From: Sandaracinus amylolyticus
GTDB lineage: Bacteria; Myxococcota_A; Polyangia; Polyangiales; Sandaracinaceae
Assembly: GCF_000737325.1 (NCBI RefSeq)
Contig: NZ_CP011125.1
Location: 4,340,001-4,404,000 of the forward strand
Direction: 5' to 3'
DNA length: 64,000 bases
The notes beneath the pieces are model-generated. The model was given only the letters and a program-made list of their open reading frames with translations, was not told the origin of the DNA and searched no databases. Shown here in pieces: positions 1 to 64,000 of the stretch; the stretch's first letter is position 1; every line of letters starts with the position of its first letter. The position numbers were made by a program, and so were the translations under genes.

Positions 1-55
1 TCGACGCGCCGCATCCGAGCGCGGTCAGGAGCGTCGCGGCGAGCAGCCATCGCAT
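1..55 (-). CDS. Putative lipoprotein, N-terminal fragment (cut by window edge)
   Basis: Only the first 18 codons lie in the window. The minus-strand ATG at 55 opens MRWLLAATLLTALGCGAS, a short positively charged n-region, a hydrophobic core and a Cys at residue 15 in a plausible though imperfect lipobox (A-L-G-C). This suggests an exported lipoprotein divergently transcribed from the lipoprotein at 120, with about 64 bp between the starts. No clear Shine-Dalgarno precedes the ATG. The mature protein is outside the window, so the function is unknown and the call rests on the signal peptide alone. Confidence 0.5.
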   Translation of the reverse strand, partial: MRWLLAATLLTALGCGAS

Positions 56-119
56 GGGTGTCACGGTACCGGTGTCGCGGCCCGGTGTGCTACGTAGCGA
101 ACAGATGGTGGAGGTCAGG

Positions 120-695
120 ATGCGCGGAGTCGTTCGTGCCGTGGGCGCTCTCTTCTGCGCGCTCGCGATGGTGGCGTGCGGTGGCGAAGAGCGCGCGGCG
201 GAGCCCGCCCCGGCGCCCGAGGGCGCAGGCAGCGGCGCGCCGACCACCGCGCAGGCGCCCGCGCCCGGGGGAGGCTGTGGTGATCCCGCGGCGGCGCGCG
301 AGGTCGCGGAGGATCCGTCGTTCGAGCTTCGCGCGACCGCGAGCGGGCCCTATGCACCGGGTGAGGAGGGCCGCTTCGACATCGCGCTCACGCCGCGCGG
401 CAACTACCACGTGAACACGCAGTACCCGATGGCGATCCGCCTCCAGGGCCCCGGCGACGTCGCGTTCCAGCGCGCCGAGCTCGGGCCCGACGACGCGGCC
501 GAGATGGTCGAGCCGCGCGCACGCTTCCAGGTGCCCTTCACCGCGCGCGCGGCGGGCGAGCACCGCGTCGTCGCGGAGGTCGACTTCGCGGTGTGCACGC
601 CGGAGTCGTGCATGCCCGACTGCCGCACGCTCGCGCTCGTCCTGCCGGTCGGCGGCGCCGCCGCGCCCGCCGAGGGCGCGACCGCGACGCAGTGA
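120..695 (+). CDS. Lipoprotein with DsbD-alpha-like domain
   Basis: A 191-residue secreted lipoprotein. The ATG at 120 is chosen because GGAGG lies at 110-114, five bases upstream, and because it gives a clean signal peptide (MRGVVRAVGALFCALAMVAC) with Cys20 as the lipidated residue. A Pro/Ala/Gly-rich linker of about 45 residues follows. The C-terminal half is a beta-rich domain ending in CTPESCMPDC followed by hydrophobic strands, which resembles the N-terminal thiol-disulfide domain of DsbD. In DsbD that domain passes electrons to periplasmic partners. Redox activity here is inferred from the Cys pattern only. The DsbD transmembrane and thioredoxin parts are absent. Confidence 0.6.
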   Translation: MRGVVRAVGALFCALAMVACGGEERAAEPAPAPEGAGSGAPTTAQAPAPGGGCGDPAAAREVAEDPSFELRATASGPYAPGEEGRFDIALTPRGNYHVNTQYPMAIRLQGPGDVAFQRAELGPDDAAEMVEPRARFQVPFTARAAGEHRVVAEVDFAVCTPESCMPDCRTLALVLPVGGAAAPAEGATATQ

Positions 696-783
696 TCGCC
701 GCGCCGTGATCGCGATCGCCTCGATGCGTCGAGGCGGCGCTCTCGGTCCCCAAAACCTTCCGACACGGAGCTCGCCGAACCGC

Positions 784-3036
784 ATGGAGAACGGCCCCAA
801 GCTGGACAGCTCGGAAGTCCTGGAGCGCATCGGCGCCTCGATTCGCGATCGCTTCGCGTCGCAGAAGCGCGTGCTCTCCTTCGAGGAGTACCTCGCGCTC
901 TTCCGCCAGCACCCCTGGCGTCACAGCCGCGACGCGGCGCGTTACCTGCGCGACTGCTTCGATCACTTCGGCAAGGAGACGCTATCGAAGCCCGGTGGCC
1001 CGCAGACGCGGTTCAAGCTGTTCGATCTCGCGTTCCTGAAGGAGACCGACGGGCGCCGCCGCCACGACTACCTCGTCGGCCACGAGGACATCCAGCAGGC
1101 GTTCTATCGCGTGCTCGGCAACTTCGTGCGCGAGGGCCGCATCAACAAGCTCGTGATGCTGCACGGCCCGAACGGCAGCGCGAAGACGACCTTCGTGCAC
1201 TGCATGATGAAGGGCCTCGAGGCGTACTCCGAGACCGACGACGGCGCGCTCTACGTCTTCTCGTGGATCTTCCCGCGCGGCCGCGACGGTCGCACCGTGG
1301 GCTTCGGCTCGAACGACGACTCGATGATGCGCGACGGATCGTTCGCGCACCTGCCCGACGCGCAGATCGATCTGCGCATGGTGAGCGAGCTGCGCGAGAG
1401 CCCGCTGCTGCTCCTGCCGCGCCCCGAGCGCCGTCGCCTGGTGCGCGACGCGTACGAAGCCGCGAACATCCAGGAGGTGCCGACCGCGCTCGTCATGGAG
1501 GGCCAGCTCGGCGCGAAGAACAAGCAGATCTTCGAGGCGCTCCTGACGGCGTATCGCGGTGACCTGCGCCGCGTGCTCGCGCACGTGCGCGTCGAGCGCT
1601 TCTACGTGTCGGAGCGCTATCGCCAGGCTGCCGTGACGGTCGGCCCGCAGATGGCCGTCGACGCGCAGGAGCGACAGATCACGATGGATCGCTCGCTCGC
1701 GGCGCTGCCCGCGTCGCTCGCGTCGCTCTCGCTGTACGAGACGCACGGCGAGCTCGTCGACGCGAGCGGTGGCCTGCTCGAGTTCAGCGATCTCCTGAAG
1801 CGTCCGCTCGACGCGTGGCGCTATTTGCTGCTCGCGGTGGAGGAGGGCGAGATCGCGCTCGCGCAGAGCGTGCTCCCGCTGAACGCGGTGTTCGTCTCGA
1901 CGTCGAACGACATCCACCTCAAGGCGTTCCGCGAGCACCACGAGTACCGCTCGTTCCGCGGCCGGCTCTCGCTGGTGCGCGTCCCGTACCTCCTCGACTA
2001 CAAGGCCGAGCAGGGCATCTACGACGCGCAGATCGTCCCGCAGGTGCGCACGCACGTCGCGCCGCACGCGACGTACGTCGCCGCGCTCTGGGCCACGCTC
2101 ACGCGCCTCCGTCGCCCGCAGACCGAGAGCTACGAGAACAAGAAGCTCGGGCAGCTCGCGTCGTCGCTCACGCCGATCGAGAAGGCGGAGTACTACGCGG
2201 ACCTCGTGATCCCGAACCGCTTCTCGAACGAAGAGTCGCAGATCCTCCGCGCGAACTTCGCCGAGGTGAAGCACGAGACCGACACCTGGCCGAACTACGA
2301 GGGCTCGACCGGCGCGTCGCCGCGCGAGATCCGCGTGCTGCTGCTCGACGCGGCGCAGGACCCGGCGTTCAAGTGCCTCTCGCCGCTCGCGGTGCTCGCG
2401 CGCATCCGCGAGCTCTGCGAGGCGGACGACTACGACTTCCTCAAGGAGACGCCGGAGGGCGGCTACCACGATCACCGCGGGTTCGTCGACGTCGTGCGCG
2501 AGCGCTGGCTCGATCGCGTCGACGACGAGTTCCGCAGGAGCACCGGCCTCGTGGAAGAGACGCAGTACCTCGATCTCTTCGACAAGTACGTCACGCACGT
2601 CTCGAACTGGGTGAAGCGCGAGCGCGTGTACAACCCGGTCACCGGGCAGTACGAGGAGCCCGATCAGAAGCTGATGGAGAACGTCGAGGGCATGCTCGGC
2701 GTGCAGCGGAACAACGACTCGTTCCGGCGCGATCTCATCAGCGCAGTGGCCGCGCACGCGCTCGATCATCCCGGCGAGAAGGTGAGCTATCCGCGCCTCT
2801 TCCCGCGCTACATCCAGCAGGTGCGCGAGGCGACGTACGGCAAGCGCAAGAAGCAGCTCGCCGAGATCGCGCGCGACGTGATCGCGACGGTGAACGCGGA
2901 GACGGCGCACCTCGACGCGGAGCGCATCGCGCGCGCGAAGGGCACCGTCGAGCGGCTCGAGAAGCAGGTCGGTTACGCCGAGCCGTCGATCCGCGACGCG
3001 ATCGGCGAGCTGCTGCGGCGTCGCTACGAGCCGTAG
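784..3036 (+). CDS. prkA: PrkA family serine protein kinase
   Basis: A 750-residue PrkA/YeaG-type protein. These proteins combine an AAA+ ATPase core with a C-terminal PrkA kinase domain and act in stress and starvation signalling (YeaG in Escherichia coli, PrkA in Bacillus). The Walker A motif GPNGSAKT is at residues 128-135. The family N-terminal signature is present (FEEYLALFRQHPWRHSRDA, then RYLRDCFDHFG), followed by RFKLFDLAF. The start at 784 (MENGPKLDSSE) has GGAG at 767-770, rather distant, and fits the family N-terminus better than the in-frame ATGs further upstream. It is about 100 residues longer than YeaG. The usual partners YeaH (VWA protein) and SpoVR are not adjacent; a small unknown gene follows 31 bp downstream. 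Confidence 0.93.
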   Translation: MENGPKLDSSEVLERIGASIRDRFASQKRVLSFEEYLALFRQHPWRHSRDAARYLRDCFDHFGKETLSKPGGPQTRFKLFDLAFLKETDGRRRHDYLVGHEDIQQAFYRVLGNFVREGRINKLVMLHGPNGSAKTTFVHCMMKGLEAYSETDDGALYVFSWIFPRGRDGRTVGFGSNDDSMMRDGSFAHLPDAQIDLRMVSELRESPLLLLPRPERRRLVRDAYEAANIQEVPTALVMEGQLGAKNKQIFEALLTAYRGDLRRVLAHVRVERFYVSERYRQAAVTVGPQMAVDAQERQITMDRSLAALPASLASLSLYETHGELVDASGGLLEFSDLLKRPLDAWRYLLLAVEEGEIALAQSVLPLNAVFVSTSNDIHLKAFREHHEYRSFRGRLSLVRVPYLLDYKAEQGIYDAQIVPQVRTHVAPHATYVAALWATLTRLRRPQTESYENKKLGQLASSLTPIEKAEYYADLVIPNRFSNEESQILRANFAEVKHETDTWPNYEGSTGASPREIRVLLLDAAQDPAFKCLSPLAVLARIRELCEADDYDFLKETPEGGYHDHRGFVDVVRERWLDRVDDEFRRSTGLVEETQYLDLFDKYVTHVSNWVKRERVYNPVTGQYEEPDQKLMENVEGMLGVQRNNDSFRRDLISAVAAHALDHPGEKVSYPRLFPRYIQQVREATYGKRKKQLAEIARDVIATVNAETAHLDAERIARAKGTVERLEKQVGYAEPSIRDAIGELLRRRYEP

Positions 3037-3067
3037 CGAACGGCCTTTCTGTCGAGTGGAGGGGGCG

Positions 3068-3406
3068 ATGGACGGGACGGGGCTCGCGCTCGATCGGATG
3101 CGCTACCAGCGCGTCCCTCCACAAGGTGCGCGCGTCGACGACGTCTCGACGCGCGCCCAGCAGCACTGGGACGTGGTCGACGAGGCGGGCACGACCATCG
3201 CGCGCGCCGAGGTGTTCGAGGGGCGCGAGCAGTGGGGCGTGCGACTGCTCGACCGCGCGCCGCACCTGCACGACTCGGATCTGATCCGGCTCGTCGCGCA
3301 CCTGCTGGTGTGGCACGCGCAGTGTCGGACCGAGACCGTCGACGTGGTGCTCGCGCGAACGCACGAGCACCACACGCTCGTGCGCGTCAGCGGAGACTAC
3401 GTCTGA
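3068..3406 (+). CDS. Small conserved-looking protein, unknown
   Basis: A 112-residue soluble protein with no signal peptide or membrane segment, and no family I recognise. The ATG at 3068 is preferred over the GTG at 3056 because GGAGG at 3058-3062 lies five bases upstream of it. The sequence is acidic/basic mixed with a His/Cys-containing middle (LVWHAQCRTETVDVVLARTHEHH). It follows prkA by 31 bp, and its TGA stop overlaps the start codon of the metallo-beta-lactamase gene, so it is probably cotranscribed with both neighbours. Confidence 0.72.
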   Translation: MDGTGLALDRMRYQRVPPQGARVDDVSTRAQQHWDVVDEAGTTIARAEVFEGREQWGVRLLDRAPHLHDSDLIRLVAHLLVWHAQCRTETVDVVLARTHEHHTLVRVSGDYV

Positions 3407-4161
3407 AGCTCGCGATCCTCGGGTCCGGCACCGCGATCCCGCATCCGCGGCGCGGCGCGAGCGGCTACGCGCTGATCGCGCCGAGCGGCGAGGTGCTGCT
3501 GATCGAGTGCGGTCCGGGCAGCACGCGACGATGGCCCGCGTTCGGGATCACGTTCGAGCGCGTGCGCGGCATCGTGGTGACGCACCACCACGTCGATCAC
3601 TGCGCGGATCTCGCGCCCGTGATGTTCGGTCGCAACGTGCCCGATCCGCCGGTGCGCACGCCGCTCGCGATGCTCGGCCCGGTCGGGCACCACGCGCTGA
3701 TCGACGGGCTCGAAGGTCTCTACGGCAGCGCCGTGATGGATCCTCTCGGCATGCGCGAGGTGATCGAGCTGCGCGACGGGGATCGCCGCGTGGTCGGGCC
3801 GTTCACGATCGACGCGCGCGAGGTGCTCCACGTCGCCGGCTCGCTCGGGCTGCGCGTGACGTGCGGTGGGCGCGTGCTCGCGTTCAGCGGCGACAGCGGC
3901 AAGTGCCCCGAGCTGACGGCGCTGTGTCGCGGCGCCCACGTGGCTTTGCTCGAGTGCAGCTATCCCGCGTCGCGCGCGACGACGAAGCACCTCAACACGC
4001 GCACGGCCGCGGAGACCGCGGTGGACGCGAAGCTCTCGCGCGTGGTGCTCACGCACTTCTATCCGCAGTGCGACGACGTCGACGTCGCGGGCGAGGTGCG
4101 CGCCGCGGGCTACACGGGCGAGCTCGTGCTCGCCGAGGACGGCTTGGTCCTCGACGTGTAG
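3403..4161 (+). CDS. Metallo-beta-lactamase-fold hydrolase, RNase Z-like (CTG start)
   Basis: A 252-residue MBL-fold enzyme. The opening (L)KLAILGSGTAIPHPRRGASGY is the classic first strand and loop of the RNase Z/arylsulfatase-like branch. The zinc motif H-H-H-V-D-H is at residues 61-66, a second Asp motif is AFSGDSGK, and a late TH(F)YP supplies another ligand. No ATG, GTG or TTG is in frame close to the conserved start, so translation probably begins at CTG 3403. That codon overlaps the TGA of the preceding gene (CTGA) and has GGAG at 3392-3395. Substrate is unknown: tRNA 3' processing, cAMP or an ester are all possible in this family. Confidence 0.85.
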   Translation: MKLAILGSGTAIPHPRRGASGYALIAPSGEVLLIECGPGSTRRWPAFGITFERVRGIVVTHHHVDHCADLAPVMFGRNVPDPPVRTPLAMLGPVGHHALIDGLEGLYGSAVMDPLGMREVIELRDGDRRVVGPFTIDAREVLHVAGSLGLRVTCGGRVLAFSGDSGKCPELTALCRGAHVALLECSYPASRATTKHLNTRTAAETAVDAKLSRVVLTHFYPQCDDVDVAGEVRAAGYTGELVLAEDGLVLDV

Positions 4162-4224
4162 CCCCAGTGGTCCACTTGGCACGCTCCGTCGTGGGAGCAC
4201 GTGGGTGCTACATTCGCGCGACCC

Positions 4225-4968
4225 ATGCGCGTTCGTCTCCACGTCAACGTCGATCACGTCGCGACCATCCGTCAGGCGCGCGGCACCGAGTACCCGGATC
4301 CCGTCGAGGCCGCGATGCTCTGCGAGTGGGCGGGCGCGCACGGCATCACGGTCCATCTGCGCGAGGATCGGCGGCACATCCAGCTGCGCGACGTCGAGGT
4401 GCTGCGCCGCACCGTGAAGACGATGCTGAACCTCGAGATGGCGGCGACCGAGGAGATGGTTCGCGTCGCGCTGCAGGTGCGGCCCGATCTCGTCACGCTG
4501 GTGCCCGAGCGCCGCGAGGAGCGCACGACCGAGGGCGGGCTCGACGTGCGCGGTCAGCTCGCCGCGCTGCGCGGCGTGCGCGAGCGCCTCGACGCGAGCG
4601 GCATCCCGACGAGCTTGTTCGTCGATCCCGACGCGGATCAGGTGCAGGCGTCGATCGAGACCGGCGCCGCGATGATCGAGCTGCACACCGGCGACTACGC
4701 CGAAGAGGCGCGCCGCGGCCACTCGACGAGCGAGCTCGAGCGCCTCGCGCGCGCCGCGAGCTACGCGCGCATCCACGCACCGTCGATGAAGGTCGCCGCG
4801 GGGCACGGGCTCACCGCGCGCAACGTGGTGTCGCTGGTGGCGCTCGTGCCCGAGCTGGTCGAGCTCAACATCGGCCACGCGCTGATCTCGGACGCGGTGC
4901 TCGTCGGTCTCGATCGCGCGGTGCAGCGCTTCCTGCGCGCGATCGAAGAGGGCGAGCAGCTGCGGTAA
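4225..4968 (+). CDS. pdxJ: Pyridoxine 5'-phosphate synthase
   Basis: PdxJ condenses 1-deoxyxylulose 5-phosphate with 3-amino-2-oxopropyl phosphate to make pyridoxine 5'-phosphate, the last ring-forming step of the DXP-dependent vitamin B6 route. The 247-residue protein starts with [20 protein letters not shown], then [13 protein letters not shown], then [17 protein letters not shown], all hallmark segments of this TIM-barrel enzyme. The ATG at 4225 is chosen from this conserved N-terminus; an upstream in-frame GTG at 4201 would add eight atypical residues. The next gene starts 12 bp after the stop, so the two form an operon. Confidence 0.96.
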
Positions 4969-4980
4969 GCGGGCAGGGCG

Positions 4981-6513
4981 ATGCTGCCGCTCGTCGGACG
5001 AGACGAATCGAGAGCGATCGACGCGAAGGCGATCGCGGCGGGCGTGCCCGGGCTCGTGCTGATGGAGAACGCGGGGCGCGGCGCGACCGACGTGCTGTGC
5101 GCGCGGTTCGCGGATCGGCTGCGTCGTCCGCTCGTCGTCGGGGGGCTCGGGCAGAACGGCGGCGATGCGTGGGTGGTCGCGCGGCACCTCCTCGTGCGCG
5201 GCGTGTGCGCGGAGTGCGTCGTGCTAGGCGATCCCGCGAAGGTCGCGGGGGATGCGAGGGTGAACCTCGACGCGCTGCGCGGCCTCGGCGTCGACGTGCG
5301 CGCGGTCGCGGAGAGCGATCTCGAGCACCTCGAGTCGCTCGCGGCGCGCGCGAGCGTCATCGTCGATGGCCTCTTCGGCACCGGTCTGGATCGCGTGATC
5401 GACGGGTTCCGCGCGGACGCGATCCAGCGGCTCGCGGCGACCGAGGTGCCGTCCTTCGCGCTCGATCTCCCGAGCGGGCTCGACGCGCAGACGGGCGCGG
5501 TGCTCGGTGTCGTGCTGCCCGCGCGCGTGACCGCGACGTTCGCCGCGCACAAGCGCGGGCTGCACCAGCACCCGGGCGTGGATCACGCGGGCGACGTCGT
5601 GCTCGTCGACATCGGTGTGCCCGCGCCGCGCGACGCGCGCGCGTCGCTCCTCGAGCGTTTCGATCTCGCGCGGCTCGTGCCGCGGCGCGCCGCCGACGCG
5701 CACAAGGGCAGCGCGGGGCACGTCGCGATCTTCGCGGGTTCGCCGGGTCGCACCGGCGCGGCGTTGCTCTCCGGGCTCGGCGCGATGCGCGCGGGCGCGG
5801 GGCTCGTCACGCTCGCCGCGCGCGGGGCGGCGCGCGCCGCGCTCGACACGAAGGTGATCGAGCTGATGACGAGCGAGATCCCCGAGGCGCTCGAAGCCGG
5901 TGTCGCCGCCGCGCTCCGAGAGTGCGAGCAACGCGACGCGGGCGTGCTGGGCCCCGGCGTCGGCCTCGACGCGACCGCGCGCGCCTACACGACGCGCGTC
6001 GCGATCGAAGCGACGATCCCGCTCGTGCTCGACGCCGACGCGCTCAGTGCGCTCGCCGGCGATCCCACCGTGCTCACGAAGGCGCGCGCGCCGCGCGTGC
6101 TCACGCCGCACCCCGGCGAAGCCGCGCGTCTGCTCGGCACGACGAGCGCCGAGGTCCAGGCCGCGCGTTATCACGCCGCGGAGCAGCTCGCGGCGCGCAC
6201 CGGGCAGGTCGTCGTGCTCAAGGGCGCGCGCACGATCATCGCGTCACGCGAGCGTCTCGCCGTGTGCCCCGCGGGGACGCCGGCGCTCGGCGTGGCGGGC
6301 ACGGGCGATGTCCTGAGCGGCGTGATCGCGGCGATGCTCGCGAGCGCGAGCGAGGGCGACGTGTTCGACGCGGCGTGTGCCGGCGTGCTCGCGCACGCGA
6401 TGGCCGGGGAGCTCGCCGCGGTCGCGGATCGTGGGCTCTTCGCGCGCGAGGTCGCGGACGCCGTGCCGCACGCGCTCGCGCGGTCGCGCGCTCACGCCGC
6501 CTCGGCGACGTAG
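4981..6513 (+). CDS. nnr: Bifunctional NAD(P)H-hydrate epimerase / ADP-dependent dehydratase
   Basis: A 510-residue repair enzyme with two fused domains. The N-terminal YjeF_N epimerase (about residues 1-215, with GVPGLVLMENAGR and GLGQNGGDAW) interconverts R- and S-NAD(P)HX. The C-terminal YjeF_C/CARKD dehydratase (about 225-500, with HKGSAGHVAIFAGSPGRTGA and the phosphate-binding GTGDVLSGVIAAML) uses ADP to restore NAD(P)H. Length and order match the usual fusion. It lies 12 bp after pdxJ. Its 3' end overlaps the convergent sigma factor gene by 22 bp. Confidence 0.95.
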   Translation: MLPLVGRDESRAIDAKAIAAGVPGLVLMENAGRGATDVLCARFADRLRRPLVVGGLGQNGGDAWVVARHLLVRGVCAECVVLGDPAKVAGDARVNLDALRGLGVDVRAVAESDLEHLESLAARASVIVDGLFGTGLDRVIDGFRADAIQRLAATEVPSFALDLPSGLDAQTGAVLGVVLPARVTATFAAHKRGLHQHPGVDHAGDVVLVDIGVPAPRDARASLLERFDLARLVPRRAADAHKGSAGHVAIFAGSPGRTGAALLSGLGAMRAGAGLVTLAARGAARAALDTKVIELMTSEIPEALEAGVAAALRECEQRDAGVLGPGVGLDATARAYTTRVAIEATIPLVLDADALSALAGDPTVLTKARAPRVLTPHPGEAARLLGTTSAEVQAARYHAAEQLAARTGQVVVLKGARTIIASRERLAVCPAGTPALGVAGTGDVLSGVIAAMLASASEGDVFDAACAGVLAHAMAGELAAVADRGLFAREVADAVPHALARSRAHAASAT

Positions 6514-7055
6514 CCTTCGCGGTCCGCGTACTCCTCGAGCTTCCGCTTCATCGCGCGACGCGCGCGGTGCAGGCGCGACATCACGGTGCCGATCGGACAG
6601 CCGATCGCGTCGGCGGCGTCGCGGTACGAGCGCTCCTCGAGATCGACGAGCACCACGACGCGCCGGAAGTCCTCGGGCAGCGCGTCGAGCGCGGCCTGCA
6701 CCTCGTCGCCGAGCGACTCGCCCGGCGCGTCCGCGATGTGGCCGTCCCAGCCCTGCGCGCGCAGCTCCTCGGCGTGCACCGCCTGCAGGATGTCGCGCTC
6801 GCGGCGCTTGCGGCGATACCCGTTGATGAACGTGTTGAGGAGGATGCGATGCATCCACGCGCGCCCGTTCGTGCCCGGCTCGAAGCGATGCCAGAAGGTC
6901 CATGCGCGCATGACCGCGTCCTGCACCAGGTCCTCCGCTTCGGCGCGTGAGCCGGTCAGTCGGAGACCGGCGCCGACGAGCTCGCGTCGGTGGCGAAGCA
7001 CCTCGCGCTCGAAGTCGACCAGCTGGCAGGCACGCGTCTCTCGCTCGACGTTCAT
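6492..7055 (-). CDS. ECF-type RNA polymerase sigma factor
   Basis: A 187-residue group IV sigma factor. Region 2 is visible as GLRLTGSRAEAEDLVQDAVM then RAWTFWHRFEPGTNGRAWMHR and ILLNTFINGYRR. Region 4 has the helix-turn-helix YRDAADAIGCPIGTVMSRLH followed by RARRAMKRKL. The start at 7055 has a strong GGGAGG five bases upstream. No anti-sigma factor is encoded next to it, since the next gene upstream is an unrelated lipoprotein. Control therefore probably comes from elsewhere or through transcription. The 3' end overlaps the convergent nnr gene. Confidence 0.93.
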   Translation of the reverse strand: MNVERETRACQLVDFEREVLRHRRELVGAGLRLTGSRAEAEDLVQDAVMRAWTFWHRFEPGTNGRAWMHRILLNTFINGYRRKRRERDILQAVHAEELRAQGWDGHIADAPGESLGDEVQAALDALPEDFRRVVVLVDLEERSYRDAADAIGCPIGTVMSRLHRARRAMKRKLEEYADREGYVAEAA

Positions 7056-7084
7056 CGGGACCTCCCGAGCACGCCCGTCGAGCA

Positions 7085-7117
7085 AGGGCCGGACCACGCG
7101 CGATCCGGCCTTGTTTT
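7085..7117 (+). terminator. Possible intrinsic terminator upstream of the sigma factor
   Basis: GGCCGGA at 7087-7093 pairs with TCCGGCC at 7104-7110 around a 10-nt loop, extended by A-T and G-T pairs, and TTGTTTT follows on the plus strand. Read rightward it has the form of a rho-independent terminator. It lies 570 bp beyond nnr, in the sigma factor's 5' region. It might stop read-through antisense to the sigma gene, or be incidental. Confidence 0.35.
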
Positions 7118-7233
7118 CTCGATGATCGCGCGTGTTCCGCGCGAGGTGCACGAGCCGTCGAGCTGCCACGATGTCGATGGCCAGCCACGACGTCGTGTCA
7201 GCCTGTCAGCGCCGATGATCCGCTGACGGAGCG

Positions 7234-8001
7234 TCACGGGCACGCGCCGTTCGGCGCGCCCGGCGTGCCGTAATACGGGCCGCCTGCGGTGCTCGAGTAC
7301 GTCGCGCTCATGCTCGCGGGACACCAGTTGCTCATCGACGCGTTCTCCGCGATCGGCCGCGAGTCGGGGAACTCGGTCGAGTACTTCAACACGCTCGTCG
7401 CGGACGTCCACGTGACCGAGTCGATCGTCGTCCCGCCCGCGATCAGCTCGAGCGTGTCGCCGCTGTTGTCGAGCACGATGCCCGAGCCGGTGTACGAGAG
7501 GTCGTAGACGAGCCCGCGGTTCTCGGCGGCGACGGTGCTCTGCGCGAGCACGAAGCGCGCGCCCGCCGGGAGGACGTGACCCGCCGGGATCGTGTACGTC
7601 GCAGGAGGGCTCGAGATCACGAGCCCGCCGAGATCGACGAGGCAGTCTCCGGCGTTCAGCAGCTCGATCCACTCGCCGCGATCCTCGGTGCCGGTCTCCG
7701 TCCGGATCATCACCTCGACGATCGCGAGGTTCGTCGCGGTCGGCGGGCAGGTCGGCGGCCCCGAGTCCATCCCGCCGGCGTCGGTGCCGGAGTCGATCGG
7801 CATCCCGCTGTCGCGTGGGCCCGAGTCGATCACCATCGCGTCGACGCTCGCGTCGCGTCCCGCGTCGCGACCTGCGTCCGCCACCGCGCCGTCGAGGTTG
7901 CCCCCGTCCTGGCCGCGGCCCGCGTCCTCGACGCCGCCGCTGCCGGTCGCGCAGCCGCTCCCGATCATCGCGCACGCCACGATCGCCCACAGCCACCGCA
8001 T
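7234..8001 (-). CDS. Lamin-tail-domain (LTD) lipoprotein
   Basis: A 255-residue exported lipoprotein. The signal peptide MRWLWAIVACAMIGSGC ends at the lipid Cys17. A long Asp/Ala/Gly/Ser-rich linker (about residues 20-85) follows. A C-terminal lamin-tail-like beta domain starts at LAIVEVMIRTETGTEDRGEW, continues with IELLNAGDCLVDLGG and ends in a GTPGAPN turn. LTD domains in myxobacterial lipoproteins are thought to be adhesive or structural; no catalytic residues are evident. The start at 8001 is chosen for the signal peptide. It lies 55 bp downstream of the hydrolase lipoprotein gene, same strand. A second LTD lipoprotein is at 15703-16881. Confidence 0.85.
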   Translation of the reverse strand: MRWLWAIVACAMIGSGCATGSGGVEDAGRGQDGGNLDGAVADAGRDAGRDASVDAMVIDSGPRDSGMPIDSGTDAGGMDSGPPTCPPTATNLAIVEVMIRTETGTEDRGEWIELLNAGDCLVDLGGLVISSPPATYTIPAGHVLPAGARFVLAQSTVAAENRGLVYDLSYTGSGIVLDNSGDTLELIAGGTTIDSVTWTSATSVLKYSTEFPDSRPIAENASMSNWCPASMSATYSSTAGGPYYGTPGAPNGACP

Positions 8002-8056
8002 CGCCCGTCTCTCGCCGCCTCGCGCTCGCATCCGCCTCGGCCTCCGTGGATCGAAA

Positions 8057-10156
8057 TCAGGGTGCGGGGATCGCCGGCGCACCGGCCGCCGCGGACTCCA
8101 GGAACCCGCGGATACGCGCCTGCGCGCTCGTGTCGTCGAACACTGCGAAGTGCCCCTCCGACGGATACTGCAGCAGCCCGGCCGTCGCCTGCCCGCCCGC
8201 GACGTTCGCGCTCACCGCGCCGCTCACGGCCGCGATGCCGAGCAGACGGTGCGCCGGGATGCTGCGCGCCACCGGCTCGACCTGCGGCACGCGCATCGAC
8301 GTCGCGAGCGCCTCGATCGATCCCGGCGGCGAGAACTCGTCCATCAGGCCCTCGGTCGAGAGCACGCTCTTCGGCGCGAACCCCGGTCGCGGCGACGCGA
8401 ACGCGAGGTGCCCGAAGTTCGAGCCGTCGCTCGCGTCGATCCACGACTGCACCAGCGTGATCACCGGATGCTCGAAGCCGAAGTGCTCCGACTCGAACGC
8501 ATCCTGCACCGACACGCCCGGGAGCTGGAGCGCCACGCGCACGACGTCGGGGATCGAGATCGGCTCTTCCTTCTCGAGCAGCGCGTACGCGAGCACCGCG
8601 CTGCCCGCGCTGATCACCGCCGCGCTCACTCCGTCGTCGATGCCCAGATAGACCGGCCCGACGAGCCCGCCCTGCGAGTGCCCGAAGAAGAACACGCGCT
8701 CGGGGTCGAAGCGGATCTCGCGCCCGGCGCGATCGGCGACGCGCATCGGCACCACGAGCCCGGGCACGACGCGCGCTTGCTGCACGATGTCGAGCGCGCT
8801 CTGGCGGTTGTTGTCGCGCGCGGCGTCGGGGTTCTGGATGTTGAAGAAGAGGATCTCCGGCGAGCCCCCGGTCGGGTTGCGCGCGCCGTGGTGGATCTGA
8901 TCGATGCCCATCGTCGCGATGCCCGCCGCCGCGAGTCGCGTGCCCGTGCCGTCGTCGATGAACGAGCGATAGTCGCCGCCGGTCCCGTGCGCGTAGAGCA
9001 CCAGCGGATAGCCGCTCTCCGGCATTTCGCCGAGCGGCACCGTCAGCGCGAAGCGCGCGTCGTACTCGCCGTGCACGACGGGCTCGCCGTCGGCGCCGGG
9101 CTCCATCGCGCCGCCCTGGGACGCGTAGGGCAGCTCGCCCTCCTGGAAGATCGGCACCGGCCCGTACGTGCCGCGGAGCTCGGTGTACGACGCGCGATCG
9201 ACGCGCATCCACGTCGCGTCGCGCGGCGTCGGCGCGGGATACTCCGCGTGCATCCAGTCGCGGAACAGCGCGAGCTCGGCGACGGGATCGTGCGTCGTGA
9301 ACACCGCGAGCGAGAGCACGTCGTCGGTCGCGATCCCGGCCTCGGCGAGCGCATCGAGCGCGGGCTGGTACGTCGCGCGCGCCGTCTCGATCGTCGCGTC
9401 GCCGCCGCCCGCGATCATCGCCTCGAGATCGGTGTCGCGCGCGAGCGTCTCGCCGGTCGTGGCGCGCACGCGACGCGTGACCACCGCGGCGTAGCGGCGC
9501 CCGCCCGCGAGCGGGATGCCGTGCACCGGCCGCAGCGCGATCGAGCTCGCGGGCCAGAAGATCGTCGCGCGCTCGTTCGCGACGACGACCATCGGATGCC
9601 GCTCGAGGTACGTGTCGCTCTCGGGATCGAGATCGACGACGAACACGCTCGCGTCCTCGCGCACGCTGGCCTCGGGGCTCACGGGCAGGCTCGCGGGATC
9701 GATCGCGCGCGAGAAGCGGAAGTAGATCGCGCCGTTCGTCCCGAAGCCGCGCAGCCGCGCGGTGGCCGCGTCGACGTAGCGCTGCACGAGGCGATTGCCG
9801 CGCGGGTTCGGGAACGTGCGCACGTCGATCGTGCCCTCGCTCGTGCGACGGAGATCGCTCGGCCACGGCAGATCCAGGAGCGGCTCGTCGCCGGTGCGCG
9901 GCACCTCGAAGATCGCGCGCGGCGGTCCGGCGTCGGGCGCGCCTGCGTCGACCGCGGGCGTCGACGCGTCGGCGTCGTCGAGCGGCGCGGGCCCGCACGC
10001 GACCGAGAGCGTCGCGAGCGCGAGCGCCATCGCGAGCCGGAGCTTCGCCGCGCAGCGCTCGCTCGCGCCGTGTCGTCGCTCGTCGCGGGCTGGACGGCGA
10101 TCGCACGACGAACGCCTGCACCGCGCCGCGAGCGCTCGAAAAGCCAAGGCCTCCAT
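8057..10156 (-). CDS. Secreted alpha/beta-hydrolase lipoprotein (lipase/esterase-like)
   Basis: A large exported protein of about 650-700 residues. A lipoprotein signal (LRLAMALALATLSVAC) precedes a Pro/Asp/Ala linker. The N-terminal region (IFEVPRTGDEPLLDLPWPSD) resembles bacterial virulence-factor lipase N-terminal domains. The C-terminal alpha/beta-hydrolase part has YAHGTGGDYRSF (oxyanion region) and FFFGHSQGGLVGP, where Ser is the nucleophile in GHSQG, and an EGHFAVF His near the end. The start is uncertain: ATG 10156 gives an unusually long n-region, while ATG 10030 gives a signal peptide lacking positive charge. Neither has a good Shine-Dalgarno. The substrate is unknown, probably an ester. 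Confidence 0.8.
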   Translation of the reverse strand: MEALAFRALAARCRRSSCDRRPARDERRHGASERCAAKLRLAMALALATLSVACGPAPLDDADASTPAVDAGAPDAGPPRAIFEVPRTGDEPLLDLPWPSDLRRTSEGTIDVRTFPNPRGNRLVQRYVDAATARLRGFGTNGAIYFRFSRAIDPASLPVSPEASVREDASVFVVDLDPESDTYLERHPMVVVANERATIFWPASSIALRPVHGIPLAGGRRYAAVVTRRVRATTGETLARDTDLEAMIAGGGDATIETARATYQPALDALAEAGIATDDVLSLAVFTTHDPVAELALFRDWMHAEYPAPTPRDATWMRVDRASYTELRGTYGPVPIFQEGELPYASQGGAMEPGADGEPVVHGEYDARFALTVPLGEMPESGYPLVLYAHGTGGDYRSFIDDGTGTRLAAAGIATMGIDQIHHGARNPTGGSPEILFFNIQNPDAARDNNRQSALDIVQQARVVPGLVVPMRVADRAGREIRFDPERVFFFGHSQGGLVGPVYLGIDDGVSAAVISAGSAVLAYALLEKEEPISIPDVVRVALQLPGVSVQDAFESEHFGFEHPVITLVQSWIDASDGSNFGHLAFASPRPGFAPKSVLSTEGLMDEFSPPGSIEALATSMRVPQVEPVARSIPAHRLLGIAAVSGAVSANVAGGQATAGLLQYPSEGHFAVFDDTSAQARIRGFLESAAAGAPAIPAP

Positions 10157-10299
10157 CCCGCGACACTGTACCGCTTGTCGCCTCCGCGACTCCACAGGGG
10201 TCCATTTCCCATTCGCGCGCGGGGGAATCCGATCCGCTCCTTGACGCTCGTGGCGCTGCGCCACCATAGTTCCCGCACTTTTCACGAGGGAATCTCCGG

Positions 10300-11463
10300 A
10301 TGGCCAGGACGTACGCCGATCTGCTGCAGGACGTGAAGGGCTCGGTGCAGCAGGTCTCGCTCGAGGAGATGAAGCGCCGGCTCGAGGCGCGCGAAGGATA
10401 CGTCTTCGTGGACGTGCGCGAGAAGGACGAGTGGCGGCAGGGCTACGTGCCCGGCGCGCTGCACGTGCCGCGCGGCTTCCTCGAGATGCAGGCGGAGTCG
10501 AAGCTCCCGGACAAGAAGGCGAAGATCGTCGTGTACTGCGCGGGCGGCGTGCGCAGCGCGTTCGCCGCGAAGACGCTCGCGGAGCTCGGCTACCAGCACG
10601 TCGAGAGCGCGAACCCCGGCTTCGTGCGCTGGAAGGATCTCGGCTATCCGCTCGAGAAGCCCGCGGAGCTCACGCCCGCGCAGCTCGATCGCTACTCGCG
10701 CCACATCCTCCTGCCCGAGGTCGGCGAGCGCGGGCAGGAGCGCCTGCTCAACGCGCGCGTGCTGCTGCTCGGCGCGGGCGGTCTCGGATCGCCGGCCGCG
10801 CTCTACCTCGCGGCGGCGGGCGTCGGCACGATCGGCATCATCGACAACGACGCGGTCGACGCGTCGAACCTGCAGCGTCAGGTGCTCCACGGCACCGATC
10901 GCGTCGGCACGCCGAAGGTCGAGAGCGCCGCGCGCACGATGCAGAACCTCAACCCCGACGTGAAGGTGATCCCCTTCCAGTCGCGGCTCACGAGCGCGAA
11001 CGTCGACGAGGTGTTCGATCACGGCTGGGACGTGATCGTCGACGGCCTCGACAACTTCCCGACGCGCTACCTCGTGAACGACGCGAGCGTCTGGAAGAAG
11101 ATCCCGGTCGTCCACGGATCGATCTTCCGCTTCGACGGACAGGTCACGACGTTCTGGCCCGAGAAGGGCCCGTGTTATCGCTGCCTCTATCCGGAGCCGC
11201 CGCCCGCGCACCTCGCGCCGAGCTGCGCGGAGGCGGGCGTGCTCGGGATCCTCCCCGGCGTGATCGGGACCATCCAGGCGACCGAGGCGATCAAGATCAT
11301 CCTCGGCAAGGGCGAGCCGCTCGTCGGCCGCCTGCTGACGTACGACTCGATGAAGATGCAGTTCCGCACGCTGAAGCTGCGTCGCGATCCCGAGTGCCCG
11401 GTCTGCGGATCGAGCCCGACGATCCACGAGTACATCGACTACGAAGGCTTCTGCGCGCGATAG
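10300..11463 (+). CDS. moeB: Rhodanese-MoeB fusion (sulfur-carrier adenylyltransferase)
   Basis: A 387-residue E1-like enzyme that adenylates the C-terminal glycine of a sulfur-carrier protein (MoaD- or ThiS-type) in molybdopterin or thiamine/cysteine synthesis. Residues about 15-115 form a rhodanese domain with the persulfide-forming Cys80 in VVYCAGGVRSAF. Residues about 125-387 form the ThiF/MoeB domain: RYSRHILLPEVG, ATP-binding GAGGLGSP at 158-165, then two zinc CxxC pairs, CYRC and CPVC. The domain order is rhodanese first, the reverse of MOCS3/MoeZ. No MoaD, MoaE or ThiS gene is adjacent, so the partner carrier cannot be read from context. Confidence 0.9.
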   Translation: MARTYADLLQDVKGSVQQVSLEEMKRRLEAREGYVFVDVREKDEWRQGYVPGALHVPRGFLEMQAESKLPDKKAKIVVYCAGGVRSAFAAKTLAELGYQHVESANPGFVRWKDLGYPLEKPAELTPAQLDRYSRHILLPEVGERGQERLLNARVLLLGAGGLGSPAALYLAAAGVGTIGIIDNDAVDASNLQRQVLHGTDRVGTPKVESAARTMQNLNPDVKVIPFQSRLTSANVDEVFDHGWDVIVDGLDNFPTRYLVNDASVWKKIPVVHGSIFRFDGQVTTFWPEKGPCYRCLYPEPPPAHLAPSCAEAGVLGILPGVIGTIQATEAIKIILGKGEPLVGRLLTYDSMKMQFRTLKLRRDPECPVCGSSPTIHEYIDYEGFCAR

Positions 11464-11515
11464 CTCCTCGGGATCGCCACGAGCGCGCCATCACGCGCGA
11501 TCACGATCGCGTGCC

Positions 11516-11752
11516 ATGAGCACACATCGTGATCGCGCGGCGATCGTCGGGCTCGTGACGATGGTCGTCGTCGCATACCTGGGCGCGTACTGCGCCGCGC
11601 GCGCCTCGCACCGACTCGTTCACGAGGTGTCGTTCGACGGCAGCGCGAGCGAGATTCACCGCGTGTGCGCGGGCGACGACGCGACGGTGCTCTGGGAGCT
11701 CCCGTTCGTGCCGCTCGCGCGCATCGAGGGCTGGCTCTGGTACCTCGACTGA
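11516..11752 (+). CDS. Small single-span membrane protein, unknown
   Basis: A 78-residue protein with one N-terminal hydrophobic segment (AIVGLVTMVVVAYLGAYCAA, about residues 9-28) and a short soluble tail ending in ARIEGWLWYLD. It could be a membrane-anchored protein or an uncleaved signal. I recognise no family. It starts 52 bp after moeB and ends 17 bp before the Uma2-like gene's GTG, so the three may be cotranscribed. Codon usage matches the neighbours, which supports it being real. Confidence 0.6.
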   Translation: MSTHRDRAAIVGLVTMVVVAYLGAYCAARASHRLVHEVSFDGSASEIHRVCAGDDATVLWELPFVPLARIEGWLWYLD

Positions 11753-11769
11753 CGCGCTATCATTCGCCC

Positions 11770-12603
11770 GTGAGCCGCGACGTCGATCCCCGTGCGGAGG
11801 AGCCCCCTCGCGCGCCTCCTCAGGACGCGTGGGACGGCATGTCGAGCGCGGAGCGCGCCGCCGTCGTCGAGTCCCTGCCCGCGGCGATGACCGACGCCGA
11901 GATGTCGCCGCCCGAAGGTGACGCGCACTACGACGCGAAGAACGACGCGCGCGAGACGTTGCGCGAGTGGTTCCGCCGGCTCGGCAAGAGCGTCTACGTC
12001 GCGGCGGAGCTGACGACCTACTACCCCGACGAGCCTCGCTTCGCGCCCGACGTGCTGGTCGTGCGCGACGTCGAGGTGCGCGAGTGGATGAAGTGGGTCG
12101 TGAGCGCCGAAGGGAAGGGCCTCGACTGGGTGCTCGAGGTCCACGTCGGCGGCGACCGCAAGAAGGACGCGGAGCGCAACGTGGCGCGGTACGCGCGCCT
12201 CGGCATCCCCGAGTACTTCGTCTACGACCGCGCTCGCCAGCGGCTCGCCGGGTTCCGGCTGCCTTCGCCGAGCGCGCGCGCCTACGTGCCGATCGTGCCG
12301 CAGCTCGGGCGCTACGCGAGCGAGGTGCTCGAGCTCGACCTCGTGATCGAGGCCCAGCGGCTCCGCTTCTATCGCGCGAGCGCGGAGCTGCTGACCCCGC
12401 GCGATCTCGCGGCCAAGCTCGGCGCGCTCGCCGAGCAGATCGCGGCCGAGCGCGACGCGGAAGCCGAGCGCGCGCGCATCGAGGCCGAGCGTGCGCGCAC
12501 CGAAGCGGAGCGTGCGCGCACCGAAGCGGAGCGCGCGGCTGCGGCGGAAGCGGAGCTCGCGCGACTGCGCGCCGAGATCGACGCGCTGCGCAAGCGGTCC
12601 TGA
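11770..12603 (+). CDS. Uma2-family (DUF820) restriction-endonuclease-like protein with coiled-coil tail
   Basis: A 277-residue protein. The middle part matches the PD-(D/E)XK-like Uma2 fold: ARETLREWFRRLGKSVYVAAE, the acidic FAPDVLVV (Asp), VLEVHVGG (Glu) then DRKKD, and YARLGIPEYFVYD. In this fold the Asp and Glu/Lys residues form a putative nuclease site. Residues from about 215 form a charged coiled coil built from the seven-residue unit ERARTEA. Translation probably starts at GTG 11770; ATG 11839 is an alternative. The genes are common and multicopy in cyanobacteria and myxobacteria, and their role is unclear. It ends three bases before the convergent SGNH gene. Confidence 0.85.
   Translation: MSRDVDPRAEEPPRAPPQDAWDGMSSAERAAVVESLPAAMTDAEMSPPEGDAHYDAKNDARETLREWFRRLGKSVYVAAELTTYYPDEPRFAPDVLVVRDVEVREWMKWVVSAEGKGLDWVLEVHVGGDRKKDAERNVARYARLGIPEYFVYDRARQRLAGFRLPSPSARAYVPIVPQLGRYASEVLELDLVIEAQRLRFYRASAELLTPRDLAAKLGALAEQIAAERDAEAERARIEAERARTEAERARTEAERAAAAEAELARLRAEIDALRKRS
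12448..12540 (+). repeat. In-frame 21-bp tandem repeat within the Uma2-like gene
   Basis: Units at 12466-12486, 12487-12507 and 12508-12528 are 21 bp each; the second and third are identical and the first differs slightly. Degenerate partial units flank them (12448-12465 and from 12529). Each unit encodes one heptad (ERAR-T/I-EA) of the coiled coil, so copy-number change would alter coil length without shifting the frame. Confidence 0.85.
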
Positions 12604-12606
12604 CGA

Positions 12607-13932
12607 TCACTCTGCGTCGTAGCCCTCGAGCAGCGCGGCTTCGAGCACCTCCGCGAGGCGTCGGTGCGCGTGCCACGTGAGGTGCACGTGGTCCTCGCGC
12701 GCGAACGGCGGATCCGACGCGACCCACTCGAGCATCGACATCGGGCCGCCCATGAACGCGACGAGGTCGAAGAAGCCGCAGCCGTGCTCGGCCGCGACGC
12801 GTCGCTGCACGTCGATCACGCCCTGCGTCAGCGGGCGCGGCCCCCACGTCCCGTCGGCCTGCGCGAGCGGTCGGTCGCTCGGTCCGATCAGCAGGCACGA
12901 CGCCTGCGGTGCGGTGCCGCGCACCCGACGCACCACGCGCCGCAGGTCGCTCTCGTAGCGGCGCAGCGGCACGTCGACGTCCTCGCTCTCGTTGGTGCCG
13001 TACGCGAGCACGACGAGATCGGGACGCCGCCGCCGCAGGTGCTCGCGATACAGCGCGTCGTCCCAGCGCAGGTGCGAGCGCGCGCGCGACCCCGGGATGC
13101 CGAGCGTGTCCAGCACCACGCCCGATCGATCGCGCTCCATCGCGACGCCGAAGACACGCACCGGCGCGTCGTCCATCGCGCGCACCGTCACGCGATGCGC
13201 GCCGTCGCGCACCCGGAAGCGCGCGTATCCGGCGTGCGTCGCCTCGGCGTCGGTGTCGACCACCGCGGCGGGCCGATCGTCGATGCGCACCTCGAAGCGA
13301 CCGCCACCCGGCTGCTCCAGGAAGAACACCTCGTAGCTGCCGACGTGGCGCGGCCCGGTCTCGGCGCGCGCGGTGTCGAGGCTCGCCCACGCGCCGCCTG
13401 CCTGCGACTCGACGGCGTACCCGGCGAGCCCGTAGCGCTCGCCGACCGGCCCGCGATCCCCGCGGAGCACGCGCCACGCGCCGCCCGAGTCGGCGTGCGC
13501 CGCGCGATGGTTCCATCCGCGGAACGGCTTCACCGGGCTCACGAACCCCGGGCCCGCATCGCCGAAGCGCTCCTGGAGCGCGCGCCGCAGCATCCCCGCG
13601 TACTCGTCGCCCGCGGTGTGCGAGGCGCCCCAGACGACGATGCGCGCCTGGCCCTCGTGGGCCTCGGCGCGACGCAGCGCCGCGTGGAAGCGCGCGAGCG
13701 CGCGGCCCGACGCATCGTCGATCGCGATCGCGCGACCGAGGCGCGGGAGCTCGCGCTCCGGCGCGGAGACGGGTCGCGCGGGCGCGCGCTCCGCCGCGGC
13801 GAAGAGCTCTCCGCGGAAGGCGAGCAGCGCGCCGACGAACACCAGGACGGCCGGCACCGCGAGGCGTCTCGCGCGCCGGAGACGAGCGCGACGGGACGCG
13901 TCGGTCGCGAGGAGCGAGCGAAGCGATCGCAA
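12607..13932 (-). CDS. Membrane-anchored SGNH/GDSL-type hydrolase
   Basis: A protein of about 441 residues. An Arg-rich cytoplasmic start is followed by one transmembrane segment (LAVPAVLVFVGALLAF, about residues 25-40) and an extracytoplasmic SGNH hydrolase. Block I is VVWGASHTAGDEY (Ser nucleophile), block III is LAYGTNESEDV (Gly-Thr-Asn) and block V is EDHVHLTWHAH (Asp-x-x-His). Such proteins often deacetylate or acetylate envelope polysaccharides. No ATG or GTG is suitably placed, so TTG 13932 is my best start, with GAGG very close upstream; a later GTG would remove the charged n-region. It is convergent with the Uma2-like gene, three bases apart. Confidence 0.8.
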   Translation of the reverse strand: MRSLRSLLATDASRRARLRRARRLAVPAVLVFVGALLAFRGELFAAAERAPARPVSAPERELPRLGRAIAIDDASGRALARFHAALRRAEAHEGQARIVVWGASHTAGDEYAGMLRRALQERFGDAGPGFVSPVKPFRGWNHRAAHADSGGAWRVLRGDRGPVGERYGLAGYAVESQAGGAWASLDTARAETGPRHVGSYEVFFLEQPGGGRFEVRIDDRPAAVVDTDAEATHAGYARFRVRDGAHRVTVRAMDDAPVRVFGVAMERDRSGVVLDTLGIPGSRARSHLRWDDALYREHLRRRRPDLVVLAYGTNESEDVDVPLRRYESDLRRVVRRVRGTAPQASCLLIGPSDRPLAQADGTWGPRPLTQGVIDVQRRVAAEHGCGFFDLVAFMGGPMSMLEWVASDPPFAREDHVHLTWHAHRRLAEVLEAALLEGYDAE

Positions 13933-14039
13933 GGCCTCGAGTGTATGTGCCCGGCGCGCCGCCGAGCAAGCCAGAGCACGCGTTTTGCCCTGTATTTCTC
14001 GGCGTTCGCGATGCGACGAGCCGTCGATCGGGATGCGGC

Positions 14040-14645
14040 TCAGTCGGTGCGCAGCGCGTCCTCGAGCCAGTCGAGCACCGACTGGGTGTCGCGGTGCAGC
14101 TCGCTCGGGTAGACGAGCGTGTCGGTCCGCTCCACCACCGGCTGTCCCGCGGTGAGGTCGAGGCGCTGGCGGATGCGCGCGACGAGCGGATCGAGCGCCG
14201 CCGGGACGATGCGCGGCAGCAGCATCGCGACGCGACGTCGATACAGCGTGACCATGTCGGAGCGCCGCAGCTTCTCGACGACGTGCTCCACCGCGGCCGA
14301 GTACACGCCGGGCTCGGGCTCGTTCTCGAGACGCAGCACGACGAGCGCGAAGCTCTCGCCGTATCGCTCCGCGTACGCGCACTGCTCGCGCACGCGCTTG
14401 CGCAGGTAGCGACCCTCGACGATGCGCTCCTGGGCGCGGGCGCCCTGGACCGCGACCTCGAGGATGTCGCGTAGGTCTTCGACCGAGAGCGCGGCCCCGG
14501 GGAGGAGATCGCGCGCGATCGAAGCGAGCCGACGAGCGAACTGCTGCGCCAGCACCGGGTCGCGCCGGAGGTCCTCGAGCTCCGCCTTCTCGAGAGAGTG
14601 CGGGTCGAGCCCCAGACGCTTGGCCGCCTCGGTGACGGTCGTCAT
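14040..14645 (-). CDS. Degenerate GGDEF-like domain protein
   Basis: A 201-residue cytoplasmic protein. The C-terminal half has the pattern of a diguanylate-cyclase fold: LRKRVREQCAYAERYGESF, then ALVVLRLENEP, then VVEKLRRSDMVTLYRRRVAM and LLPRIVPAALDPLVARIRQ. The position expected to carry GGDEF reads LYRRRVAML, so c-di-GMP synthesis is unlikely and a binding or scaffolding role is more plausible. The N-terminal 75 residues are helical. The ATG at 14645 is chosen because the upstream reading frame runs through a terminator-like hairpin. The family assignment is from my reading of the pattern only. Confidence 0.68.
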   Translation of the reverse strand: MTTVTEAAKRLGLDPHSLEKAELEDLRRDPVLAQQFARRLASIARDLLPGAALSVEDLRDILEVAVQGARAQERIVEGRYLRKRVREQCAYAERYGESFALVVLRLENEPEPGVYSAAVEHVVEKLRRSDMVTLYRRRVAMLLPRIVPAALDPLVARIRQRLDLTAGQPVVERTDTLVYPSELHRDTQSVLDWLEDALRTD

Positions 14646-14767
14646 CGCGTGGAGCGACGGTACCAGAGCCGTCCGCGTCTTGCGAGGGTACGTCTCACCT
14701 TCGCGGCGACCCGAGCCCTTCGCGGGCCGGCGAACGCGTCTGTCCGCGGGAGACTGGCCTTTTCTGA

Positions 14768-14808
14768 CCAAAAAACGCGTCTGGCCCCGGGCCAGACACG
14801 TTTTTTGG
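14768..14808 (-). terminator. Bidirectional intrinsic terminator, 19-bp stem
   Basis: Arms 14768-14786 and 14790-14808 pair over 19 positions with one mismatch (C14778/A14798) around a 3-nt loop. The core is GTCTGGCC/GGCCAGAC and each outer end carries six A or six T, so either strand transcribes a GC-rich stem followed by a U tract. It sits 78 bp after the minus-strand gene ending at 14887 and before the next start at 14645, so it probably terminates the former. Confidence 0.85.
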
Positions 14809-14886
14809 TGCGAAATCGAGGATCGCCGCGCGCCCGGACCGTCCTTCGCCCGGAGACGCGCGCAGGTCCCCGAGATCACGCGGTTT

Positions 14887-15636
14887 TCAGGAGCTGGGCG
14901 GGGGCTCTTCGGGACCGGCGAGTGTCCCGGCGCGGCGCCCCGACGGGCGCATGCGCGCCGCGAGGTCGTCGAGGCCGGCGGCGCGCGCGAGCGCTGCGAG
15001 CAGGCCCGCGAGCCGCGGGAAGCCGTGATCGTGCGCGTCCATCGCGGCGTTCTTCGCCAGCTGGGTGGCGTCGGCCTCCTTCTCCTCGCGCGTCACGTCG
15101 GCGAGCGCGGCGCCGAGCGCGTCGAGGGGCTCGCGAAGGCGGGCCGCGAGCCGTCGGCGATCGAGCGCGATCGCGTCCGACTCGGGCGCGGGGAGCACCA
15201 CGTCGGCGCGGAGGAGCGCCTCCACGAGCGACTCGCCCTGCAGGCGGAGCTGGTGGGCGTCGCTCGAGGGCGGGTCCCACAGGCCGAGCGCCTGGAGGCC
15301 CGCGTCGCCGTAGTTGCCTTCGACGGTCGCGCGCAGCGCGATGACGATCCGGCGCACGGTCGCGGCCGCTTCGTCGCGGCGCGTGCGGGGCGCGGCGTCG
15401 TCCGCGAGCTCGCGCTCGTGGGTGCGATCGGCCGCGGTGAGATCGCCGGCGAGCGCGGCGACGCGGCGACCGACGAGCTCGAGCAGGAACCCGACGTCGG
15501 GCATGCGCTCGCCGCGCTCGAGGTACGGCGAGAGCGTGGCTGTGATGGCGGCCTCGACGGCGGCGCGGTGCTGGGTGATCGCGGCGACGACGGCGCGCGC
15601 GGACTTGTCTCGATCGGCGACCTGCTTGGAGCTCAT
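14887..15636 (-). CDS. Alanine-rich helical protein, unknown
   Basis: A 249-residue cytoplasmic protein of mostly amphipathic helices, rich in Ala, Arg, Asp and Glu, with a Pro/Ser-rich end. No signal peptide, membrane segment or known motif is visible. The start at 15636 (MSSKQVADRDKSARAVV) is chosen because GGGAGGG lies about six bases upstream; a second in-frame ATG seven codons earlier lacks this. A strong terminator hairpin lies downstream. A four-helix-bundle fold is plausible, but no function can be assigned. Confidence 0.78.
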   Translation of the reverse strand: MSSKQVADRDKSARAVVAAITQHRAAVEAAITATLSPYLERGERMPDVGFLLELVGRRVAALAGDLTAADRTHERELADDAAPRTRRDEAAATVRRIVIALRATVEGNYGDAGLQALGLWDPPSSDAHQLRLQGESLVEALLRADVVLPAPESDAIALDRRRLAARLREPLDALGAALADVTREEKEADATQLAKNAAMDAHDHGFPRLAGLLAALARAAGLDDLAARMRPSGRRAGTLAGPEEPPPSS

Positions 15637-15702
15637 GGCTGCCCTCCCGCGCGACATCGTAGCGGGTCGCGCAACCCGGCCGGCGCGCGGGAGGACGGCG
15701 CC

Positions 15703-16881
15703 TCAGGGCTCGCGCGGCGACGCGGCGTTCTGCGGGTCGCGTACGGTGCGCACGACGAAGTCCGAGGTGTTGTCGCCGGTGTCGTAGCCGTTGCCGGCGA
15801 GCTCGTCCTCGCCGCCCGCGCTCATCGACTCGGTGGTCGACGTGCCGCGCGCGCGGCGCTCGATCGACAGCGTGGCCGACGTGATCGTGACGGCCGCGCC
15901 CTCGGCCTCGGTGACGGCCGTCGTTCCGGTGCGCCAGCCGAGCGCGTCGATGCGCGTCGCGCGATCGGCGAGCGTGAGGAGGATGCTGCCGCTCGTCGCG
16001 AGCCCCTGGCCCCAGCGCATCGTGACGTCCGGCGCGACCGTGCCGGTGTAGTTCGCGCTCGCCATCAGGAGGTAGCCGTGGGGCAGGATCACGGTGCCGG
16101 TCGGGATCACGATGCGATCGGAGACCGAGCCGCTCGCCGACGCGTAGCGCACGACGAGGCCGCCGACGTCGACCGGCATCTCGCTGCGGTTGTAGAGCTC
16201 GACGAGCTCGTCGCTGCCGGCGTTCGCGCCGGGCGGCCCCTGCGGCGAGACCTCGGAGATCACCACGAGGCCGATGCACGCCGCGCTGGTGCACGGGACG
16301 GCCATGCCGGCGTCGATGCTGCCGCCGTCGTGGCCCGCGTCGGTCGCGCCACCGTCGACGCCGCCGTCGTCGACCGACGCGTCGATCGTGCCGGCGTCGA
16401 CGTCGCCGGCGTCCGTCACGCCCGCGTCGCTGCCCGCGTCGGGCATGCCGGCGTCCGCTTCGCCGCCGCCGGCGCAGCGGCCGGCCGTGCAGTCGACGCC
16501 CTCCTCGCAGATCACGCCGAGGCAGTCGCGCGTGAACGTCACGATCACGCGCCGCGTGGCGTCGCGCTGGAACGACGTGCCGACCACGCGGCGCACGACG
16601 GGCTCGCCCGCCTTGAGGCCCGTGACCGTGATCGTCAGCGAGCCCATGCGCTCGTTCTCGGGCGGGACGATCGTCAGCGAGTGCGGCCACGTCTCCTGGA
16701 TCGCGTGGCGGCTGTCGATGCGTCCGCCGTGCTCCGAGACCGCCTCGAAGCGCAGCTCGTCGACGTCCTCGGGCGCGTTGAGGTCCGCGGACGTGACCTC
16801 GACGAGGATCGCGGTGCGATCGGCGGTACACGCGGCGAGCAGCAGCGCGAGGATCGCGAAGGGAAGAGCGCGCATCGACAT
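15703..16881 (-). CDS. Lamin-tail-domain lipoprotein with Cys-rich module
   Basis: A 392-residue exported lipoprotein. The signal peptide MSMRALPFAILALLLAAC ends at Cys18. An Ig-like beta region (about residues 25-115) is followed by a short Cys cluster (CLGVICEEGVDCTAGRC), a linker of about 60 residues rich in DAG repeats, and a C-terminal lamin-tail domain opening with GLVVISEVSPQG then ELVELYNRSEMPVDVGG. The architecture parallels the LTD lipoprotein at 7234-8001. ATG 16881 or the ATG two codons later (16875) may be used. It starts 26 bp after the thiD stop, same strand, so the genes may share a transcript. Function is unknown, perhaps surface adhesion. Confidence 0.85.
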   Translation of the reverse strand: MSMRALPFAILALLLAACTADRTAILVEVTSADLNAPEDVDELRFEAVSEHGGRIDSRHAIQETWPHSLTIVPPENERMGSLTITVTGLKAGEPVVRRVVGTSFQRDATRRVIVTFTRDCLGVICEEGVDCTAGRCAGGGEADAGMPDAGSDAGVTDAGDVDAGTIDASVDDGGVDGGATDAGHDGGSIDAGMAVPCTSAACIGLVVISEVSPQGPPGANAGSDELVELYNRSEMPVDVGGLVVRYASASGSVSDRIVIPTGTVILPHGYLLMASANYTGTVAPDVTMRWGQGLATSGSILLTLADRATRIDALGWRTGTTAVTEAEGAAVTITSATLSIERRARGTSTTESMSAGGEDELAGNGYDTGDNTSDFVVRTVRDPQNAASPREP

Positions 16882-16907
16882 GCGCGCCGATGGTAGCGCG
16901 GCTCGCG

Positions 16908-17699
16908 TCAGCGCGCGGTGACCGCCGCGAAGTGCTCCACGGGGCCGACGCCGTGGCCGATGCCGGGCGCGCTGCGCAGGGCGTCGGTGAGCCACGCCTT
17001 CGCGCTGCGGATCGCGTCCTCGAGCGTCGCGCCCTGCGCGAGGTGCGCCGCGATCGCCGCCGAGTACGTGCAGCCGGTGCCGTGGGTGTGCGGCGTGTCG
17101 ATGCGCTCGCCGCCGATCTCGATCAGCGCGCCGTCGCGCGTCGCGAGCACGTCGACGGGATCGCCCTCGACGTGGCCTCCCTTGACCAGCGCGGCGCGCG
17201 CGCCTCGTTCGACCAGCGCGCGCGCGGCGCGCCTCGCGTCGTCTCGGGTGCGCACGTCGATGCCGGTCAGCGCGCTCGCCTCGTGTGCGTTCGGCGTGAA
17301 CAGCGCGGCGACGGGCATGAGCTCGCCCGCCATCGCGCCGCGCGCGTCCTCGTCGAGCAGCGGCGCGCCGTGCTTGCTGATCATCACGGGGTCGACGACG
17401 AGGGGGAACGCGAAGCGCGATGCGCGGTCCGCGACCGCGCGCACCACCGCCGCCGAGCCCAGCGCGCCCGTCTTCGCGGCGCGGGGCGCGAGGTCGTCGA
17501 GCAAGGTGTCGAGCTGTGCGAGGACGAGGTCGGGCGCGCACACGTCGACGCGCGTCACACCTCGCGTGCTCTGCGCGGTGAGCAGCGTGATCACCGCGGT
17601 GCCGTACACGCCGTGCTGGTGGAACGTCTTGAGATCCGCCTGGATCCCCGCGCCTCCCGAGGGATCGGAGCCGGCGATGGTCAGCGCGATCGGCCGCAT
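16908..17699 (-). CDS. thiD: Hydroxymethylpyrimidine / phosphomethylpyrimidine kinase
   Basis: ThiD phosphorylates 4-amino-5-hydroxymethyl-2-methylpyrimidine and then its monophosphate in thiamine synthesis. The 263-residue protein begins ALTIAGSDPSGGAGIQADLK, contains VVDPVMISKHGAPLLDEDA and ends with the ribokinase-fold anion hole HTHGTGCTYSAAIAA. The length is normal. The gene is divergent from the LysM-M23 lipoprotein, with only 41 bp between starts. No TPP riboswitch fits in that gap, and I saw no THI-box-like sequence there. Confidence 0.95.
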   Translation of the reverse strand: MRPIALTIAGSDPSGGAGIQADLKTFHQHGVYGTAVITLLTAQSTRGVTRVDVCAPDLVLAQLDTLLDDLAPRAAKTGALGSAAVVRAVADRASRFAFPLVVDPVMISKHGAPLLDEDARGAMAGELMPVAALFTPNAHEASALTGIDVRTRDDARRAARALVERGARAALVKGGHVEGDPVDVLATRDGALIEIGGERIDTPHTHGTGCTYSAAIAAHLAQGATLEDAIRSAKAWLTDALRSAPGIGHGVGPVEHFAAVTAR

Positions 17700-17740
17700 C
17701 GACCAGGTCTACCGCATCGCGTGCTATACGGGGGCCTCCG

Positions 17741-19201
17741 ATGCGTTGGGTTCCCTCGATCGCCGCGGTGGGCGCGGCGCTCGCGCTGATCGCGCTCGTG
17801 GCGTGTGGTGGCGCGGAAGAGACCCAGCCCGACGCGGGCCTCCGCCCGGTCGAGGCGGCGCCGGTCGAGCCGACCGTCGAGGCCGCGAGCGACGAGCCTC
17901 CCGCAGGGATCGATCACACGGTCGGCGAGGGCGAGACGCTCTGGGACATCGCGCGCGCCTACGGCGTCGGCGTCGAGGCGATCATGGCGGCGAACCGTCT
18001 GCGCGATCGCGACGTGCGGCGGCTGCGGCGCGGGATGGTGCTGCGGATCCCCGGCGCGAGCGCGCCGGTCGTGGTGGAGACCGCGGAGCAGCGCGCGGCG
18101 GCGGCGGCGGCGCCGCTGCCGGAGATCGAGGGCGCCGCGTGGCATCGCATCGCCGAGGGCGAGACGCTGTGGGACGTCGCGACGCTCTACGAGGTGTCGG
18201 CCGCGGCGATCCTCGAGCGCAACGAGCTCGACGACGACGCGGTGCGCCTGCTGCGTCCGGGTCAGCCGATCCAGGTGCCGGGCATCACGTCGCGCGACGT
18301 GGAGCGCGCGGCCGAGCGCGCCGCACGCGAGGCGCCGTCGCGTCGCGAGCCTCGCGGGTTCCGACACACGGTGCAGCGCGGCGAGACCATCTGGTCGCTC
18401 GCGGGATCGTTCGGCGTGAGCGTCGCCGAGATCATGGCGGCGAACCGCCTGTCGCCGGACGAGGCGAGCTCGCTGCGCGAGGGCGCGACGCTCTACGTGC
18501 CGGGCGTCGAGCGCGACACCCAGGGGCGCATGCGGCGCGTGCTCAGCGGCGCGCAGCAGCGGGCGCTCGCGGCGGCGCGACGGCTCGGGATGGGCTCGCA
18601 CCAGGCGGGCAGCGCGCTCCTGCACGGTCGTGTGCAGCCGACGTGGCTGCGCGAGGCGAGCCGCGGGTTCGGGCGCGATCGATTGCCCGGCTCGCTGCGC
18701 TGGCCGGTCGCGAACGGGTGGTTCGTGCGCGGCTACGGCTCGGGCGAGGGTGGGTATCACCTCGCGACCGACATCATGGGTGAGATCGGCTGGAACGTGC
18801 GCGCGAGCGCGCCCGGCGTGGTCGGCTACGCGGGCGACGAGATCCCCGGCTACGGCAACACCGTGCTGATCGTGCATCCCGGCGGGTGGGTCACGATGTA
18901 CGCGCACAACTCGGTGAACTTCGTCGTCGCCGGCGAGCGCGTGCCCGCGGGCGCGATCATCGCGGAGGTCGGCTCGACCGGGATCAGCCGCGGCCCGCAC
19001 GTGCACTTCGAGCTGATCTTCCAGGGGCAGAACTGCGATCCCGCGGCGCTCTGGCGGCCGGGGATCCGCCATCGCAACGGCTCGCTCACGCCGATGGATC
19101 CGCTGACGTGGAACGACGTGCGGCAGCGACCGAGCGGCATCCGCTGCCACGCGCGCATGCGTCATCCGCGCTCGCGCTGGGTCATCCACGAAGAGCTGTG
19201 A
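17741..19201 (+). CDS. Triple-LysM M23 peptidase-domain lipoprotein (EnvC/NlpD-like)
   Basis: A 486-residue lipoprotein with signal MRWVPSIAAVGAALALIALVAC (Cys22). Three LysM peptidoglycan-binding domains follow at about residues 65-110, 138-183 and 208-255 (each with GET-W and a closing PG). The C-terminal M23 domain (about 330-440) has HLATD, YAHNS and the HVHFE pair, so the zinc-ligand His, Asp and His-x-His are all present and it may be an active endopeptidase or an amidase activator. It probably acts at the cell wall in division or remodelling. The gene is divergent from thiD. Confidence 0.93.
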   Translation: MRWVPSIAAVGAALALIALVACGGAEETQPDAGLRPVEAAPVEPTVEAASDEPPAGIDHTVGEGETLWDIARAYGVGVEAIMAANRLRDRDVRRLRRGMVLRIPGASAPVVVETAEQRAAAAAAPLPEIEGAAWHRIAEGETLWDVATLYEVSAAAILERNELDDDAVRLLRPGQPIQVPGITSRDVERAAERAAREAPSRREPRGFRHTVQRGETIWSLAGSFGVSVAEIMAANRLSPDEASSLREGATLYVPGVERDTQGRMRRVLSGAQQRALAAARRLGMGSHQAGSALLHGRVQPTWLREASRGFGRDRLPGSLRWPVANGWFVRGYGSGEGGYHLATDIMGEIGWNVRASAPGVVGYAGDEIPGYGNTVLIVHPGGWVTMYAHNSVNFVVAGERVPAGAIIAEVGSTGISRGPHVHFELIFQGQNCDPAALWRPGIRHRNGSLTPMDPLTWNDVRQRPSGIRCHARMRHPRSRWVIHEEL

Positions 19202-19251
19202 TCGCCGTCCCCCTCTGGTGATCGGCCGCTGCGCGGCATAGCGTCGCGCGC

Positions 19252-19740
19252 ATGGACGCGACGGATCCGCGCTTCGGTCGAGTGGTGATGGCGTACCCAG
19301 ACCCGATGTCGGTCGGGTGGGGCGGGGTGATTGGCGGCGGCGTGACGCTCGCGATCGGGCTCTTCCCGGTGATCGCGGTGCTCGCGGGCGATGCGTCGCT
19401 GGGCAGCGAGGTGAACGGCGACATGATCGCCGGGCTCGGCTGCATCGGGACGTGGAACCTGATCGGGCTCGCGATCCTGGTCGGCGGGGTGCGCGACGTG
19501 CGCGGCAAGCCGGAGTGGAGGCTCTGCGAGCACGGCGCGGTGTGGATCGTGCGCGGCGCGGTGCGCGACGCGGTGCTCTATCGCGACGTGCCGGCGCCGA
19601 CGATCGTCGAGGTGCAGCGGCGCGGCACGACCGTCGGGTATCGCGTGCAGCTCGGTCAGAAGGCGGTGCCCGTGCCGGCGCGCGAGGTCGCGGAGCGACT
19701 GGTCGGGCTGTGGCGCGCGGCGCGCGGAGCGGCGGCGTGA
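19252..19740 (+). CDS. Two-span membrane protein with PH-like tail, unknown
   Basis: A 162-residue protein with two predicted transmembrane helices (about residues 23-45 and 60-80) separated by a short acidic loop, then a soluble beta-rich tail (EWRLCEHGAVWIVRGAVRDA and on) that reads like a small PH/GRAM-type domain. Its stop TGA overlaps the GTG start of the next gene (GTGA), which encodes a protein of the same length and layout, so the two are translationally coupled and probably form a pair. The pair's function is unknown. Confidence 0.75.
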   Translation: MDATDPRFGRVVMAYPDPMSVGWGGVIGGGVTLAIGLFPVIAVLAGDASLGSEVNGDMIAGLGCIGTWNLIGLAILVGGVRDVRGKPEWRLCEHGAVWIVRGAVRDAVLYRDVPAPTIVEVQRRGTTVGYRVQLGQKAVPVPAREVAERLVGLWRAARGAAA

Positions 19741-20225
19741 GCACGTTCGACGTGCGCTTCGTGCGCGGCGCGATCCCGGCGCCCGAGGTCGACGCCGGGC
19801 TCGAGGGCGCGGGGACGATCGAGGCCGCGCGCGAGGGCATGACGATCCGCGCGACGCGCCGGCGCGGCGGGCTCGCGACGGTGCTCGCGTGCGTGCTTGG
19901 CGTCGTCGCGATGCTCGTCGTCGTGGTGACGGCGGTGATGATCGCGGACGCGATGTTCGCTGGGGTCGACATCACGAAGGGCGTCGCCGCGCTCGGGATC
20001 CTCGCGCTGGGCGGCGGCGGGATGGGCGCGTTCAGCGTGCTCGAGCGCGTCCTGCCGCGTGCGGCCGTGACGATCACCGTGCCCTGGGCGTACGTCGTCA
20101 CCGCGCGCGTGAGCGGATCGCAGCTGCAGGTCGTGACGACCGCGCCCGCGCTGTCGGGGACGACGACGATCGACGCGCCCGACATCGGCGCCCTGCTCGA
20201 GGCACTGGAGCGGGCGCGGGCGTGA
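19737..20225 (+). CDS. Two-span membrane protein, partner of the preceding gene
   Basis: A 162-residue protein starting at GTG 19737, which overlaps the preceding stop by three bases. An N-terminal soluble stretch of about 40 residues is followed by two hydrophobic helices (VLACVLGVVAMLVVVVTAVM and GVAALGILALGGGGMGAFSV), then a basic/beta tail ending in LLEALERARA. It has the same length as its upstream neighbour but little obvious sequence identity. No family is recognised. The coupling suggests a two-component membrane complex. Confidence 0.72.
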   Translation: MSTFDVRFVRGAIPAPEVDAGLEGAGTIEAAREGMTIRATRRRGGLATVLACVLGVVAMLVVVVTAVMIADAMFAGVDITKGVAALGILALGGGGMGAFSVLERVLPRAAVTITVPWAYVVTARVSGSQLQVVTTAPALSGTTTIDAPDIGALLEALERARA

Positions 20226-20360
20226 CCGAAAATCGGCTCGCCCGCTCAGGGCCCTTCCGTCCGCGTGCCCGCACGCTGCCGTGCGTGCCCTGCGCGAGCG
20301 AGCACTCCGGCTGGCCTTGCCACGCCGGGCGGCGGCGCCCAAGTAGGGACCCTCGGACGA

Positions 20361-20747
20361 ATGCTGTATCGCGACGACTACTTCGAGGTGTGGGTGGATC
20401 CGGCGCGATCCCTGGTGCGGCTCGCGCGCACCGAGCGCGCGTTCGAGTCGATCGATCACGCGCGCGCGTCGTACGCGTCGCTCGCGATCGCGCTCGCGAC
20501 GGTGGAGCGTCGCTCGCACGGGGTGCTGCTCGATCTGCGCGCCGCGCGCCCACGGAGCGAGCCCGAGTTCGAGCGCTTCGCGTCGGAGTCGAGCGCGACG
20601 CTGCTACGCCCGTTCCGCAGCGTGTCGGTGCTGGTGAAGAGCGCGGTGGGGCGCCTCCAGGTGCAGCGCATCGAGAAGGAGCGCGGCACCGCGGTCTTCA
20701 CCGTGTTCACCGACGAGAGCGAAGCGCTCGCGCACGCGACGCGCTGA
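20361..20747 (+). CDS. Small SpoIIAA/STAS-like protein, unknown
   Basis: A 128-residue cytoplasmic protein. Alternating strands and helices (YFEVWVDPARSLVRLARTER, then GVLLDLRAARPRSEPEFERF, then SVSVLVKSAVGRLQVQR) resemble the SpoIIAA/STAS fold found in many myxobacterial regulators, though no phosphorylatable Ser motif stands out. The ATG at 20361 is preferred over upstream in-frame starts because the preceding residues are low-complexity and lack periodicity. It is convergent with the GH81 gene, whose stop begins immediately after this gene ends. Confidence 0.66.
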   Translation: MLYRDDYFEVWVDPARSLVRLARTERAFESIDHARASYASLAIALATVERRSHGVLLDLRAARPRSEPEFERFASESSATLLRPFRSVSVLVKSAVGRLQVQRIEKERGTAVFTVFTDESEALAHATR

Positions 20748-23210
20748 TCACGGGCAGGTCGGCGGCGGGCCCGCCGTGCACGTGCCGAGCGAGATCGTCG
20801 CGACCGTCGATCCGCCGCGCTGCGCGATCAGCGTGCGCGCCGGGACCTCGACGCTCGTGCCGTCGCCGAACGTGACGGTGCGCGTGCCCTCGCAGCCCGC
20901 GTGATAGGCGACGTGGGTGCGCGTCCCGCCGCGATCGAACACCGCGGCGGTCGCCGCGCTCGCGCCGATGGTCGCGTCGACGCGACCGAGATCGCGCAGC
21001 GTCGCGAGCGTGTGGAGCGTGTGCGCGCGGGTCTGTCCGGCTTCGACGGGATAGCTGTCGGCGCGCGCCGAGTAGCGCGCCCACGCGTCGTCGGGATCGG
21101 CGTACGCGCGCGCGAGCCAGATGACGTCGACCCAGTCGTCCGGGCCGCCGCCGGTGCCCTCGGGCCCGCCGTTCATCTCGACGAGGTGATCGAGCGTGCG
21201 ACCGAGGTGCGCCGCGTGGTGACCGAGGTAGAGCGAGCCGCCGTGGAAGGGCAGCAGGTTGATCCCGTGGATCGCCTCGGGCTCCGCGGTCCACCACGTC
21301 GAGTAGCTGCCGCCCGCGCCCCACACGATGCCGACCACCGGGTGATCGAACGAGTCGGGGAACACGTCGTCGTGCACGTCGAGCCAGTACTCCGCGATCG
21401 ACGTCGCCTCGACCGCGTAGAGGTACACGCCGAGGTCACGCAGCGTGCGGTTGCCGGTCGCTTCGCCGAAGAGGATCAGCGAGCTCGAGTAGTGCATCGA
21501 CTCGCTGGAGCTCTCCTGGTTGTTGCCGTGCGCGAAGCCCGCGTGACCGCTCGCCCACGAGTGGCCCTCCCACGGGTCGAACGTGCGCAGGAACGGGAAC
21601 ATCGGATCGTCGCGCAGCGGGCTCGTCGCGTCGCGCACGAGCCAGAGCAGCGAGCCGGCCCACGCCTCGGCCCACGCGGGATCGTGCAGCGCGACGAGCG
21701 CCGCCGCGTGCAGCAGGTAGCCCCAGTGGAAGTGGTGGTCGTTGAGCTCGGTCGCCGCGCCGAAGTCGGCGGGCTCGGGGACGATCGTCGCCCACGCGTC
21801 GAGATAGCGCAGGCGCGAGGGCCCACCGTCGTTCGGCGAGAGCCACTGCTCGAGGCCCTGGCGCAGGCGCGCGAGCAGGCGATCGCGGATCGCGGTCTCG
21901 CCGAGCTGCTCCGCGACGACGAGGAGCTCGGCGTACTTCCCGAGCAGCTTGCCGGTCGCGTACGAGGGCGCGGGGTATGCGGCGTCGAGATCGACCTCGC
22001 GCAGCAGCGTGCGCAGGCGTGCGTCGTGCGCGCGATCGGCGAGCGGCAGCGCGGGCAGCACGCCGCGGAAGGGCACGCGCGTCTCGAACGCGTTGCCCTC
22101 GAGCACCTGGAGGCGACCGCGCGGGGACGCGTAGAAGAGGTCCGCGACGCGCGCGTCCGTGTGGCGCGCGTGGTGCGGCATGAGCGCCATCAGCGGCACG
22201 TCGCTCGCGCCGGGCTCGACGGCCGTCGCGTGCGCCTCGTAGCGAACGCGCACCTCGCCGCGCGCTTCGTCGTAGGCCCAGCGCACGCGCGTGTCGTCGA
22301 CGAACGCGTACGCGTGCTCGGTGTAGAGCGCGAGCGTGTCGTCGCTGTGATCGGGCAGCACGGCGAGCGAGAGGTGATCACGACCGCCGAGATCCGCGAG
22401 CAGCTCGCCCTCGGCGCCGTCGCGCCACGTCGCGCCGCTCGGCGCGAAGATCGCGTAGCGCACGCCCTCGATCTCGATGACGAGACGCGGCCCTTCGCGC
22501 AGCACGATGCGCGCGCCCGCGCGGAACGCCGCGTTGATCGAGACGCGCGCCGCGCCGCCCCGCACGCGGAAATACGCGAACGGAAGGCCCGAGCCGAGCG
22601 TCGCGCGCAGCTCGCGCGTGCCGTCGCTCCAGCGCGCGGTGAACGTCCAGTCGCTGTGGTCCGCGAGGCGCGTGTCGGGCGCGTCGAGGCCCTGCACGCC
22701 GATGCGCAGCGCGTCGAGCTGCGCGGGGATCGGGAGGATGTGCTCGTAGAAGCGACCGTCGGGCGTGGTGCTCGGCGTCGGGAGGTGGCGCACGCCGAGC
22801 CCGTCGCGCTCCGCGCGCGCGCTGATCGGGTGCATGTAGAGGTTGTTCGAGTGGGGGAACGCGTTGCGGAAGTCCCAGCCGACCGAGCTCCACGCGCGGT
22901 GCGTGGGGAGCGGGCCCTCGAGCTCGGGCGCCCGGTACTGCGTGCCGACGGGGACCACGTCGGTCGGGCCGGTCGCGTACGAGCCGCAGGTGACGCCGGG
23001 CTCGAGGTCGGCGGGATCGGGATCGACGAAGTCGGGCGGCGGCGTGGTGGGCGCGTCGGGCGTCGCGCCGTCGCGCGGCATCGTCGGGGTCGCGCCGTCG
23101 TCGAGCGGTGGGAGACCGGCGTCGTTCGTCTCGCCGTCGTCCATCACGTTGCCGGTGCATGCGGTCGCGAGCAGCGAGACGAGCGCGGCGAGCATCGCGG
23201 AGCGGTTCAC
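20748..23210 (-). CDS. GH81 endo-beta-1,3-glucanase lipoprotein
   Basis: An 820-residue secreted glycoside hydrolase family 81 enzyme, which cleaves beta-1,3-glucans such as laminarin or fungal wall glucan. Translation starts at GTG 23210 with GGAGGT five bases upstream, giving a signal peptide ending at Cys18 (LLATAC). A Pro/Asp/Thr linker follows. The catalytic region carries the hallmark segments DHHFHWGYLLHAAALVA (catalytic Asp region), DPWEGHSWASGHAGF, and GNNQESSSESMHYSSS with the paired Glu residues. The N-terminal beta-sandwich includes WSSVGWDFRNAFPHSNNLYM. Being a lipoprotein it probably stays cell-attached, fitting a predatory or saprophytic lifestyle. Confidence 0.93.
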   Translation of the reverse strand: MNRSAMLAALVSLLATACTGNVMDDGETNDAGLPPLDDGATPTMPRDGATPDAPTTPPPDFVDPDPADLEPGVTCGSYATGPTDVVPVGTQYRAPELEGPLPTHRAWSSVGWDFRNAFPHSNNLYMHPISARAERDGLGVRHLPTPSTTPDGRFYEHILPIPAQLDALRIGVQGLDAPDTRLADHSDWTFTARWSDGTRELRATLGSGLPFAYFRVRGGAARVSINAAFRAGARIVLREGPRLVIEIEGVRYAIFAPSGATWRDGAEGELLADLGGRDHLSLAVLPDHSDDTLALYTEHAYAFVDDTRVRWAYDEARGEVRVRYEAHATAVEPGASDVPLMALMPHHARHTDARVADLFYASPRGRLQVLEGNAFETRVPFRGVLPALPLADRAHDARLRTLLREVDLDAAYPAPSYATGKLLGKYAELLVVAEQLGETAIRDRLLARLRQGLEQWLSPNDGGPSRLRYLDAWATIVPEPADFGAATELNDHHFHWGYLLHAAALVALHDPAWAEAWAGSLLWLVRDATSPLRDDPMFPFLRTFDPWEGHSWASGHAGFAHGNNQESSSESMHYSSSLILFGEATGNRTLRDLGVYLYAVEATSIAEYWLDVHDDVFPDSFDHPVVGIVWGAGGSYSTWWTAEPEAIHGINLLPFHGGSLYLGHHAAHLGRTLDHLVEMNGGPEGTGGGPDDWVDVIWLARAYADPDDAWARYSARADSYPVEAGQTRAHTLHTLATLRDLGRVDATIGASAATAAVFDRGGTRTHVAYHAGCEGTRTVTFGDGTSVEVPARTLIAQRGGSTVATISLGTCTAGPPPTCP

Positions 23211-23290
23211 GGAGCACCTCCGAGCCGCTCGTTCAGCAACGCACACGCCATCACACGTTCGTCGCGAAACGCGGGGCGCGGCGCGCGATC

Positions 23291-23306
23291 GTAGGCTGCA
23301 GCCTAC
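23291..23306. promoter_or_regulatory. Perfect 16-bp palindrome in divergent intergenic region
   Basis: GTAGGCTG directly followed by its reverse complement CAGCCTAC forms a perfect two-fold symmetric site. It lies 81 bp upstream of the GH81 start and 95 bp upstream of the cytochrome c start, so one repressor or activator dimer could control both divergent genes. No other copy was noticed in the window. Confidence 0.5.
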
Positions 23307-23400
23307 AGGGGCGGGCCCTCGGGTGCGGGCCGGAGCCGCAGGCGGAAGTGGCGGAAACGTTTGGTGATTCGGTGGCGCGACGGTTGCTCGGTGGGCGCGC

Positions 23401-25419
23401 ATGCCGAAGTCGCTGGCGGTGCTCGTGGTGGTCGTGCTCGTCGGGTGCGAGGGCGCGCTGGTGTCGCCGGGCGATCCACCGATCGCGCGCGACGGTGGCA
23501 TCGCGCCGAGCGTCGATGGAGGCTCGACGCCGACGCCGATCGATCCGCGCGATCCGATCGCGCTGCCGTACCCCGAGTCGATCCTGTGTCCTCCGGTGAT
23601 CGAGTCCGAGGGGGCGCTCTCCGCGTCGTTCGGCGAGCGCTGCGCGGGGTGCCACGGCGCGCGCGGGGAGGGCGGCGCCGAGTTCCCGTCGCTGCGCGAG
23701 GTCGCGACGCTCGACGCGTTCGTCGCGGCAGTGCGCACCGGGCCCGAGGCGATGCCGAGCTTCGCGGCGAGCGAGGTGAGCGACGAGGTGCTCGCGCGCG
23801 ACTACGCGGTGCTGCGTGGTGGATCGATCACGAGCAGCGGCGATCCGCGATGTGGCGCGGGCTACGACCCGACGCGCGCGCGCAGCGACGCCGAGCTCGA
23901 CGCGGTGATCGCGCGCGGCATGCAGGCGTTCCGAGCCCGCGGTCCGCGCGGCAGCTGCGCGGGATGCCACGCGCCCGACGCGATCGACCTCGCGGCGATC
24001 GGGTACTCCGACGCGACGATCCTCCGCCGCGCGTCGCCGCACGTCAGCGAGGACGACGCGCGCGCGATCGTCGCGCTCGTCCACGCGCAGCGCGAGCGAC
24101 ACGCGATCGCGCGACCGCTGCACCCGGATCGCTTCCGCCCGCTGCAGCCCGGCTTCGAGCCGCTCGCGCCGAGCACGACGCCGACGCCGGGGCTCGATTC
24201 GGATCGCCGCGACACCGCGTTCATGGAGTCGCTGCGCGACGAGCACGAGCTCCGCATCCTCGGCGCGCCGATCACGAGCGTCGACGACGCGCGCGCCGCG
24301 GCCGAGCAGCTCGCGTCGATCGATCTGCGCACGCTGCGCGTCGGCGTGCTCGCGGATCGCTGGACCGAGGACGGCTTCCACGGAGAGGACCGTCGCGTCA
24401 TCACCGAGTGGATCCCGGGCATCGCGCGCGAGCCGCGCGAGGGCATGGAGGACGAGTGGTACGCGCTGATCGATGCGTACCTCGCGGAGCCGACGCCCGC
24501 GCGCTTCTGGGCCTGGTACGACCGCGTCGACGCGCTGAGCGAGCCGTGGGACGCGGACGGCATCGTCGAGGGCACGCCGCTCGCGAACGAGCTGATGCGC
24601 CGCAAGTACCTCTCGGTGCAGCTCGTCTCGCACATGCTCCGCGCGCGAGCGACCACGCCGCTCGATCCGTGGGGAGGCGCGCGAGGCGCGGCGCGCGTGC
24701 CGCTGCGCGCACGGGCGATCGCGCGCAACCCGTTCTGGATCGTCGGGGACGCGGTCCGGCAGAACCCGCTGCACTGCGACACCCCTTCGCCCTGCATGAT
24801 CCTGCCGCCCGAGGTCGACGCGACGCTGATCGAAGGCGACGGCGCGCGCATGGAGCAGAGCGAGCAGCTCGCGCGCGGCTGGTTCTGGATCGGCTGGCAG
24901 TACGACCCCGCGATCATCGCGACCGAGGACGCGCGCGCGACGATCACCGGCGACTACTTCCTCGCGCGTCTGCTGCCGCGTCACAAGGTCCACCACGCGT
25001 TCCTCGTCGCGCGGCTGATGGTCGAGAAGGCGCGCGTCGACGAGGGCGCGTGGATGCACGCCGAGGGCATCGCGCTCGCGGGGCACGGACGATGGGCGAG
25101 CCCGCGCCCGTTCGTGATCACGAAGCACGTGGAGACGAGCTTCCACCAGCCGCCCGAGAGCGATCCGCGGTCCGCGCCGCGCGCGCGCATGCTCGCGAAC
25201 ACCGCGCGCATGGCGCTGCTGATGGTGCGCGACGAGCTCGCGCGCACCGGGACGATCTACCGGCGCGACGAGACGCTCGCGGGCGTGCGCGACATGCGGG
25301 TGTGGCTCGACCGCGCGGAGCGGGGCGAGGACCACGCGACGTTCGACGCGGTGCTCGCGGATGTCGAGCGGCTCGCCGCGGGCGCGACCGATCTCGACGA
25401 CGGCTTCTCCGACTACTGA
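23401..25419 (+). CDS. Diheme cytochrome c lipoprotein with large uncharacterised C-terminal domain
   Basis: A 672-residue lipoprotein with the short signal MPKSLAVLVVVVLVGC (Cys16). Two c-type heme sites are visible: CAGCH at about residues 81-85 (ERCAGCHGARGEGGAEFPSL, with a later Met as possible axial ligand) and CAGCH at about residues 186-190 (GSCAGCHAPDAIDL). The remaining 420 residues are soluble and contain His/Trp-rich stretches (WFWIGWQYDPAIIATED, RHKVHHAFLVARLMVEKARV, TKHVETSFHQPPESDP). I recognise no family for this part. Location suggests periplasmic or outer-surface electron transfer. The gene is divergent from GH81 and shares the palindrome at 23291. Confidence 0.85.
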   Translation: MPKSLAVLVVVVLVGCEGALVSPGDPPIARDGGIAPSVDGGSTPTPIDPRDPIALPYPESILCPPVIESEGALSASFGERCAGCHGARGEGGAEFPSLREVATLDAFVAAVRTGPEAMPSFAASEVSDEVLARDYAVLRGGSITSSGDPRCGAGYDPTRARSDAELDAVIARGMQAFRARGPRGSCAGCHAPDAIDLAAIGYSDATILRRASPHVSEDDARAIVALVHAQRERHAIARPLHPDRFRPLQPGFEPLAPSTTPTPGLDSDRRDTAFMESLRDEHELRILGAPITSVDDARAAAEQLASIDLRTLRVGVLADRWTEDGFHGEDRRVITEWIPGIAREPREGMEDEWYALIDAYLAEPTPARFWAWYDRVDALSEPWDADGIVEGTPLANELMRRKYLSVQLVSHMLRARATTPLDPWGGARGAARVPLRARAIARNPFWIVGDAVRQNPLHCDTPSPCMILPPEVDATLIEGDGARMEQSEQLARGWFWIGWQYDPAIIATEDARATITGDYFLARLLPRHKVHHAFLVARLMVEKARVDEGAWMHAEGIALAGHGRWASPRPFVITKHVETSFHQPPESDPRSAPRARMLANTARMALLMVRDELARTGTIYRRDETLAGVRDMRVWLDRAERGEDHATFDAVLADVERLAAGATDLDDGFSDY

Positions 25420-25469
25420 GGTCCGCAGTTGCATGCGGAACGCGACCTCCGTAGGGTCGTGCTTCCGCG

Positions 25470-26906
25470 GTGCTCCAGCCGTCCGACACGCTCGGGAGCT
25501 ACACGGTCCTCGCGCATCTGCGCACGGGCGGGATGGCCTCGCTCTACCTCGCGCGCCGTCGCGGTGCGGCGGGCTTCCGCAAGCTCGTCGCGATCAAGGT
25601 GGTGCGCGCGGGCCTCTCCGAGAGCTCCGCGATGATCCGGATGTTCGTGCACGAGGCGCGCATCGCGGCGCACCTCGCGCACCCGAACGTCGTGCACGTC
25701 GAGGAGCTCGGCGAGAGCGCGGGGCTCTTCTATCTCGTCATGGAGTACGTGCACGGCTGCTCGCTGTCGCAGCTGCTGCGCACGCTGAGCAAGCGCGAGC
25801 GACGCCTCTCGGTGCGCGCCGCGGTCGCGATCGCGATGCGGGCCGCGGAAGGGCTCGCCGCGGTGCACGACGCGCGCGACGAGGCGGGCCGCGCGCTCGA
25901 CATCGTGCATCGCGACGTGAGCCCGCAGAACGTGCTGATCTCGGTGCAGGGCCACGTGAAGCTGATCGACTTCGGCGTGGCGAAGACGCGCCTCGGCGAC
26001 GCGGAGAGCAGCGCCGGAATCAAGGGCAAGATCGCGTACATGGCGCCGGAGCAGGCGCGCGCCGAGGACGTCGATGCGCGCGCCGATCAGTACGCGCTCG
26101 GCGTGATGCTCTGGGAGATGCTGACCGGCCGGCGGATGCTCGCCTCGGCGGGCGATCTCGAGATGCTGAAGGCGGCCGCCGATCCGAAGGTCGAGTCGCC
26201 GCGCACGTACGCGACGGCGGTCTCGCCGGCGCTCGAGGCGGTCGTGATGCGCGCGCTGGCGCGGGATCGCGAGGGGCGGTTCGCATCCGTGCGCGAGATG
26301 CGGCGCGCGCTCGCGGCGGCGGTGCCCGAGGCGCTCGCAGTCGAGAGCGAAGCGATCGCAGAGCTGGTGCAGAGCGCGGTCGGCGACGACCTCGCGCGTG
26401 TGATCGCGGAGCTTCCCGACGAAGCGACGCGCGCGCTCGCGGGGGAAGGCGCGCGCGGTCCGCGCTCGGTCGACGAGGTGCTCGCGACGCTCACCGCGCC
26501 GGCGAGCGCGAGCCACGTGTCGGTGGCGAGCGAGAGCACGTCGGCGCGGCGCGTCGGCGGGCGCGTGGCGCTCGCGCTCGTCGCGGTCGCGATCGGCGCA
26601 GCGGCAGGGACGTGGTTCGCGAGCGAGCCCGAGCGCGTCGTGGAGAGCGCGCCGCCCGTCGTGAGCGCGGTCGAGGCGCCACTCCCGGACGCGATCGCGC
26701 CGCCGGTGGTGGTCGAGGCCATCACGCCCGCCGACGCTGGCGTCGCGCAGATCGTCGTCGCGCCCGACGCGATCGAGGACACGACGCCGCGCGCACGACG
26801 CACCCGCCGCCGACGCGCGACGACGCCCGCGCGCGAGCGCGAGGACGACACACCGCGCGCGCCCTCGGTCGTGCACGGCACGCCGATCCTCACCGATCTC
26901 CCGTGA
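25470..26906 (+). CDS. Hanks-type Ser/Thr protein kinase, membrane-anchored
   Basis: A 478-residue kinase starting at GTG 25470. The N-terminal kinase domain (about residues 10-275) has a variant glycine loop (LRTGGMASLY), catalytic Lys in VAIKVV, the HRDVSPQN catalytic loop, DFGVAKT and MAPEQARAEDVDARADQ, so it should be active. Residues about 365-385 form one transmembrane helix, followed by a Pro/Val/Asp-rich extracytoplasmic tail of about 95 residues without PASTA repeats. This is the usual layout of myxobacterial Pkn proteins. It is convergent with the RCC1 lipoprotein gene (stop next to stop). Confidence 0.92.
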   Translation: MLQPSDTLGSYTVLAHLRTGGMASLYLARRRGAAGFRKLVAIKVVRAGLSESSAMIRMFVHEARIAAHLAHPNVVHVEELGESAGLFYLVMEYVHGCSLSQLLRTLSKRERRLSVRAAVAIAMRAAEGLAAVHDARDEAGRALDIVHRDVSPQNVLISVQGHVKLIDFGVAKTRLGDAESSAGIKGKIAYMAPEQARAEDVDARADQYALGVMLWEMLTGRRMLASAGDLEMLKAAADPKVESPRTYATAVSPALEAVVMRALARDREGRFASVREMRRALAAAVPEALAVESEAIAELVQSAVGDDLARVIAELPDEATRALAGEGARGPRSVDEVLATLTAPASASHVSVASESTSARRVGGRVALALVAVAIGAAAGTWFASEPERVVESAPPVVSAVEAPLPDAIAPPVVVEAITPADAGVAQIVVAPDAIEDTTPRARRTRRRRATTPAREREDDTPRAPSVVHGTPILTDLP

Positions 26907-28547
26907 TCACGGCAGGCGCGAGCGCCGCACGATCCAGCCGTCCGCGCCGCCGGCGCCGAGCTGCCCGCGCTGGTTGTGGCCCCAGCACGCGACGTCGCCG
27001 CCCGCGAGGATCGCGCACGCATGGAAGCGCCCGGCGGCGACGTGGGTGGCCGTCTCTCCGGCGAGCTGCGTGACCGCGACCATCGTGCAGTCGGTCGTGC
27101 CGCCCGCGGGATCGCGCCCCGTCTGTCCGTAGAAGTCGTCGCCCGAGCAGTGCACCGCGCCGCCGAGGATCACGCAGGTGTGATCCAGCCCGAGCGCGAC
27201 CTCGGACGCGCCGGTCGTCGCGCCCGGCACTGCGGTCGCGACCGCGCGGGGGCTCGTCGGGAGACACCCGCGCTCGCCGTGCGTGTTCGCGCCCCAGCAG
27301 TAGAGCTGTCCGCCCGCGACGGCGCAGGTGTGGCCTCCGCCGCCCGCGAGCGCGCCCGTGCTCGCGAGCTCGACGGGCATCGAGTCGACGTCGCGCGGCG
27401 TCGCGATCTCGGCGAACGACATCGGCCCTCCGGCGCGCAGCAGATCGTTGTCGCCCCAGCACACGACGCGGCGATCCTCGAGGTGCGCGCAGGTCTGTCC
27501 TTCGCCCGCTCCGATGCGCACCGCCGCGGCGTCGAGCGATGCGATCACCGGTGCGCTCGGCGGTGCGTCGAGCGAGAGCCCGTCGCCGAGCTGCCCTTCG
27601 GTGCCGCGACCGGCGCACGTCACGCGCCCGTCGTCGAGCAGCGCGCACGCGTGGTCGTAGCCGCACGCCATCATGCGCGCGCGCGTGCCGGCGGGCAGCA
27701 TCAGCGGTCTCTTGCTCGCGCTGCGGAACACGGGCCCCGTCGCGCCGTTCATCAGTCCCACGCACCACGCCTCGCCCTCGAGCGTCCACGCGCACGTGAA
27801 GCGCATGCCCGCGCAGACGCCGGCGACGCGCGTGATGTCGAGCTCGACCGCCGCGGTGCCGTTCGCCGCGCCCGCTTGGCCTTCGTCGGAGCCGCCCCAG
27901 CACCACAGCCGCGCGTCCTTCACGGCGCACGTGTGGTCCTGGCCTGCCGCGATCGGGCCCGGGATCGGCTCGAGCGGCGGCGGGCCCGCGTCGTCCTCGG
28001 TGCGCGCGTCTGCAGTGCTCGCGTCCTCGCTGGAGGCGTCGAGCGGCATCGCAGCGTCGAAGGGCGCGCTCGCGTCGACGTCCTGGGGCGTGCCCGCGTC
28101 GTCGATCGTGCCGGTCCACGGCGGGAGCGAAGCGGGCGGGATGGCGTCGTCGACGCACGTCCCAGCGATGCACGTGCGCATCGCGTCGCACGGCTCGTCG
28201 AGGCACGCGTGCTCGAGACGCACGTGGACGGTGCGGATCTCGCCGCGCACGAACCCGGTGCGCACCCGGCGCGTGACCCTCGCGGTCGCGCCGCCGAGCG
28301 CGCGGGCTTCGACGATCACGGGCGTCAGCGCGCCTTGCGCCTCCAGCCCGATCGTGAGCGGCAGCGGGTCGATCGCCGGATCGATGCGCTCGACCGGGCG
28401 CTGCTCGGTCGAGCCACGGATCGCGACCTCGATCGCGTCGACCTCCGCGCGCAACGCGGGCTCGGCATCGATCACCACGACGAGGTACGAGCGCGGCTCG
28501 CTGCACGCCGCGAGCAGCGCGAGCATCGCGAGCGCGACGCGCCTCAT
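26907..28547 (-). CDS. RCC1-repeat beta-propeller lipoprotein
   Basis: A 546-residue lipoprotein with signal MRRVALAMLALLAAC (Cys15). An N-terminal beta domain is followed by a Cys-rich EGF-like piece (CLDEPCDAMRTCIAGTC), a Asp/Ala/Pro linker and, from about residue 210, six or seven RCC1-type blades, each with a version of AAG-xHTCA-(x)-VxCWG (for example AAGQDHTCAVKDARLWCWG and AAGRFHACAILAGGDVACWG). Such Cys-bearing propellers are abundant in myxobacteria and are presumed surface binding modules. Its ATG overlaps the stop of the upstream TPR gene (ATGA), so the two are coupled. Confidence 0.9.
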   Translation of the reverse strand: MRRVALAMLALLAACSEPRSYLVVVIDAEPALRAEVDAIEVAIRGSTEQRPVERIDPAIDPLPLTIGLEAQGALTPVIVEARALGGATARVTRRVRTGFVRGEIRTVHVRLEHACLDEPCDAMRTCIAGTCVDDAIPPASLPPWTGTIDDAGTPQDVDASAPFDAAMPLDASSEDASTADARTEDDAGPPPLEPIPGPIAAGQDHTCAVKDARLWCWGGSDEGQAGAANGTAAVELDITRVAGVCAGMRFTCAWTLEGEAWCVGLMNGATGPVFRSASKRPLMLPAGTRARMMACGYDHACALLDDGRVTCAGRGTEGQLGDGLSLDAPPSAPVIASLDAAAVRIGAGEGQTCAHLEDRRVVCWGDNDLLRAGGPMSFAEIATPRDVDSMPVELASTGALAGGGGHTCAVAGGQLYCWGANTHGERGCLPTSPRAVATAVPGATTGASEVALGLDHTCVILGGAVHCSGDDFYGQTGRDPAGGTTDCTMVAVTQLAGETATHVAAGRFHACAILAGGDVACWGHNQRGQLGAGGADGWIVRRSRLP

Positions 28548-29278
28548 CGCACCCCCAGCGGGCCGCGATCCGTGAGCGGCGCGTCGGGTCCCTGCGGCGC
28601 GCTCGTCGCGAGTCCGACGCCGACGCCGACAGCCGCGCCGACGATCACGACGCCGACGATCGTCCAGAGCACCGGCGACTCGAACCACTGCTCGCCGCGT
28701 GGCTCCTCGCGCACCGGCTCCACCACCAGCGCCTCGGGTGGCGCGACGACCACGACGATCTCGCGCCGCTCGCCCTCGCCGATCACCACGCGCTCGCTCG
28801 CGACGCGGCGCTCGCCGCGGCGCACCTCGACCTCGTGCTCGCCGGGATCGAGCGGCAGCGCCTCGTAGCGCGCGTGCGTGCCGAGCACGTCGCCGTCGAG
28901 CGCGAGACGATCGCCGGGCTGCATGCCCTCGGCGTGCACGTCGACGAACGCGAGACGCGCCTCCACCGCGCTGCGCTCACGCTCCGCGGCGGCGCGCAGC
29001 GATGGGTCCGGCGTGTCGCGCTCGAAGCGCCGATACGCGTCGGCCGCTTCGCGCAGCCGTCCGTTCTGCGCGAGCGCCCCCGCGAGGTTGAACAGCACCG
29101 CGGGCGCGGGGTGCAGCGCGTACACCTCTTCGAACGCCTCGAGCGCGGCCTCCCAGCGGCCTGCTTCCGCGGCGGCCACGCCCTCGCGGAAGCGCTCGCG
29201 CACGTGACCGACCTGCGCGCGCGCTGGGAACGACACGATCACGATCGCCGCCGCGAGCGCGAGCGGGAGCAGCCTCAC
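28544..29278 (-). CDS. Exported TPR protein with PEGA-like domain and C-terminal membrane helix
   Basis: A 244-residue protein starting at GTG 29278. The signal peptide VRLLPLALAAAIVIVSFPARA ends in an AxA site. TPR-like helices follow (GRWEAALEAFEEVYALHPAP, then AVLFNLAGALAQNGRLREAA), and then a PEGA-type beta domain with GDRLALDGDVLGTHARYEAL and PLDPGEHEVEVRRGERRV. A transmembrane helix near the end (LWTIVGVVIVGAAVGVGVGL) precedes a short tail. This domain set is typical of myxobacterial genes linked to sigma-54 and FHA regulators. It is divergent from the FHA/sigma-54 gene, 48 bp away, and coupled to the RCC1 lipoprotein. Confidence 0.86.
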   Translation of the reverse strand: MRLLPLALAAAIVIVSFPARAQVGHVRERFREGVAAAEAGRWEAALEAFEEVYALHPAPAVLFNLAGALAQNGRLREAADAYRRFERDTPDPSLRAAAERERSAVEARLAFVDVHAEGMQPGDRLALDGDVLGTHARYEALPLDPGEHEVEVRRGERRVASERVVIGEGERREIVVVVAPPEALVVEPVREEPRGEQWFESPVLWTIVGVVIVGAAVGVGVGLATSAPQGPDAPLTDRGPLGVR

Positions 29279-29326
29279 GGCGCTGATGGTACCCGATCCG
29301 TCGGCTACCATCAGTTCGAGGGACAC

Positions 29327-30646
29327 GTGTTCGAGGACGACGGCACCGTTCGTGCGCCGCGCAAGCCGCCGCGACGCGTTCGCACCCTTCGCGCCCGCGT
29401 CGTGCGCGGGCCCGACGCAGGCGCGGAGACGAGCTGCGATGCGGGCGCGACGCTCGCGATCGGCACCAGCGAGGGCAACGAGCTCCGGCTGCGCGATCCC
29501 ACGGTGAGCCGCTACCACGTCGAGCTCGCGGCGCTGCCCGAGGGGATCCGGGTGCGCGATCTCGCGAGCTCGAACGGCACGATCGCGGGCGCGGTGCGCA
29601 TCGAGAGCGCGATCGTCGCGTCGGGCACCGAGCTCCGCCTCGGCGACACCGTCATCGCCGTCGACGACGGCGCCGAGCGCGAGGTCGTCGCGCGCGATCT
29701 CGATCCTGCCGCGATCCCCGGCGTGGTCGCCGAGAGCGCCGCGATGAAAGCGATCGTGCGCGCGCTGCATCGCATCGCGCCGACGAGCGCGTCGGTCCTG
29801 CTGCTCGGCGAGACCGGCACCGGAAAAGAAGTGATCGCGCGCGCGATCCACGCGCTCTCTCCGCGGCGCGATCGCGAGCTCGTCGTCGTCGACTGCGGCT
29901 CGATGGCGCCGACCTTGATCGCGTCGGAGCTCTTCGGGCACGAGCGCGGCGCGTTCACCGGCGCGGACCGCCGTCACGTGGGCGCCTTCGAGCGCGCGGA
30001 CGGAGGCACCGTGTTCCTCGACGAGATCGGCGAGCTACCCGCGGAGCTCCAGCCCGCGCTGCTCGGCGTGCTCGAGCGACGCCGGTTCCGCCGCGTCGGT
30101 GGAGAGCGCGAGATCGCGGTCGACGTGCGCGTCGTCGCCGCGACGCATCGCGACCTGCGCGAGGCCACGAACGCCGGATCGTTCCGCGCCGATCTCTACT
30201 TCCGCCTCGCCGCCGCGCGGCTCGTGCTGCCTCCGCTGCGCGATCGCACCGAGGACGTCGAGCCGCTCGCCCGTCACTTCGCGGCGCAGCTCACCGGCGA
30301 TCCCGCCGCGGTGCCGTTCGACGCGAGGAGCCTCGACGCGCTGCGACGCCATCCGTTCGCCGGCAACGTGCGCGAGCTGCGCAACGTCGTGGAGAGCGCG
30401 CTCGCGTTCGGCGAGCTGCAGCTCGACGAGGCCGCGCCGCGCGCCGCGAGCTCGAGCCCCGCGATGCAGGTCGACGTCGACCGCAGCTACCGCGAGGCGC
30501 GCGCGGCCGCGCTCGACGCATTCGAGCGCGCGTACCTCGGCGCGCTGATCACCGCGTCGCGCAACAACGCGAGCGAGGCCGCGCGCCGCGCGAAGATGGA
30601 TCGCGCGTACCTCCTCGAGCTGCTCAAGAAGCACGGCCTGCGCTGA
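29327..30646 (+). CDS. FHA-domain sigma-54-dependent transcriptional activator
   Basis: A 439-residue regulator starting at GTG 29327 with GAGG five bases upstream. The N-terminal FHA domain (about residues 20-120) shows [12 protein letters not shown] and [13 protein letters not shown], the phosphothreonine-binding Arg, Ser and Asn. The AAA+ domain (about 140-370) has Walker [15 protein letters not shown] for sigma-54 contact and FLDEIGELP (Walker B). A Fis-type helix-turn-helix ends the protein ([20 protein letters not shown]). It should read phosphorylation by a Ser/Thr kinase, perhaps one of the two encoded nearby, and drive sigma-54 promoters, possibly that of the divergent TPR-RCC1 operon. 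Confidence 0.95.
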
Positions 30647-30663
30647 TCACTGTCCGACGACCA

Positions 30664-30751
30664 GCGCTGAGCTCGTGACCTGAGCGCGACTGCTGTGACG
30701 TTCGAGCATCGAAGATGCTCGATCCAAAGTCGCAGCAGACGAGCTCAGCGC
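30664..30751. repeat. Nested 88-nt inverted repeat between convergent genes
   Basis: Three nested arm pairs share one centre. The outer pair is 30664-30676 with 30739-30751 (13 bp, perfect; GCGCTGAGCTCGT). The middle pair is 30690-30699 with 30729-30738 (10 bp with one G-T). The inner pair is 30702-30710 with 30714-30722 (9 bp, perfect; TCGAGCATC around loop GAA). Small unpaired segments separate them. It begins 18 bp after the FHA/sigma-54 stop, and its right arm overlaps the last codons of the kinase gene on the other strand. It may act as a bidirectional terminator, although no U tract follows. Confidence 0.85.
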
Positions 30752-31860
30752 GCGAGCAGCGCGCCCGCGATCACGCCCACGATCAGGCCCGCGACGACGA
30801 TCGCGTAGGTCGCCCAGGGCGTGCTCGCGCGCTTCTTCTTCGCGCGCACGATCGGCGCCGGCGCGGTGCGCGAGATCGTCATCCGATCGAGCGCCTTCGT
30901 GCTCACCGGGCCCGGGCTCGTGCGCGCGTCGACCGGCAGCTCGTCGGACGCGCGCGCGAGCTCCTCGCCGACCAGCGCCTCGAGCATCGCCGCGATCTCC
31001 GGCGCGCCGATCGCCGCACATTCCGGCGTGCTCGCGCGCAGCGCGTCGCGCAGGGCGCGCGCGCTCGTGATCCGTCGCGACGGATCTTCGGCGAGCGCCT
31101 CGCGCACCACCGCGTCGAGCGTCTCGCTCACCTCGGGCGCGTGGCGGCTCGGCGGATCGATCGCGGGCCGCCCCGACGACAGCGCATCGTGACCGCCCGT
31201 GAAGAGCGCCTCGCACGTCAGCATCTCCCAGAGCAGCACGCCGAGCGCGTACACGTCCGCGCGCGCATCGACCGCATCGCGACGCAGCTGCTCGGGCGCC
31301 GCGTAGCGCAGCTTCCCGAGCACGTGGCCCATCGTCGACTCGTGCTCGCGCACGCGCGCGCTCGCGATGCCGAAGTCGATCAGCTTCACGTGCCCGCTCG
31401 CGGCGACGAGCACGTTGCTCGGGCTCACGTCGCGATGGACCAGCCCGAGCCAGCGTCCCTCCGCGTCGTGCGCCTGGTGCGCGGCCTCGAGCCCCTCCGC
31501 GATCCACGCCGCGATCGCGACCGCGACCTCGGGCCTCATCCGTCGATCGCGCGCACGCAGCCGATCCATCACGCGCCCCAGCGTCACGCCGTGCACGTGC
31601 TCCATCACGAGGTGCAGCTCGCCCTCGTGCTCGACGAGATCCTCCACGCGCACGACCGCGGGATGCGCGATCGCCGACGACAGTCGCGCCTCGTCGACGA
31701 ACCGCCGGATCATCGCGGGATCGTCCGAGAGGTGCTCGTGCACGCGCTTCATCGCGACGAGCCGGGCGAAGCCCCGCGCGCCGATCCGTCGCGCGAGCAC
31801 CAGGCTCGCCATGCCGCCGCTGCGCAGCGGCGCGATCACCTCGTAGGGCCCGATGCGCAT
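30745..31860 (-). CDS. Hanks-type Ser/Thr protein kinase with C-terminal membrane anchor
   Basis: A 371-residue kinase. Its kinase domain (about residues 5-270) has glycine-loop SGGMASLVLA, VAMKRV (Lys), the catalytic HRDVSPSN, DFGIASARV and YAAPEQLRRDAVDARADV. A basic segment (VRAKKKRAS) precedes a single C-terminal transmembrane helix (ATYAIVVAGLIVGVIAGALL), so only a couple of residues would be extracytoplasmic, like a tail anchor. It is related to the kinase at 25470. Its ATG directly follows the TGA of the upstream lipid-kinase-like gene (TGAATG), which suggests coupled translation. Confidence 0.92.
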   Translation of the reverse strand: MRIGPYEVIAPLRSGGMASLVLARRIGARGFARLVAMKRVHEHLSDDPAMIRRFVDEARLSSAIAHPAVVRVEDLVEHEGELHLVMEHVHGVTLGRVMDRLRARDRRMRPEVAVAIAAWIAEGLEAAHQAHDAEGRWLGLVHRDVSPSNVLVAASGHVKLIDFGIASARVREHESTMGHVLGKLRYAAPEQLRRDAVDARADVYALGVLLWEMLTCEALFTGGHDALSSGRPAIDPPSRHAPEVSETLDAVVREALAEDPSRRITSARALRDALRASTPECAAIGAPEIAAMLEALVGEELARASDELPVDARTSPGPVSTKALDRMTISRTAPAPIVRAKKKRASTPWATYAIVVAGLIVGVIAGALLAR

Positions 31861-32826
31861 TCAGATCCGCGCGATGCGCACCACCGGCCCGCGACGCACC
31901 TCGAGCCGCCGCAGCCCTTCGTAGATCTCGCCGTCGATCACCGGGCGCAGCGGCTCGTCGCCGATCACCTCGATCACCATCTCGCGCCCGCGCACGTCCT
32001 TCATCTCCGGCGCCCGGATCGCGCCGCCGCGCACGAGCTGCGGCACGTTCGCGACGATCTGCGCGGGCGAGATCGCGCCCGCCTGGAAGTGCAGCGCCCC
32101 CAGCTCGCGCGCGAGCGGGAACACGCGGAACACACCGCCGAGGTTCACGTCGAACGCGCCCGCGTGGATCGCGCCGTGGGTCGTCGTCGCGACCTCCTCG
32201 CCGTCGATCCACACCCGCGCGCGATGCGGTCGGAACACGTCCCGCGCGTACTCGCCGCCGCGCGCCAGCGACGCGATCGTGCGCGCGACCACCTTCACGA
32301 TCGTCCCCGCGCCCGGCTCGCGATCCGCGTAGTACTTGTCGAAGAAGCGCTGCCCCACGCCGCCCGCCGCGAGCGCGAACCCGATGCGCTGGAACGGCGT
32401 GCCCCCGACGTGCACGCCGCGCAGCTCGAGCGAGCCCACCTCGACCGTCTCGAGCGCGCCGCGATCCATCGCGCGCACCAGCCGCGCGATCAGCGTCTCC
32501 GCGCGCCCGTGAACGCCCGCCTTGCGCGCCACGAAGTCGATCGTCCCGCCGTTCGTCGGCAGCACGATCGGCAGCGCGCGCTTGCTGCGCGCCACGATCG
32601 GCAGCGCCGCGTTGAGCGCCCAGTGCAGCGCGCCGTCGCCGCCGTCCGACACCAGGCACGCGAGGTCGTCGTCGAGGATGCGCTCGAGCAGCGGCGCGAT
32701 CGCCTCGGTCGCGCTCGTGACGTGCACCTCGCCGCGCTCGCCCAGGATCTCACGCAGCCGCGCGACGCGATCACGCCCGCGGTTCTTGCGCGAATTCGGG
32801 TTCAGGACGACGTGGATGCGCCGCAT
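31861..32826 (-). CDS. Diacylglycerol kinase-family (DagK catalytic domain) protein
   Basis: A 321-residue member of the DAGK/sphingosine-kinase/NAD-kinase fold. The start RRIHVVLNPNSRKNRGRDRV contains the conserved NP-S-(R/K)N opening. SDGGDGALHWALNA corresponds to the nucleotide-binding GGDG motif. LPTNGGTIDFVARKAG stands where typical DagK has PxGTxND-FAR. It could phosphorylate a lipid such as diacylglycerol at the membrane. It is the first gene of a two-gene unit with the downstream Ser/Thr kinase and is divergent from the crotonase gene, 56 bp apart. Confidence 0.86.
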   Translation of the reverse strand: MRRIHVVLNPNSRKNRGRDRVARLREILGERGEVHVTSATEAIAPLLERILDDDLACLVSDGGDGALHWALNAALPIVARSKRALPIVLPTNGGTIDFVARKAGVHGRAETLIARLVRAMDRGALETVEVGSLELRGVHVGGTPFQRIGFALAAGGVGQRFFDKYYADREPGAGTIVKVVARTIASLARGGEYARDVFRPHRARVWIDGEEVATTTHGAIHAGAFDVNLGGVFRVFPLARELGALHFQAGAISPAQIVANVPQLVRGGAIRAPEMKDVRGREMVIEVIGDEPLRPVIDGEIYEGLRRLEVRRGPVVRIARI

Positions 32827-32882
32827 CGAGCCCGCGGAGTGTAGTCGTTGATCCCGGCCGCGCGCTCGCGTACCTCACCGAC

Positions 32883-33662
32883 ATGGCAGAGCGCATCCGC
32901 TACGAGACGAAGAGCCACGTCGCCCGCATCGCCCTCGATCGCGCGAGCAAACGCAACGCGTTCGACCTGCTCATGCTGCGCGAGCTCGCCGAGGCGTACA
33001 CGACGTTCGAGGACGATCCCGACGCGCGCTGCGCGATCGTGCACGCGAACGGCGATCACTTCACCGCAGGCCTCGATCTCGCCGAGGTCGGTCCCGCCGT
33101 CGCGAGCGGCGCCGCGCTCTTCCCCGACGGCTGCGTCGATCCGCTCGGCCTCCGCGGCCGAGTGCGCACCAAGCCCGTCGTGATCGCGATCCAGGGCTAC
33201 TGCCTCACGATCGGCATCGAGCTCGCGCTCGCGTGCGACGTCGGCATCGCCGCGAGCGACGTGAAGTGCGGTCAGATCGAGATCAAGCGCGGCATCTTCC
33301 CGTTCGGCGGCGCGACGATTCGTCTCCCTGCGCGCGCCGGGTGGGGCAACGCGATGCGCTGGCTCCTGACCGGCGACACCTTCGACGCGAACGAAGCGCT
33401 CCGCCTCGGTCTCGTGCAGGAGGTCGTCGCGCCGGGACAGCAGACCGAGCGCGCGATCACGATCGCCGAGACCATCGCGAAGCAGGCGCCGCTCGGCGTG
33501 TACGCGACGCTCGAGAGCGCGCGCATCGCCGAGCACGAGGGCGAGCCCGCCGCGGCGCGCGCGCTGCTCGATCAGGCGCGCAAGCTGATGGCGACCGACG
33601 ACGCGCGCGAAGGGCTCATGTCCTTCGTCGAGCGGCGCGAAGGCCGCTTCACTGGCCGCTGA
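32883..33662 (+). CDS. Enoyl-CoA hydratase/isomerase family (crotonase) protein
   Basis: A 259-residue crotonase-fold protein. It shows LDRASKRNAFDLLMLRELAE, the oxyanion-hole motif HFTAGLDLAEV, GYCLTIGIELALACDVGIAA (second oxyanion segment) and IEIKRGIFPFGG. The usual catalytic Glu pair of hydratases is not clearly placed, so it may be an isomerase or act on another acyl-CoA substrate. No fatty-acid genes surround it. Its 3' end overlaps the convergent SDR gene by 14 bp. Confidence 0.9.
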   Translation: MAERIRYETKSHVARIALDRASKRNAFDLLMLRELAEAYTTFEDDPDARCAIVHANGDHFTAGLDLAEVGPAVASGAALFPDGCVDPLGLRGRVRTKPVVIAIQGYCLTIGIELALACDVGIAASDVKCGQIEIKRGIFPFGGATIRLPARAGWGNAMRWLLTGDTFDANEALRLGLVQEVVAPGQQTERAITIAETIAKQAPLGVYATLESARIAEHEGEPAAARALLDQARKLMATDDAREGLMSFVERREGRFTGR

Positions 33663-34611
33663 CCTTCGGCCAGTCGGGGTACACGGTCGCGAACATCCCG
33701 CCGTTCACCTCGGCGTAGACGGCCTCGCCGCACGGGCTCGCGGGGCCGTACTTCGACGCGAAGTGCGCGCCCCAGTCGGGGCGCGTGCCGTCGACGTCAC
33801 GCACGTCGTACTCGCGCGCGAGCGTCCACGACGCGTACACGCGGCCCGAGCGTGCCTTCACGCTCGGATCCGCCGCGAGCGCGGCGATGCAGCGCCCCAC
33901 GAACATCGGCGTCTCCGACACCGCGAAGTCCGGCTCCTTCGCGATCGCGTCGCGCCAGTTCGCCTCCGTCACCCCGAAATTCTCGAGCATCGCCTCGCTG
34001 CGCAGGAACCCCGGCGTCACCGCGACCGTCGCGATGCCGGTGCGACGCAGCTCGTACCCCATGCCCATCGCGAGCCGGACCACGCTCGTCTTCACCAGGT
34101 CGTAGACGAGGTTCCCGCGGTACGACAGCGAGTCTCCGTCGGTCACCTCGACGATCAGCCCGCGGCTCGCGCGCAGCATCAGCGGCGCGCCGTGCCGTGA
34201 CGTGATCACGTGCGACCACACCGCCTGCTCGATCAGCCCCGCGCTCTTCGCGAGGTCGAGCTCCCAGAACGCCTTGCCGAAGTCGATCTTCGCGTCGCCG
34301 CCCCACACGTCGTTCACGAGCACGTCGAGCCGCCCCGACTCGCGCTCCACGCGCTCGAAGAGCGCGCGCACCTCGTCCTCGCGCGTGTGATCGACCCGCA
34401 CCGCGATCCCGCGCCCGCCCGCTGCGGTCACGCGCTCCGCGGTCTCGTCGATCGTCTCGCTGCGCCCCGCCGTCGCGATCGCCCCGCGCACGCTGCGCCC
34501 CGTGCAGTAGACGGTCGCGCCGCGCTCGCCGAGCGCCACCGCGATCCCGCGCCCCGCGCCCCGCGTCGCGCCCGCGACCACCGCGATGCTTCCTTCGAGA
34601 TCCCGCTGCAT
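33649..34611 (-). CDS. Short-chain dehydrogenase/reductase (DHRS1-like)
   Basis: A 320-residue SDR oxidoreductase. The Rossmann start IAVVAGATRGAGRGIAVALG contains TGxxxGxG-like GATRGAGRG. VDHTREDEV and LDVLVNDVWGGD follow, with NDVWGG in place of the usual NNAG. The catalytic Tyr and Lys are in YRGNLVYDLVKTSVV. It is longer than classical 250-residue SDRs, with an extended C-terminus (DWGAHFASKYGPASPCGEAV), a layout like that of DHRS1-type proteins. NAD(P) preference and substrate cannot be told. It is convergent with the crotonase gene. Confidence 0.9.
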   Translation of the reverse strand: MQRDLEGSIAVVAGATRGAGRGIAVALGERGATVYCTGRSVRGAIATAGRSETIDETAERVTAAGGRGIAVRVDHTREDEVRALFERVERESGRLDVLVNDVWGGDAKIDFGKAFWELDLAKSAGLIEQAVWSHVITSRHGAPLMLRASRGLIVEVTDGDSLSYRGNLVYDLVKTSVVRLAMGMGYELRRTGIATVAVTPGFLRSEAMLENFGVTEANWRDAIAKEPDFAVSETPMFVGRCIAALAADPSVKARSGRVYASWTLAREYDVRDVDGTRPDWGAHFASKYGPASPCGEAVYAEVNGGMFATVYPDWPKVSGQ

Positions 34612-34937
34612 CGGCGTCCTCCTCGCGGGCCATGTTGCGCGTGCGCGTGACAGCGTGCCGTCAGCGAAGCGCTTCCGACGCGCCCGAAGTGCTTCCGACG
34701 CGCCCCGCCGGCCGATCCAGCCCGCGTCGGAACCTCCTGGAGCGCGTCGGAAGCTCCCGGAGCGCGTCGGAAGCTCCCGGAGCGCGTCGGAAGCTCTCGA
34801 AACACGTCATCGACGGCCCGCGGGGCGCGTCGGAAGCCTCCTGGCCGCGTCGCAACGTCCCGAGCCGGTTCCTTGCGTCGTCGCCGAAAACCCTGCTATG
34901 AGCGCCCGTCCGGGCCTGAACGCAGGTCCAGGAGCGC
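34612..34937. other. 326-bp gene-free interval upstream of parC
   Basis: No convincing gene is present. The interval contains the 20-bp repeat array (34666-34863) and, at its right end, a candidate Shine-Dalgarno (AGGAG) just before the parC start. Short reading frames here follow the repeat period rather than normal codon bias. Confidence 0.7.
34666..34863. repeat. 20-bp repeat array with inverted left end, upstream of parC
   Basis: Units at 34741-34760, 34761-34780 and 34781-34800 share the core GCGCGTCGGAAGCTC; the first two are identical and the third diverges in its last bases. Diverged direct units lie at 34721-34740, 34825-34844 and 34845-34863. At 34666-34685 and 34686-34705 two 20-bp units carry the core in reverse complement (GCTTCCGACGCGC). 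The array thus has about eight recognisable units, part inverted, ending 75 bp before the parC start. Confidence 0.9.
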
Positions 34938-37364
34938 GTGGCTCGAATGACGCAACCGCGCAATCAGCTCTCGCTGTTCGACTCGCCGCCCGGAGCTCCA
35001 CAAGCGCCCGGTCGGCCCCCGCCTCCCCCATCGAATATGCAGATCCAGGACGCATCCCTCTCCGAGGAGACCCAGAAGCGCTATCTCAATTACGCGCTCT
35101 CGGTCGTCACCTCTCGCGCGCTCCCCGACGTGCGCGACGGCCTCAAGCCCGTTCAGCGCCGCATCCTCTACGGCATGCATCGCGGCGGCGTGCGCGCCGA
35201 CGGTCGCTACGTGAAGTGCGCGCGCGTCGTCGGCGAGGTGATGGGTAAGTACCACCCGCACGGCGACAGCTCGATCTACGACGCGCTCGTGCGCATGGCG
35301 CAGCCGTTCACGCTGCGCGTGCCGCTCGTCGACGGGCAGGGCAACTTCGGCAACGCCGACGGCGATGGCGCCGCCGCGATGCGCTACACGGAGTGCAAGC
35401 TCTCGCGCGCCGCGGGCGAGCTCCTGAACGAGCTCGACAAGGACACCGTCGACTTCCGGCCGAACTACGACGGCGTCGAGGAAGAGCCGGTCGTGCTCCC
35501 GGCGCGCTTCCCGAACCTGCTGGTCAACGGCAGCTCGGGCATCGCGGTCGGCATGGCGACCTCGATCCCGCCGCACAACCTCGGCGAGGTGATCGACGCG
35601 ACGATCGCCGTGATCGACGAGCCCGACCTCGCGGTGAAGGGGATCCTGAAGTTCATCAAGGGCCCCGACTTCCCGACCGGCGGCCAGGTGATCTCGACCA
35701 AGCGCGAGCTCGAGGACGTCTACACGACGGGCCAGGGCTCGGTGAAGGTCCGCGGCACCTGGAAGCTCGAAGAGCCGGCGAAGGGCAACCCGCAGATCAT
35801 CATCACGTCGATCCCGTACGCGGTGGAGCGCAAGACCGTCGTCGAGAAGATCGCCGAGGTCATCATCGCGAAGAAGCTGCCGGTGCTGCTCGACGTGCGC
35901 GACGAGTCGACCGACGAGACGCGCGTCGTCTGCGAGATCAAGAAGGGCACCGATCCGCAGCTCGTGATGGCGTACCTCTTCAAGCACACGCCGCTGTCGA
36001 CGAACGTGCAGGTGAACCTGACGTGCCTCGTGCCGGTGAAGGGCGCGAGCGGCGAGGTGCCTGCGCCGGAGCGCCTCGATCTGAAGGCGATGCTCCGGCA
36101 CTTCCTCGACTTCCGCATGCAGGTCGTGGTGCGCCGGCTCGGGTACGACCTGAAGGTCGTCCAGCGCCGCATCCACATCCTCGAGGGCTTCGTCACGATC
36201 TTCGACGCGCTCGACGAGACGATCCGCATCATCCGCAAGAGCCAGAACAAGGCGGACGCGGCCGAGAAGCTGATGAAGCGCTTCGAGCTGAGCGCGGAGC
36301 AGGTCGACGCGATCCTCGAGCTGCGCCTCTATCGACTGGCCCAGCTCGAGATCAACATCATCCGCGAGGAGCTCGAGGAGAAGCGCAAGGAGGCGAAGCG
36401 CCTCCAGCAGCTGCTCTCGAGCGAGGCCGCGCGCTGGAAGCTGATCCGCGCCGAGCTCCTCGAGCTGAAGACGACGTACGCCGATCGCCGCGCGACGAAG
36501 ATCGTCGGTGACGCGAACGAGCCCGAGTACGACGCCGAGGCGTTCATCATCGAAGAGGACGCGTTCGTGCTGCTCAGCCAGCAGGGCTGGGTGAAGCGCC
36601 AGGGCAGCGTGAAGGACCTCGCGAGCACGCGCGTGCGAGAGGGCGACGCGGTGCAGGACGTCGTCTTCGGGAGCACGAAGGCGAGCGTCGCGTTCTTCTC
36701 GAACTTCGGCGCGTGTTACGTGTGCCGCATCGTCGACGTGCAGGCGACGACCGGCTACGGCAACCCGGTGCAGACGATGTTCAAGCTCGCCGACGGCGAG
36801 CGCATCGTGAAGATGCTGAGCTTCGATCCGCGCCAGCTCGACGTGCCGCCGGAGATCGAGAACGCGCCCGAGCCGCAGCCGCCGTACGCGCTCGCGGTGA
36901 CGAAGGGCGGCATGTGCATGCGCTTCTCGCTGCGCGCGCATCGCGAGCCGAGCACGCGCGCGGGCCGCAAGTACGTGCGCCTCACGCCGGACTTCCCGAA
37001 GGGTGGTGACGAGGTCGTCTACGTCGACGTGTGCCGCGGCGACGAGAAGCTCGCGTGCGCGACCGCCGAGGGCCACGCGCTGGTGTGCATGGCCGACGAG
37101 GTGCCGATCCTCGCGGGCGCGGGCAAGGGCGTGAAGCTGATCAAGATCGACGATCCCAACGACGCGGTGCTCGGCGCGCGCCTGATGAAGGACTCGCACG
37201 CGCCGCTCGTGCTCGAGCACGAGAACGGCAAGACGTACGAGATCACGGTGTGGACGCACCTCGTGGCGCGCGGCAACAAGGGCAGCGAGCTCTTCAAGCG
37301 CGGCCGCGCCGTCCGCGTGCATCCCGTCGAGCCGACGGTCCCGAGCCTCGAGGAGAAGGGTTGA
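34938..37364 (+). CDS. parC: DNA topoisomerase IV subunit A (type IIA topoisomerase)
   Basis: An 808-residue A subunit that breaks and rejoins DNA. The catalytic Tyr150 is in AAMRYTE, and the quinolone-determining region reads [17 protein letters not shown] with Ser111 and Asp115, the susceptible pattern. The breakage-reunion core starts at [20 protein letters not shown]. The C-terminal propeller has [17 protein letters not shown], closer to ParC than to the GyrA box. A Pro-rich N-terminal extension of about 35 residues ([13 protein letters not shown]) precedes the core; ATG 34947 or 35037 are alternative starts. Its stop overlaps the parE start (TGATG). Distinguishing ParC from GyrA by eye is not certain. 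Confidence 0.9.
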
Positions 37365-39322
37365 TGGCGAGCCCGAACGTGAACGGCAAGGCCGCGAGCG
37401 TGCGCCCTCCGAAGGGCGGCGACTACACCGCGACGGACCTCGAGGTCCTCGAGGGGCTCGAGCCGGTGCGCAAGCGCCCCGCGATGTACATCGGGGACAC
37501 TGCGAAGACCGGCTATCACCACCTGCTCTGGGAGATCCTCGACAACTCGGTCGACGAGGCGATCAACGGCCACGCCGATCGCATCGAGGTCGTGCTCGAC
37601 GCGGATCACAAGGGCGTGTCGGTCACGGACAACGGGCGCGGCATCCCGCTCGAGGTGCACCCGAAGTTCAAGAAGACCGGCCTCGAGATCGTCCTCACGA
37701 TCCTCCACGCGGGCGGCAAGTTCGAAGGCAAGAACTACCGCGTCTCGGGCGGTCTCCACGGCGTCGGCGCGAGCGTCGTGAACGCGCTCTCGGAGAACCT
37801 GATCGCCTACGTGCGCAAGGGCGGCGAGGAGTTCCAGCAGACGTTCGAGCGCGGCGCGCCGACGAGCAAGCTCAAGAAGAACGGCAAGACGAGCAAGCGC
37901 GGCACGCAGATCCACTTCCGCCCGGACCCGCAGATCTTCGGCAAGCAGACGTTCGACCTCGAGGTGATCAAGCAGCGCCTCGAGGCCAAGAGCTATCTGC
38001 ACAAGGGCCTGCACGTCACGCTCAAGGACGAGAAGTCCCACGAGCGCTGGGAGTTCCACCACCCGGGCGGCATCGTCGAGTACCTCGGCAAGCTCGTCGC
38101 GGAGCGCGGCCAGAAGGCGATCCAGCCCGCGCCGTTCACGCTGGAGCGCGAGGACGAGCCGCGGCTCGAGCTCGCGCTGACGTGGACCGAGTCGCCCGAC
38201 GAGAAGATCCTGACGTTCGCCAACGGCATCCCGACGGGGAACGGCGGCACGCACGAGGCGGGCACCAAGAGCGCGCTGAACAAGGCGATCCGCGCGTTCA
38301 TGGCGGCGAAGAAGATCGAGCCGAAGGGCGTGACGATCACCGCCGAGGACATCCGCGAGGGCGTGGTCGCGCTCGTCAGCGTCTACGTCGCGGAGCCGCA
38401 GTTCCAGGGGCAGACCAAGGACCGCCTCAACAACCCCGAGGTCGCGGGCCAGGTCGAGGGCGTGGTGCGCACCGCGCTCGAGCAGTGGCTGCTCCACAAC
38501 TCGTCGGTCGCGGAGAACATCGTCGCACGCATCGTGCTCGCGGCTCGCGCTCGCGAGGCATCGCGCGCGGCGTCGCAGCAGGTCTCGCGCAAGACCGCGG
38601 TGAGCCACCGGCTCAACCTGCCGGGCAAGCTCGCGGACTGCTCGAGCACCGACCCGGGCACGAGCGAGCTGTTCCTCGTCGAGGGCGACTCCGCAGGCGG
38701 CTCGGCGAAGGCGGGACGCGACCGCAAGACGCAGGCGATCCTCCCGCTGCGCGGCAAGGTGCTCAACGCGGAGCGCGCCAACAACGCGGCCGTGATGGGC
38801 AACAAGGAGCTGCAGGACATCGTGTCCGCGCTCGGCTGCGGGCTCGGCAAGGACTTCGACGCGGGGAAGCTCCGCTACGGCAAGATCTTCCTGCTGATGG
38901 ATGCCGACAGCGACGGGCACCACATCGCGACGCTCTTGCTGACGTTCTTCTACCGGATGCTGCCGGGCCTCATCCGGGGCGGGCACGTCTACATCGCGCA
39001 GCCGCCGCTCTACAAGATCACCGCGGGCAAGGAGACGCACTGGGCGCTCGACGACGCGGACAAGGAGCGCATCCTCGCGACGCTGCCGAAGAACGTCAAA
39101 CCGGTGATCAACCGGTTCAAGGGCCTCGGCGAGATGAACCCGGATCAGCTGAAGGTCACGACGCTCGATCCGAAGAAGCGCCGCGCGCTGCGCGTGATCA
39201 TCGACGAAGAGCTCGAGACCGATCGCGTGCTGAACGAGCTGATGGGCCGCGACGCGTCGCAGCGCTTCCGCTTCATCATGGAGCGCGCTCCGAAGGCGGA
39301 CTCGGAAGCGCTCGACGTCTGA
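37364..39322 (+). CDS. parE: DNA topoisomerase IV subunit B (type IIA topoisomerase ATPase)
   Basis: A 652-residue ATPase subunit. The GHKL ATP site is seen as [25 protein letters not shown] and [16 protein letters not shown]. The TOPRIM metal site is [27 protein letters not shown] and [14 protein letters not shown]. The end [19 protein letters not shown] is also diagnostic. Length is nearer ParE (about 630-650) than long proteobacterial GyrB. ATG 37364 shares one base with the parC TGA, so the subunits are translationally coupled, which favours stoichiometric A2B2 assembly. The A-before-B order is the reverse of many gyrase operons. Confidence 0.92.
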
Positions 39323-39337
39323 CGCACGCGCGCTCGA

Positions 39338-39427
39338 GATTCCACCGCAGGGGGCCACGGAGCGCCGCAGAGGTCGGGAGAGACACTCTCTCTCTTCTGC
39401 GGTTCTCTGCGATCTCTGCGGTGAATC
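39338..39427. repeat. Imperfect 90-nt inverted repeat of the CCGCAGAG type
   Basis: GATTCCACCGCAG at 39338-39350 mirrors CTGCGGTGAATC at 39416-39427 with a single bulged C. Inside, further CCGCAGAG / CTCTGCG copies continue the pairing imperfectly, with the turn in the purine/pyrimidine-rich middle (GGGAGAGACACTCTC). It lies after parE and before the OmpA gene. The form and motif resemble short dispersed CGCAGAG-type intergenic repeats of environmental bacteria. It may act as a terminator stem. Confidence 0.7.
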
Positions 39428-39531
39428 CCCCCGCTCGGAGCGCGCGGCGCTGTTTCTAGTGTCAACGGAACGTCGCGCTGTACGCGAACTTCTTCTTCCG
39501 TCGCATCGCGCGATTCCGATACGATGAACGG

Positions 39532-40853
<1,322 letters not shown>

Positions 40854-40854
<1 letters not shown>

Positions 40855-42104
40855 TGCGTGCGGGTCTGGTCATCGCGCTGCTCGCGACGCTGATCGGGTG
40901 CGACGCGATCGTCGGCGCGGAGTGCGCGGACGGGCTCGTGCGCTGCGGCGATCGCTGCACGACCGAGCTCGAGTGCGCCGCGGGGATGGACGCGGGCGGC
41001 ATGGACGCCGGCGTGCGCGATGCGGGCGACGCGGGCGACGACGAGCTCGACGCCGAGGTCCCGATCGACGGCGATGCGGGCCGCCGGATCCCGGAGGGCG
41101 GCACGCAGGAGCGCGACTCCGCGATCGACGGCGCGATGGAGGACGGCGCGGTCGAGGACGGCGCGGTCGACGACGCATCGACGGGCGACGGCTCGATGGG
41201 CGACGGCGGCGGCCCGATGGGCTGCGACCTCGGCGAGATCGAGTGCGACGGCATGTGCGTCGACGGCCGCACCGACCCGATCCACTGCGGTGGCTGCGAC
41301 ATCGTGTGCGAGGCCGGCGAGGTCTGCGCCGACGGCGTGTGCACCGCGACGTGCGACGCGCCGCTCGTGCGCTGCGGCGCGCGCTGCATCGACGTGTCGA
41401 GCGATCCCGACAACTGCGGCGGCTGCGGCGTCGTCTGTGCGTCGGGCATCTGCATCGACGGCGAGTGCTCCGACGCGCTCGCGGGCCACGTCGTCGCGAT
41501 CGGCCACGACTACGTCTCGAGCCGCTCGGGCATGCGCCGCCTCGCCGGCAACGCCGTGTTCCTCGCGCGAGGCAGCCCGGCGCGCGTGGTCGTGTTCGAG
41601 GGCGGCTCGACGCGCGCGTCGCGCCTCGGCACCGACGCGGCGATCCAGCTCGTCGCGAACAACATCGGGCGCACGTGGGATCGCATCGTCGTCGAGCACC
41701 CCGCCGAGGTGCCGTACGAGCTCGCCGACGCCGACGCGTTCGTGATCTACGCGCAGAGCACGTCGACGGACGCGGAGCTGCGCGAGTGGGGCGCCGCTTG
41801 GAGCCGCGCGCTCGAGTCGTTCGTGCGGCGCGGTCGCGTCGTCGTGATGTTCGAGACGCAGAGCGACACGAACGCGGGCACCTGGCAGATCCTCGACGCG
41901 GCCGGGCTCTTCGCGTGCACCGGGCGCACCGCGACGACGAGCCCGACGATCATGGTCGTCGAGCCCTCCGACGCGGTCGCGCTGCGCGTGCCGCTGACCT
42001 ACGCGTACGAGCGCGAGACCGTGCGCTTCGAGACGACGCAGCCGACCGTCGTGTGCAGCGACGGCACCGGGCCCGTGGTCGTCCACCGCACGATCGTTCC
42101 CTGA
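40854..42104 (+). CDS. Cys-rich lipoprotein, cotranslated with OmpA protein
   Basis: A 416-residue lipoprotein with signal MRAGLVIALLATLIGC (Cys16). Short Cys-rich modules of the form C-x-GL-x-RCG-x-C and DP-xx-CGGC-xx-C occur at about residues 22-40, 125-160 and 165-200 (for example RCGARCIDVSSDPDNCGGCG), split by an Asp/Gly/Ala linker. Such modules are frequent in myxobacterial surface proteins. The C-terminal 200 residues (HVVAIGHDYVSSRSGMRRLA, then DADAFVIYAQSTSTDAELRE) form an alpha/beta domain resembling class I glutamine-amidotransferase-like folds, of unknown use. ATG 40854 overlaps the upstream TGA. Confidence 0.82.
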
Positions 42105-42108
42105 GCCT

Positions 42109-42639
42109 TCACGCGCGCGTCAGGCGACCATCGGCCTCGAGGCGCGCGACGAGCGCCTCGGGGTCGCGCACGCCCTCGAAGAACGCGTCGCGCTCCTTCG
42201 CGTCGAGCCGGTGATCGTCGTTGGCGTCGAGCGCGCGCAGCACGCGTCGCAGCGTCTCGAGCTCGGCGCGGCTCACCTGATGCGCGGGCGGGACGAGCCG
42301 CGCGAAGTGCTCGATCGCTTCCGCACAGCGCGTCATCTCGTCCTCGTCGAGGCGCCCGTTCGCATCGAGATCGAGGTAGTCGAGGATCTTGTTGAGCGTC
42401 TCGAGCGCATCCGCGTCGACGTGGCGCAGCGGCGCGAGCAGGCGACGCGCGAGCACGCGATCACCCGCGTGGAGCTCGTGGCGCGCGCCGCCGCCGAAGC
42501 GGCCGAGCACTCCTGCGAGCTGGCGCTGGCCGCGATCGTCGAGCGCCGCGATCTGCTCGGCGAGCGCCGGCGCTTCGTCCTTCGTCGCCTCGAGGAACGG
42601 CGCGACGAGCTGGAGGGGAGGGGCGTTCTTCGTGGTCAT
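42109..42639 (-). CDS. EF-hand calcium-binding protein
   Basis: A 176-residue soluble protein with two canonical EF-hands: DLDANGRLDEDEM at about residues 92-104 and DANDDHRLDAKER at about 140-152, each having Asp at positions 1 and 12-like Glu with a central Gly or His. The N-terminal 80 residues are helical. ATG 42639 is preferred over ATG 42645 because AGGAG lies eight bases upstream of it. It begins 11 bp after the end of the SDR gene, same strand, so the two probably form an operon. A calcium sensor or buffer role is inferred. Confidence 0.84.
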   Translation of the reverse strand: MTTKNAPPLQLVAPFLEATKDEAPALAEQIAALDDRGQRQLAGVLGRFGGGARHELHAGDRVLARRLLAPLRHVDADALETLNKILDYLDLDANGRLDEDEMTRCAEAIEHFARLVPPAHQVSRAELETLRRVLRALDANDDHRLDAKERDAFFEGVRDPEALVARLEADGRLTRA

Positions 42640-42650
42640 GTCCATCGCTC

Positions 42651-43352
42651 CTAGGCGCGCCCGTAGACCGGGATCAACGCCCCGCTCGTGGTGCGGTTGC
42701 GCGGCGACGCGAGGAACACGATCGTCTCCGCGACGTCCTCGACGCTCGGCCACTGCGTGAAGTCGGCGCTCGGCATCGCGGCGCGGTTCACGGGCGTGTC
42801 CAGCGTGGACGGAACCACGGCGTTCACCCAGATGCCCTCGGGTCGGAGCTCCTCCGCGAGCGACTGCGTGAGCGCTGCGACCGCGCCCTTCGCGGCTGCG
42901 TACGCCGACACGTTCGCGCTGGGCACGAGCGCGGGCTTCGCGGCGACGTTCACCAGGCGACCTCCGCGTCCGTCCTGCTCGCGCATGCGCTTCACCGCTT
43001 CGCGGCAGCACAGGTAGCTGCTGATCGCGTTCGAGCTCAGCAGACGGCGCAGCGTCGTGGGCGTGGTCTCGACGATGCCGCCGCCCGAGAACGACCCGGC
43101 GAGCTGGATCGACGCCCAGATCGACGGCGCGTGCGCGTAGAAGCGCTCGACCTGCACCTCGTCGCTGAGATCGAACCCGACGCGCACCGACACGCGCGGG
43201 TCCGACGCGAGCGCGAAGCGCTGCGCCTCCGCCTCGTCGAACGCAGGCACGTGCACGCGCGCGCCGAGCTCGACCAGCCGTCGCGTCACTGCGGTCCCGA
43301 GCGCGCCTGCGCCGCCCGTCACGATCACGTGGAGCCCTTCGAGCTCGAGCAT
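42651..43352 (-). CDS. Short-chain dehydrogenase/reductase
   Basis: A 233-residue classical SDR. The Rossmann motif is VIVTGGAGALGTAVTRRLVE, and the active-site Tyr and Lys are in VSAYAAAKGAVAALTQS, with the conserved Ser position replaced by Pro/Ala-Lys residues (VNVAAKPALVPSA). The C-terminus reads TSGALIPVYGRA. The canonical NNAG motif is changed to IQLAGSFSGG. A perfect AAGGAGG precedes ATG 43352. It is upstream of the EF-hand gene in the same operon. Substrate is unknown. Confidence 0.88.
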   Translation of the reverse strand: MLELEGLHVIVTGGAGALGTAVTRRLVELGARVHVPAFDEAEAQRFALASDPRVSVRVGFDLSDEVQVERFYAHAPSIWASIQLAGSFSGGGIVETTPTTLRRLLSSNAISSYLCCREAVKRMREQDGRGGRLVNVAAKPALVPSANVSAYAAAKGAVAALTQSLAEELRPEGIWVNAVVPSTLDTPVNRAAMPSADFTQWPSVEDVAETIVFLASPRNRTTSGALIPVYGRA

Positions 43353-43497
43353 CGATCCTCCTTGGGGGCGGAACCCTACCGAATTCGACCCGTCGAGGAG
43401 AGCAGGAAGAAGAGGAGCACCACGTCGCCAGCTCCGCGCTCGAGCGCGGAGAAAAGAGAGACGATCGTCTTCGTGGTCGGCGGGTCGGAAGGCGGCG

Positions 43498-43565
43498 GCG
43501 GTGCCGAATCAGCGGCGGATCCGGCGCTGCGGGCGTCTGCGGTGCCGAATCAGCGGCCGATCCGG
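43498..43565 (+). repeat. Two 27-bp direct repeats spaced 41 bp
   Basis: Copies at 43498-43524 and 43539-43565 both read GCGGTGCCGAATCAGCGGC, then one differing base, then GATCCGG. They lie in a gene-free stretch of 274 bp between the SDR start (43352) and the lipoprotein stop (43627). Besides these copies I see nothing coding in the stretch. Confidence 0.75.
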
Positions 43566-43626
43566 GACCGCGCAGACGCGCGCGGAGCGCGTGCTGTCGC
43601 GGGGTTGGCGACGGCGTCGCGCGGTC

Positions 43627-44148
43627 TCACCGCGAGGGCTCGTAGACCACGGAGATCGCCCAGCCGGGCGCGAGACCGCACGGCGATGGCGCGTGTCGCA
43701 CGAGCGCGATCCGACCGCCCTCGATCTCCCACTCGTAGTACGCACCGCGGCGTACGCGCGTCGGCGCGCCGTAGCTCGCTTCGAGCTCGCGTCGCGCGGT
43801 GTCGAGCGCGCCGCGCGCGTCCGCCGCATCGGAGCCGCTGCGGGTCTCGCCGATGACCGCGAGCCGTTCGGGATCTCCGCGGAGATCGAGATCGATCGAC
43901 CACTCGCGCAGCGGCGGCGTGCAGAACGCGGAGCGAGCGCGCGGCAGCCCGTGCGCCGGGTCGGCGGCCATCACGTCGGTCGCGTGCCACTCGCCCGCGC
44001 ACGCTGCGTGTGCCTCGTCGACATTCATGCCGAAGCGGAAGCCGTGCAGCTCGGTCGGGAAGCTCGCGGTGTGCGGCGTCGCGATCCGGGTCGACGAGGC
44101 GCCGCAGCTCGCGATGAGCGGTGCGAGGACAATCCAGAGACCGCGCAT
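43627..44148 (-). CDS. Small lipoprotein, unknown
   Basis: A 173-residue exported lipoprotein with signal MRGLWIVLAPLIASC (Cys15). The mature part begins ATPHTASFPTELHGFRFGMN and contains two conserved-looking Cys (CAGEWHATDV and FCTPPLREWSIDL) that could form a disulfide. It ends with an amphipathic strand (GWAISVVYEPSR). A segment about WEIEGGRIALVRH resembles MliC/DUF-type beta proteins only loosely, so no family is claimed. It is divergent from the ParA-like gene, 114 bp apart. Confidence 0.75.
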   Translation of the reverse strand: MRGLWIVLAPLIASCGASSTRIATPHTASFPTELHGFRFGMNVDEAHAACAGEWHATDVMAADPAHGLPRARSAFCTPPLREWSIDLDLRGDPERLAVIGETRSGSDAADARGALDTARRELEASYGAPTRVRRGAYYEWEIEGGRIALVRHAPSPCGLAPGWAISVVYEPSR

Positions 44149-44262
44149 GTCGAGAGTCTCGCACGCGGGCTCGTCACTTTTTTGATTTCTCGCGCGCGTT
44201 CCGGCATCCGGGTGCGAGGCGCACGAACGGGTCGCGCGCCGCCACCTCGAGGAGAGACGCGC

Positions 44263-45426
44263 GTGGTCGACACACCGCTCTCGACGTGCTCCGTGTGCGA
44301 GCGCTCGTTCCAGGTCCGCTTCCGCTACCAGGTGCGCGAGGAGCACGGGACCTTCCACTACTTCTGCTCGCAGGGCTGTCAGCAGGCGAGCCTCGGCTAC
44401 TCGTCCGTGGGTACCACCGCGACGAGCGCCGCTGGCGCAGGCGCCGATGCTTCAGGCTGCAAGTGCGACGTGTGCGGGAAGGGCTTCACGCTCGAGTACC
44501 CGTTCCAGGTGCAGGTGAAGGACGGCGCACCGACGCACTTCTGCACGATGGAGTGCCGCAACGCGGCGCGCGCCGGCGTGCTGCGCGTGAACCGCGCGGG
44601 CGCGCCCGTCGCGAGCGGACCGCGACGCATCGCGGTGTTCAACCACAAGGGCGGCACCGGCAAGACGACGACGGCGGTGAACCTCGCGGCCGGTCTCGCC
44701 GCCGCGGGCAACAAGGTCCTGCTCGTCGACGCCGACGGTCAGGGCAACGTCGGCGCGTCGCTCGGCATCCGCGGCGAGAAGACGCTCTATCACGTGCTCG
44801 TCCACGGCGTGAACGCGATGGACGCCGCGGTGCCCGTCGACGATCGCCTGCACGTGTTGACCTCCAACGAGCTGCTCGCGGCCGCCGAGCTCCACCTCGC
44901 GACGCGCCCCAATCGTGATCGCGTGATGCGCGAGCGCCTCGGGGATCGCGTCACGGGCTACGACGTCGTCGTGCTCGACTGCGCGCCCGCGCTCTCGCTG
45001 ATGAACCAGAACGCGCTCGTCTACGCGGACAGCATCCTCGTGCCGGTCTCGTGCGACTACCTCTCGCTCGTCGGCGTGAAGCAGGTGCTGCGCACGCTCA
45101 AGCACGTGCGTGAGCTGCTCAAGCACGACGTCGCGCTGCTCGGCGTGCTCCCGACGTTCTACGACGTGCGCAACAAGATCGCGCGCGACTCGGTCTCGGC
45201 GCTCCAGGATCACTTCGGCGAGCGCTGCCTGCCGCCGATCCGCGTGAACACCAAGCTGCGCGAGGCGCCGAGCGCCAAGCAGACGATCTTCGAGTACGCG
45301 CCCGACAGCCACGGCGCGCTCGACTACTCGGTCCTCGTCGAGCACGTGCGACGCCTCCGCGGCGACACGCGCCTGCTCGACCGCCACGAGGGGCACACCG
45401 GCGAGGTCGCCCTGGCCGCCAGCTGA
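44263..45426 (+). CDS. ParA-type ATPase with two N-terminal TRASH-like zinc modules
   Basis: A 387-residue protein starting at GTG 44263 with GGAG nine bases upstream. Two N-terminal modules have the identical spacing C-x2-C-x22-C-x3-C: Cys 9, 12, 35, 39 and Cys 68, 71, 94, 98, each with F-(C)-xx-x-C near the end (YFCSQGC, HFCTMEC), as in TRASH/MYM-type zinc fingers. The ParA/Soj ATPase follows, with deviant Walker A KGGTGKTT at 129-136, LLVDADGQGNVGASLG and VVLDCAPALSLMN. It probably positions DNA or a protein cargo. An RHH gene begins 13 bp downstream. No ParB or parS is seen nearby. Confidence 0.92.
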   Translation: MVDTPLSTCSVCERSFQVRFRYQVREEHGTFHYFCSQGCQQASLGYSSVGTTATSAAGAGADASGCKCDVCGKGFTLEYPFQVQVKDGAPTHFCTMECRNAARAGVLRVNRAGAPVASGPRRIAVFNHKGGTGKTTTAVNLAAGLAAAGNKVLLVDADGQGNVGASLGIRGEKTLYHVLVHGVNAMDAAVPVDDRLHVLTSNELLAAAELHLATRPNRDRVMRERLGDRVTGYDVVVLDCAPALSLMNQNALVYADSILVPVSCDYLSLVGVKQVLRTLKHVRELLKHDVALLGVLPTFYDVRNKIARDSVSALQDHFGERCLPPIRVNTKLREAPSAKQTIFEYAPDSHGALDYSVLVEHVRRLRGDTRLLDRHEGHTGEVALAAS

Positions 45427-45439
45427 AGGAGTCGTGACG

Positions 45440-45787
45440 ATGGCAGCCGATCCTCACGCGCGCGCCGTGCGCGAGCTGTTCGACGACGGAGAAGTGCGCG
45501 AGGTCCTGCGCGAGACGTTCTATCGCGCCGAGACGCCGTCCCGGACGGTCGCGAAGACCACGCCCGAGGCCGAGCCGAGCAGCGGCAAGCGCAAGCGCGT
45601 CCAGAAGCCGAAGCCCGACCACTACGAGATCATCTGCATCTCGATGTACAAGGAAGACCTCGCGCGCCTCGACGAGAAGGTCGCCGCGCTCAAGGCGCGC
45701 GGCCACCGCCGCATGACGCGCAGCGCGCTGATCCGCTGGGCGCTCGATCAGATCGAGAACCTCGAGACGGTGCCGCGCGGGATCTGA
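45440..45787 (+). CDS. Ribbon-helix-helix protein, probable ParA partner
   Basis: A 115-residue basic protein. The N-terminal half is short and charged, with a nuclear-localisation-like KRKRVQKPKPD. The C-terminal half fits a CopG/ribbon-helix-helix fold: strand YEIICISMYKEDLARLDEKV, then helices AALKARGHRRMTRSALIRWALDQ. ATG 45440 has AGGAG eight bases upstream. It starts 13 bp after the ParA-like gene. In plasmid systems such as ParF-ParG a small RHH protein binds the centromere and stimulates the ATPase; a similar role here is inferred. Confidence 0.86.
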   Translation: MAADPHARAVRELFDDGEVREVLRETFYRAETPSRTVAKTTPEAEPSSGKRKRVQKPKPDHYEIICISMYKEDLARLDEKVAALKARGHRRMTRSALIRWALDQIENLETVPRGI

Positions 45788-45789
45788 TC

Positions 45790-45834
45790 GCGGAGCGGAG
45801 CACGCGGTGCGCCGAGGCGCGCGCCGCGCTCCGC
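45790..45834 (+). terminator. GC-rich inverted repeat after the ParA-RHH operon
   Basis: GCGGAGCG at 45790-45797 pairs with CGCTCCGC at 45827-45834 around a GC-rich 29-nt loop. It starts three bases after the RHH stop, so it may be the operon's 3' stem. No U tract follows, so intrinsic termination is unproven. Confidence 0.3.
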
Positions 45835-45959
45835 TCGACCTCGCGGTGATCGCTCCGAGAATCCGCCGAAAACAGGGCCGGCGCCTCGCGGCACCACGCG
45901 CGCGACGAGGGCACGCGACCTGCTGAGCGCGACACGCGCGCGCTCGCGCAGGAGGCCCT

Positions 45960-47108
45960 TTGAACGACGTCGCCGCGTGCTTCGCCCGCTTCGCTCCGGT
46001 CTGTGCGCTCCTCCTCGCGGCATGCGTCGGTGATCTCGGAGGCGACCTCCCGCGCGCGGAGGACGCCGCGACACCCGCGCCTCCACGCGATGCCGGTGCG
46101 CCGAGCGATGCAGCGACGATCGACGCGTTCGTCCCCGACGAAGATGCCTCGACGCCGACGATCGACGCCGGCCCGCCGCCGCCGACCGTGATGGATCCCG
46201 GCACCGAGGGCGACGGCGACTTCACGATCGGCCCGAGCTACGCCGACGCGCCCGAGATGCGCGTCCCCGACGACGCGCCGCGCGGCCGCGTGTACCGCTT
46301 CTCGATGCAGTCGGAGGACAGCGAGATCTATCCCGGCGTCACCGGTCGCTACACGCGCGATCTCTGGATCTACGTCCCGCGCCAGTACGTGAACGGCACC
46401 GACGCGCCGTTCATGGTGATCCAGGACGGCGGCGGCTACGTCGCCGACGTCACCGCCGCCCTCGACACGCTGATCCATCAGGGCCGACTCCCGCACGTCG
46501 TCGGCATCTTCATCAATCCGGGCCCGGGCGACGGCCCGGGGAGCGAGCGAGGCCTCGAGTACGATCGCGTGTCCGATCACTACACGCGCTTCATCGAGAC
46601 CGAGGTCCTGCCGCTGATCCCGATGCGCCCCGACATCCGCGCGGACTACCCGGATCTACGCCTCACGAGCGACCCCGAAGGTCGCGCGACGATGGGCGGC
46701 AGCTCGGGCGGCGCGTGCGCCTTCACGATGGCGTGGTTCCATCCCGAGCTCTATCGACGCGTGCTCACGTACTCGGGCACGTTCGTCGCGCAGCACCGCG
46801 ACGACGAGCACCCGCGCGGCGCGTGGGAGTACCACGAGCACATGATCCGCGACGAAGCGGTGAAGCCGATCCGCGTGTTCCTGCAGGTCGGCGAGAACGA
46901 TCTGCGTTTCGGGAGCGACGGACTGCACGACTGGATGGACGCGAACCGCCGCATGTCCGACGTGCTCGAGGAGCGTGGCTACCACTACCGCTTCCTCTGG
47001 TCGGAGGACGCGGGGCACGTCGATCGACGCGTGGTGCGGCAGACGCTCCCCGAGACGCTGCTCTGGCTGTGGCGCGGCTATCCGATCCCCGGCGTGCCCG
47101 CCGACTGA
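45960..47108 (+). CDS. Secreted esterase lipoprotein (IroE/Fes-like fold)
   Basis: A 382-residue lipoprotein starting at TTG 45960 with GGAGG four bases upstream. The signal peptide (CARFAPVCALLLAAC region) ends at a lipidated Cys22, and an Asp/Pro/Ala linker of about 50 residues follows. The alpha/beta-hydrolase domain of the D-esterase type has LWIYVPRQYVNGTDAPFMV, TMGGSSGGACAFTMAW (Ser nucleophile in GGSSGG), an Asp in VGENDLRFGSDG and the His in SEDAGHVDRR. Substrate is not known; relatives cleave siderophores or carbohydrate esters. It overlaps the convergent lspA by 31 bp. Confidence 0.88.
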   Translation: MNDVAACFARFAPVCALLLAACVGDLGGDLPRAEDAATPAPPRDAGAPSDAATIDAFVPDEDASTPTIDAGPPPPTVMDPGTEGDGDFTIGPSYADAPEMRVPDDAPRGRVYRFSMQSEDSEIYPGVTGRYTRDLWIYVPRQYVNGTDAPFMVIQDGGGYVADVTAALDTLIHQGRLPHVVGIFINPGPGDGPGSERGLEYDRVSDHYTRFIETEVLPLIPMRPDIRADYPDLRLTSDPEGRATMGGSSGGACAFTMAWFHPELYRRVLTYSGTFVAQHRDDEHPRGAWEYHEHMIRDEAVKPIRVFLQVGENDLRFGSDGLHDWMDANRRMSDVLEERGYHYRFLWSEDAGHVDRRVVRQTLPETLLWLWRGYPIPGVPAD

Positions 47109-47608
47109 TGTGCGCGCGCGGCGCGCCACCCATCGAGGATCAGCAGCGCGGCGCCGACCGCGACGAGCACGTCGGCGACGTTGAACGCGGGCCAGCTGCC
47201 GCCCCACGGATAGTGGATCTCGACGAAGTCGACGACGCCCGAGCGCGTGATGCGATCGAGCCCGTTGCCGATCGCTCCGCCCGCGACGAGGCCGAGCGCG
47301 AGCGCGCGCATGCGGCTCTCGGGCGAGCGGATCGCCATCACGAAGAGCGCGATCGCCACGACCAGCGCGAGCCCGCCGAGCACCGCGCGCGCCGCGCCGA
47401 GATCGCGCACGACGCTGAACGCCGTGCCCTCGTTGAAGCGCAGCGTGAGGTCGACGTGCGGCGCGATCAGCGAGAGCGTCTGCCCGGGCACGTCGCGGAG
47501 CGTCTCCTCGGCCCAGTGCTTCGTCGTCAGATCGCAGCCACTGCCGAGCGCGGCCGTGACGAGGAAGAGCGCACCGGCGATCACACGGGCGCGAACGGAC
47601 TGTGTCAT
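47078..47608 (-). CDS. lspA: Prolipoprotein signal peptidase II
   Basis: LspA cuts the signal peptide of diacylglycerylated prolipoproteins in the inner membrane. The 176-residue protein has four hydrophobic helices. The catalytic Asp residues lie in GNGLDRITRSGVVDF and WPAFNVADVLV; the family motifs NxxDR and FNxAD are intact. LTTKHWAEETL near the start is also typical. It is the last gene of a likely operon hutU-hutI-orf-lspA. Its presence beside a dozen lipoprotein genes fits a lipoprotein-rich envelope, although lspA is housekeeping. Confidence 0.95.
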   Translation of the reverse strand: MTQSVRARVIAGALFLVTAALGSGCDLTTKHWAEETLRDVPGQTLSLIAPHVDLTLRFNEGTAFSVVRDLGAARAVLGGLALVVAIALFVMAIRSPESRMRALALGLVAGGAIGNGLDRITRSGVVDFVEIHYPWGGSWPAFNVADVLVAVGAALLILDGWRAARAHQSAGTPGIG

Positions 47609-47627
47609 GCCGCGAGTATGTCGCAGC

Positions 47628-48152
47628 TCATTCGTCCGCGGAGCCGCCGACGTGGATCTCGGGCTCGGTCAGATCGGCGCGCAGCTCGCTGCTGCTCGTC
47701 ATCGGCGAGCGCTCGCGCGACGACGGCAGATCGCGCGCGGTCGAGCGCAGCGGGTCCTCGCTCGAGGGAAGCGTGCGCTGCGTCGAGATCCGGTGATCGA
47801 CCGTGGTGTCGAGGTTCGGCGCAGCGAGCTTCGGATCGCCCAGCTCACCGCGGAACATCGAGTACATGTCCGGCGCCTGGATGCCGATCCACGCGCTCGC
47901 CTCGACGAAGTCGAGCACCAGCGCGTCGCTGATGGTCGAGCCCGTCTCGAGCATGTCCTTCACCGCGCGGTGCAGCTGCACGTAGTGATCGAGCCGCCGC
48001 GGGAACTCGCCGCGCGGGAGCTTCTGGACCATGTGCTTGCCGAACTTGACGAACGCGCCCTCGGGACGTTCGCCGAAGCGCTTGGAGAAGCGATCGAGGT
48101 AACCGGAGTAAGCGGCTTCGTAGTCGATCTCGTGCAGCTCGAGGTCGGACAC
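47628..48152 (-). CDS. Soluble protein with disordered C-terminus, unknown
   Basis: A 174-residue protein. The first 105 residues are helical and charged (YEAAYSGYLDRFSKRFGERP, then LDHYVQLHRAVKDMLETGS, then FVEASAWIGIQAPDMYSMF). The last 65 are polar, Ser/Asp/Thr/Arg-rich and probably disordered, with several potential phosphorylation sites (RTLPSSEDP, RDLPSSRERSP). I recognise no family. It sits between hutI (10 bp) and lspA (19 bp), so it is cotranscribed with them without an evident functional link. Confidence 0.72.
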   Translation of the reverse strand: MSDLELHEIDYEAAYSGYLDRFSKRFGERPEGAFVKFGKHMVQKLPRGEFPRRLDHYVQLHRAVKDMLETGSTISDALVLDFVEASAWIGIQAPDMYSMFRGELGDPKLAAPNLDTTVDHRISTQRTLPSSEDPLRSTARDLPSSRERSPMTSSSELRADLTEPEIHVGGSADE

Positions 48153-48162
48153 GAGTGCGATT

Positions 48163-49416
48163 CTACCAGAGGGCGCGATCGTGTCCGGTCCGATCCGCGT
48201 CTTCGATCACGCGTCCGCCGAGCGCGATCCAGCGTGCGCGGGTTCCGCCCAGCGCGTACGCGAGCGCGCGCGGATCGGACTCGTCGTAACACGCGAGATC
48301 GGCGCGCGCGCCGACCGCGATCCGGCCGCGATCCGCGAGCCCCAGCGCGCCCGCGGCCTCGACGGTGATCGCGAGGAGCGCCTCTTCGAGCGTGAGCCCT
48401 GCGTCGCGCACCGCGAGCGCCGCACAGAGCGGCAGATCGACGCACGCCGAGGTGCCCGGGTTGCAGTCCGTCGCGACGACCATCGCGACGCCGTGGGCGC
48501 GCATCCGCGCAGCGTCGGGCGCTTTCTGGCGCAGCGTCCGCCACGCACCCGGGAGCAGCACCGCGCGCACGCCGGCCGAAGCCATCGCGCGCAGCCCCGC
48601 GTCCGACACGTCCTCGAGGTGATCGCCGCTGAGCGCGCCGAGCTCCGCGAGCAGCTCCGCGCCGCCGAGATCACGGAACTGTCCGATGTGTGCCTTGAGC
48701 AACCATCCGCGCGCCTTCGCCGCCGAGAGCACGCGGCCGGCCTCGTCGCGCGTGAACGCGTTCTCGTCGAGGTACACGTCGCACGCGTCCGCGAGCTTCG
48801 CCTCGGCGATCGCGGGGATCATCACGTCGATCACGTCGCGCAGATAGCCCTCGCGATCGCCCGCGCGCTCGGGCGGGATCGCGTGCGCACCGAGGAACGT
48901 CGTCGTCGTGCTCACCACGCCTTCGCGCGCGAGGCGTCGACCCACCGCGAGCAGGCGCGTCTCGGTCGCGAGGTCGAGCCCGTACCCGCTCTTCACCTCG
49001 ACCGTCGTCGTGCCGCACGCGCGCATCGCGAGGGCACGCGCCTTCGCGCGCGCGAAGAGCTCGTCCTCGCTCGCCGCGCGCGTCGCGCGCACGCTCGCCG
49101 CGATCCCACCGCCCGACGCGGCGATCGCGCGATAGTCCTCGCCCGCCATCTTCCGCGCGAGCTCGTCGATGCGCGTCCCCGCGAACACGAGGTGCGTGTG
49201 CGCGTCGACGAGCCCCGGCAGCACCACCCGCCGCCCGGCATCGATCTCGCGCGCCGCATCGCGCGGTCGATCCGCGTCCGCGCCGATCCACGCGATGCGA
49301 TCTCCACGGATCGCGATCGCGCCGTCGGGCACGATCCCGAGGCGCTCCTTCGCGCTCGGGCCCGCGCCCGCGCACGTCACGACGTGCGCGTTCCGGATGA
49401 CGAGATCGTGCGTCAT
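48163..49416 (-). CDS. hutI: Imidazolonepropionase
   Basis: HutI opens 4-imidazolone-5-propanoate to N-formimidoyl-L-glutamate, the third step of histidine degradation. The 417-residue amidohydrolase has the metal-binding [11 protein letters not shown], then [27 protein letters not shown], the HIGQF metal His and ATDCNPGTS, all conserved in HutI. Its ATG overlaps the hutU stop (ATGA), so it is coupled to hutU. Confidence 0.96.
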
Positions 49417-51101
49417 CGCGACCGATGCGGGACGTGCACGCCCTTCTTCTCGGCGGTGTCGATCGCGATCTCGTAGCCGGCGTCCGCGTGGCGGATCACG
49501 CCCATGCCGGGATCGCTCGTGAGCACGCGCTCGAGCCGCTTCGCCGCCGCGTCGGTGCCATCGGCGACGACGACCATGCCCGCGTGCAGCGAGTACCCGA
49601 TGCCCACGCCGCCGCCGTGATGGACGCTCACCCACGTCGCGCCCGACGACGTGTTCACGAGCGCGTTGAGGATCGCCCAGTCGGCGATCGCGTCGCTGCC
49701 GTCCTTCATCGCCTCGGTCTCGCGGTTCGGGCTCGCGACCGATCCGCAGTCGAGGTGATCACGACCGATGACGATCGGCGCCTTCACCTTCCCGGTGCGC
49801 ACGAGCTCGTTGAACTTCAGCCCGACACGATGACGGTCGCCGTACCCGAGCCAGCAGATGCGCGCGGGCAGGCCCTGATACGCGATGCGCTCCTCGGCCA
49901 TGTCGAGCCAGTGGTGCAGGTGCGGATCGTTCGGCACGACCTCCTTCACCGCCGCATCCGTCACCTCGATGTCCTCGGGATCGCCGCTCAGCGCGACCCA
50001 GCGGAACGGGCCCTTTCCTTCGCAGAAGAGCGGCCGCACGTACGCCGGCACGAAGCCCGGGATGTCGAACGCGCGCTCGACGCCGACGTCCTTCGCGTGC
50101 GCGCGGATGTTGTTCCCGTAGTCGCAGGCGAACGCGCCGCGCTCGACCATCGTGAGCATCGCGCGCACCTCGATCGCCATGCCCTGCTTCGCGCGCGCGA
50201 CGTACGACTCGGGATCGTCGCGGCGCAGCGCGGCCGCTTGATCGAGCGTGAGCCCCGGCGGGACGTAGCCGACGAGCGGATCGTGCGCCGCGGTCTGCTC
50301 GGTCACGAAGTCGGGCGTGATGCCGCGCGCGACGAGCTCGGGGTAGACGTCCGCTGCGTTCGCGACGAGCGCGACGCTGAGCGCGTCACCCTTCTTGCGC
50401 GCTTCGTCGATCCACGCGAGCGCCTCGTCGAGCGAGGACGTGATGCGATCGACGTAGCGGTCCTTCTTCCGCTTCTCGGCGCGCGACGGATCGATCTCGA
50501 CGCCGAGGAAGCACGCGCCCGCCATCGTCGCGGCGAGCGGCTGCGCGCCGCCCATGCCGCCGAGCCCTGCGCTCAGGATCCAGCGGCCCTTCCACGGGCC
50601 ACCACTCTGCTTGCCACCACTCTGCTGGCCACCGAAGTGCTGCACGCCCGCGGCGACGAAGGTCTCGTACGTGCCCTGCAGGATCCCCTGCGTGCCGATG
50701 TAGATCCACGAGCCGGCCGTCATCTGGCCGAACATCGTCAGGCCCATCGCCTCGAGGCGGCGGAACTCCTCCCACGTCGCCCACTTCGGCACGAGCAGCG
50801 AGTTCGCGATCAGCACCCGCGGCGCGTCCGCGTGCGTGCGGAACTTCCCGACCGCCTTGCCGCTCTGCACGAGCAGCGTCTCGTCGTCGCCGAGCCGCTC
50901 GAGCTCGCGCACGATCACGTCGAACGCTTCCCAGCTGCGCGCCGCCTTGCCGGTGCCGCCGTAGACCACGAGGTCCTCGGGGCGCTCGGCCACCTCGGGA
51001 TCGAGGTTGTTCATCAGCATGCGCAGCGCGGCTTCCTGCGCCCATCCCTTGCAGCGCAGCGTCGTGCCGCGCGGCGCGCGGATCGTGCGAGCGGTCGTCA
51101 T
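49413..51101 (-). CDS. hutU: Urocanate hydratase
   Basis: HutU adds water to urocanate using NAD+ as an electrophile, the second step of histidine degradation. The 562-residue protein has [54 protein letters not shown] and [18 protein letters not shown]. Near residue 160, after QHFGG, it carries extra Gln/Ser/Gly repeats ([16 protein letters not shown]) where usual enzymes have a shorter link; a matching 15-bp tandem duplication is visible in the DNA. hutH (histidine ammonia-lyase) is not in the window. Confidence 0.96.
50598..50633 (-). repeat. 15-bp tandem duplication in hutU
   Basis: GCCACCACTCTGCTT (50598-50612) is followed by GCCACCACTCTGCTG (50613-50627) and a partial third GCCACC. On the coding strand each unit encodes five residues ([10 protein letters not shown]), so the change keeps the frame. 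Confidence 0.8.
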
Positions 51102-51518
51102 ATGCGCGGGGAGTTACCACGCGCCCCGTGCACGCAGGACGAGAGGACTCACGCGCGCTCGCGCGCCCGGATCGCCGTCAGGATTCGGACGGAGCGGGCG
51201 CCGAGGCCCGGGATCTCATCTCGATTCGACGGAGAAGGCGTCGGAGCCCCGGATCGTTGTCACGATTCGAACGGAGAGGGCGTCGAGGCCCGAGATCTCA
51301 TCTCGTTTCGAACGGAGAAGGCGTCGGAGCCTCGGATCGTCATCTCGTTTCGAACGGAGAAGGCGTCGAGGGCCGAGATCTCGTCTCGATTCGAACGGAG
51401 AGGGCGTCGAGAGGCCGAGATCTCATCTCGACTCGAACGGAGAGGGCGCCGAGGCCCGAGATCTCATCTCGACTCGAGCGGAGAGGGCGCCGGAGCGCGA
51501 GCGCTCGTCTCGATGCGA
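51102..51518. other. 417-bp gene-free interval between hutU and the desaturase
   Basis: No gene is apparent. The interval holds the 41-42-bp tandem array (51190-51518). The first 88 bp are the hutU 5' flank and carry its promoter, which I cannot assign with confidence. Apparent reading frames follow the repeat and encode short Arg/Glu-rich periodic peptides. Confidence 0.75.
51190..51518. repeat. Eight-unit 41-42-bp tandem repeat array
   Basis: Units begin with CGGAG at 51190, 51230, 51272, 51313, 51355, 51396, 51438 and 51479, each 40-42 bp. The consensus opens CGGAGAGGGCGTCGAGGCC and continues CGAGATCTCATCTCGATTCG. Each central unit has an inverted repeat CGAGAT-nnn-ATCTCG. The array runs right up to the desaturase stop codon (51519-51521). 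Neighbouring units differ at several positions, so it is old rather than recently expanded. Confidence 0.92.
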
Positions 51519-52580
51519 TCAGGTCCCCTCGGGGTACCCGACCATGCGGCTCTGCTCCGCGTCCCACAGCTTCGCCCGGAAGCACGCGACGATGTCGCGC
51601 GGGTGCAGCGAGGTCGTGCCCTTCGGGCTCTGCAGCTCGGGGATCGACGCCATCGCCTCGGGCAGCCGATAGAACGGGATGCCGGGGTTGAGGTGATGCA
51701 CGTGGTGGTAGCCGATGTTCCCGGTGAACCACGCCATCACGGGCCCGGTCTTCATGTAGCTCGAGCTCTCGAGCGCCGCGCGCGTGTACTCCCACGTCTC
51801 GCGCGGCTGCACGTGCATCTCGGGGAAGTCGTGCTGCGCGTAGAAGAGGTACGCGCCGCTCATCGTCGCGACGAAGAGCGGGAGGAAGTACGCGACGAAG
51901 AACACCTCGAAGCCCGCGAGCGCGATCAGCGCGATCCACGCGGCGACGTGCAGCACGACCGCGAGCGCCGAGTCCCAGTTCTTCTTCGGGTTCCGCAGGA
52001 ACGAGCTCACGCACATCCCGTAGAAGAACACGGTGAAGTACGCGAAGAAGATGGTCAGCGGATGACGGTACGCCTTGTAGACGAGGCGCTGCGTGGGCGT
52101 CATCTGCTTCCACATCTCGGTCGTGACCATCAGGTACGAGCCGACGTGCGAGCCGACGATCTTCGCGGTGTTCGCGTGATGATAGTTGTGGGTCTGGCGC
52201 CAGACGTTGGGCGGCGTCAGCACGTACACGCCGAACCCGTACATGATCCACTTCGCGACCTTCGAGCCGCGGAGCAGCGAGTTGTGCATGTAGTCGTGGT
52301 AGAGGATGAACGCGCGGACGATCGTCAGCCCCATCACCACGGCGGCGATCACGCGCACCACGAGCCACGGCGCGGCGATCGTCGTCGCCGAGAGCGCAGC
52401 GAGCACGCCGAACGTCTCGACGACGTGGAACCAGCTGCGCGCGCGGTCCTCCTTGCCGAACTCCTTCGCCGCGGCGAGGAGCTCCTTCGCGCTGCGACGA
52501 CCAGGCGGCCAGGCATCGGGCGCGACGCGCTGCGACGCAGCGAGGGGACGCTCGGAGGGGGCGGTCTGGCTCGGTTCCAT
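51519..52580 (-). CDS. Membrane fatty-acid desaturase
   Basis: A 353-residue integral membrane di-iron desaturase. The three histidine clusters are present: HDYMHNS (H-x3-H), HNYHHAN and the late HHVHHLNPG. Four or more hydrophobic helices flank them. Such enzymes introduce double bases in acyl chains of membrane lipids and respond to cold; regiospecificity cannot be predicted from the sequence. The N-terminal 50 residues are polar and cytoplasmic. The gene is divergent from proA. Its stop lies at the edge of the 41-bp repeat array. Confidence 0.92.
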   Translation of the reverse strand: MEPSQTAPSERPLAASQRVAPDAWPPGRRSAKELLAAAKEFGKEDRARSWFHVVETFGVLAALSATTIAAPWLVVRVIAAVVMGLTIVRAFILYHDYMHNSLLRGSKVAKWIMYGFGVYVLTPPNVWRQTHNYHHANTAKIVGSHVGSYLMVTTEMWKQMTPTQRLVYKAYRHPLTIFFAYFTVFFYGMCVSSFLRNPKKNWDSALAVVLHVAAWIALIALAGFEVFFVAYFLPLFVATMSGAYLFYAQHDFPEMHVQPRETWEYTRAALESSSYMKTGPVMAWFTGNIGYHHVHHLNPGIPFYRLPEAMASIPELQSPKGTTSLHPRDIVACFRAKLWDAEQSRMVGYPEGT

Positions 52581-52752
52581 CGTGTTCTTCCGCGCGTGAT
52601 CAGCGCCCCGAGGACGCCGAAGGCGGTGAGGTTGTGACGCGAGATCGCCCGATTTCAAGGCGCTCCGTGCGAAACCAGGTGCGCAGATCCTTGCGCAGAG
52701 GCGCGTCGGCGGGGACGCAGCGAGGCCGGACCGTTGTGCTAGGTTCGCGCGC

Positions 52753-54021
52753 GTGGAGACCGACAACGGGCTCGCGACCGAGGTGCGGCGCCTCGCCGAG
52801 CGCGCCAAGCAGGCCGGACGTGCGATCGCGATCGCGAGCACGCAGCGCAAGAACGCCACGCTCGGGCGGGCGGCGCGGCTGCTCCGCGAGTCCACGCCCG
52901 CGCTGATCGAGGCGAACCGCGCCGACGTGGAGCGCGGCAAGGCGGCCGGGCTCTCGGCCGCGATGATCGATCGGCTCACGCTCGACGGCCCGCGCATCGA
53001 GAAGATGGCGCTCGCGTGCGAGGAGATCGCGCGTGCGGCCGATCCGGTGGGCAGCATCGACGAGATGGTGCGCCGCCCGAACGGGCTGCTCGTGGGGCGC
53101 ATGAAGGTGCCGCTCGGACTCGTCGGCATCGTGTACGAGTCGCGCCCCAACGTGACCGCCGAGGCCGCGGCGCTCTGCCTGAAGAGCGGCAACGCGGTGC
53201 TGCTGCGCGGCGGCTCGGAAGCGGCGCGGAGCAACGCGGCGATCGCGCAGCTCTTCGCGCGCGCCCTGGAAGAAGAAGGCCTCGACCCGGCCGCGGTGAC
53301 GCTGATCCCGACGACGGATCGCGCCGCGCTCGCCGTGATGGTGAAGCTGAGCGGCGTGCTCGATCTGCTGATCCCGCGCGGAGGTGAGGGGCTCATCCGG
53401 TACGTCAGCGAGAACGCGACGGTGCCGGTCATCCAGCACTACAAGGGCGTGTGTCACGTCTACGTCGACGGCGACGCGGACCTCGAGCTCGCGGAGAAGA
53501 TCGCGCTCAACGCGAAGGTGCAGCGCCCCGGCGTGTGCAACGCGATGGAGACGCTGCTCGTCGACGCCGCGTGCGCGAAGGAGTTCGTGCCGCGCGTCGC
53601 GCGCGCGATGACGGCCGCGAAGGTCGAGCTGCGCGGTGACGCGCGCGCCCGCGCGCTCGCGCCCGACATGAAGGAAGCGACGGACGAGGACTGGGACGCG
53701 GAGTACCTCGACCTCGTGCTCTCGGTCGCGGTGGTGGACGGCATCGACGGCGCGCTCGCGCACGTCGCGAAGCACGGCTCGCTGCACACCGAGGCGATCG
53801 TCACGCGGCGCTACGATCACGCGCAGCGATGGATCCGCGAGGTCGACGCGAGCTGCGTGCTCGTGAACGCGTCGACGCGGTTCAACGACGGCGGCGAGCT
53901 CGGGCTCGGCGCCGAGATGGGCATCTCGACCACGAAGCTGCACGCCTACGGCCCGATGGGCCTCGAAGAGCTCTGCACGCGGAAGTGGATCGCGTACGGT
54001 GAAGGGCAGGTCCGCGGCTGA
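52753..54021 (+). CDS. proA: Gamma-glutamyl phosphate reductase
   Basis: ProA reduces gamma-glutamyl phosphate with NADPH to glutamate semialdehyde in proline synthesis. The 422-residue aldehyde-dehydrogenase-fold protein has VPLGLVGIVYESRPNVTAEA, KSGNAVLLRGGSEAARSN, the catalytic Cys in KVQRPGVCNAMETLLVD and NASTRFNDGGELGLGAEMGI. GTG 52753 is the start. proB is not adjacent. The gene is followed after 27 bp by rsfS and rlmH. Confidence 0.96.
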   Translation: METDNGLATEVRRLAERAKQAGRAIAIASTQRKNATLGRAARLLRESTPALIEANRADVERGKAAGLSAAMIDRLTLDGPRIEKMALACEEIARAADPVGSIDEMVRRPNGLLVGRMKVPLGLVGIVYESRPNVTAEAAALCLKSGNAVLLRGGSEAARSNAAIAQLFARALEEEGLDPAAVTLIPTTDRAALAVMVKLSGVLDLLIPRGGEGLIRYVSENATVPVIQHYKGVCHVYVDGDADLELAEKIALNAKVQRPGVCNAMETLLVDAACAKEFVPRVARAMTAAKVELRGDARARALAPDMKEATDEDWDAEYLDLVLSVAVVDGIDGALAHVAKHGSLHTEAIVTRRYDHAQRWIREVDASCVLVNASTRFNDGGELGLGAEMGISTTKLHAYGPMGLEELCTRKWIAYGEGQVRG

Positions 54022-54048
54022 CGCGCGCGGACGAATTGGAGCAATCGA

Positions 54049-54621
54049 GTGGCGACGGCGCGCAAGAAGACGGGCAACGGGGCGAGCGGCACGAAGAAGA
54101 CCGCGACGAAGAAGGCCGCGACGAAGACGGCGGCGACGAAGACGGCCGCGACCAAGAAGACGACGACGAAGAAGGCAGCGAGCAAGCCCGCCGCGCCGAA
54201 GACGCGCACGACGCGCACCAAGGCCGCTCCGAAGGCGGCGCCGAGCGCGAACGAAGTCGCGCGCGGCGTGGCGCTCGCGGTGGCCGAGGCGGCGCTCGAC
54301 AAGAAGGCCGTGAACGTCGAGATCATCGACGTCGCGGGCAAGGTCGACTACGCGGACTACGTCGTCGTGATGAGCGGCACGAGCGATCGTCAGGTGAACG
54401 CGCTCGCGCGCGGCATCGCGGAGGACGTCGAGCAGAAGACCAAGAACAAGTGCCTCGGCGTCGAGGGTCTGCCCGGCGGCGCGTGGGTGCTCATGGATTT
54501 CGGCGACGTCGTCGTCCACATCTTCCACCACGACGTGCGTGGCTATTACGACCTCGAGTCGCTCTGGATCGACGCCGCGCGCGTGACGGTGCCCGGTCCG
54601 GCGCCCGCGTCGCGCGGATGA
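54049..54621 (+). CDS. rsfS: Ribosome silencing factor with histone H1-like N-terminal extension
   Basis: RsfS binds ribosomal protein L14 and blocks subunit joining in starvation. The core (about residues 68-180) has VNVEIIDVAGKVDYADYVVV, SGTSDRQVNALARGIAEDVE and WVLMDFGDVVVHIFHHDVRG, followed by YYDLESLW, all diagnostic. It is preceded by about 65 residues of Lys/Ala/Thr repeats (KKTATKKAATKTAATKTAAT), very like AlgP or histone H1 tails. GTG 54049 has GGAG seven bases upstream. The stop overlaps the rlmH ATG (ATGA), the common rsfS-rlmH pairing. Confidence 0.94.
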   Translation: MATARKKTGNGASGTKKTATKKAATKTAATKTAATKKTTTKKAASKPAAPKTRTTRTKAAPKAAPSANEVARGVALAVAEAALDKKAVNVEIIDVAGKVDYADYVVVMSGTSDRQVNALARGIAEDVEQKTKNKCLGVEGLPGGAWVLMDFGDVVVHIFHHDVRGYYDLESLWIDAARVTVPGPAPASRG

Positions 54622-55058
54622 AGATCGCGATCATCGCCGTGGGCCGCGTGAAGGAGCGCGGCCTGCGCGACGCGATCGACGACTACGAGAAGCGCATCAA
54701 GCGCTACGCGAAGCTCGACGAGATCGAGCTCGAGGACGGCAGCACGTCCGAGGTCGAGGCGCGCTTCCGCAAGGCGATCCCGGCGCGCGCGCGCGTGGTC
54801 GCGCTCGAGGTCGAGGGCCGGCGCATGACGAGCGAGAAGTTCGCGCGCTACGTCGAGCAGTGCGAGATCGGCGCGGTGCCCGCGCTCGCGTTCGTGATCG
54901 GCGGCTCGTACGGACTGCCGAAGAGCGTGTCGGACACGGCGGATCTGAAGCTCTCGCTGAGCGACATGATCCTGCCGCACCGCCTCGCGAGGCTGTTCCT
55001 CGCGGAGCAGATCTACCGCGCGTTCACGATCCTGCGGAACGAGCCGTACTCGCACTGA
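54618..55058 (+). CDS. rlmH: 23S rRNA (pseudouridine1915-N3)-methyltransferase
   Basis: RlmH methylates pseudouridine 1915 of helix 69 in the mature ribosome using S-adenosylmethionine. The 146-residue SPOUT protein starts MKIAIIAVGRVKERGLRDAI and has LAFVIGGSYGLPKSV (the knot), DMILPHRLARLFLAEQIYRA and the invariant end NEPYSH. It is coupled to rsfS by a four-base ATGA overlap. Confidence 0.97.
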   Translation: MKIAIIAVGRVKERGLRDAIDDYEKRIKRYAKLDEIELEDGSTSEVEARFRKAIPARARVVALEVEGRRMTSEKFARYVEQCEIGAVPALAFVIGGSYGLPKSVSDTADLKLSLSDMILPHRLARLFLAEQIYRAFTILRNEPYSH

Positions 55059-55095
55059 TCGCAACGCACGCGGCGCTCGGCCCGACGAGCGCGCC

Positions 55096-55722
55096 ATGCT
55101 CGACGTCGCGTGGAACGGTCTGCTCGATCTGCTCGCACCGCGGACGTGCCCGGGGTGCGATCTCGATCTCCCTCCGGGCGTGAACGCGTTGTGTGGCGCG
55201 TGCGACGTGCTGATCGAGCGCCTCACGCCCGATCGCGGCGCCAACGCGGCGTACGAGTTCGGCGGCCCGATGGCCGATGCGCTGCGCCGGCTCAAGTACG
55301 CGCGGCGCACCGATCACGTCGCCGCGCTCGGCGCGCTCCTCGCGGATGCGTGCGCGCCGTTCGCGGGACGCATCGACGCCGTCGTGCCGATCCCGCTGCA
55401 CCCGAAGCGCCTGCGCGAGCGCGGCTTCAACCAAGCGGCGCTCCTCGCCGCGCCGGTCGCGTCACGGCTCGGCGTCCCGCTCGACGCCGGCGCGCTCCGG
55501 AGGACGCGCGACACGCCCGCCCAAGCGGGGCTCGGCGCTGCGGATCGCGCGAACAACGTGCGCGGCTGCTTCGTCGCGCGTATTCGCGGGTCACGACGCC
55601 GCGTGCTCGTGATCGACGACGTGCGCACCACGGGCGCGACCTTCGCCGACGCGGCACGCGCGCTCCGCGAAGCGGGCGCGCTGGAGGTGCACGTCATCGC
55701 GCTCGCGGGCGCGGATCGCTGA
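55096..55722 (+). CDS. comF: ComF-family phosphoribosyltransferase-like protein
   Basis: A 208-residue ComF-type protein, related to the competence protein of Bacillus and to GntX/YhgH. The N-terminal zinc finger has CPGCDLDLPPGVNALCGAC. The phosphoribosyltransferase-like core ends in the PRPP loop RRVLVIDDVRTTGATFADA. VVPIPLHPKRLRERGFNQAAL and RRTRDTPAQAGL are also conserved. It is implicated in DNA uptake in competent species; in myxobacteria its role is not certain. It starts 37 bp after rlmH. Confidence 0.93.
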   Translation: MLDVAWNGLLDLLAPRTCPGCDLDLPPGVNALCGACDVLIERLTPDRGANAAYEFGGPMADALRRLKYARRTDHVAALGALLADACAPFAGRIDAVVPIPLHPKRLRERGFNQAALLAAPVASRLGVPLDAGALRRTRDTPAQAGLGAADRANNVRGCFVARIRGSRRRVLVIDDVRTTGATFADAARALREAGALEVHVIALAGADR

Positions 55723-55730
55723 CGCGCGCC

Positions 55731-56315
55731 TCAACGCGTGCCGCCGAACAACAGGCGCCGCATCGCCTCGGCGACCCACGCGCGCTGCGCGCCGCGGCTC
55801 GCCTTCGCCGACGAGAGCCCCACGCTGCGCAGCACCGCGCCTCCGAAGAGCGGCTCGGTCGCGAGCGTCAGGTGCAGCCACGCGATCGCGCGCGCCGTGT
55901 CCTCGAGCTCCACGCGCACGCCGCATCGCTCGCGCGCCGCGTGCGCCGTCTCGACGAGCGCGCTCAGCGTGCCCGAGCCGCCCTCGCGCCAGCCCGCGTG
56001 GTGCAGCCACATCGCGAGCTCGGCGAGCCCTTCGTCGTCGTACGCCTGCGCCATCTTCTCGACGATCACGTCGGGATCGGCGGCGTCGATCGCTCGCAGG
56101 CTCTCCTTCAGGCGACGCCCGCTGCGACGCAGCAGCGCTTCGAGCAGGCCCTGCCTTCCCTCGAAGTGGTGGTGGATCGCGGCGTCCGTGATCCCGAGGT
56201 CGCGCGCGATCGACTGCACGCGCACTGCGTCGAGCCCGCCGTCGCGCAGGCGCTTCTCCGCCGCGTCGAGGATGCGCTCGCGCGCCTGATCGGGAGGGAG
56301 CCGTTGCCGCGTCAT
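55731..56315 (-). CDS. TetR/AcrR-family transcriptional regulator
   Basis: A 194-residue repressor. The N-terminal helix-turn-helix is ERILDAAEKRLRDGGLDAVR then VQSIARDLGITDAAIHHHFE and GRQGLLEALL, the TetR consensus. The C-terminal ligand domain is helical and not assignable to a known effector. It is divergent from the alpha/beta hydrolase gene (58 bp), whose intergenic region contains a 20-bp near-perfect palindrome and a second degenerate copy, as expected for autoregulation plus control of the hydrolase. Confidence 0.94.
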   Translation of the reverse strand: MTRQRLPPDQARERILDAAEKRLRDGGLDAVRVQSIARDLGITDAAIHHHFEGRQGLLEALLRRSGRRLKESLRAIDAADPDVIVEKMAQAYDDEGLAELAMWLHHAGWREGGSGTLSALVETAHAARERCGVRVELEDTARAIAWLHLTLATEPLFGGAVLRSVGLSSAKASRGAQRAWVAEAMRRLLFGGTR

Positions 56316-56320
56316 CGCCG

Positions 56321-56344
56321 CTTACCTTGACCGGTCGAGGTAGC
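56321..56344. promoter_or_regulatory. TetR-type operator, near-perfect palindrome
   Basis: TACCTTGACC followed by GGTCGAGGTA (56323-56342) is two-fold symmetric with a single mismatch. It begins six bases upstream of the TetR ATG on its template side, and is 30 bp upstream of the hydrolase ATG. The 24-bp window 56321-56344 matches the site at 58944-58967 at 21 positions. Confidence 0.72.
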
Positions 56345-56349
56345 CATGC

Positions 56350-56373
56350 AACTTAGACCCATCGAGGTAAGCG
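56350..56373. promoter_or_regulatory. Second, degenerate TetR operator half-pair
   Basis: GACCCATCGAGGTA (56356-56369) matches the right half of the main operator (GACCGGTCGAGGTA) with two changes; the left half is diverged (CTTAGACC). It ends directly before the hydrolase ATG at 56374, so binding would occlude the start region. Confidence 0.5.
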
Positions 56374-57210
56374 ATGGAGGTCGAGACGCCGAGCGGTGTC
56401 GTGCTCCACGTGCGCGCGTCGGGGCCCAGCGAGGGCACGGGCGTGCTCCTCCTGCACGGAGGAGGGCAGACCGGCGCGTCGTGGGGCCGCACGGCGGACG
56501 CGCTCGCGTCGCGCGGACATCGGGTCTGGGCGCCCGATCTGCGCGGTCACGGCGAGAGCGGGCGCCCGTCCGACGGCGACTACGGCATCGACGCGTTCGT
56601 CGAGGACGGATGCGCGCTCGTCGACGCGCTCGCCGCGGAGACGTCGCGGGCCCCGGTGCTCGTCGGCGCGTCGCTCGGTGGGATCGTGTCGCTGCTCGTC
56701 GCGTCGGAGCGAGCGCGCCCGGTGCGCGCGCTCGTGCTGGTCGACATCGCGCTCCGCGCGCGAGGGGAGGGCGTCGAGCGCATCGTCGGGTTCATGCGCT
56801 CGACGCAGGACGGGTTCGACTCGCTCGACGAGGCGCGCGCCGCGATCGCGCGCTACCTGCCGCATCGCCGCGCGGCGCCGACGATCGAAGGGCTCCATCG
56901 CGTGCTCCGGCAGCGTGAGGACGGGCGCTGGATGTGGCACTGGGACCCTCGGCTGCTCGAGCGGCTCGAGGTCGACGCGATCCTCGACGGCGCGCGCTTG
57001 CACGACGCAGCGCGCGTGCTCGACGTGCCGCTGCTCCTCCTGCGCGGTGGGCACAGCGACGTGGTCTCCGAGGAGCTCGCGCGGGAGCTCGTCTCGATCG
57101 CGCCGCGCGCCCGGTGGCAGGACGTGCGCGAGGTCGGGCACATGGTCGCGGGCGACGACAACGACGCGTTCACCAGCGCGGTGCTCGCGTTCCTCGATCA
57201 GCTCGGCTGA
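56374..57210 (+). CDS. Alpha/beta hydrolase
   Basis: A 278-residue cytoplasmic alpha/beta hydrolase. VLLLHGGGQTGASWGRTADA is the oxyanion loop, RVWAPDLRGHGESGRP follows, VLVGASLGGIVSLLVA holds the nucleophile Ser in GASLG, a late Asp lies near LLLLRGGHSDVV, and the His in REVGHMVAGDDND completes the triad. Relatives include peroxidases, haloalkane dehalogenases and esterases; the exact reaction is unknown. TetR regulation is implied by the shared intergenic operators. It overlaps the convergent lipoprotein gene by 13 bp. Confidence 0.9.
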   Translation: MEVETPSGVVLHVRASGPSEGTGVLLLHGGGQTGASWGRTADALASRGHRVWAPDLRGHGESGRPSDGDYGIDAFVEDGCALVDALAAETSRAPVLVGASLGGIVSLLVASERARPVRALVLVDIALRARGEGVERIVGFMRSTQDGFDSLDEARAAIARYLPHRRAAPTIEGLHRVLRQREDGRWMWHWDPRLLERLEVDAILDGARLHDAARVLDVPLLLLRGGHSDVVSEELARELVSIAPRARWQDVREVGHMVAGDDNDAFTSAVLAFLDQLG

Positions 57211-58091
57211 TCCCAGCTGCGCGCGATCACGTCGCGCGCGATGCGCACGTCGCGCGCGATCGCCTCGGTGAGCACCACGCGCGAGATCGCGCCGTCGAAC
57301 GCGGTGATCTGCGCGTCACGGTCGCCACCGCTCACGCGCGCGAGCATCGCGAGCTCGATCGCGATCCGGTACACGCGCTCGGGATCCGCGTCCTGCAGCG
57401 CTGCCGCGAGCTCTTCGTCGCGGGCGCGGCGTTGCTCCTCGACCCACCGCACCGGGGGCGGACCGACGCGGAATCGATGGTGCTCGTCGAGCTCGAGCGG
57501 CACCTCGACCTCCGGGACGTCGCCGCGCGTCAGCGCGCGCGCGCGGAGCACGGCGATGCCCTCGATGCGCTCGTTCCCGTCGACGTCCCGGAACGACTCG
57601 ATGCACACGTGCTCGTCCGCGAGCTCGCCGTAGTCGGGCGGCACCGGCGCGATCGCGCCCTCGGCATCGATCCGGAACGGCAGCATGCACGTGCGCCCCT
57701 CGATGACGCGCGCGACGACGATCTCGTCGTGGCCGTCGCCGTCGAGATCGTGGCTGGGCGCGCGCGGCGGCGGGACGAGCTCGATCTCGCCGTGTCGCAC
57801 CCGCACGCGATCCGCCTCGTGCGAGTCGAGCACCAGCGCCGCGCCGCGCGACGTGACCACGCGGATCGCGCGCTCCTCGCCACGCCGGGCGTCGATCGCG
57901 ACCCAGGCTTCGCCCTCGATCCGCGCGTGCGCCTCGTACCCTGCGCGTGCGAGCCCCGCCGTGATCGCGTCCGCCTCGGCGCGCGGATCGACACCGGCGT
58001 GCATCCACTCGCTGTAGTCGGGGAGCACCGAGCGCTGTCCTCCGCCGCACCCGGCGAGCATCGTCAGCGCGAGGATCAGCGGCAGGCGCAC
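57198..58091 (-). CDS. FG-GAP/VCBS-like lipoprotein
   Basis: A 297-residue lipoprotein with signal MRLPLILALTMLAGC (Cys15). The mature part is mixed alpha/beta with two calcium-binding FG-GAP-like loops, DLDGDGHDEIVVARVIEG and DVDGNERIEGIAVL, the D-x-D-G-x-(D/N) pattern of surface beta-propeller repeats. The C-terminal 80 residues are helical (WVEEQRRARDEELAAALQDA). The family is uncertain. It is convergent with the hydrolase gene and divergent from smpB (83 bp). Confidence 0.8.
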   Translation of the reverse strand: MRLPLILALTMLAGCGGGQRSVLPDYSEWMHAGVDPRAEADAITAGLARAGYEAHARIEGEAWVAIDARRGEERAIRVVTSRGAALVLDSHEADRVRVRHGEIELVPPPRAPSHDLDGDGHDEIVVARVIEGRTCMLPFRIDAEGAIAPVPPDYGELADEHVCIESFRDVDGNERIEGIAVLRARALTRGDVPEVEVPLELDEHHRFRVGPPPVRWVEEQRRARDEELAAALQDADPERVYRIAIELAMLARVSGGDRDAQITAFDGAISRVVLTEAIARDVRIARDVIARSWDQPS

Positions 58092-58174
58092 GGCGGCCGA
58101 GTATGACGCGCAGTGGTGCGTTCGCTCTTCCCGGTGCTATGTGCAGAGGCCGCTGCAGGGGCGGCGCCGTCGAT

Positions 58175-58666
58175 ATGTCCGTGAAGAACGCGAAGAAGGG
58201 TGCCGCGCCCGGCGAGAAGCTCGTCGCGCGCAACCCGAAGGCGACCCAACGCTACGAGCTCGAGGAGCGCCTCGAAGCGGGCCTCGTGCTCACCGGCTCC
58301 GAGGTGAAGAGCCTGCGTGCGGGTCGCGCCGATCTCGAGGCCGCGTTCGCGCGTATCGAGAACGGGCAGGTGTACCTGCACAACCTGTACATCCCGCCGT
58401 ACGGGCCCGCGACCGCGTTCGGCCACGATCCCCGGCGCACCCGCAAGCTGCTGCTGCACGCGGGCGAGATCGAGAAGTGGTCGGGCCGGATCACGACCAA
58501 GGGCTACACGCTCGTCCCGGTGCGCCTCTACTTCAAGGGCAGCTGGGTCAAGGTCGAGCTCGGGCTCGGCAAGGGCAAGAAGCAGGGCGACGAGCGCGAG
58601 AAGCTCAAGCGCGAGGTCGACCTCAAGGAAGCGCGCGCCGCGATCAAGGGAGCGAAGGCGCGATGA
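58175..58666 (+). CDS. smpB: SsrA (tmRNA)-binding protein
   Basis: SmpB binds tmRNA and brings it to stalled ribosomes in trans-translation. The 163-residue protein has ARNPKATQRYELEERLEAGL, VLTGSEVKSLRAGRADLEAA, YIPPYGPATAFGHDPRRTRK and the C-terminal basic tail GKGKKQGDEREKLKREVDLK. ATG 58175 is picked from the conserved start; an upstream in-frame ATG at 58103 would add 24 atypical residues. No canonical ssrA gene is found in the window. The stop overlaps the next ATG (ATGA). Confidence 0.96.
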   Translation: MSVKNAKKGAAPGEKLVARNPKATQRYELEERLEAGLVLTGSEVKSLRAGRADLEAAFARIENGQVYLHNLYIPPYGPATAFGHDPRRTRKLLLHAGEIEKWSGRITTKGYTLVPVRLYFKGSWVKVELGLGKGKKQGDEREKLKREVDLKEARAAIKGAKAR

Positions 58667-58938
58667 CGCTCGGCGCGATCACGATCGCCCAAGGAGGGCA
58701 GGGCGAGGCGCTCGCGTTCGCGGGCGAGGTCCTGCACGTCGTGATCGAGCGCGCGTACGCGCCCGGCGCGCCGCTCTCGATCACGCTCGCGCGTGAGGCG
58801 GGCGCGCTCTCGCTGAGCGGCAAGACGATCGGCTCGAAGCGCCGCGAGGACGGGCGCTTCGACGTGCGCGTGCGGCTGGTGAGCCTGCGCCGCGAGGATC
58901 GCGCGACGCTCGAGGCGCTCGCAGCCGTCCGCGGATGA
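58663..58938 (+). CDS. Small PilZ-like protein, coupled to smpB
   Basis: A 91-residue protein. The second half (SLSGKTIGSKRREDGRFDVR then VRLVSLRREDRATLEALAAV) has the strand pattern and spacing of the end of a PilZ domain, which binds c-di-GMP. The canonical RxxxR and D/NxSxxG motifs are not both visible, so binding is doubtful. Its ATG overlaps the smpB stop (ATGA), so it is translated with SmpB. The perfect palindrome at 58944 lies six bases after its stop. Confidence 0.68.
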   Translation: MTLGAITIAQGGQGEALAFAGEVLHVVIERAYAPGAPLSITLAREAGALSLSGKTIGSKRREDGRFDVRVRLVSLRREDRATLEALAAVRG

Positions 58939-58943
58939 TGCGC

Positions 58944-58967
58944 GCTACCTCGACCGGTCGAGGTAGC
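58944..58967. promoter_or_regulatory. Perfect 24-bp palindrome identical in core to the TetR operator
   Basis: GCTACCTCGACC is followed immediately by its exact reverse complement GGTCGAGGTAGC. The site matches 56321-56344 at 21 of 24 positions and is more symmetric. It is placed between the stops of convergent genes (PilZ-like at 58938 and thrC at 58976), an odd place for an operator. As RNA it could form a 12-bp stem but no U tract follows. Confidence 0.7.
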
Positions 58968-58975
58968 GGCTCACG

Positions 58976-60313
<1,338 letters not shown>

Positions 60314-60323
60314 GACGCGGCGC

Positions 60324-60329
60324 ATTATA
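60324..60329 (-). promoter_or_regulatory. Candidate -10 element of thrC
   Basis: A perfect TATAAT reads on the minus strand just upstream of thrC ATG 60313. No recognisable -35 hexamer lies 17 bp away, and the spacing to the start implies a very short or leaderless transcript. The call is therefore weak, and A/T runs are rare in this GC-rich sequence. Confidence 0.38.
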
Positions 60330-60344
60330 CGGGCGTGAGCGGCA

Positions 60345-61349
60345 TCACGCCGCGCAGACGAACTCGTCTCCTTCGATCCACCCGCGCGACGTCAATTCGG
60401 CGCGGATCAGCGCCCTCGCGCCCTCCGCGCCGACCGCGACGACGATCAGCTCGCGCGCCCGATCGATCACGTCGGGACCGACGATCGGCGCGCCTCGCGC
60501 GATGCGCCCGATCTTGCGCGGATCGATGTCGACGAATCGGGAGAAGCGCACGCCCTCCTGCTCGAGCGCGCGGGCGAAGCGGCGCCCCGTGGGTCCCGCG
60601 CCCCAGCACGTGAGCGCGCGGCCGCGCGCGATGTGGGCGAGCTTCGGCGCGAGGAATCGCGCTTTGAGCGCGCGGTGCCGCTCGAGCGAATAACGAGGAT
60701 CCGTGAACGTCAGGCGACCTTCGCGCTCTCTCCAGCGCAGCACGTCGCGCTCGATCTTCGCGAGCGACCAACCGGCCGCGTCGAGGCGCATCCAGAGGTC
60801 GTAGTCCTCGGCCCACTCGGTGTCGCGATACCCGCCGACCTGCTCGAGCGCGTCGCGCCGGATCATCACGGAGGGATGGCAGAGCGGGGCCTCGACGAAG
60901 AGATCGCGTGCGTGCTCCACCGGCGTGAGCAGCGCGTTCATCCACGCGATGTAGCGGCGCATCCCGTCCTGCACGACGTGCGCGGGGAACGCCTCGACGC
61001 GCCCGCCGATCACCGCGAGCCGCGCATCACGCGAGAGCGCATCGAGCTGCGCCGCGAAGCGCCCGGGCAGCGACACGTCGTCGCCGTCCATGCGCGCGAG
61101 GAACGGCGCGCGCGCATGCGCCATCCCGAGCTGCAGCGCGCGCACGATCCCGGCGCCCTCGCCGCGCACCATCACGACGCGCGGATCGCGGAACGCCGCG
61201 ACCTTCGCCGCGCTCGCATCGCGCGACGCATCGTCGATCGCGATCACCTCGATCGGCACCTCGCGATCGACGAGCACGCTCGAGAGCGCCTCGTCGATGG
61301 TCTCCGCGACGTCGCGGTACGGCAGCAGCACCGAGATCCGCGGCTCCAT
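60345..61349 (-). CDS. Family 2 glycosyltransferase with C-terminal Rossmann-like domain
   Basis: A 334-residue protein. The GT-A domain (about residues 1-230) has [28 protein letters not shown], the DxD-like [15 protein letters not shown] and [16 protein letters not shown]. The C-terminal 90 residues ([20 protein letters not shown] then [15 protein letters not shown]) look like a nucleotide-sugar or NAD-binding Rossmann half, as in some glycan-modifying enzymes. It may build a surface polysaccharide. No other polysaccharide genes surround it. The gap to thrC is 31 bp. Confidence 0.88.
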
Positions 61350-61370
61350 GCGTGCGCGCTACCACGCGCG

Positions 61371-62093
61371 TCAGGGCGCGTCGACGAACCACTCCTCGCG
61401 CCAACGGACGCTCCCCGGCAGCCAAATCGAGAGCTCCGCGCTTCCCGGCGCGACACCGCCGAAGCCGAGCGCGCTCTCGAGGTGGATCTCCGGAGAACCT
61501 CCCGCCACGCACGCATCCAGGAGCACGCGTGCGAGCAGCACGTTCCCCGTGTCCGTGCCCGCGCAGCGCACGACGTCGCGCCGACTCCAGTCGTCGCCGA
61601 TACAATCGGCTTCGTTCGTCAGGCTCAGCGCCGGCAGCATCTCGGGCCAGACGCGCTGATCGGAGACCGGATATCGCTCGCTCGCGCACGGCCACCACGA
61701 CCACGACTCGATGCGAGTGCGATAGCCGAGCACGCCGCGGCCGCTGAGCGCGAGGTCGTAGTCGAGCAGCAGCGCGCGCACTTCGCTCGCGGGATGTGTC
61801 AGCTCGATGCGTGCCGGCGTGCCGCTCGGGTGGAAGAGGCGCGCGAGCAGCAGCAGGCCGAGCGCACGGCACGTCTCGCGCTCGGCGAGGAGATGGAGCG
61901 CGTCGCACTGCGACTGCGTGTAGCCGTGATACGCGTGGTGCCCGCGCAGGATCACCAGCCGTCCGAGCGCGACGCGCGACGGCGGCGGCGGAATCGCGTC
62001 ACGCGTGAAGACGACCTTGCGTTCGGGCTCAGCCACGACGTGCGCGGTCGCCTCCAGGAACGCGTGCAGCGCGGCATCCGAACGAGCGTTCAT
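61371..62093 (-). CDS. Unknown protein with Cys/Trp residues
   Basis: A 240-residue soluble protein. Its first third contains [20 protein letters not shown], the middle is hydrophobic ([20 protein letters not shown]) and is followed by [17 protein letters not shown] and a Cys-bearing patch ([20 protein letters not shown]). No signal peptide or transmembrane helix stands out. I recognise no family. It begins 35 bp from the divergent astB gene and ends 21 bp before the glycosyltransferase gene, so it leads a three-gene minus-strand unit with it and thrC. Confidence 0.7.
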
Positions 62094-62128
62094 CGTCCCT
62101 CGCAGACCGGCGCTACCATGCGCGTCGC

Positions 62129-63460
62129 ATGACGGCCAAGGCGACCGAGGCGAACTTCGACGGGCTCGTGGGCCCGACTCACAACTACGCGGGCCTGTCG
62201 TACGGCAACGTCGCGTCGACCTCGAACCTCGGCGGCACGAGCTCGCCGCGCACCGCCGCGCTGCAAGGTCTCGCGAAGATGAAGGCGCTCGCGGACCTCG
62301 GGATCCCGCAGGGCATCCTTCCGCCGCAGGAGCGACCCGACGTGCACGCGCTGCGTCGCCTCGGGCTCTCGGGCGCGACCGACGCGCAGGTGATCGAGCG
62401 AGCCGCGAAGGACGCGCCGATGTTGCTCGCGCTCTGTTGCTCCGCGTCGTCCATGTGGACCGCGAACGCCGCGACGATCGCGCCCAGCGCCGATACGCGC
62501 GACGCGCGCGTGCACTTCACGCCCGCGAACCTGATCGATCGCCCGCACCGCGCGATCGAGCCCGCGCAGACCACGCGCACGCTGCGCGCGATCTTCTCCG
62601 ACGAGTCGCGCTTCGTCGTGCACGAGCCGCTCGAGATGGGCCAGGCGTTCGCCGACGAGGGCGCGGCGAACCACACGCGCCTCGTCTCGGGCGATCACGC
62701 GCTGCACCTGTTCGTCTACGGCCGTCGCGGGATCGGTGCGGATCCGAGCGCGCCCAAGAAGTTCCCGGCGCGACAGACGCTCGAAGCATCACAGGCAATC
62801 GCGCGCCTCCACGGGCTCGACGACGCGCGCGCGCTCTTCGTGCAGCAGAGCCCCGACGTGATCGATCAGGGCGTGTTCCACAACGACGTGATCGCGGTCG
62901 GGCATGGACAGATGCTCTTCTTCCACGAGCTCGCGTTTCGTGATCGCGACGACGTGCTCCGCGCGATCGCCGCACGCGTTCCCGGGTTCGAGGCCGTCGA
63001 GGTGCGCGCGTCGGAGGTGAGCGTCGAGGACGCGGTGAAGAGCTACCTCTTCAACTCGCAGATCCTCACGCTGCCCGGCGGTGGTCGCATCCTCGTCGCC
63101 CCCGAGGAGTGCCGCGAGGTCGCGCCCGTCGCGAAGCTGCTCGATCGCCTCGTCGACGAGGGCGTGTTCTCCGAGGTGAAGGTGTTCGATCTGCGCCAGA
63201 GCATGCGCAACGGCGGCGGCCCGGCGTGCCTACGGCTGCGCGTCGTGCTCGAGCCGGAGGAGATCGCCGCGGTGCGCCGGACGTGCTGGATGAACGAGCC
63301 GACGTACGACGTGCTCGTCGCGTGGGCCACCAAGCACTATCGCGATCGCCTCGAGCCGCGCGATCTCGCGGACCCGTCGTTGCTCGACGAGTCGCGCCGC
63401 GCGCTCGACGAGCTGACTGGCATCCTGGCGCTCGGATCGATCTATCCGTTTCAAAGATAG
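62129..63460 (+). CDS. astB: N-succinylarginine dihydrolase
   Basis: AstB splits N2-succinylarginine to N2-succinylornithine, CO2 and two ammonia, the second step of the arginine succinyltransferase route. The 443-residue amidinotransferase-fold protein has [59 protein letters not shown], and the nucleophile Cys in [12 protein letters not shown]. Other ast genes (astC, astA, astD) are absent here, so the pathway must be completed elsewhere or the gene serves alone. Confidence 0.95.
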
Positions 63461-63539
63461 GCGCTTATCCGAGCGTATCGTGCAGATCGCTGGAAACGGC
63501 GCGCTTCTGCGCGGCACACGCGCTGCTCTGCGCGTCCGC

Positions 63540-63756
63540 GGGCCCGTAGCTCAAACGGACAGAGCACCGGAAAACGGCAGAACCGGACTGTAAAAGGCCG
63601 CATGCGACCTGCTACCGGCGTACGCGCTGGGTGTGGGGTGTGGGCAGGGTTGCGGATGCACCGAATGGCACGGAGATCCCGGGTCGCTAGGGAAGCGCGT
63701 TTCCCAAGACGCCTGCTTCGTGTATGCGGGTGCGGGTTCGATCCCCGCCGGGCCCG
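63540..63756 (+). tRNA. tRNA-like gene interrupted by a structured insert of about 145 nt
   Basis: The ends fold as a tRNA. A perfect 7-bp acceptor pairs GGGCCCG (63540-63546) with CGGGCCC (63749-63755). A D arm has GCTC (63549-63552) and GAGC (63562-63565) with loop AAACGGACA. The T arm is GCGGG-TTCGATC-CCCGC (63732-63748), with discriminator G63756 and no encoded CCA. Between D and T arms are 166 nt instead of about 22. No normal anticodon arm fits there. The insert folds on its own: 63600-63612 with 63644-63658, an inner CCGGCG-TACG-CGCTGG hairpin, and a stem GAAGC/GCTTC (63692-63719) whose loop reads TTCCCAA. It ends seven bases before the cysH stop. Confidence 0.45.
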
Positions 63757-63763
63757 ATGGGGG

Positions 63764-64000
63764 TCAGAGCCCCGAGCTCTTCAGCGATGCGTCGGCCTCG
63801 GGCGTGCGCGGCAGGTGGATGCCGCACTCCTTCTTGCTGCCGAGGTAACGCCCGTCGCGCTCGTCCTGATCGAGCGTCGTCGGCGAGGTCGAGTGCACGT
63901 CGCCGATCGACCGGTAGCCGTAGTGGAAGAGCGGGTGGTACGGCAGGTCGTGCTCGACCATGTAGCGCTTCACGTCGTCGCGCGACCACGTGAGGATCGG
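63764..64000 (-). CDS. cysH: Phosphoadenosine/adenosine phosphosulfate reductase, C-terminal part
   Basis: The minus strand encodes the last 78 residues of a CysH-type reductase, cut by the window edge. The fragment reads ILTWSRDDVKRYMVEHDLPY, HPLFHYGYRSIGDVHST, SPTTLDQDERDGRY and then the catalytic KKECGIHLP, whose Cys attacks PAPS or APS to release sulfite. The iron-sulfur Cys pairs of the APS-type enzyme would lie outside the fragment, so PAPS or APS specificity cannot be decided. It extends beyond 64000. It terminates right next to the tRNA-like gene. Confidence 0.9.
   Translation of the reverse strand, partial: PILTWSRDDVKRYMVEHDLPYHPLFHYGYRSIGDVHSTSPTTLDQDERDGRYLGSKKECGIHLPRTPEADASLKSSGL

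Follow-up and report, generated by a model that had tools for sequence, protein, structure and literature searches.

A dispersed array of helically phased sites upstream of parC in Sandaracinus amylolyticus is a candidate platform for an oligomeric DNA-binding protein

Introduction

In the chromosome of Sandaracinus amylolyticus, a series of short repeats in two orientations ends close to the start of parC, and this raises the question of whether the repeats serve the topoisomerase gene or belong to something larger. Dispersed bacterial repeats are usually viewed as selfish palindromes or transposon remnants that are alike along their full length. No published report of this particular repeat was found in literature searches, and its host belongs to a group of large-genome bacteria whose chromosome organisation has been little studied.

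The stretch of DNA analysed (the window, 64 kb) comprises bases 4,340,001-4,404,000 of a single 10,327,335-bp contig. The genus comparison was made with three Sandaracinus genomes, namely the present one (G000), G315, which is the single close sister, and G316. Gene boundaries were set with a simple third-position-GC caller plus Pfam.

Results

Layout of the array

The core CGCGTCGGAAGC (approximately 12 bp) occurs eight times at window positions 34671-34857, between a short-chain dehydrogenase gene on the minus strand and parC on the plus strand (Table 1). The two inverted and six direct sites are laid out as I-20-I-33-D-20-D-20-D-20-D-43-D-20-D (I, inverted; D, direct; steps in bp). The sequence search gave the same counts as the preliminary description, which had reported two inverted and about six direct units, and the array does end about 75 bp before parC, as had been stated, if the gene starts at GTG 34938. 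The constant period described there holds at 20 bp inside the clusters only; the step is 33 bp at the orientation switch and 43 bp from the fourth to the fifth direct site.

The exact 11-mer GCGTCGGAAGC occurs six times in the window, always within 34671-34837 (minus strand, 34671 and 34691; plus strand, 34744, 34764, 34784 and 34827), against 0.29 occurrences expected by chance and two or fewer in each of 100 shuffles. A fifth direct unit at 34724, GCGTCGGAACC, has one mismatch to the 11-mer, and the sixth at 34847, GCGTCGCAACG, is degenerate. Pairs of GTCGGAA at exactly 20 bp were found four times in the window and not once in the shuffles, and Tandem Repeats Finder returned two arrays of period 20. 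A CRISPR array was rejected on the 12-bp cores, the semi-conserved 8-bp linkers, the unequal steps and the lack of any cas-like neighbour in Pfam scans of the adjacent genes.

Table 1. Features of the parC-proximal array and its surroundings, in window coordinates
Feature	Position	Strand	Basis or remark
Short-chain dehydrogenase gene	33649-34611	-	gene call and Pfam
Entire 193-bp element, one of six gap-free chromosomal copies	34673-34865	+	alignment, profile search
Inverted core I1 (CGCGTCGGAAGC on minus)	34671-34682	-	sequence search, copy alignment
Inverted core I2, 20 bp from I1	34691-34702	-	sequence search, copy alignment
Orientation-switch spacer	34703-34722		33 bp between I2 and D1 7-mers; weak sequence conservation, length fixed in 6/6 copies
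Direct core D1, one mismatch (GGAACC)	34723-34734	+	copy alignment
Direct core D2	34743-34754	+	copy alignment
Direct core D3	34763-34774	+	copy alignment
Direct core D4	34783-34794	+	copy alignment
31-bp spacer (43-bp step D4 to D5)	34795-34825		38% identity between copies, near background; length invariant
Direct core D5	34826-34837	+	copy alignment
Direct core D6	34846-34857	+	degenerate in the window copy (GCGTCGCAACG); intact in some other copies
parC leader	34866-34937	+	nearly identical in the array-less sister species
parC (topoisomerase IV subunit A)	start 34938 (GTG) or later	+	gene call and Pfam

Six copies in the chromosome and the link to parC

A search of the whole 10.33-Mb chromosome found copies at 2.181, 3.848, 4.375 (the window copy), 5.585, 6.609 and 8.864 Mb, which align without a gap over 193 columns and have invariant spacing. 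With a sequence profile built from these six, no seventh full copy was detected in the chromosome; the sister species G315 has one full copy, whereas eight further family genomes have none. All six copies show the identical two-orientation layout, which makes a local event of duplications plus an inversion at parC, as had been suggested, unlikely.

All six copies are intergenic, and their placement follows no particular gene direction: the window and 6.609-Mb copies lie between divergent genes, the 5.585- and 8.864-Mb copies in tandem context (the latter by our own gene calls), and the 2.181- and 3.848-Mb copies between the converging ends of genes, a position in which a promoter would not be expected. 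According to Pfam, the neighbours include an M23 peptidase, a cytochrome, MatE, a hydrolase, SDR, topoisomerase IV subunit A, VWA, PPIase, an acyltransferase and unknowns, and the products adjoining the six arrays have nothing in common except two M23 peptidases. Five of the six reading frames through the array happen to be open, yet a coding function was rejected because the 20- and 43-bp steps are not multiples of three and because the array also occurs between convergent genes. Relative to dnaA, five of the six copies lie in the opposite half of the chromosome. This weak lean is non-significant, and since the sampled GC skew was uninformative as well, replichore or ori/ter placement was set aside. 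The search for a plasmid or phage origin gave no match in plasmids or phages, with one pattern match in a viral contig.

At 1.167 Mb (L078, G000 C1 1166717-1166920), 41-42-bp units, most of them with GCGTCGGAAGC, lie between divergent genes; this array may be an expanded relative of the six-copy element.

The copies bear directly on the proposed link with the topoisomerase operon, in which the array would act as a supercoiling sensor or nucleoid-protein site controlling topoisomerase IV. Its position so near to parC, abutting a conserved leader, is what such a regulatory array would show. However, the five further copies adjoin unrelated genes, an outcome that the preliminary description had itself set against its proposal, and the relatives whose parC upstream DNA was read have no array there. 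In G315, which is collinear with this genome, the leader is nearly identical up to the array edge, and a quinone-oxidoreductase-like gene (our reading of the sequence) stands upstream of it in place of the array; the parC upstream DNA of G316 and G312 has no array either. A conserved function at parC is refuted by these data, and regulation specific to parC is the least probable of the explanations considered here. The adjacency is most likely incidental, and the array may have a secondary influence on parC expression in this strain.

Conservation of cores, linkers and spacing

Between the six copies, pairwise identity is 99% in the D1-D4 cores, which are intact or nearly intact in every existing copy, 85% in the inverted cores and 79% in the 8-bp linkers of the 20-bp units. 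It falls to 52% in the 33-bp gap, 38% in the 43-bp gap and 33-38% in the flanks. The gaps together with the linker between the inverted sites are 45% identical among copies against a shifted background of 31%, from which it follows that the copies share a common ancestry that is old: the spacers have decayed, the cores and distances have been kept, and the copies are therefore old homologues.

The same contrast is found between species. G315 carries an ortholog of the 5.585-Mb copy flanked by the same genes, and the I1, I2 and D1-D4 cores of the two are unchanged at 64/64 bases, compared with 61/97 bases kept in linkers and gaps (Fisher P=6e-10); in D5 and D6 of this shared copy, decay has begun. 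At the sequence level, such core-only conservation amounts to a phylogenetic footprint of the sites. Placement on a single helical face would fit steps of 20, 33 and 43 bp, with a best common period of approximately 10.3 bp per turn. Cores kept over linkers and spacing fixed in helical phase are what a site array for a host DNA-binding protein should show. The earlier idea of a selected binding site is thereby supported at two levels, among copies and across species, by conservation confined to the cores and by spacing that does not change; the binding of a protein is its predicted part.

These results also weigh on the origin of the array by neutral growth, in which a minisatellite would have expanded by slippage and then been copied. 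As slippage would produce, some adjacent linkers share one sequence (TCCCGGAG repeated), and this genome has many intergenic arrays, but the unequal steps and two orientations are reproduced exactly six times and conservation is confined to the cores, which makes this origin highly improbable.

A hairpin, in DNA or RNA, formed by an imperfect palindrome of the REP/BIME or ERIC kind was also considered. Inverted and direct cores can pair at 87-91% of core positions, and each linker holds a weak dyad, GCTCC.GGAGC. Nevertheless, co-variation is absent from the linkers that separate paired cores (53% paired, compared with 48% when copies are mixed), and no locus-specific pairing of linkers was seen among the six copies. 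The RNAalifold covariation term is unfavourable (+5.75) and there is no Rfam match at E<=1, and a structured RNA was rejected on these two results. REPs tagged with CGTC combine a palindromic unit (8-9 bp stem, 4-5 base loop) with an adjacent unpaired CGTC tag (PMC3733652). The present unit, CGCGTCGGAAGCTCCCGGAG, has no such stem and loop: its dyad does not exceed 5 bp and is centred on a single base. The Y1_Tnp/RAYT domain (PF01797) had no match in G000, G315 or G316, with positive controls; this absence bears on RAYT-driven REPs, because the CGTC-tagged REPs have no dedicated transposase (PMC3733652). Taken together, a hairpin element of this kind is very unlikely.

Gain and loss of copies in the sister species

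G315 keeps one of the six copies, the ortholog at 5.585 Mb. The 2.181- and 3.848-Mb loci can be aligned with G315 through both flanks, and in G315 the intergenic gap there holds unrelated repeats. At 6.609 Mb the G315 gap is approximately 270 bp shorter with the downstream leader intact, and constitutes a natural empty site; comparison of occupied and empty sites revealed no evident target-site duplication, the junctions being diverged. The 8.864-Mb region has no close counterpart in G315. The pattern of presence and absence at these loci indicates that copies have been gained or lost between close species. The age of the copies presents a puzzle, as the gaps differ more among copies (45% identity) than between species in the shared copy (57%), and yet four or five copies are missing from G315 and all are missing from the outgroups. 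Either the copies predate the species split and were lost elsewhere, or they entered from diverged sources.

Other repeats were seen at these sites. The place of the 2.181-Mb array is taken in G315 (C1 5380981-5381197, L189) by an inverted repeat, CACCGCAGAG...CTCTGCGGTG, which we take to resemble a dispersed repeat of many bacteria. The G315 counterpart of the 3.848-Mb site is occupied by a member of an intergenic repeat family of approximately 84-90 bp (GGAGTGCTCGTCCCG...) that is present in both species (G315 C1 3675609-3675939, L176; L266, L268 and L304 in G000).

Gain and loss of copies call to mind a non-autonomous, MITE-like mobile element whose outward-facing clusters would be transposase-binding ends and which would have spread by transposition in trans. 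This main rival explains why six copies with inverted outer sites are scattered between genes; it also accounts for presence and absence at collinear G315 loci including the shorter empty site at 6.61 Mb, and for outgroup genomes of the family that have no copy; compact head-to-head arrays in other Polyangiales also fit. On the other hand, the copies have no shared terminus, nothing is conserved outside the cores and the flanks stand at 33-38%, so that conserved terminal inverted repeats are lacking; at the 6.61-Mb indel, where the junctions have diverged, no target-site duplication is evident. The copies are not alike along their whole length (spacers 45%, cores 99%), and the core-only conservation of the shared copy counts against this reading because dead transposon copies should decay evenly. 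No element that carries a transposase between such clusters was seen, and plasmids and phages gave no match. A MITE-like origin is on the whole unlikely.

Related arrays in other genomes

Three arrays in Minicystis rosea share the Sandaracinus core, are built of a similar 20-bp unit and are followed by an inverted site; their steps are 19,20,20,21,20 in two of them and 19,20,20,20,21 in the third. Shorter arrays with this core occur in a Byssovorax MAG, a Myxococcales MAG and genome G186. In the same Byssovorax MAG, a related core is arranged head to head in a similar layout, with four sites followed by a 34-bp step and six sites at 20-23 bp. The arrays of Minicystis rosea and the Byssovorax MAG (steps 19-21, 23, 41, 34) also fit one helical face. 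Across 212 Polyangia genomes, the 20-bp CGGAAGC pair stays near its backward-pattern control except in a handful of genomes, and the family is therefore patchy. Loose R1 matches in G309/G310 were set aside, as they include coding-looking repeats or mere resemblance to the unit. In a Pyrinomonadaceae MAG (L089, 5164-5560), acidobacterial units of approximately 20 bp (GGTCAGATGCTTTCG / GGTAAGATGCTTCCGACGCT) contain the GCGTCGGAAGC 11-mer, a likeness that is probably convergent.

Intergenic arrays with periods of 41-43 bp

A census of 1.26 Mb, about 12% of this genome, showed periods of 41-43 bp in 14/35 intergenic tandem arrays and of 20-23 bp in six, with unrelated unit sequences. The 41-43-bp peak is also present in G315 (5/10) and Minicystis rosea (5/14). 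When the three genomes were pooled, 24/35 arrays of 30-54 bp period fell within 41-43 bp (P about 1e-14 under a flat expectation). A Rayleigh-type test exceeded all 2000 jittered sets in this genome only, with a best period of 22.0 and not sharply 20.7. Among coding arrays, almost every period is a multiple of three.

Examples of the period cluster are found at window positions 51182-51518 and at loci L252, L255, L261, L266, L272, L276, L282, L302, L304 and L309. Periods occur at 20-23 and 84-87 bp as well, and the three ranges correspond to about two, four and eight DNA turns. Orthologous 43-bp arrays at 3.893 Mb in G000 (L141) and 3.631 Mb in G315 (L142) have units built on GCGTTCGAAGC, and in a related array at 9.03 Mb (L154) TTGCAA stands in place of the TTCGAA of these units, a palindromic exchange.

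Discussion

On balance, the array is probably a dispersed, helically phased multi-site platform for a predicted oligomeric DNA-binding protein, a reading that we hold with modest confidence. Each element would present two outward-facing clusters of the core, one with two sites and the other, on the opposite strand, with four strong and two weaker ones, and spacing by multiples of approximately two DNA turns would bring all sites onto one helix face. A single sequence-specific protein could then occupy all sites at once and oligomerise along and across both clusters, and the resulting nucleoprotein platform may serve chromosome organisation or a similar genome-wide task. By analogy with ParR on plasmid centromeres, we favour an oligomer that would follow one face of the helix. 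The platform is preferred because RNA structure, RAYT-driven REPs and promoter control are unsupported, and because a MITE leaves core-only conservation in every copy unexplained. Promoter control by a transcription factor is inadequate, since copies lie between convergent genes. Among possible roles, chromosome organisation is preferred because placement ignores gene direction and promoters; as a specific assignment it is a minority possibility.

Some observations weigh against the platform. G315 retains only one of the six copies, which implies that most are dispensable over that distance and would be odd for an essential chromosome function. The decay of D5 and D6 in the shared copy and the non-significance of the dnaA lean also count against it.

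A broader proposal, which we put forward tentatively and consider rather unlikely, is that Sandaracinus and other Polyangia carry genome-wide intergenic arrays of many unrelated sequences at a pitch of approximately two turns (20-23, 41-43 and perhaps 84-87 bp). Within this class, the GCGTCGGAAGC elements would stand as the dispersed members of fixed layout, and an undescribed family of helix-phased DNA-binding proteins would read the arrays and organise the chromosome.

In contrast to the usual view of dispersed repeats, only the sites and the distances between them persist here, in two species and at places unrelated to promoters, and this is the pattern expected of a protein-DNA machine. 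With its natural core-only footprint, the 193-bp array is a ready bait for finding the protein.

Several known systems invite comparison. Like REP, BIME and REPIN sequences, the present repeats are short, intergenic and found in both orientations, and the core contains CGTC; unlike them, the array has no 8-9 bp stem, few copies, a fixed multi-site layout and no RAYT gene. In type II plasmid centromeres, the parC sites bound by ParR, short direct repeats are bound cooperatively and the DNA wraps the oligomer; the repeats are 20 bp in pSK41 and 11 bp in R1 (PMC9426499). An array of direct repeats of about 10-20 bp, as in these parMRC systems, is found here in the four 20-bp direct units plus two. 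The present element differs in its six chromosomal copies, two orientations and fixed 33- and 43-bp steps, and Pfam revealed no ParM- or ParR-like gene directly beside the arrays; the centromere site called parC has only its name in common with the topoisomerase gene.

The BrickBuilt and 464/PgRS MITEs of Porphyromonas gingivalis are scattered intergenic elements with 23-bp or 41-bp tandem direct repeats, and BrickBuilt has leader and tail segments, terminal inverted repeats and a variable repeat number (PMC4596501). The likeness to these MITEs lies in intergenic elements with direct repeats scattered through one genome; unlike BrickBuilt, the array has no conserved terminus, and it varies little in site number or layout. 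In titration clusters such as datA, sites for one protein are grouped between genes regardless of gene direction. Unlike datA, the present element has a core that is not a DnaA box and occurs in six copies of one layout, but it resembles such clusters in being intergenic and in a placement that ignores the direction of the neighbouring genes.
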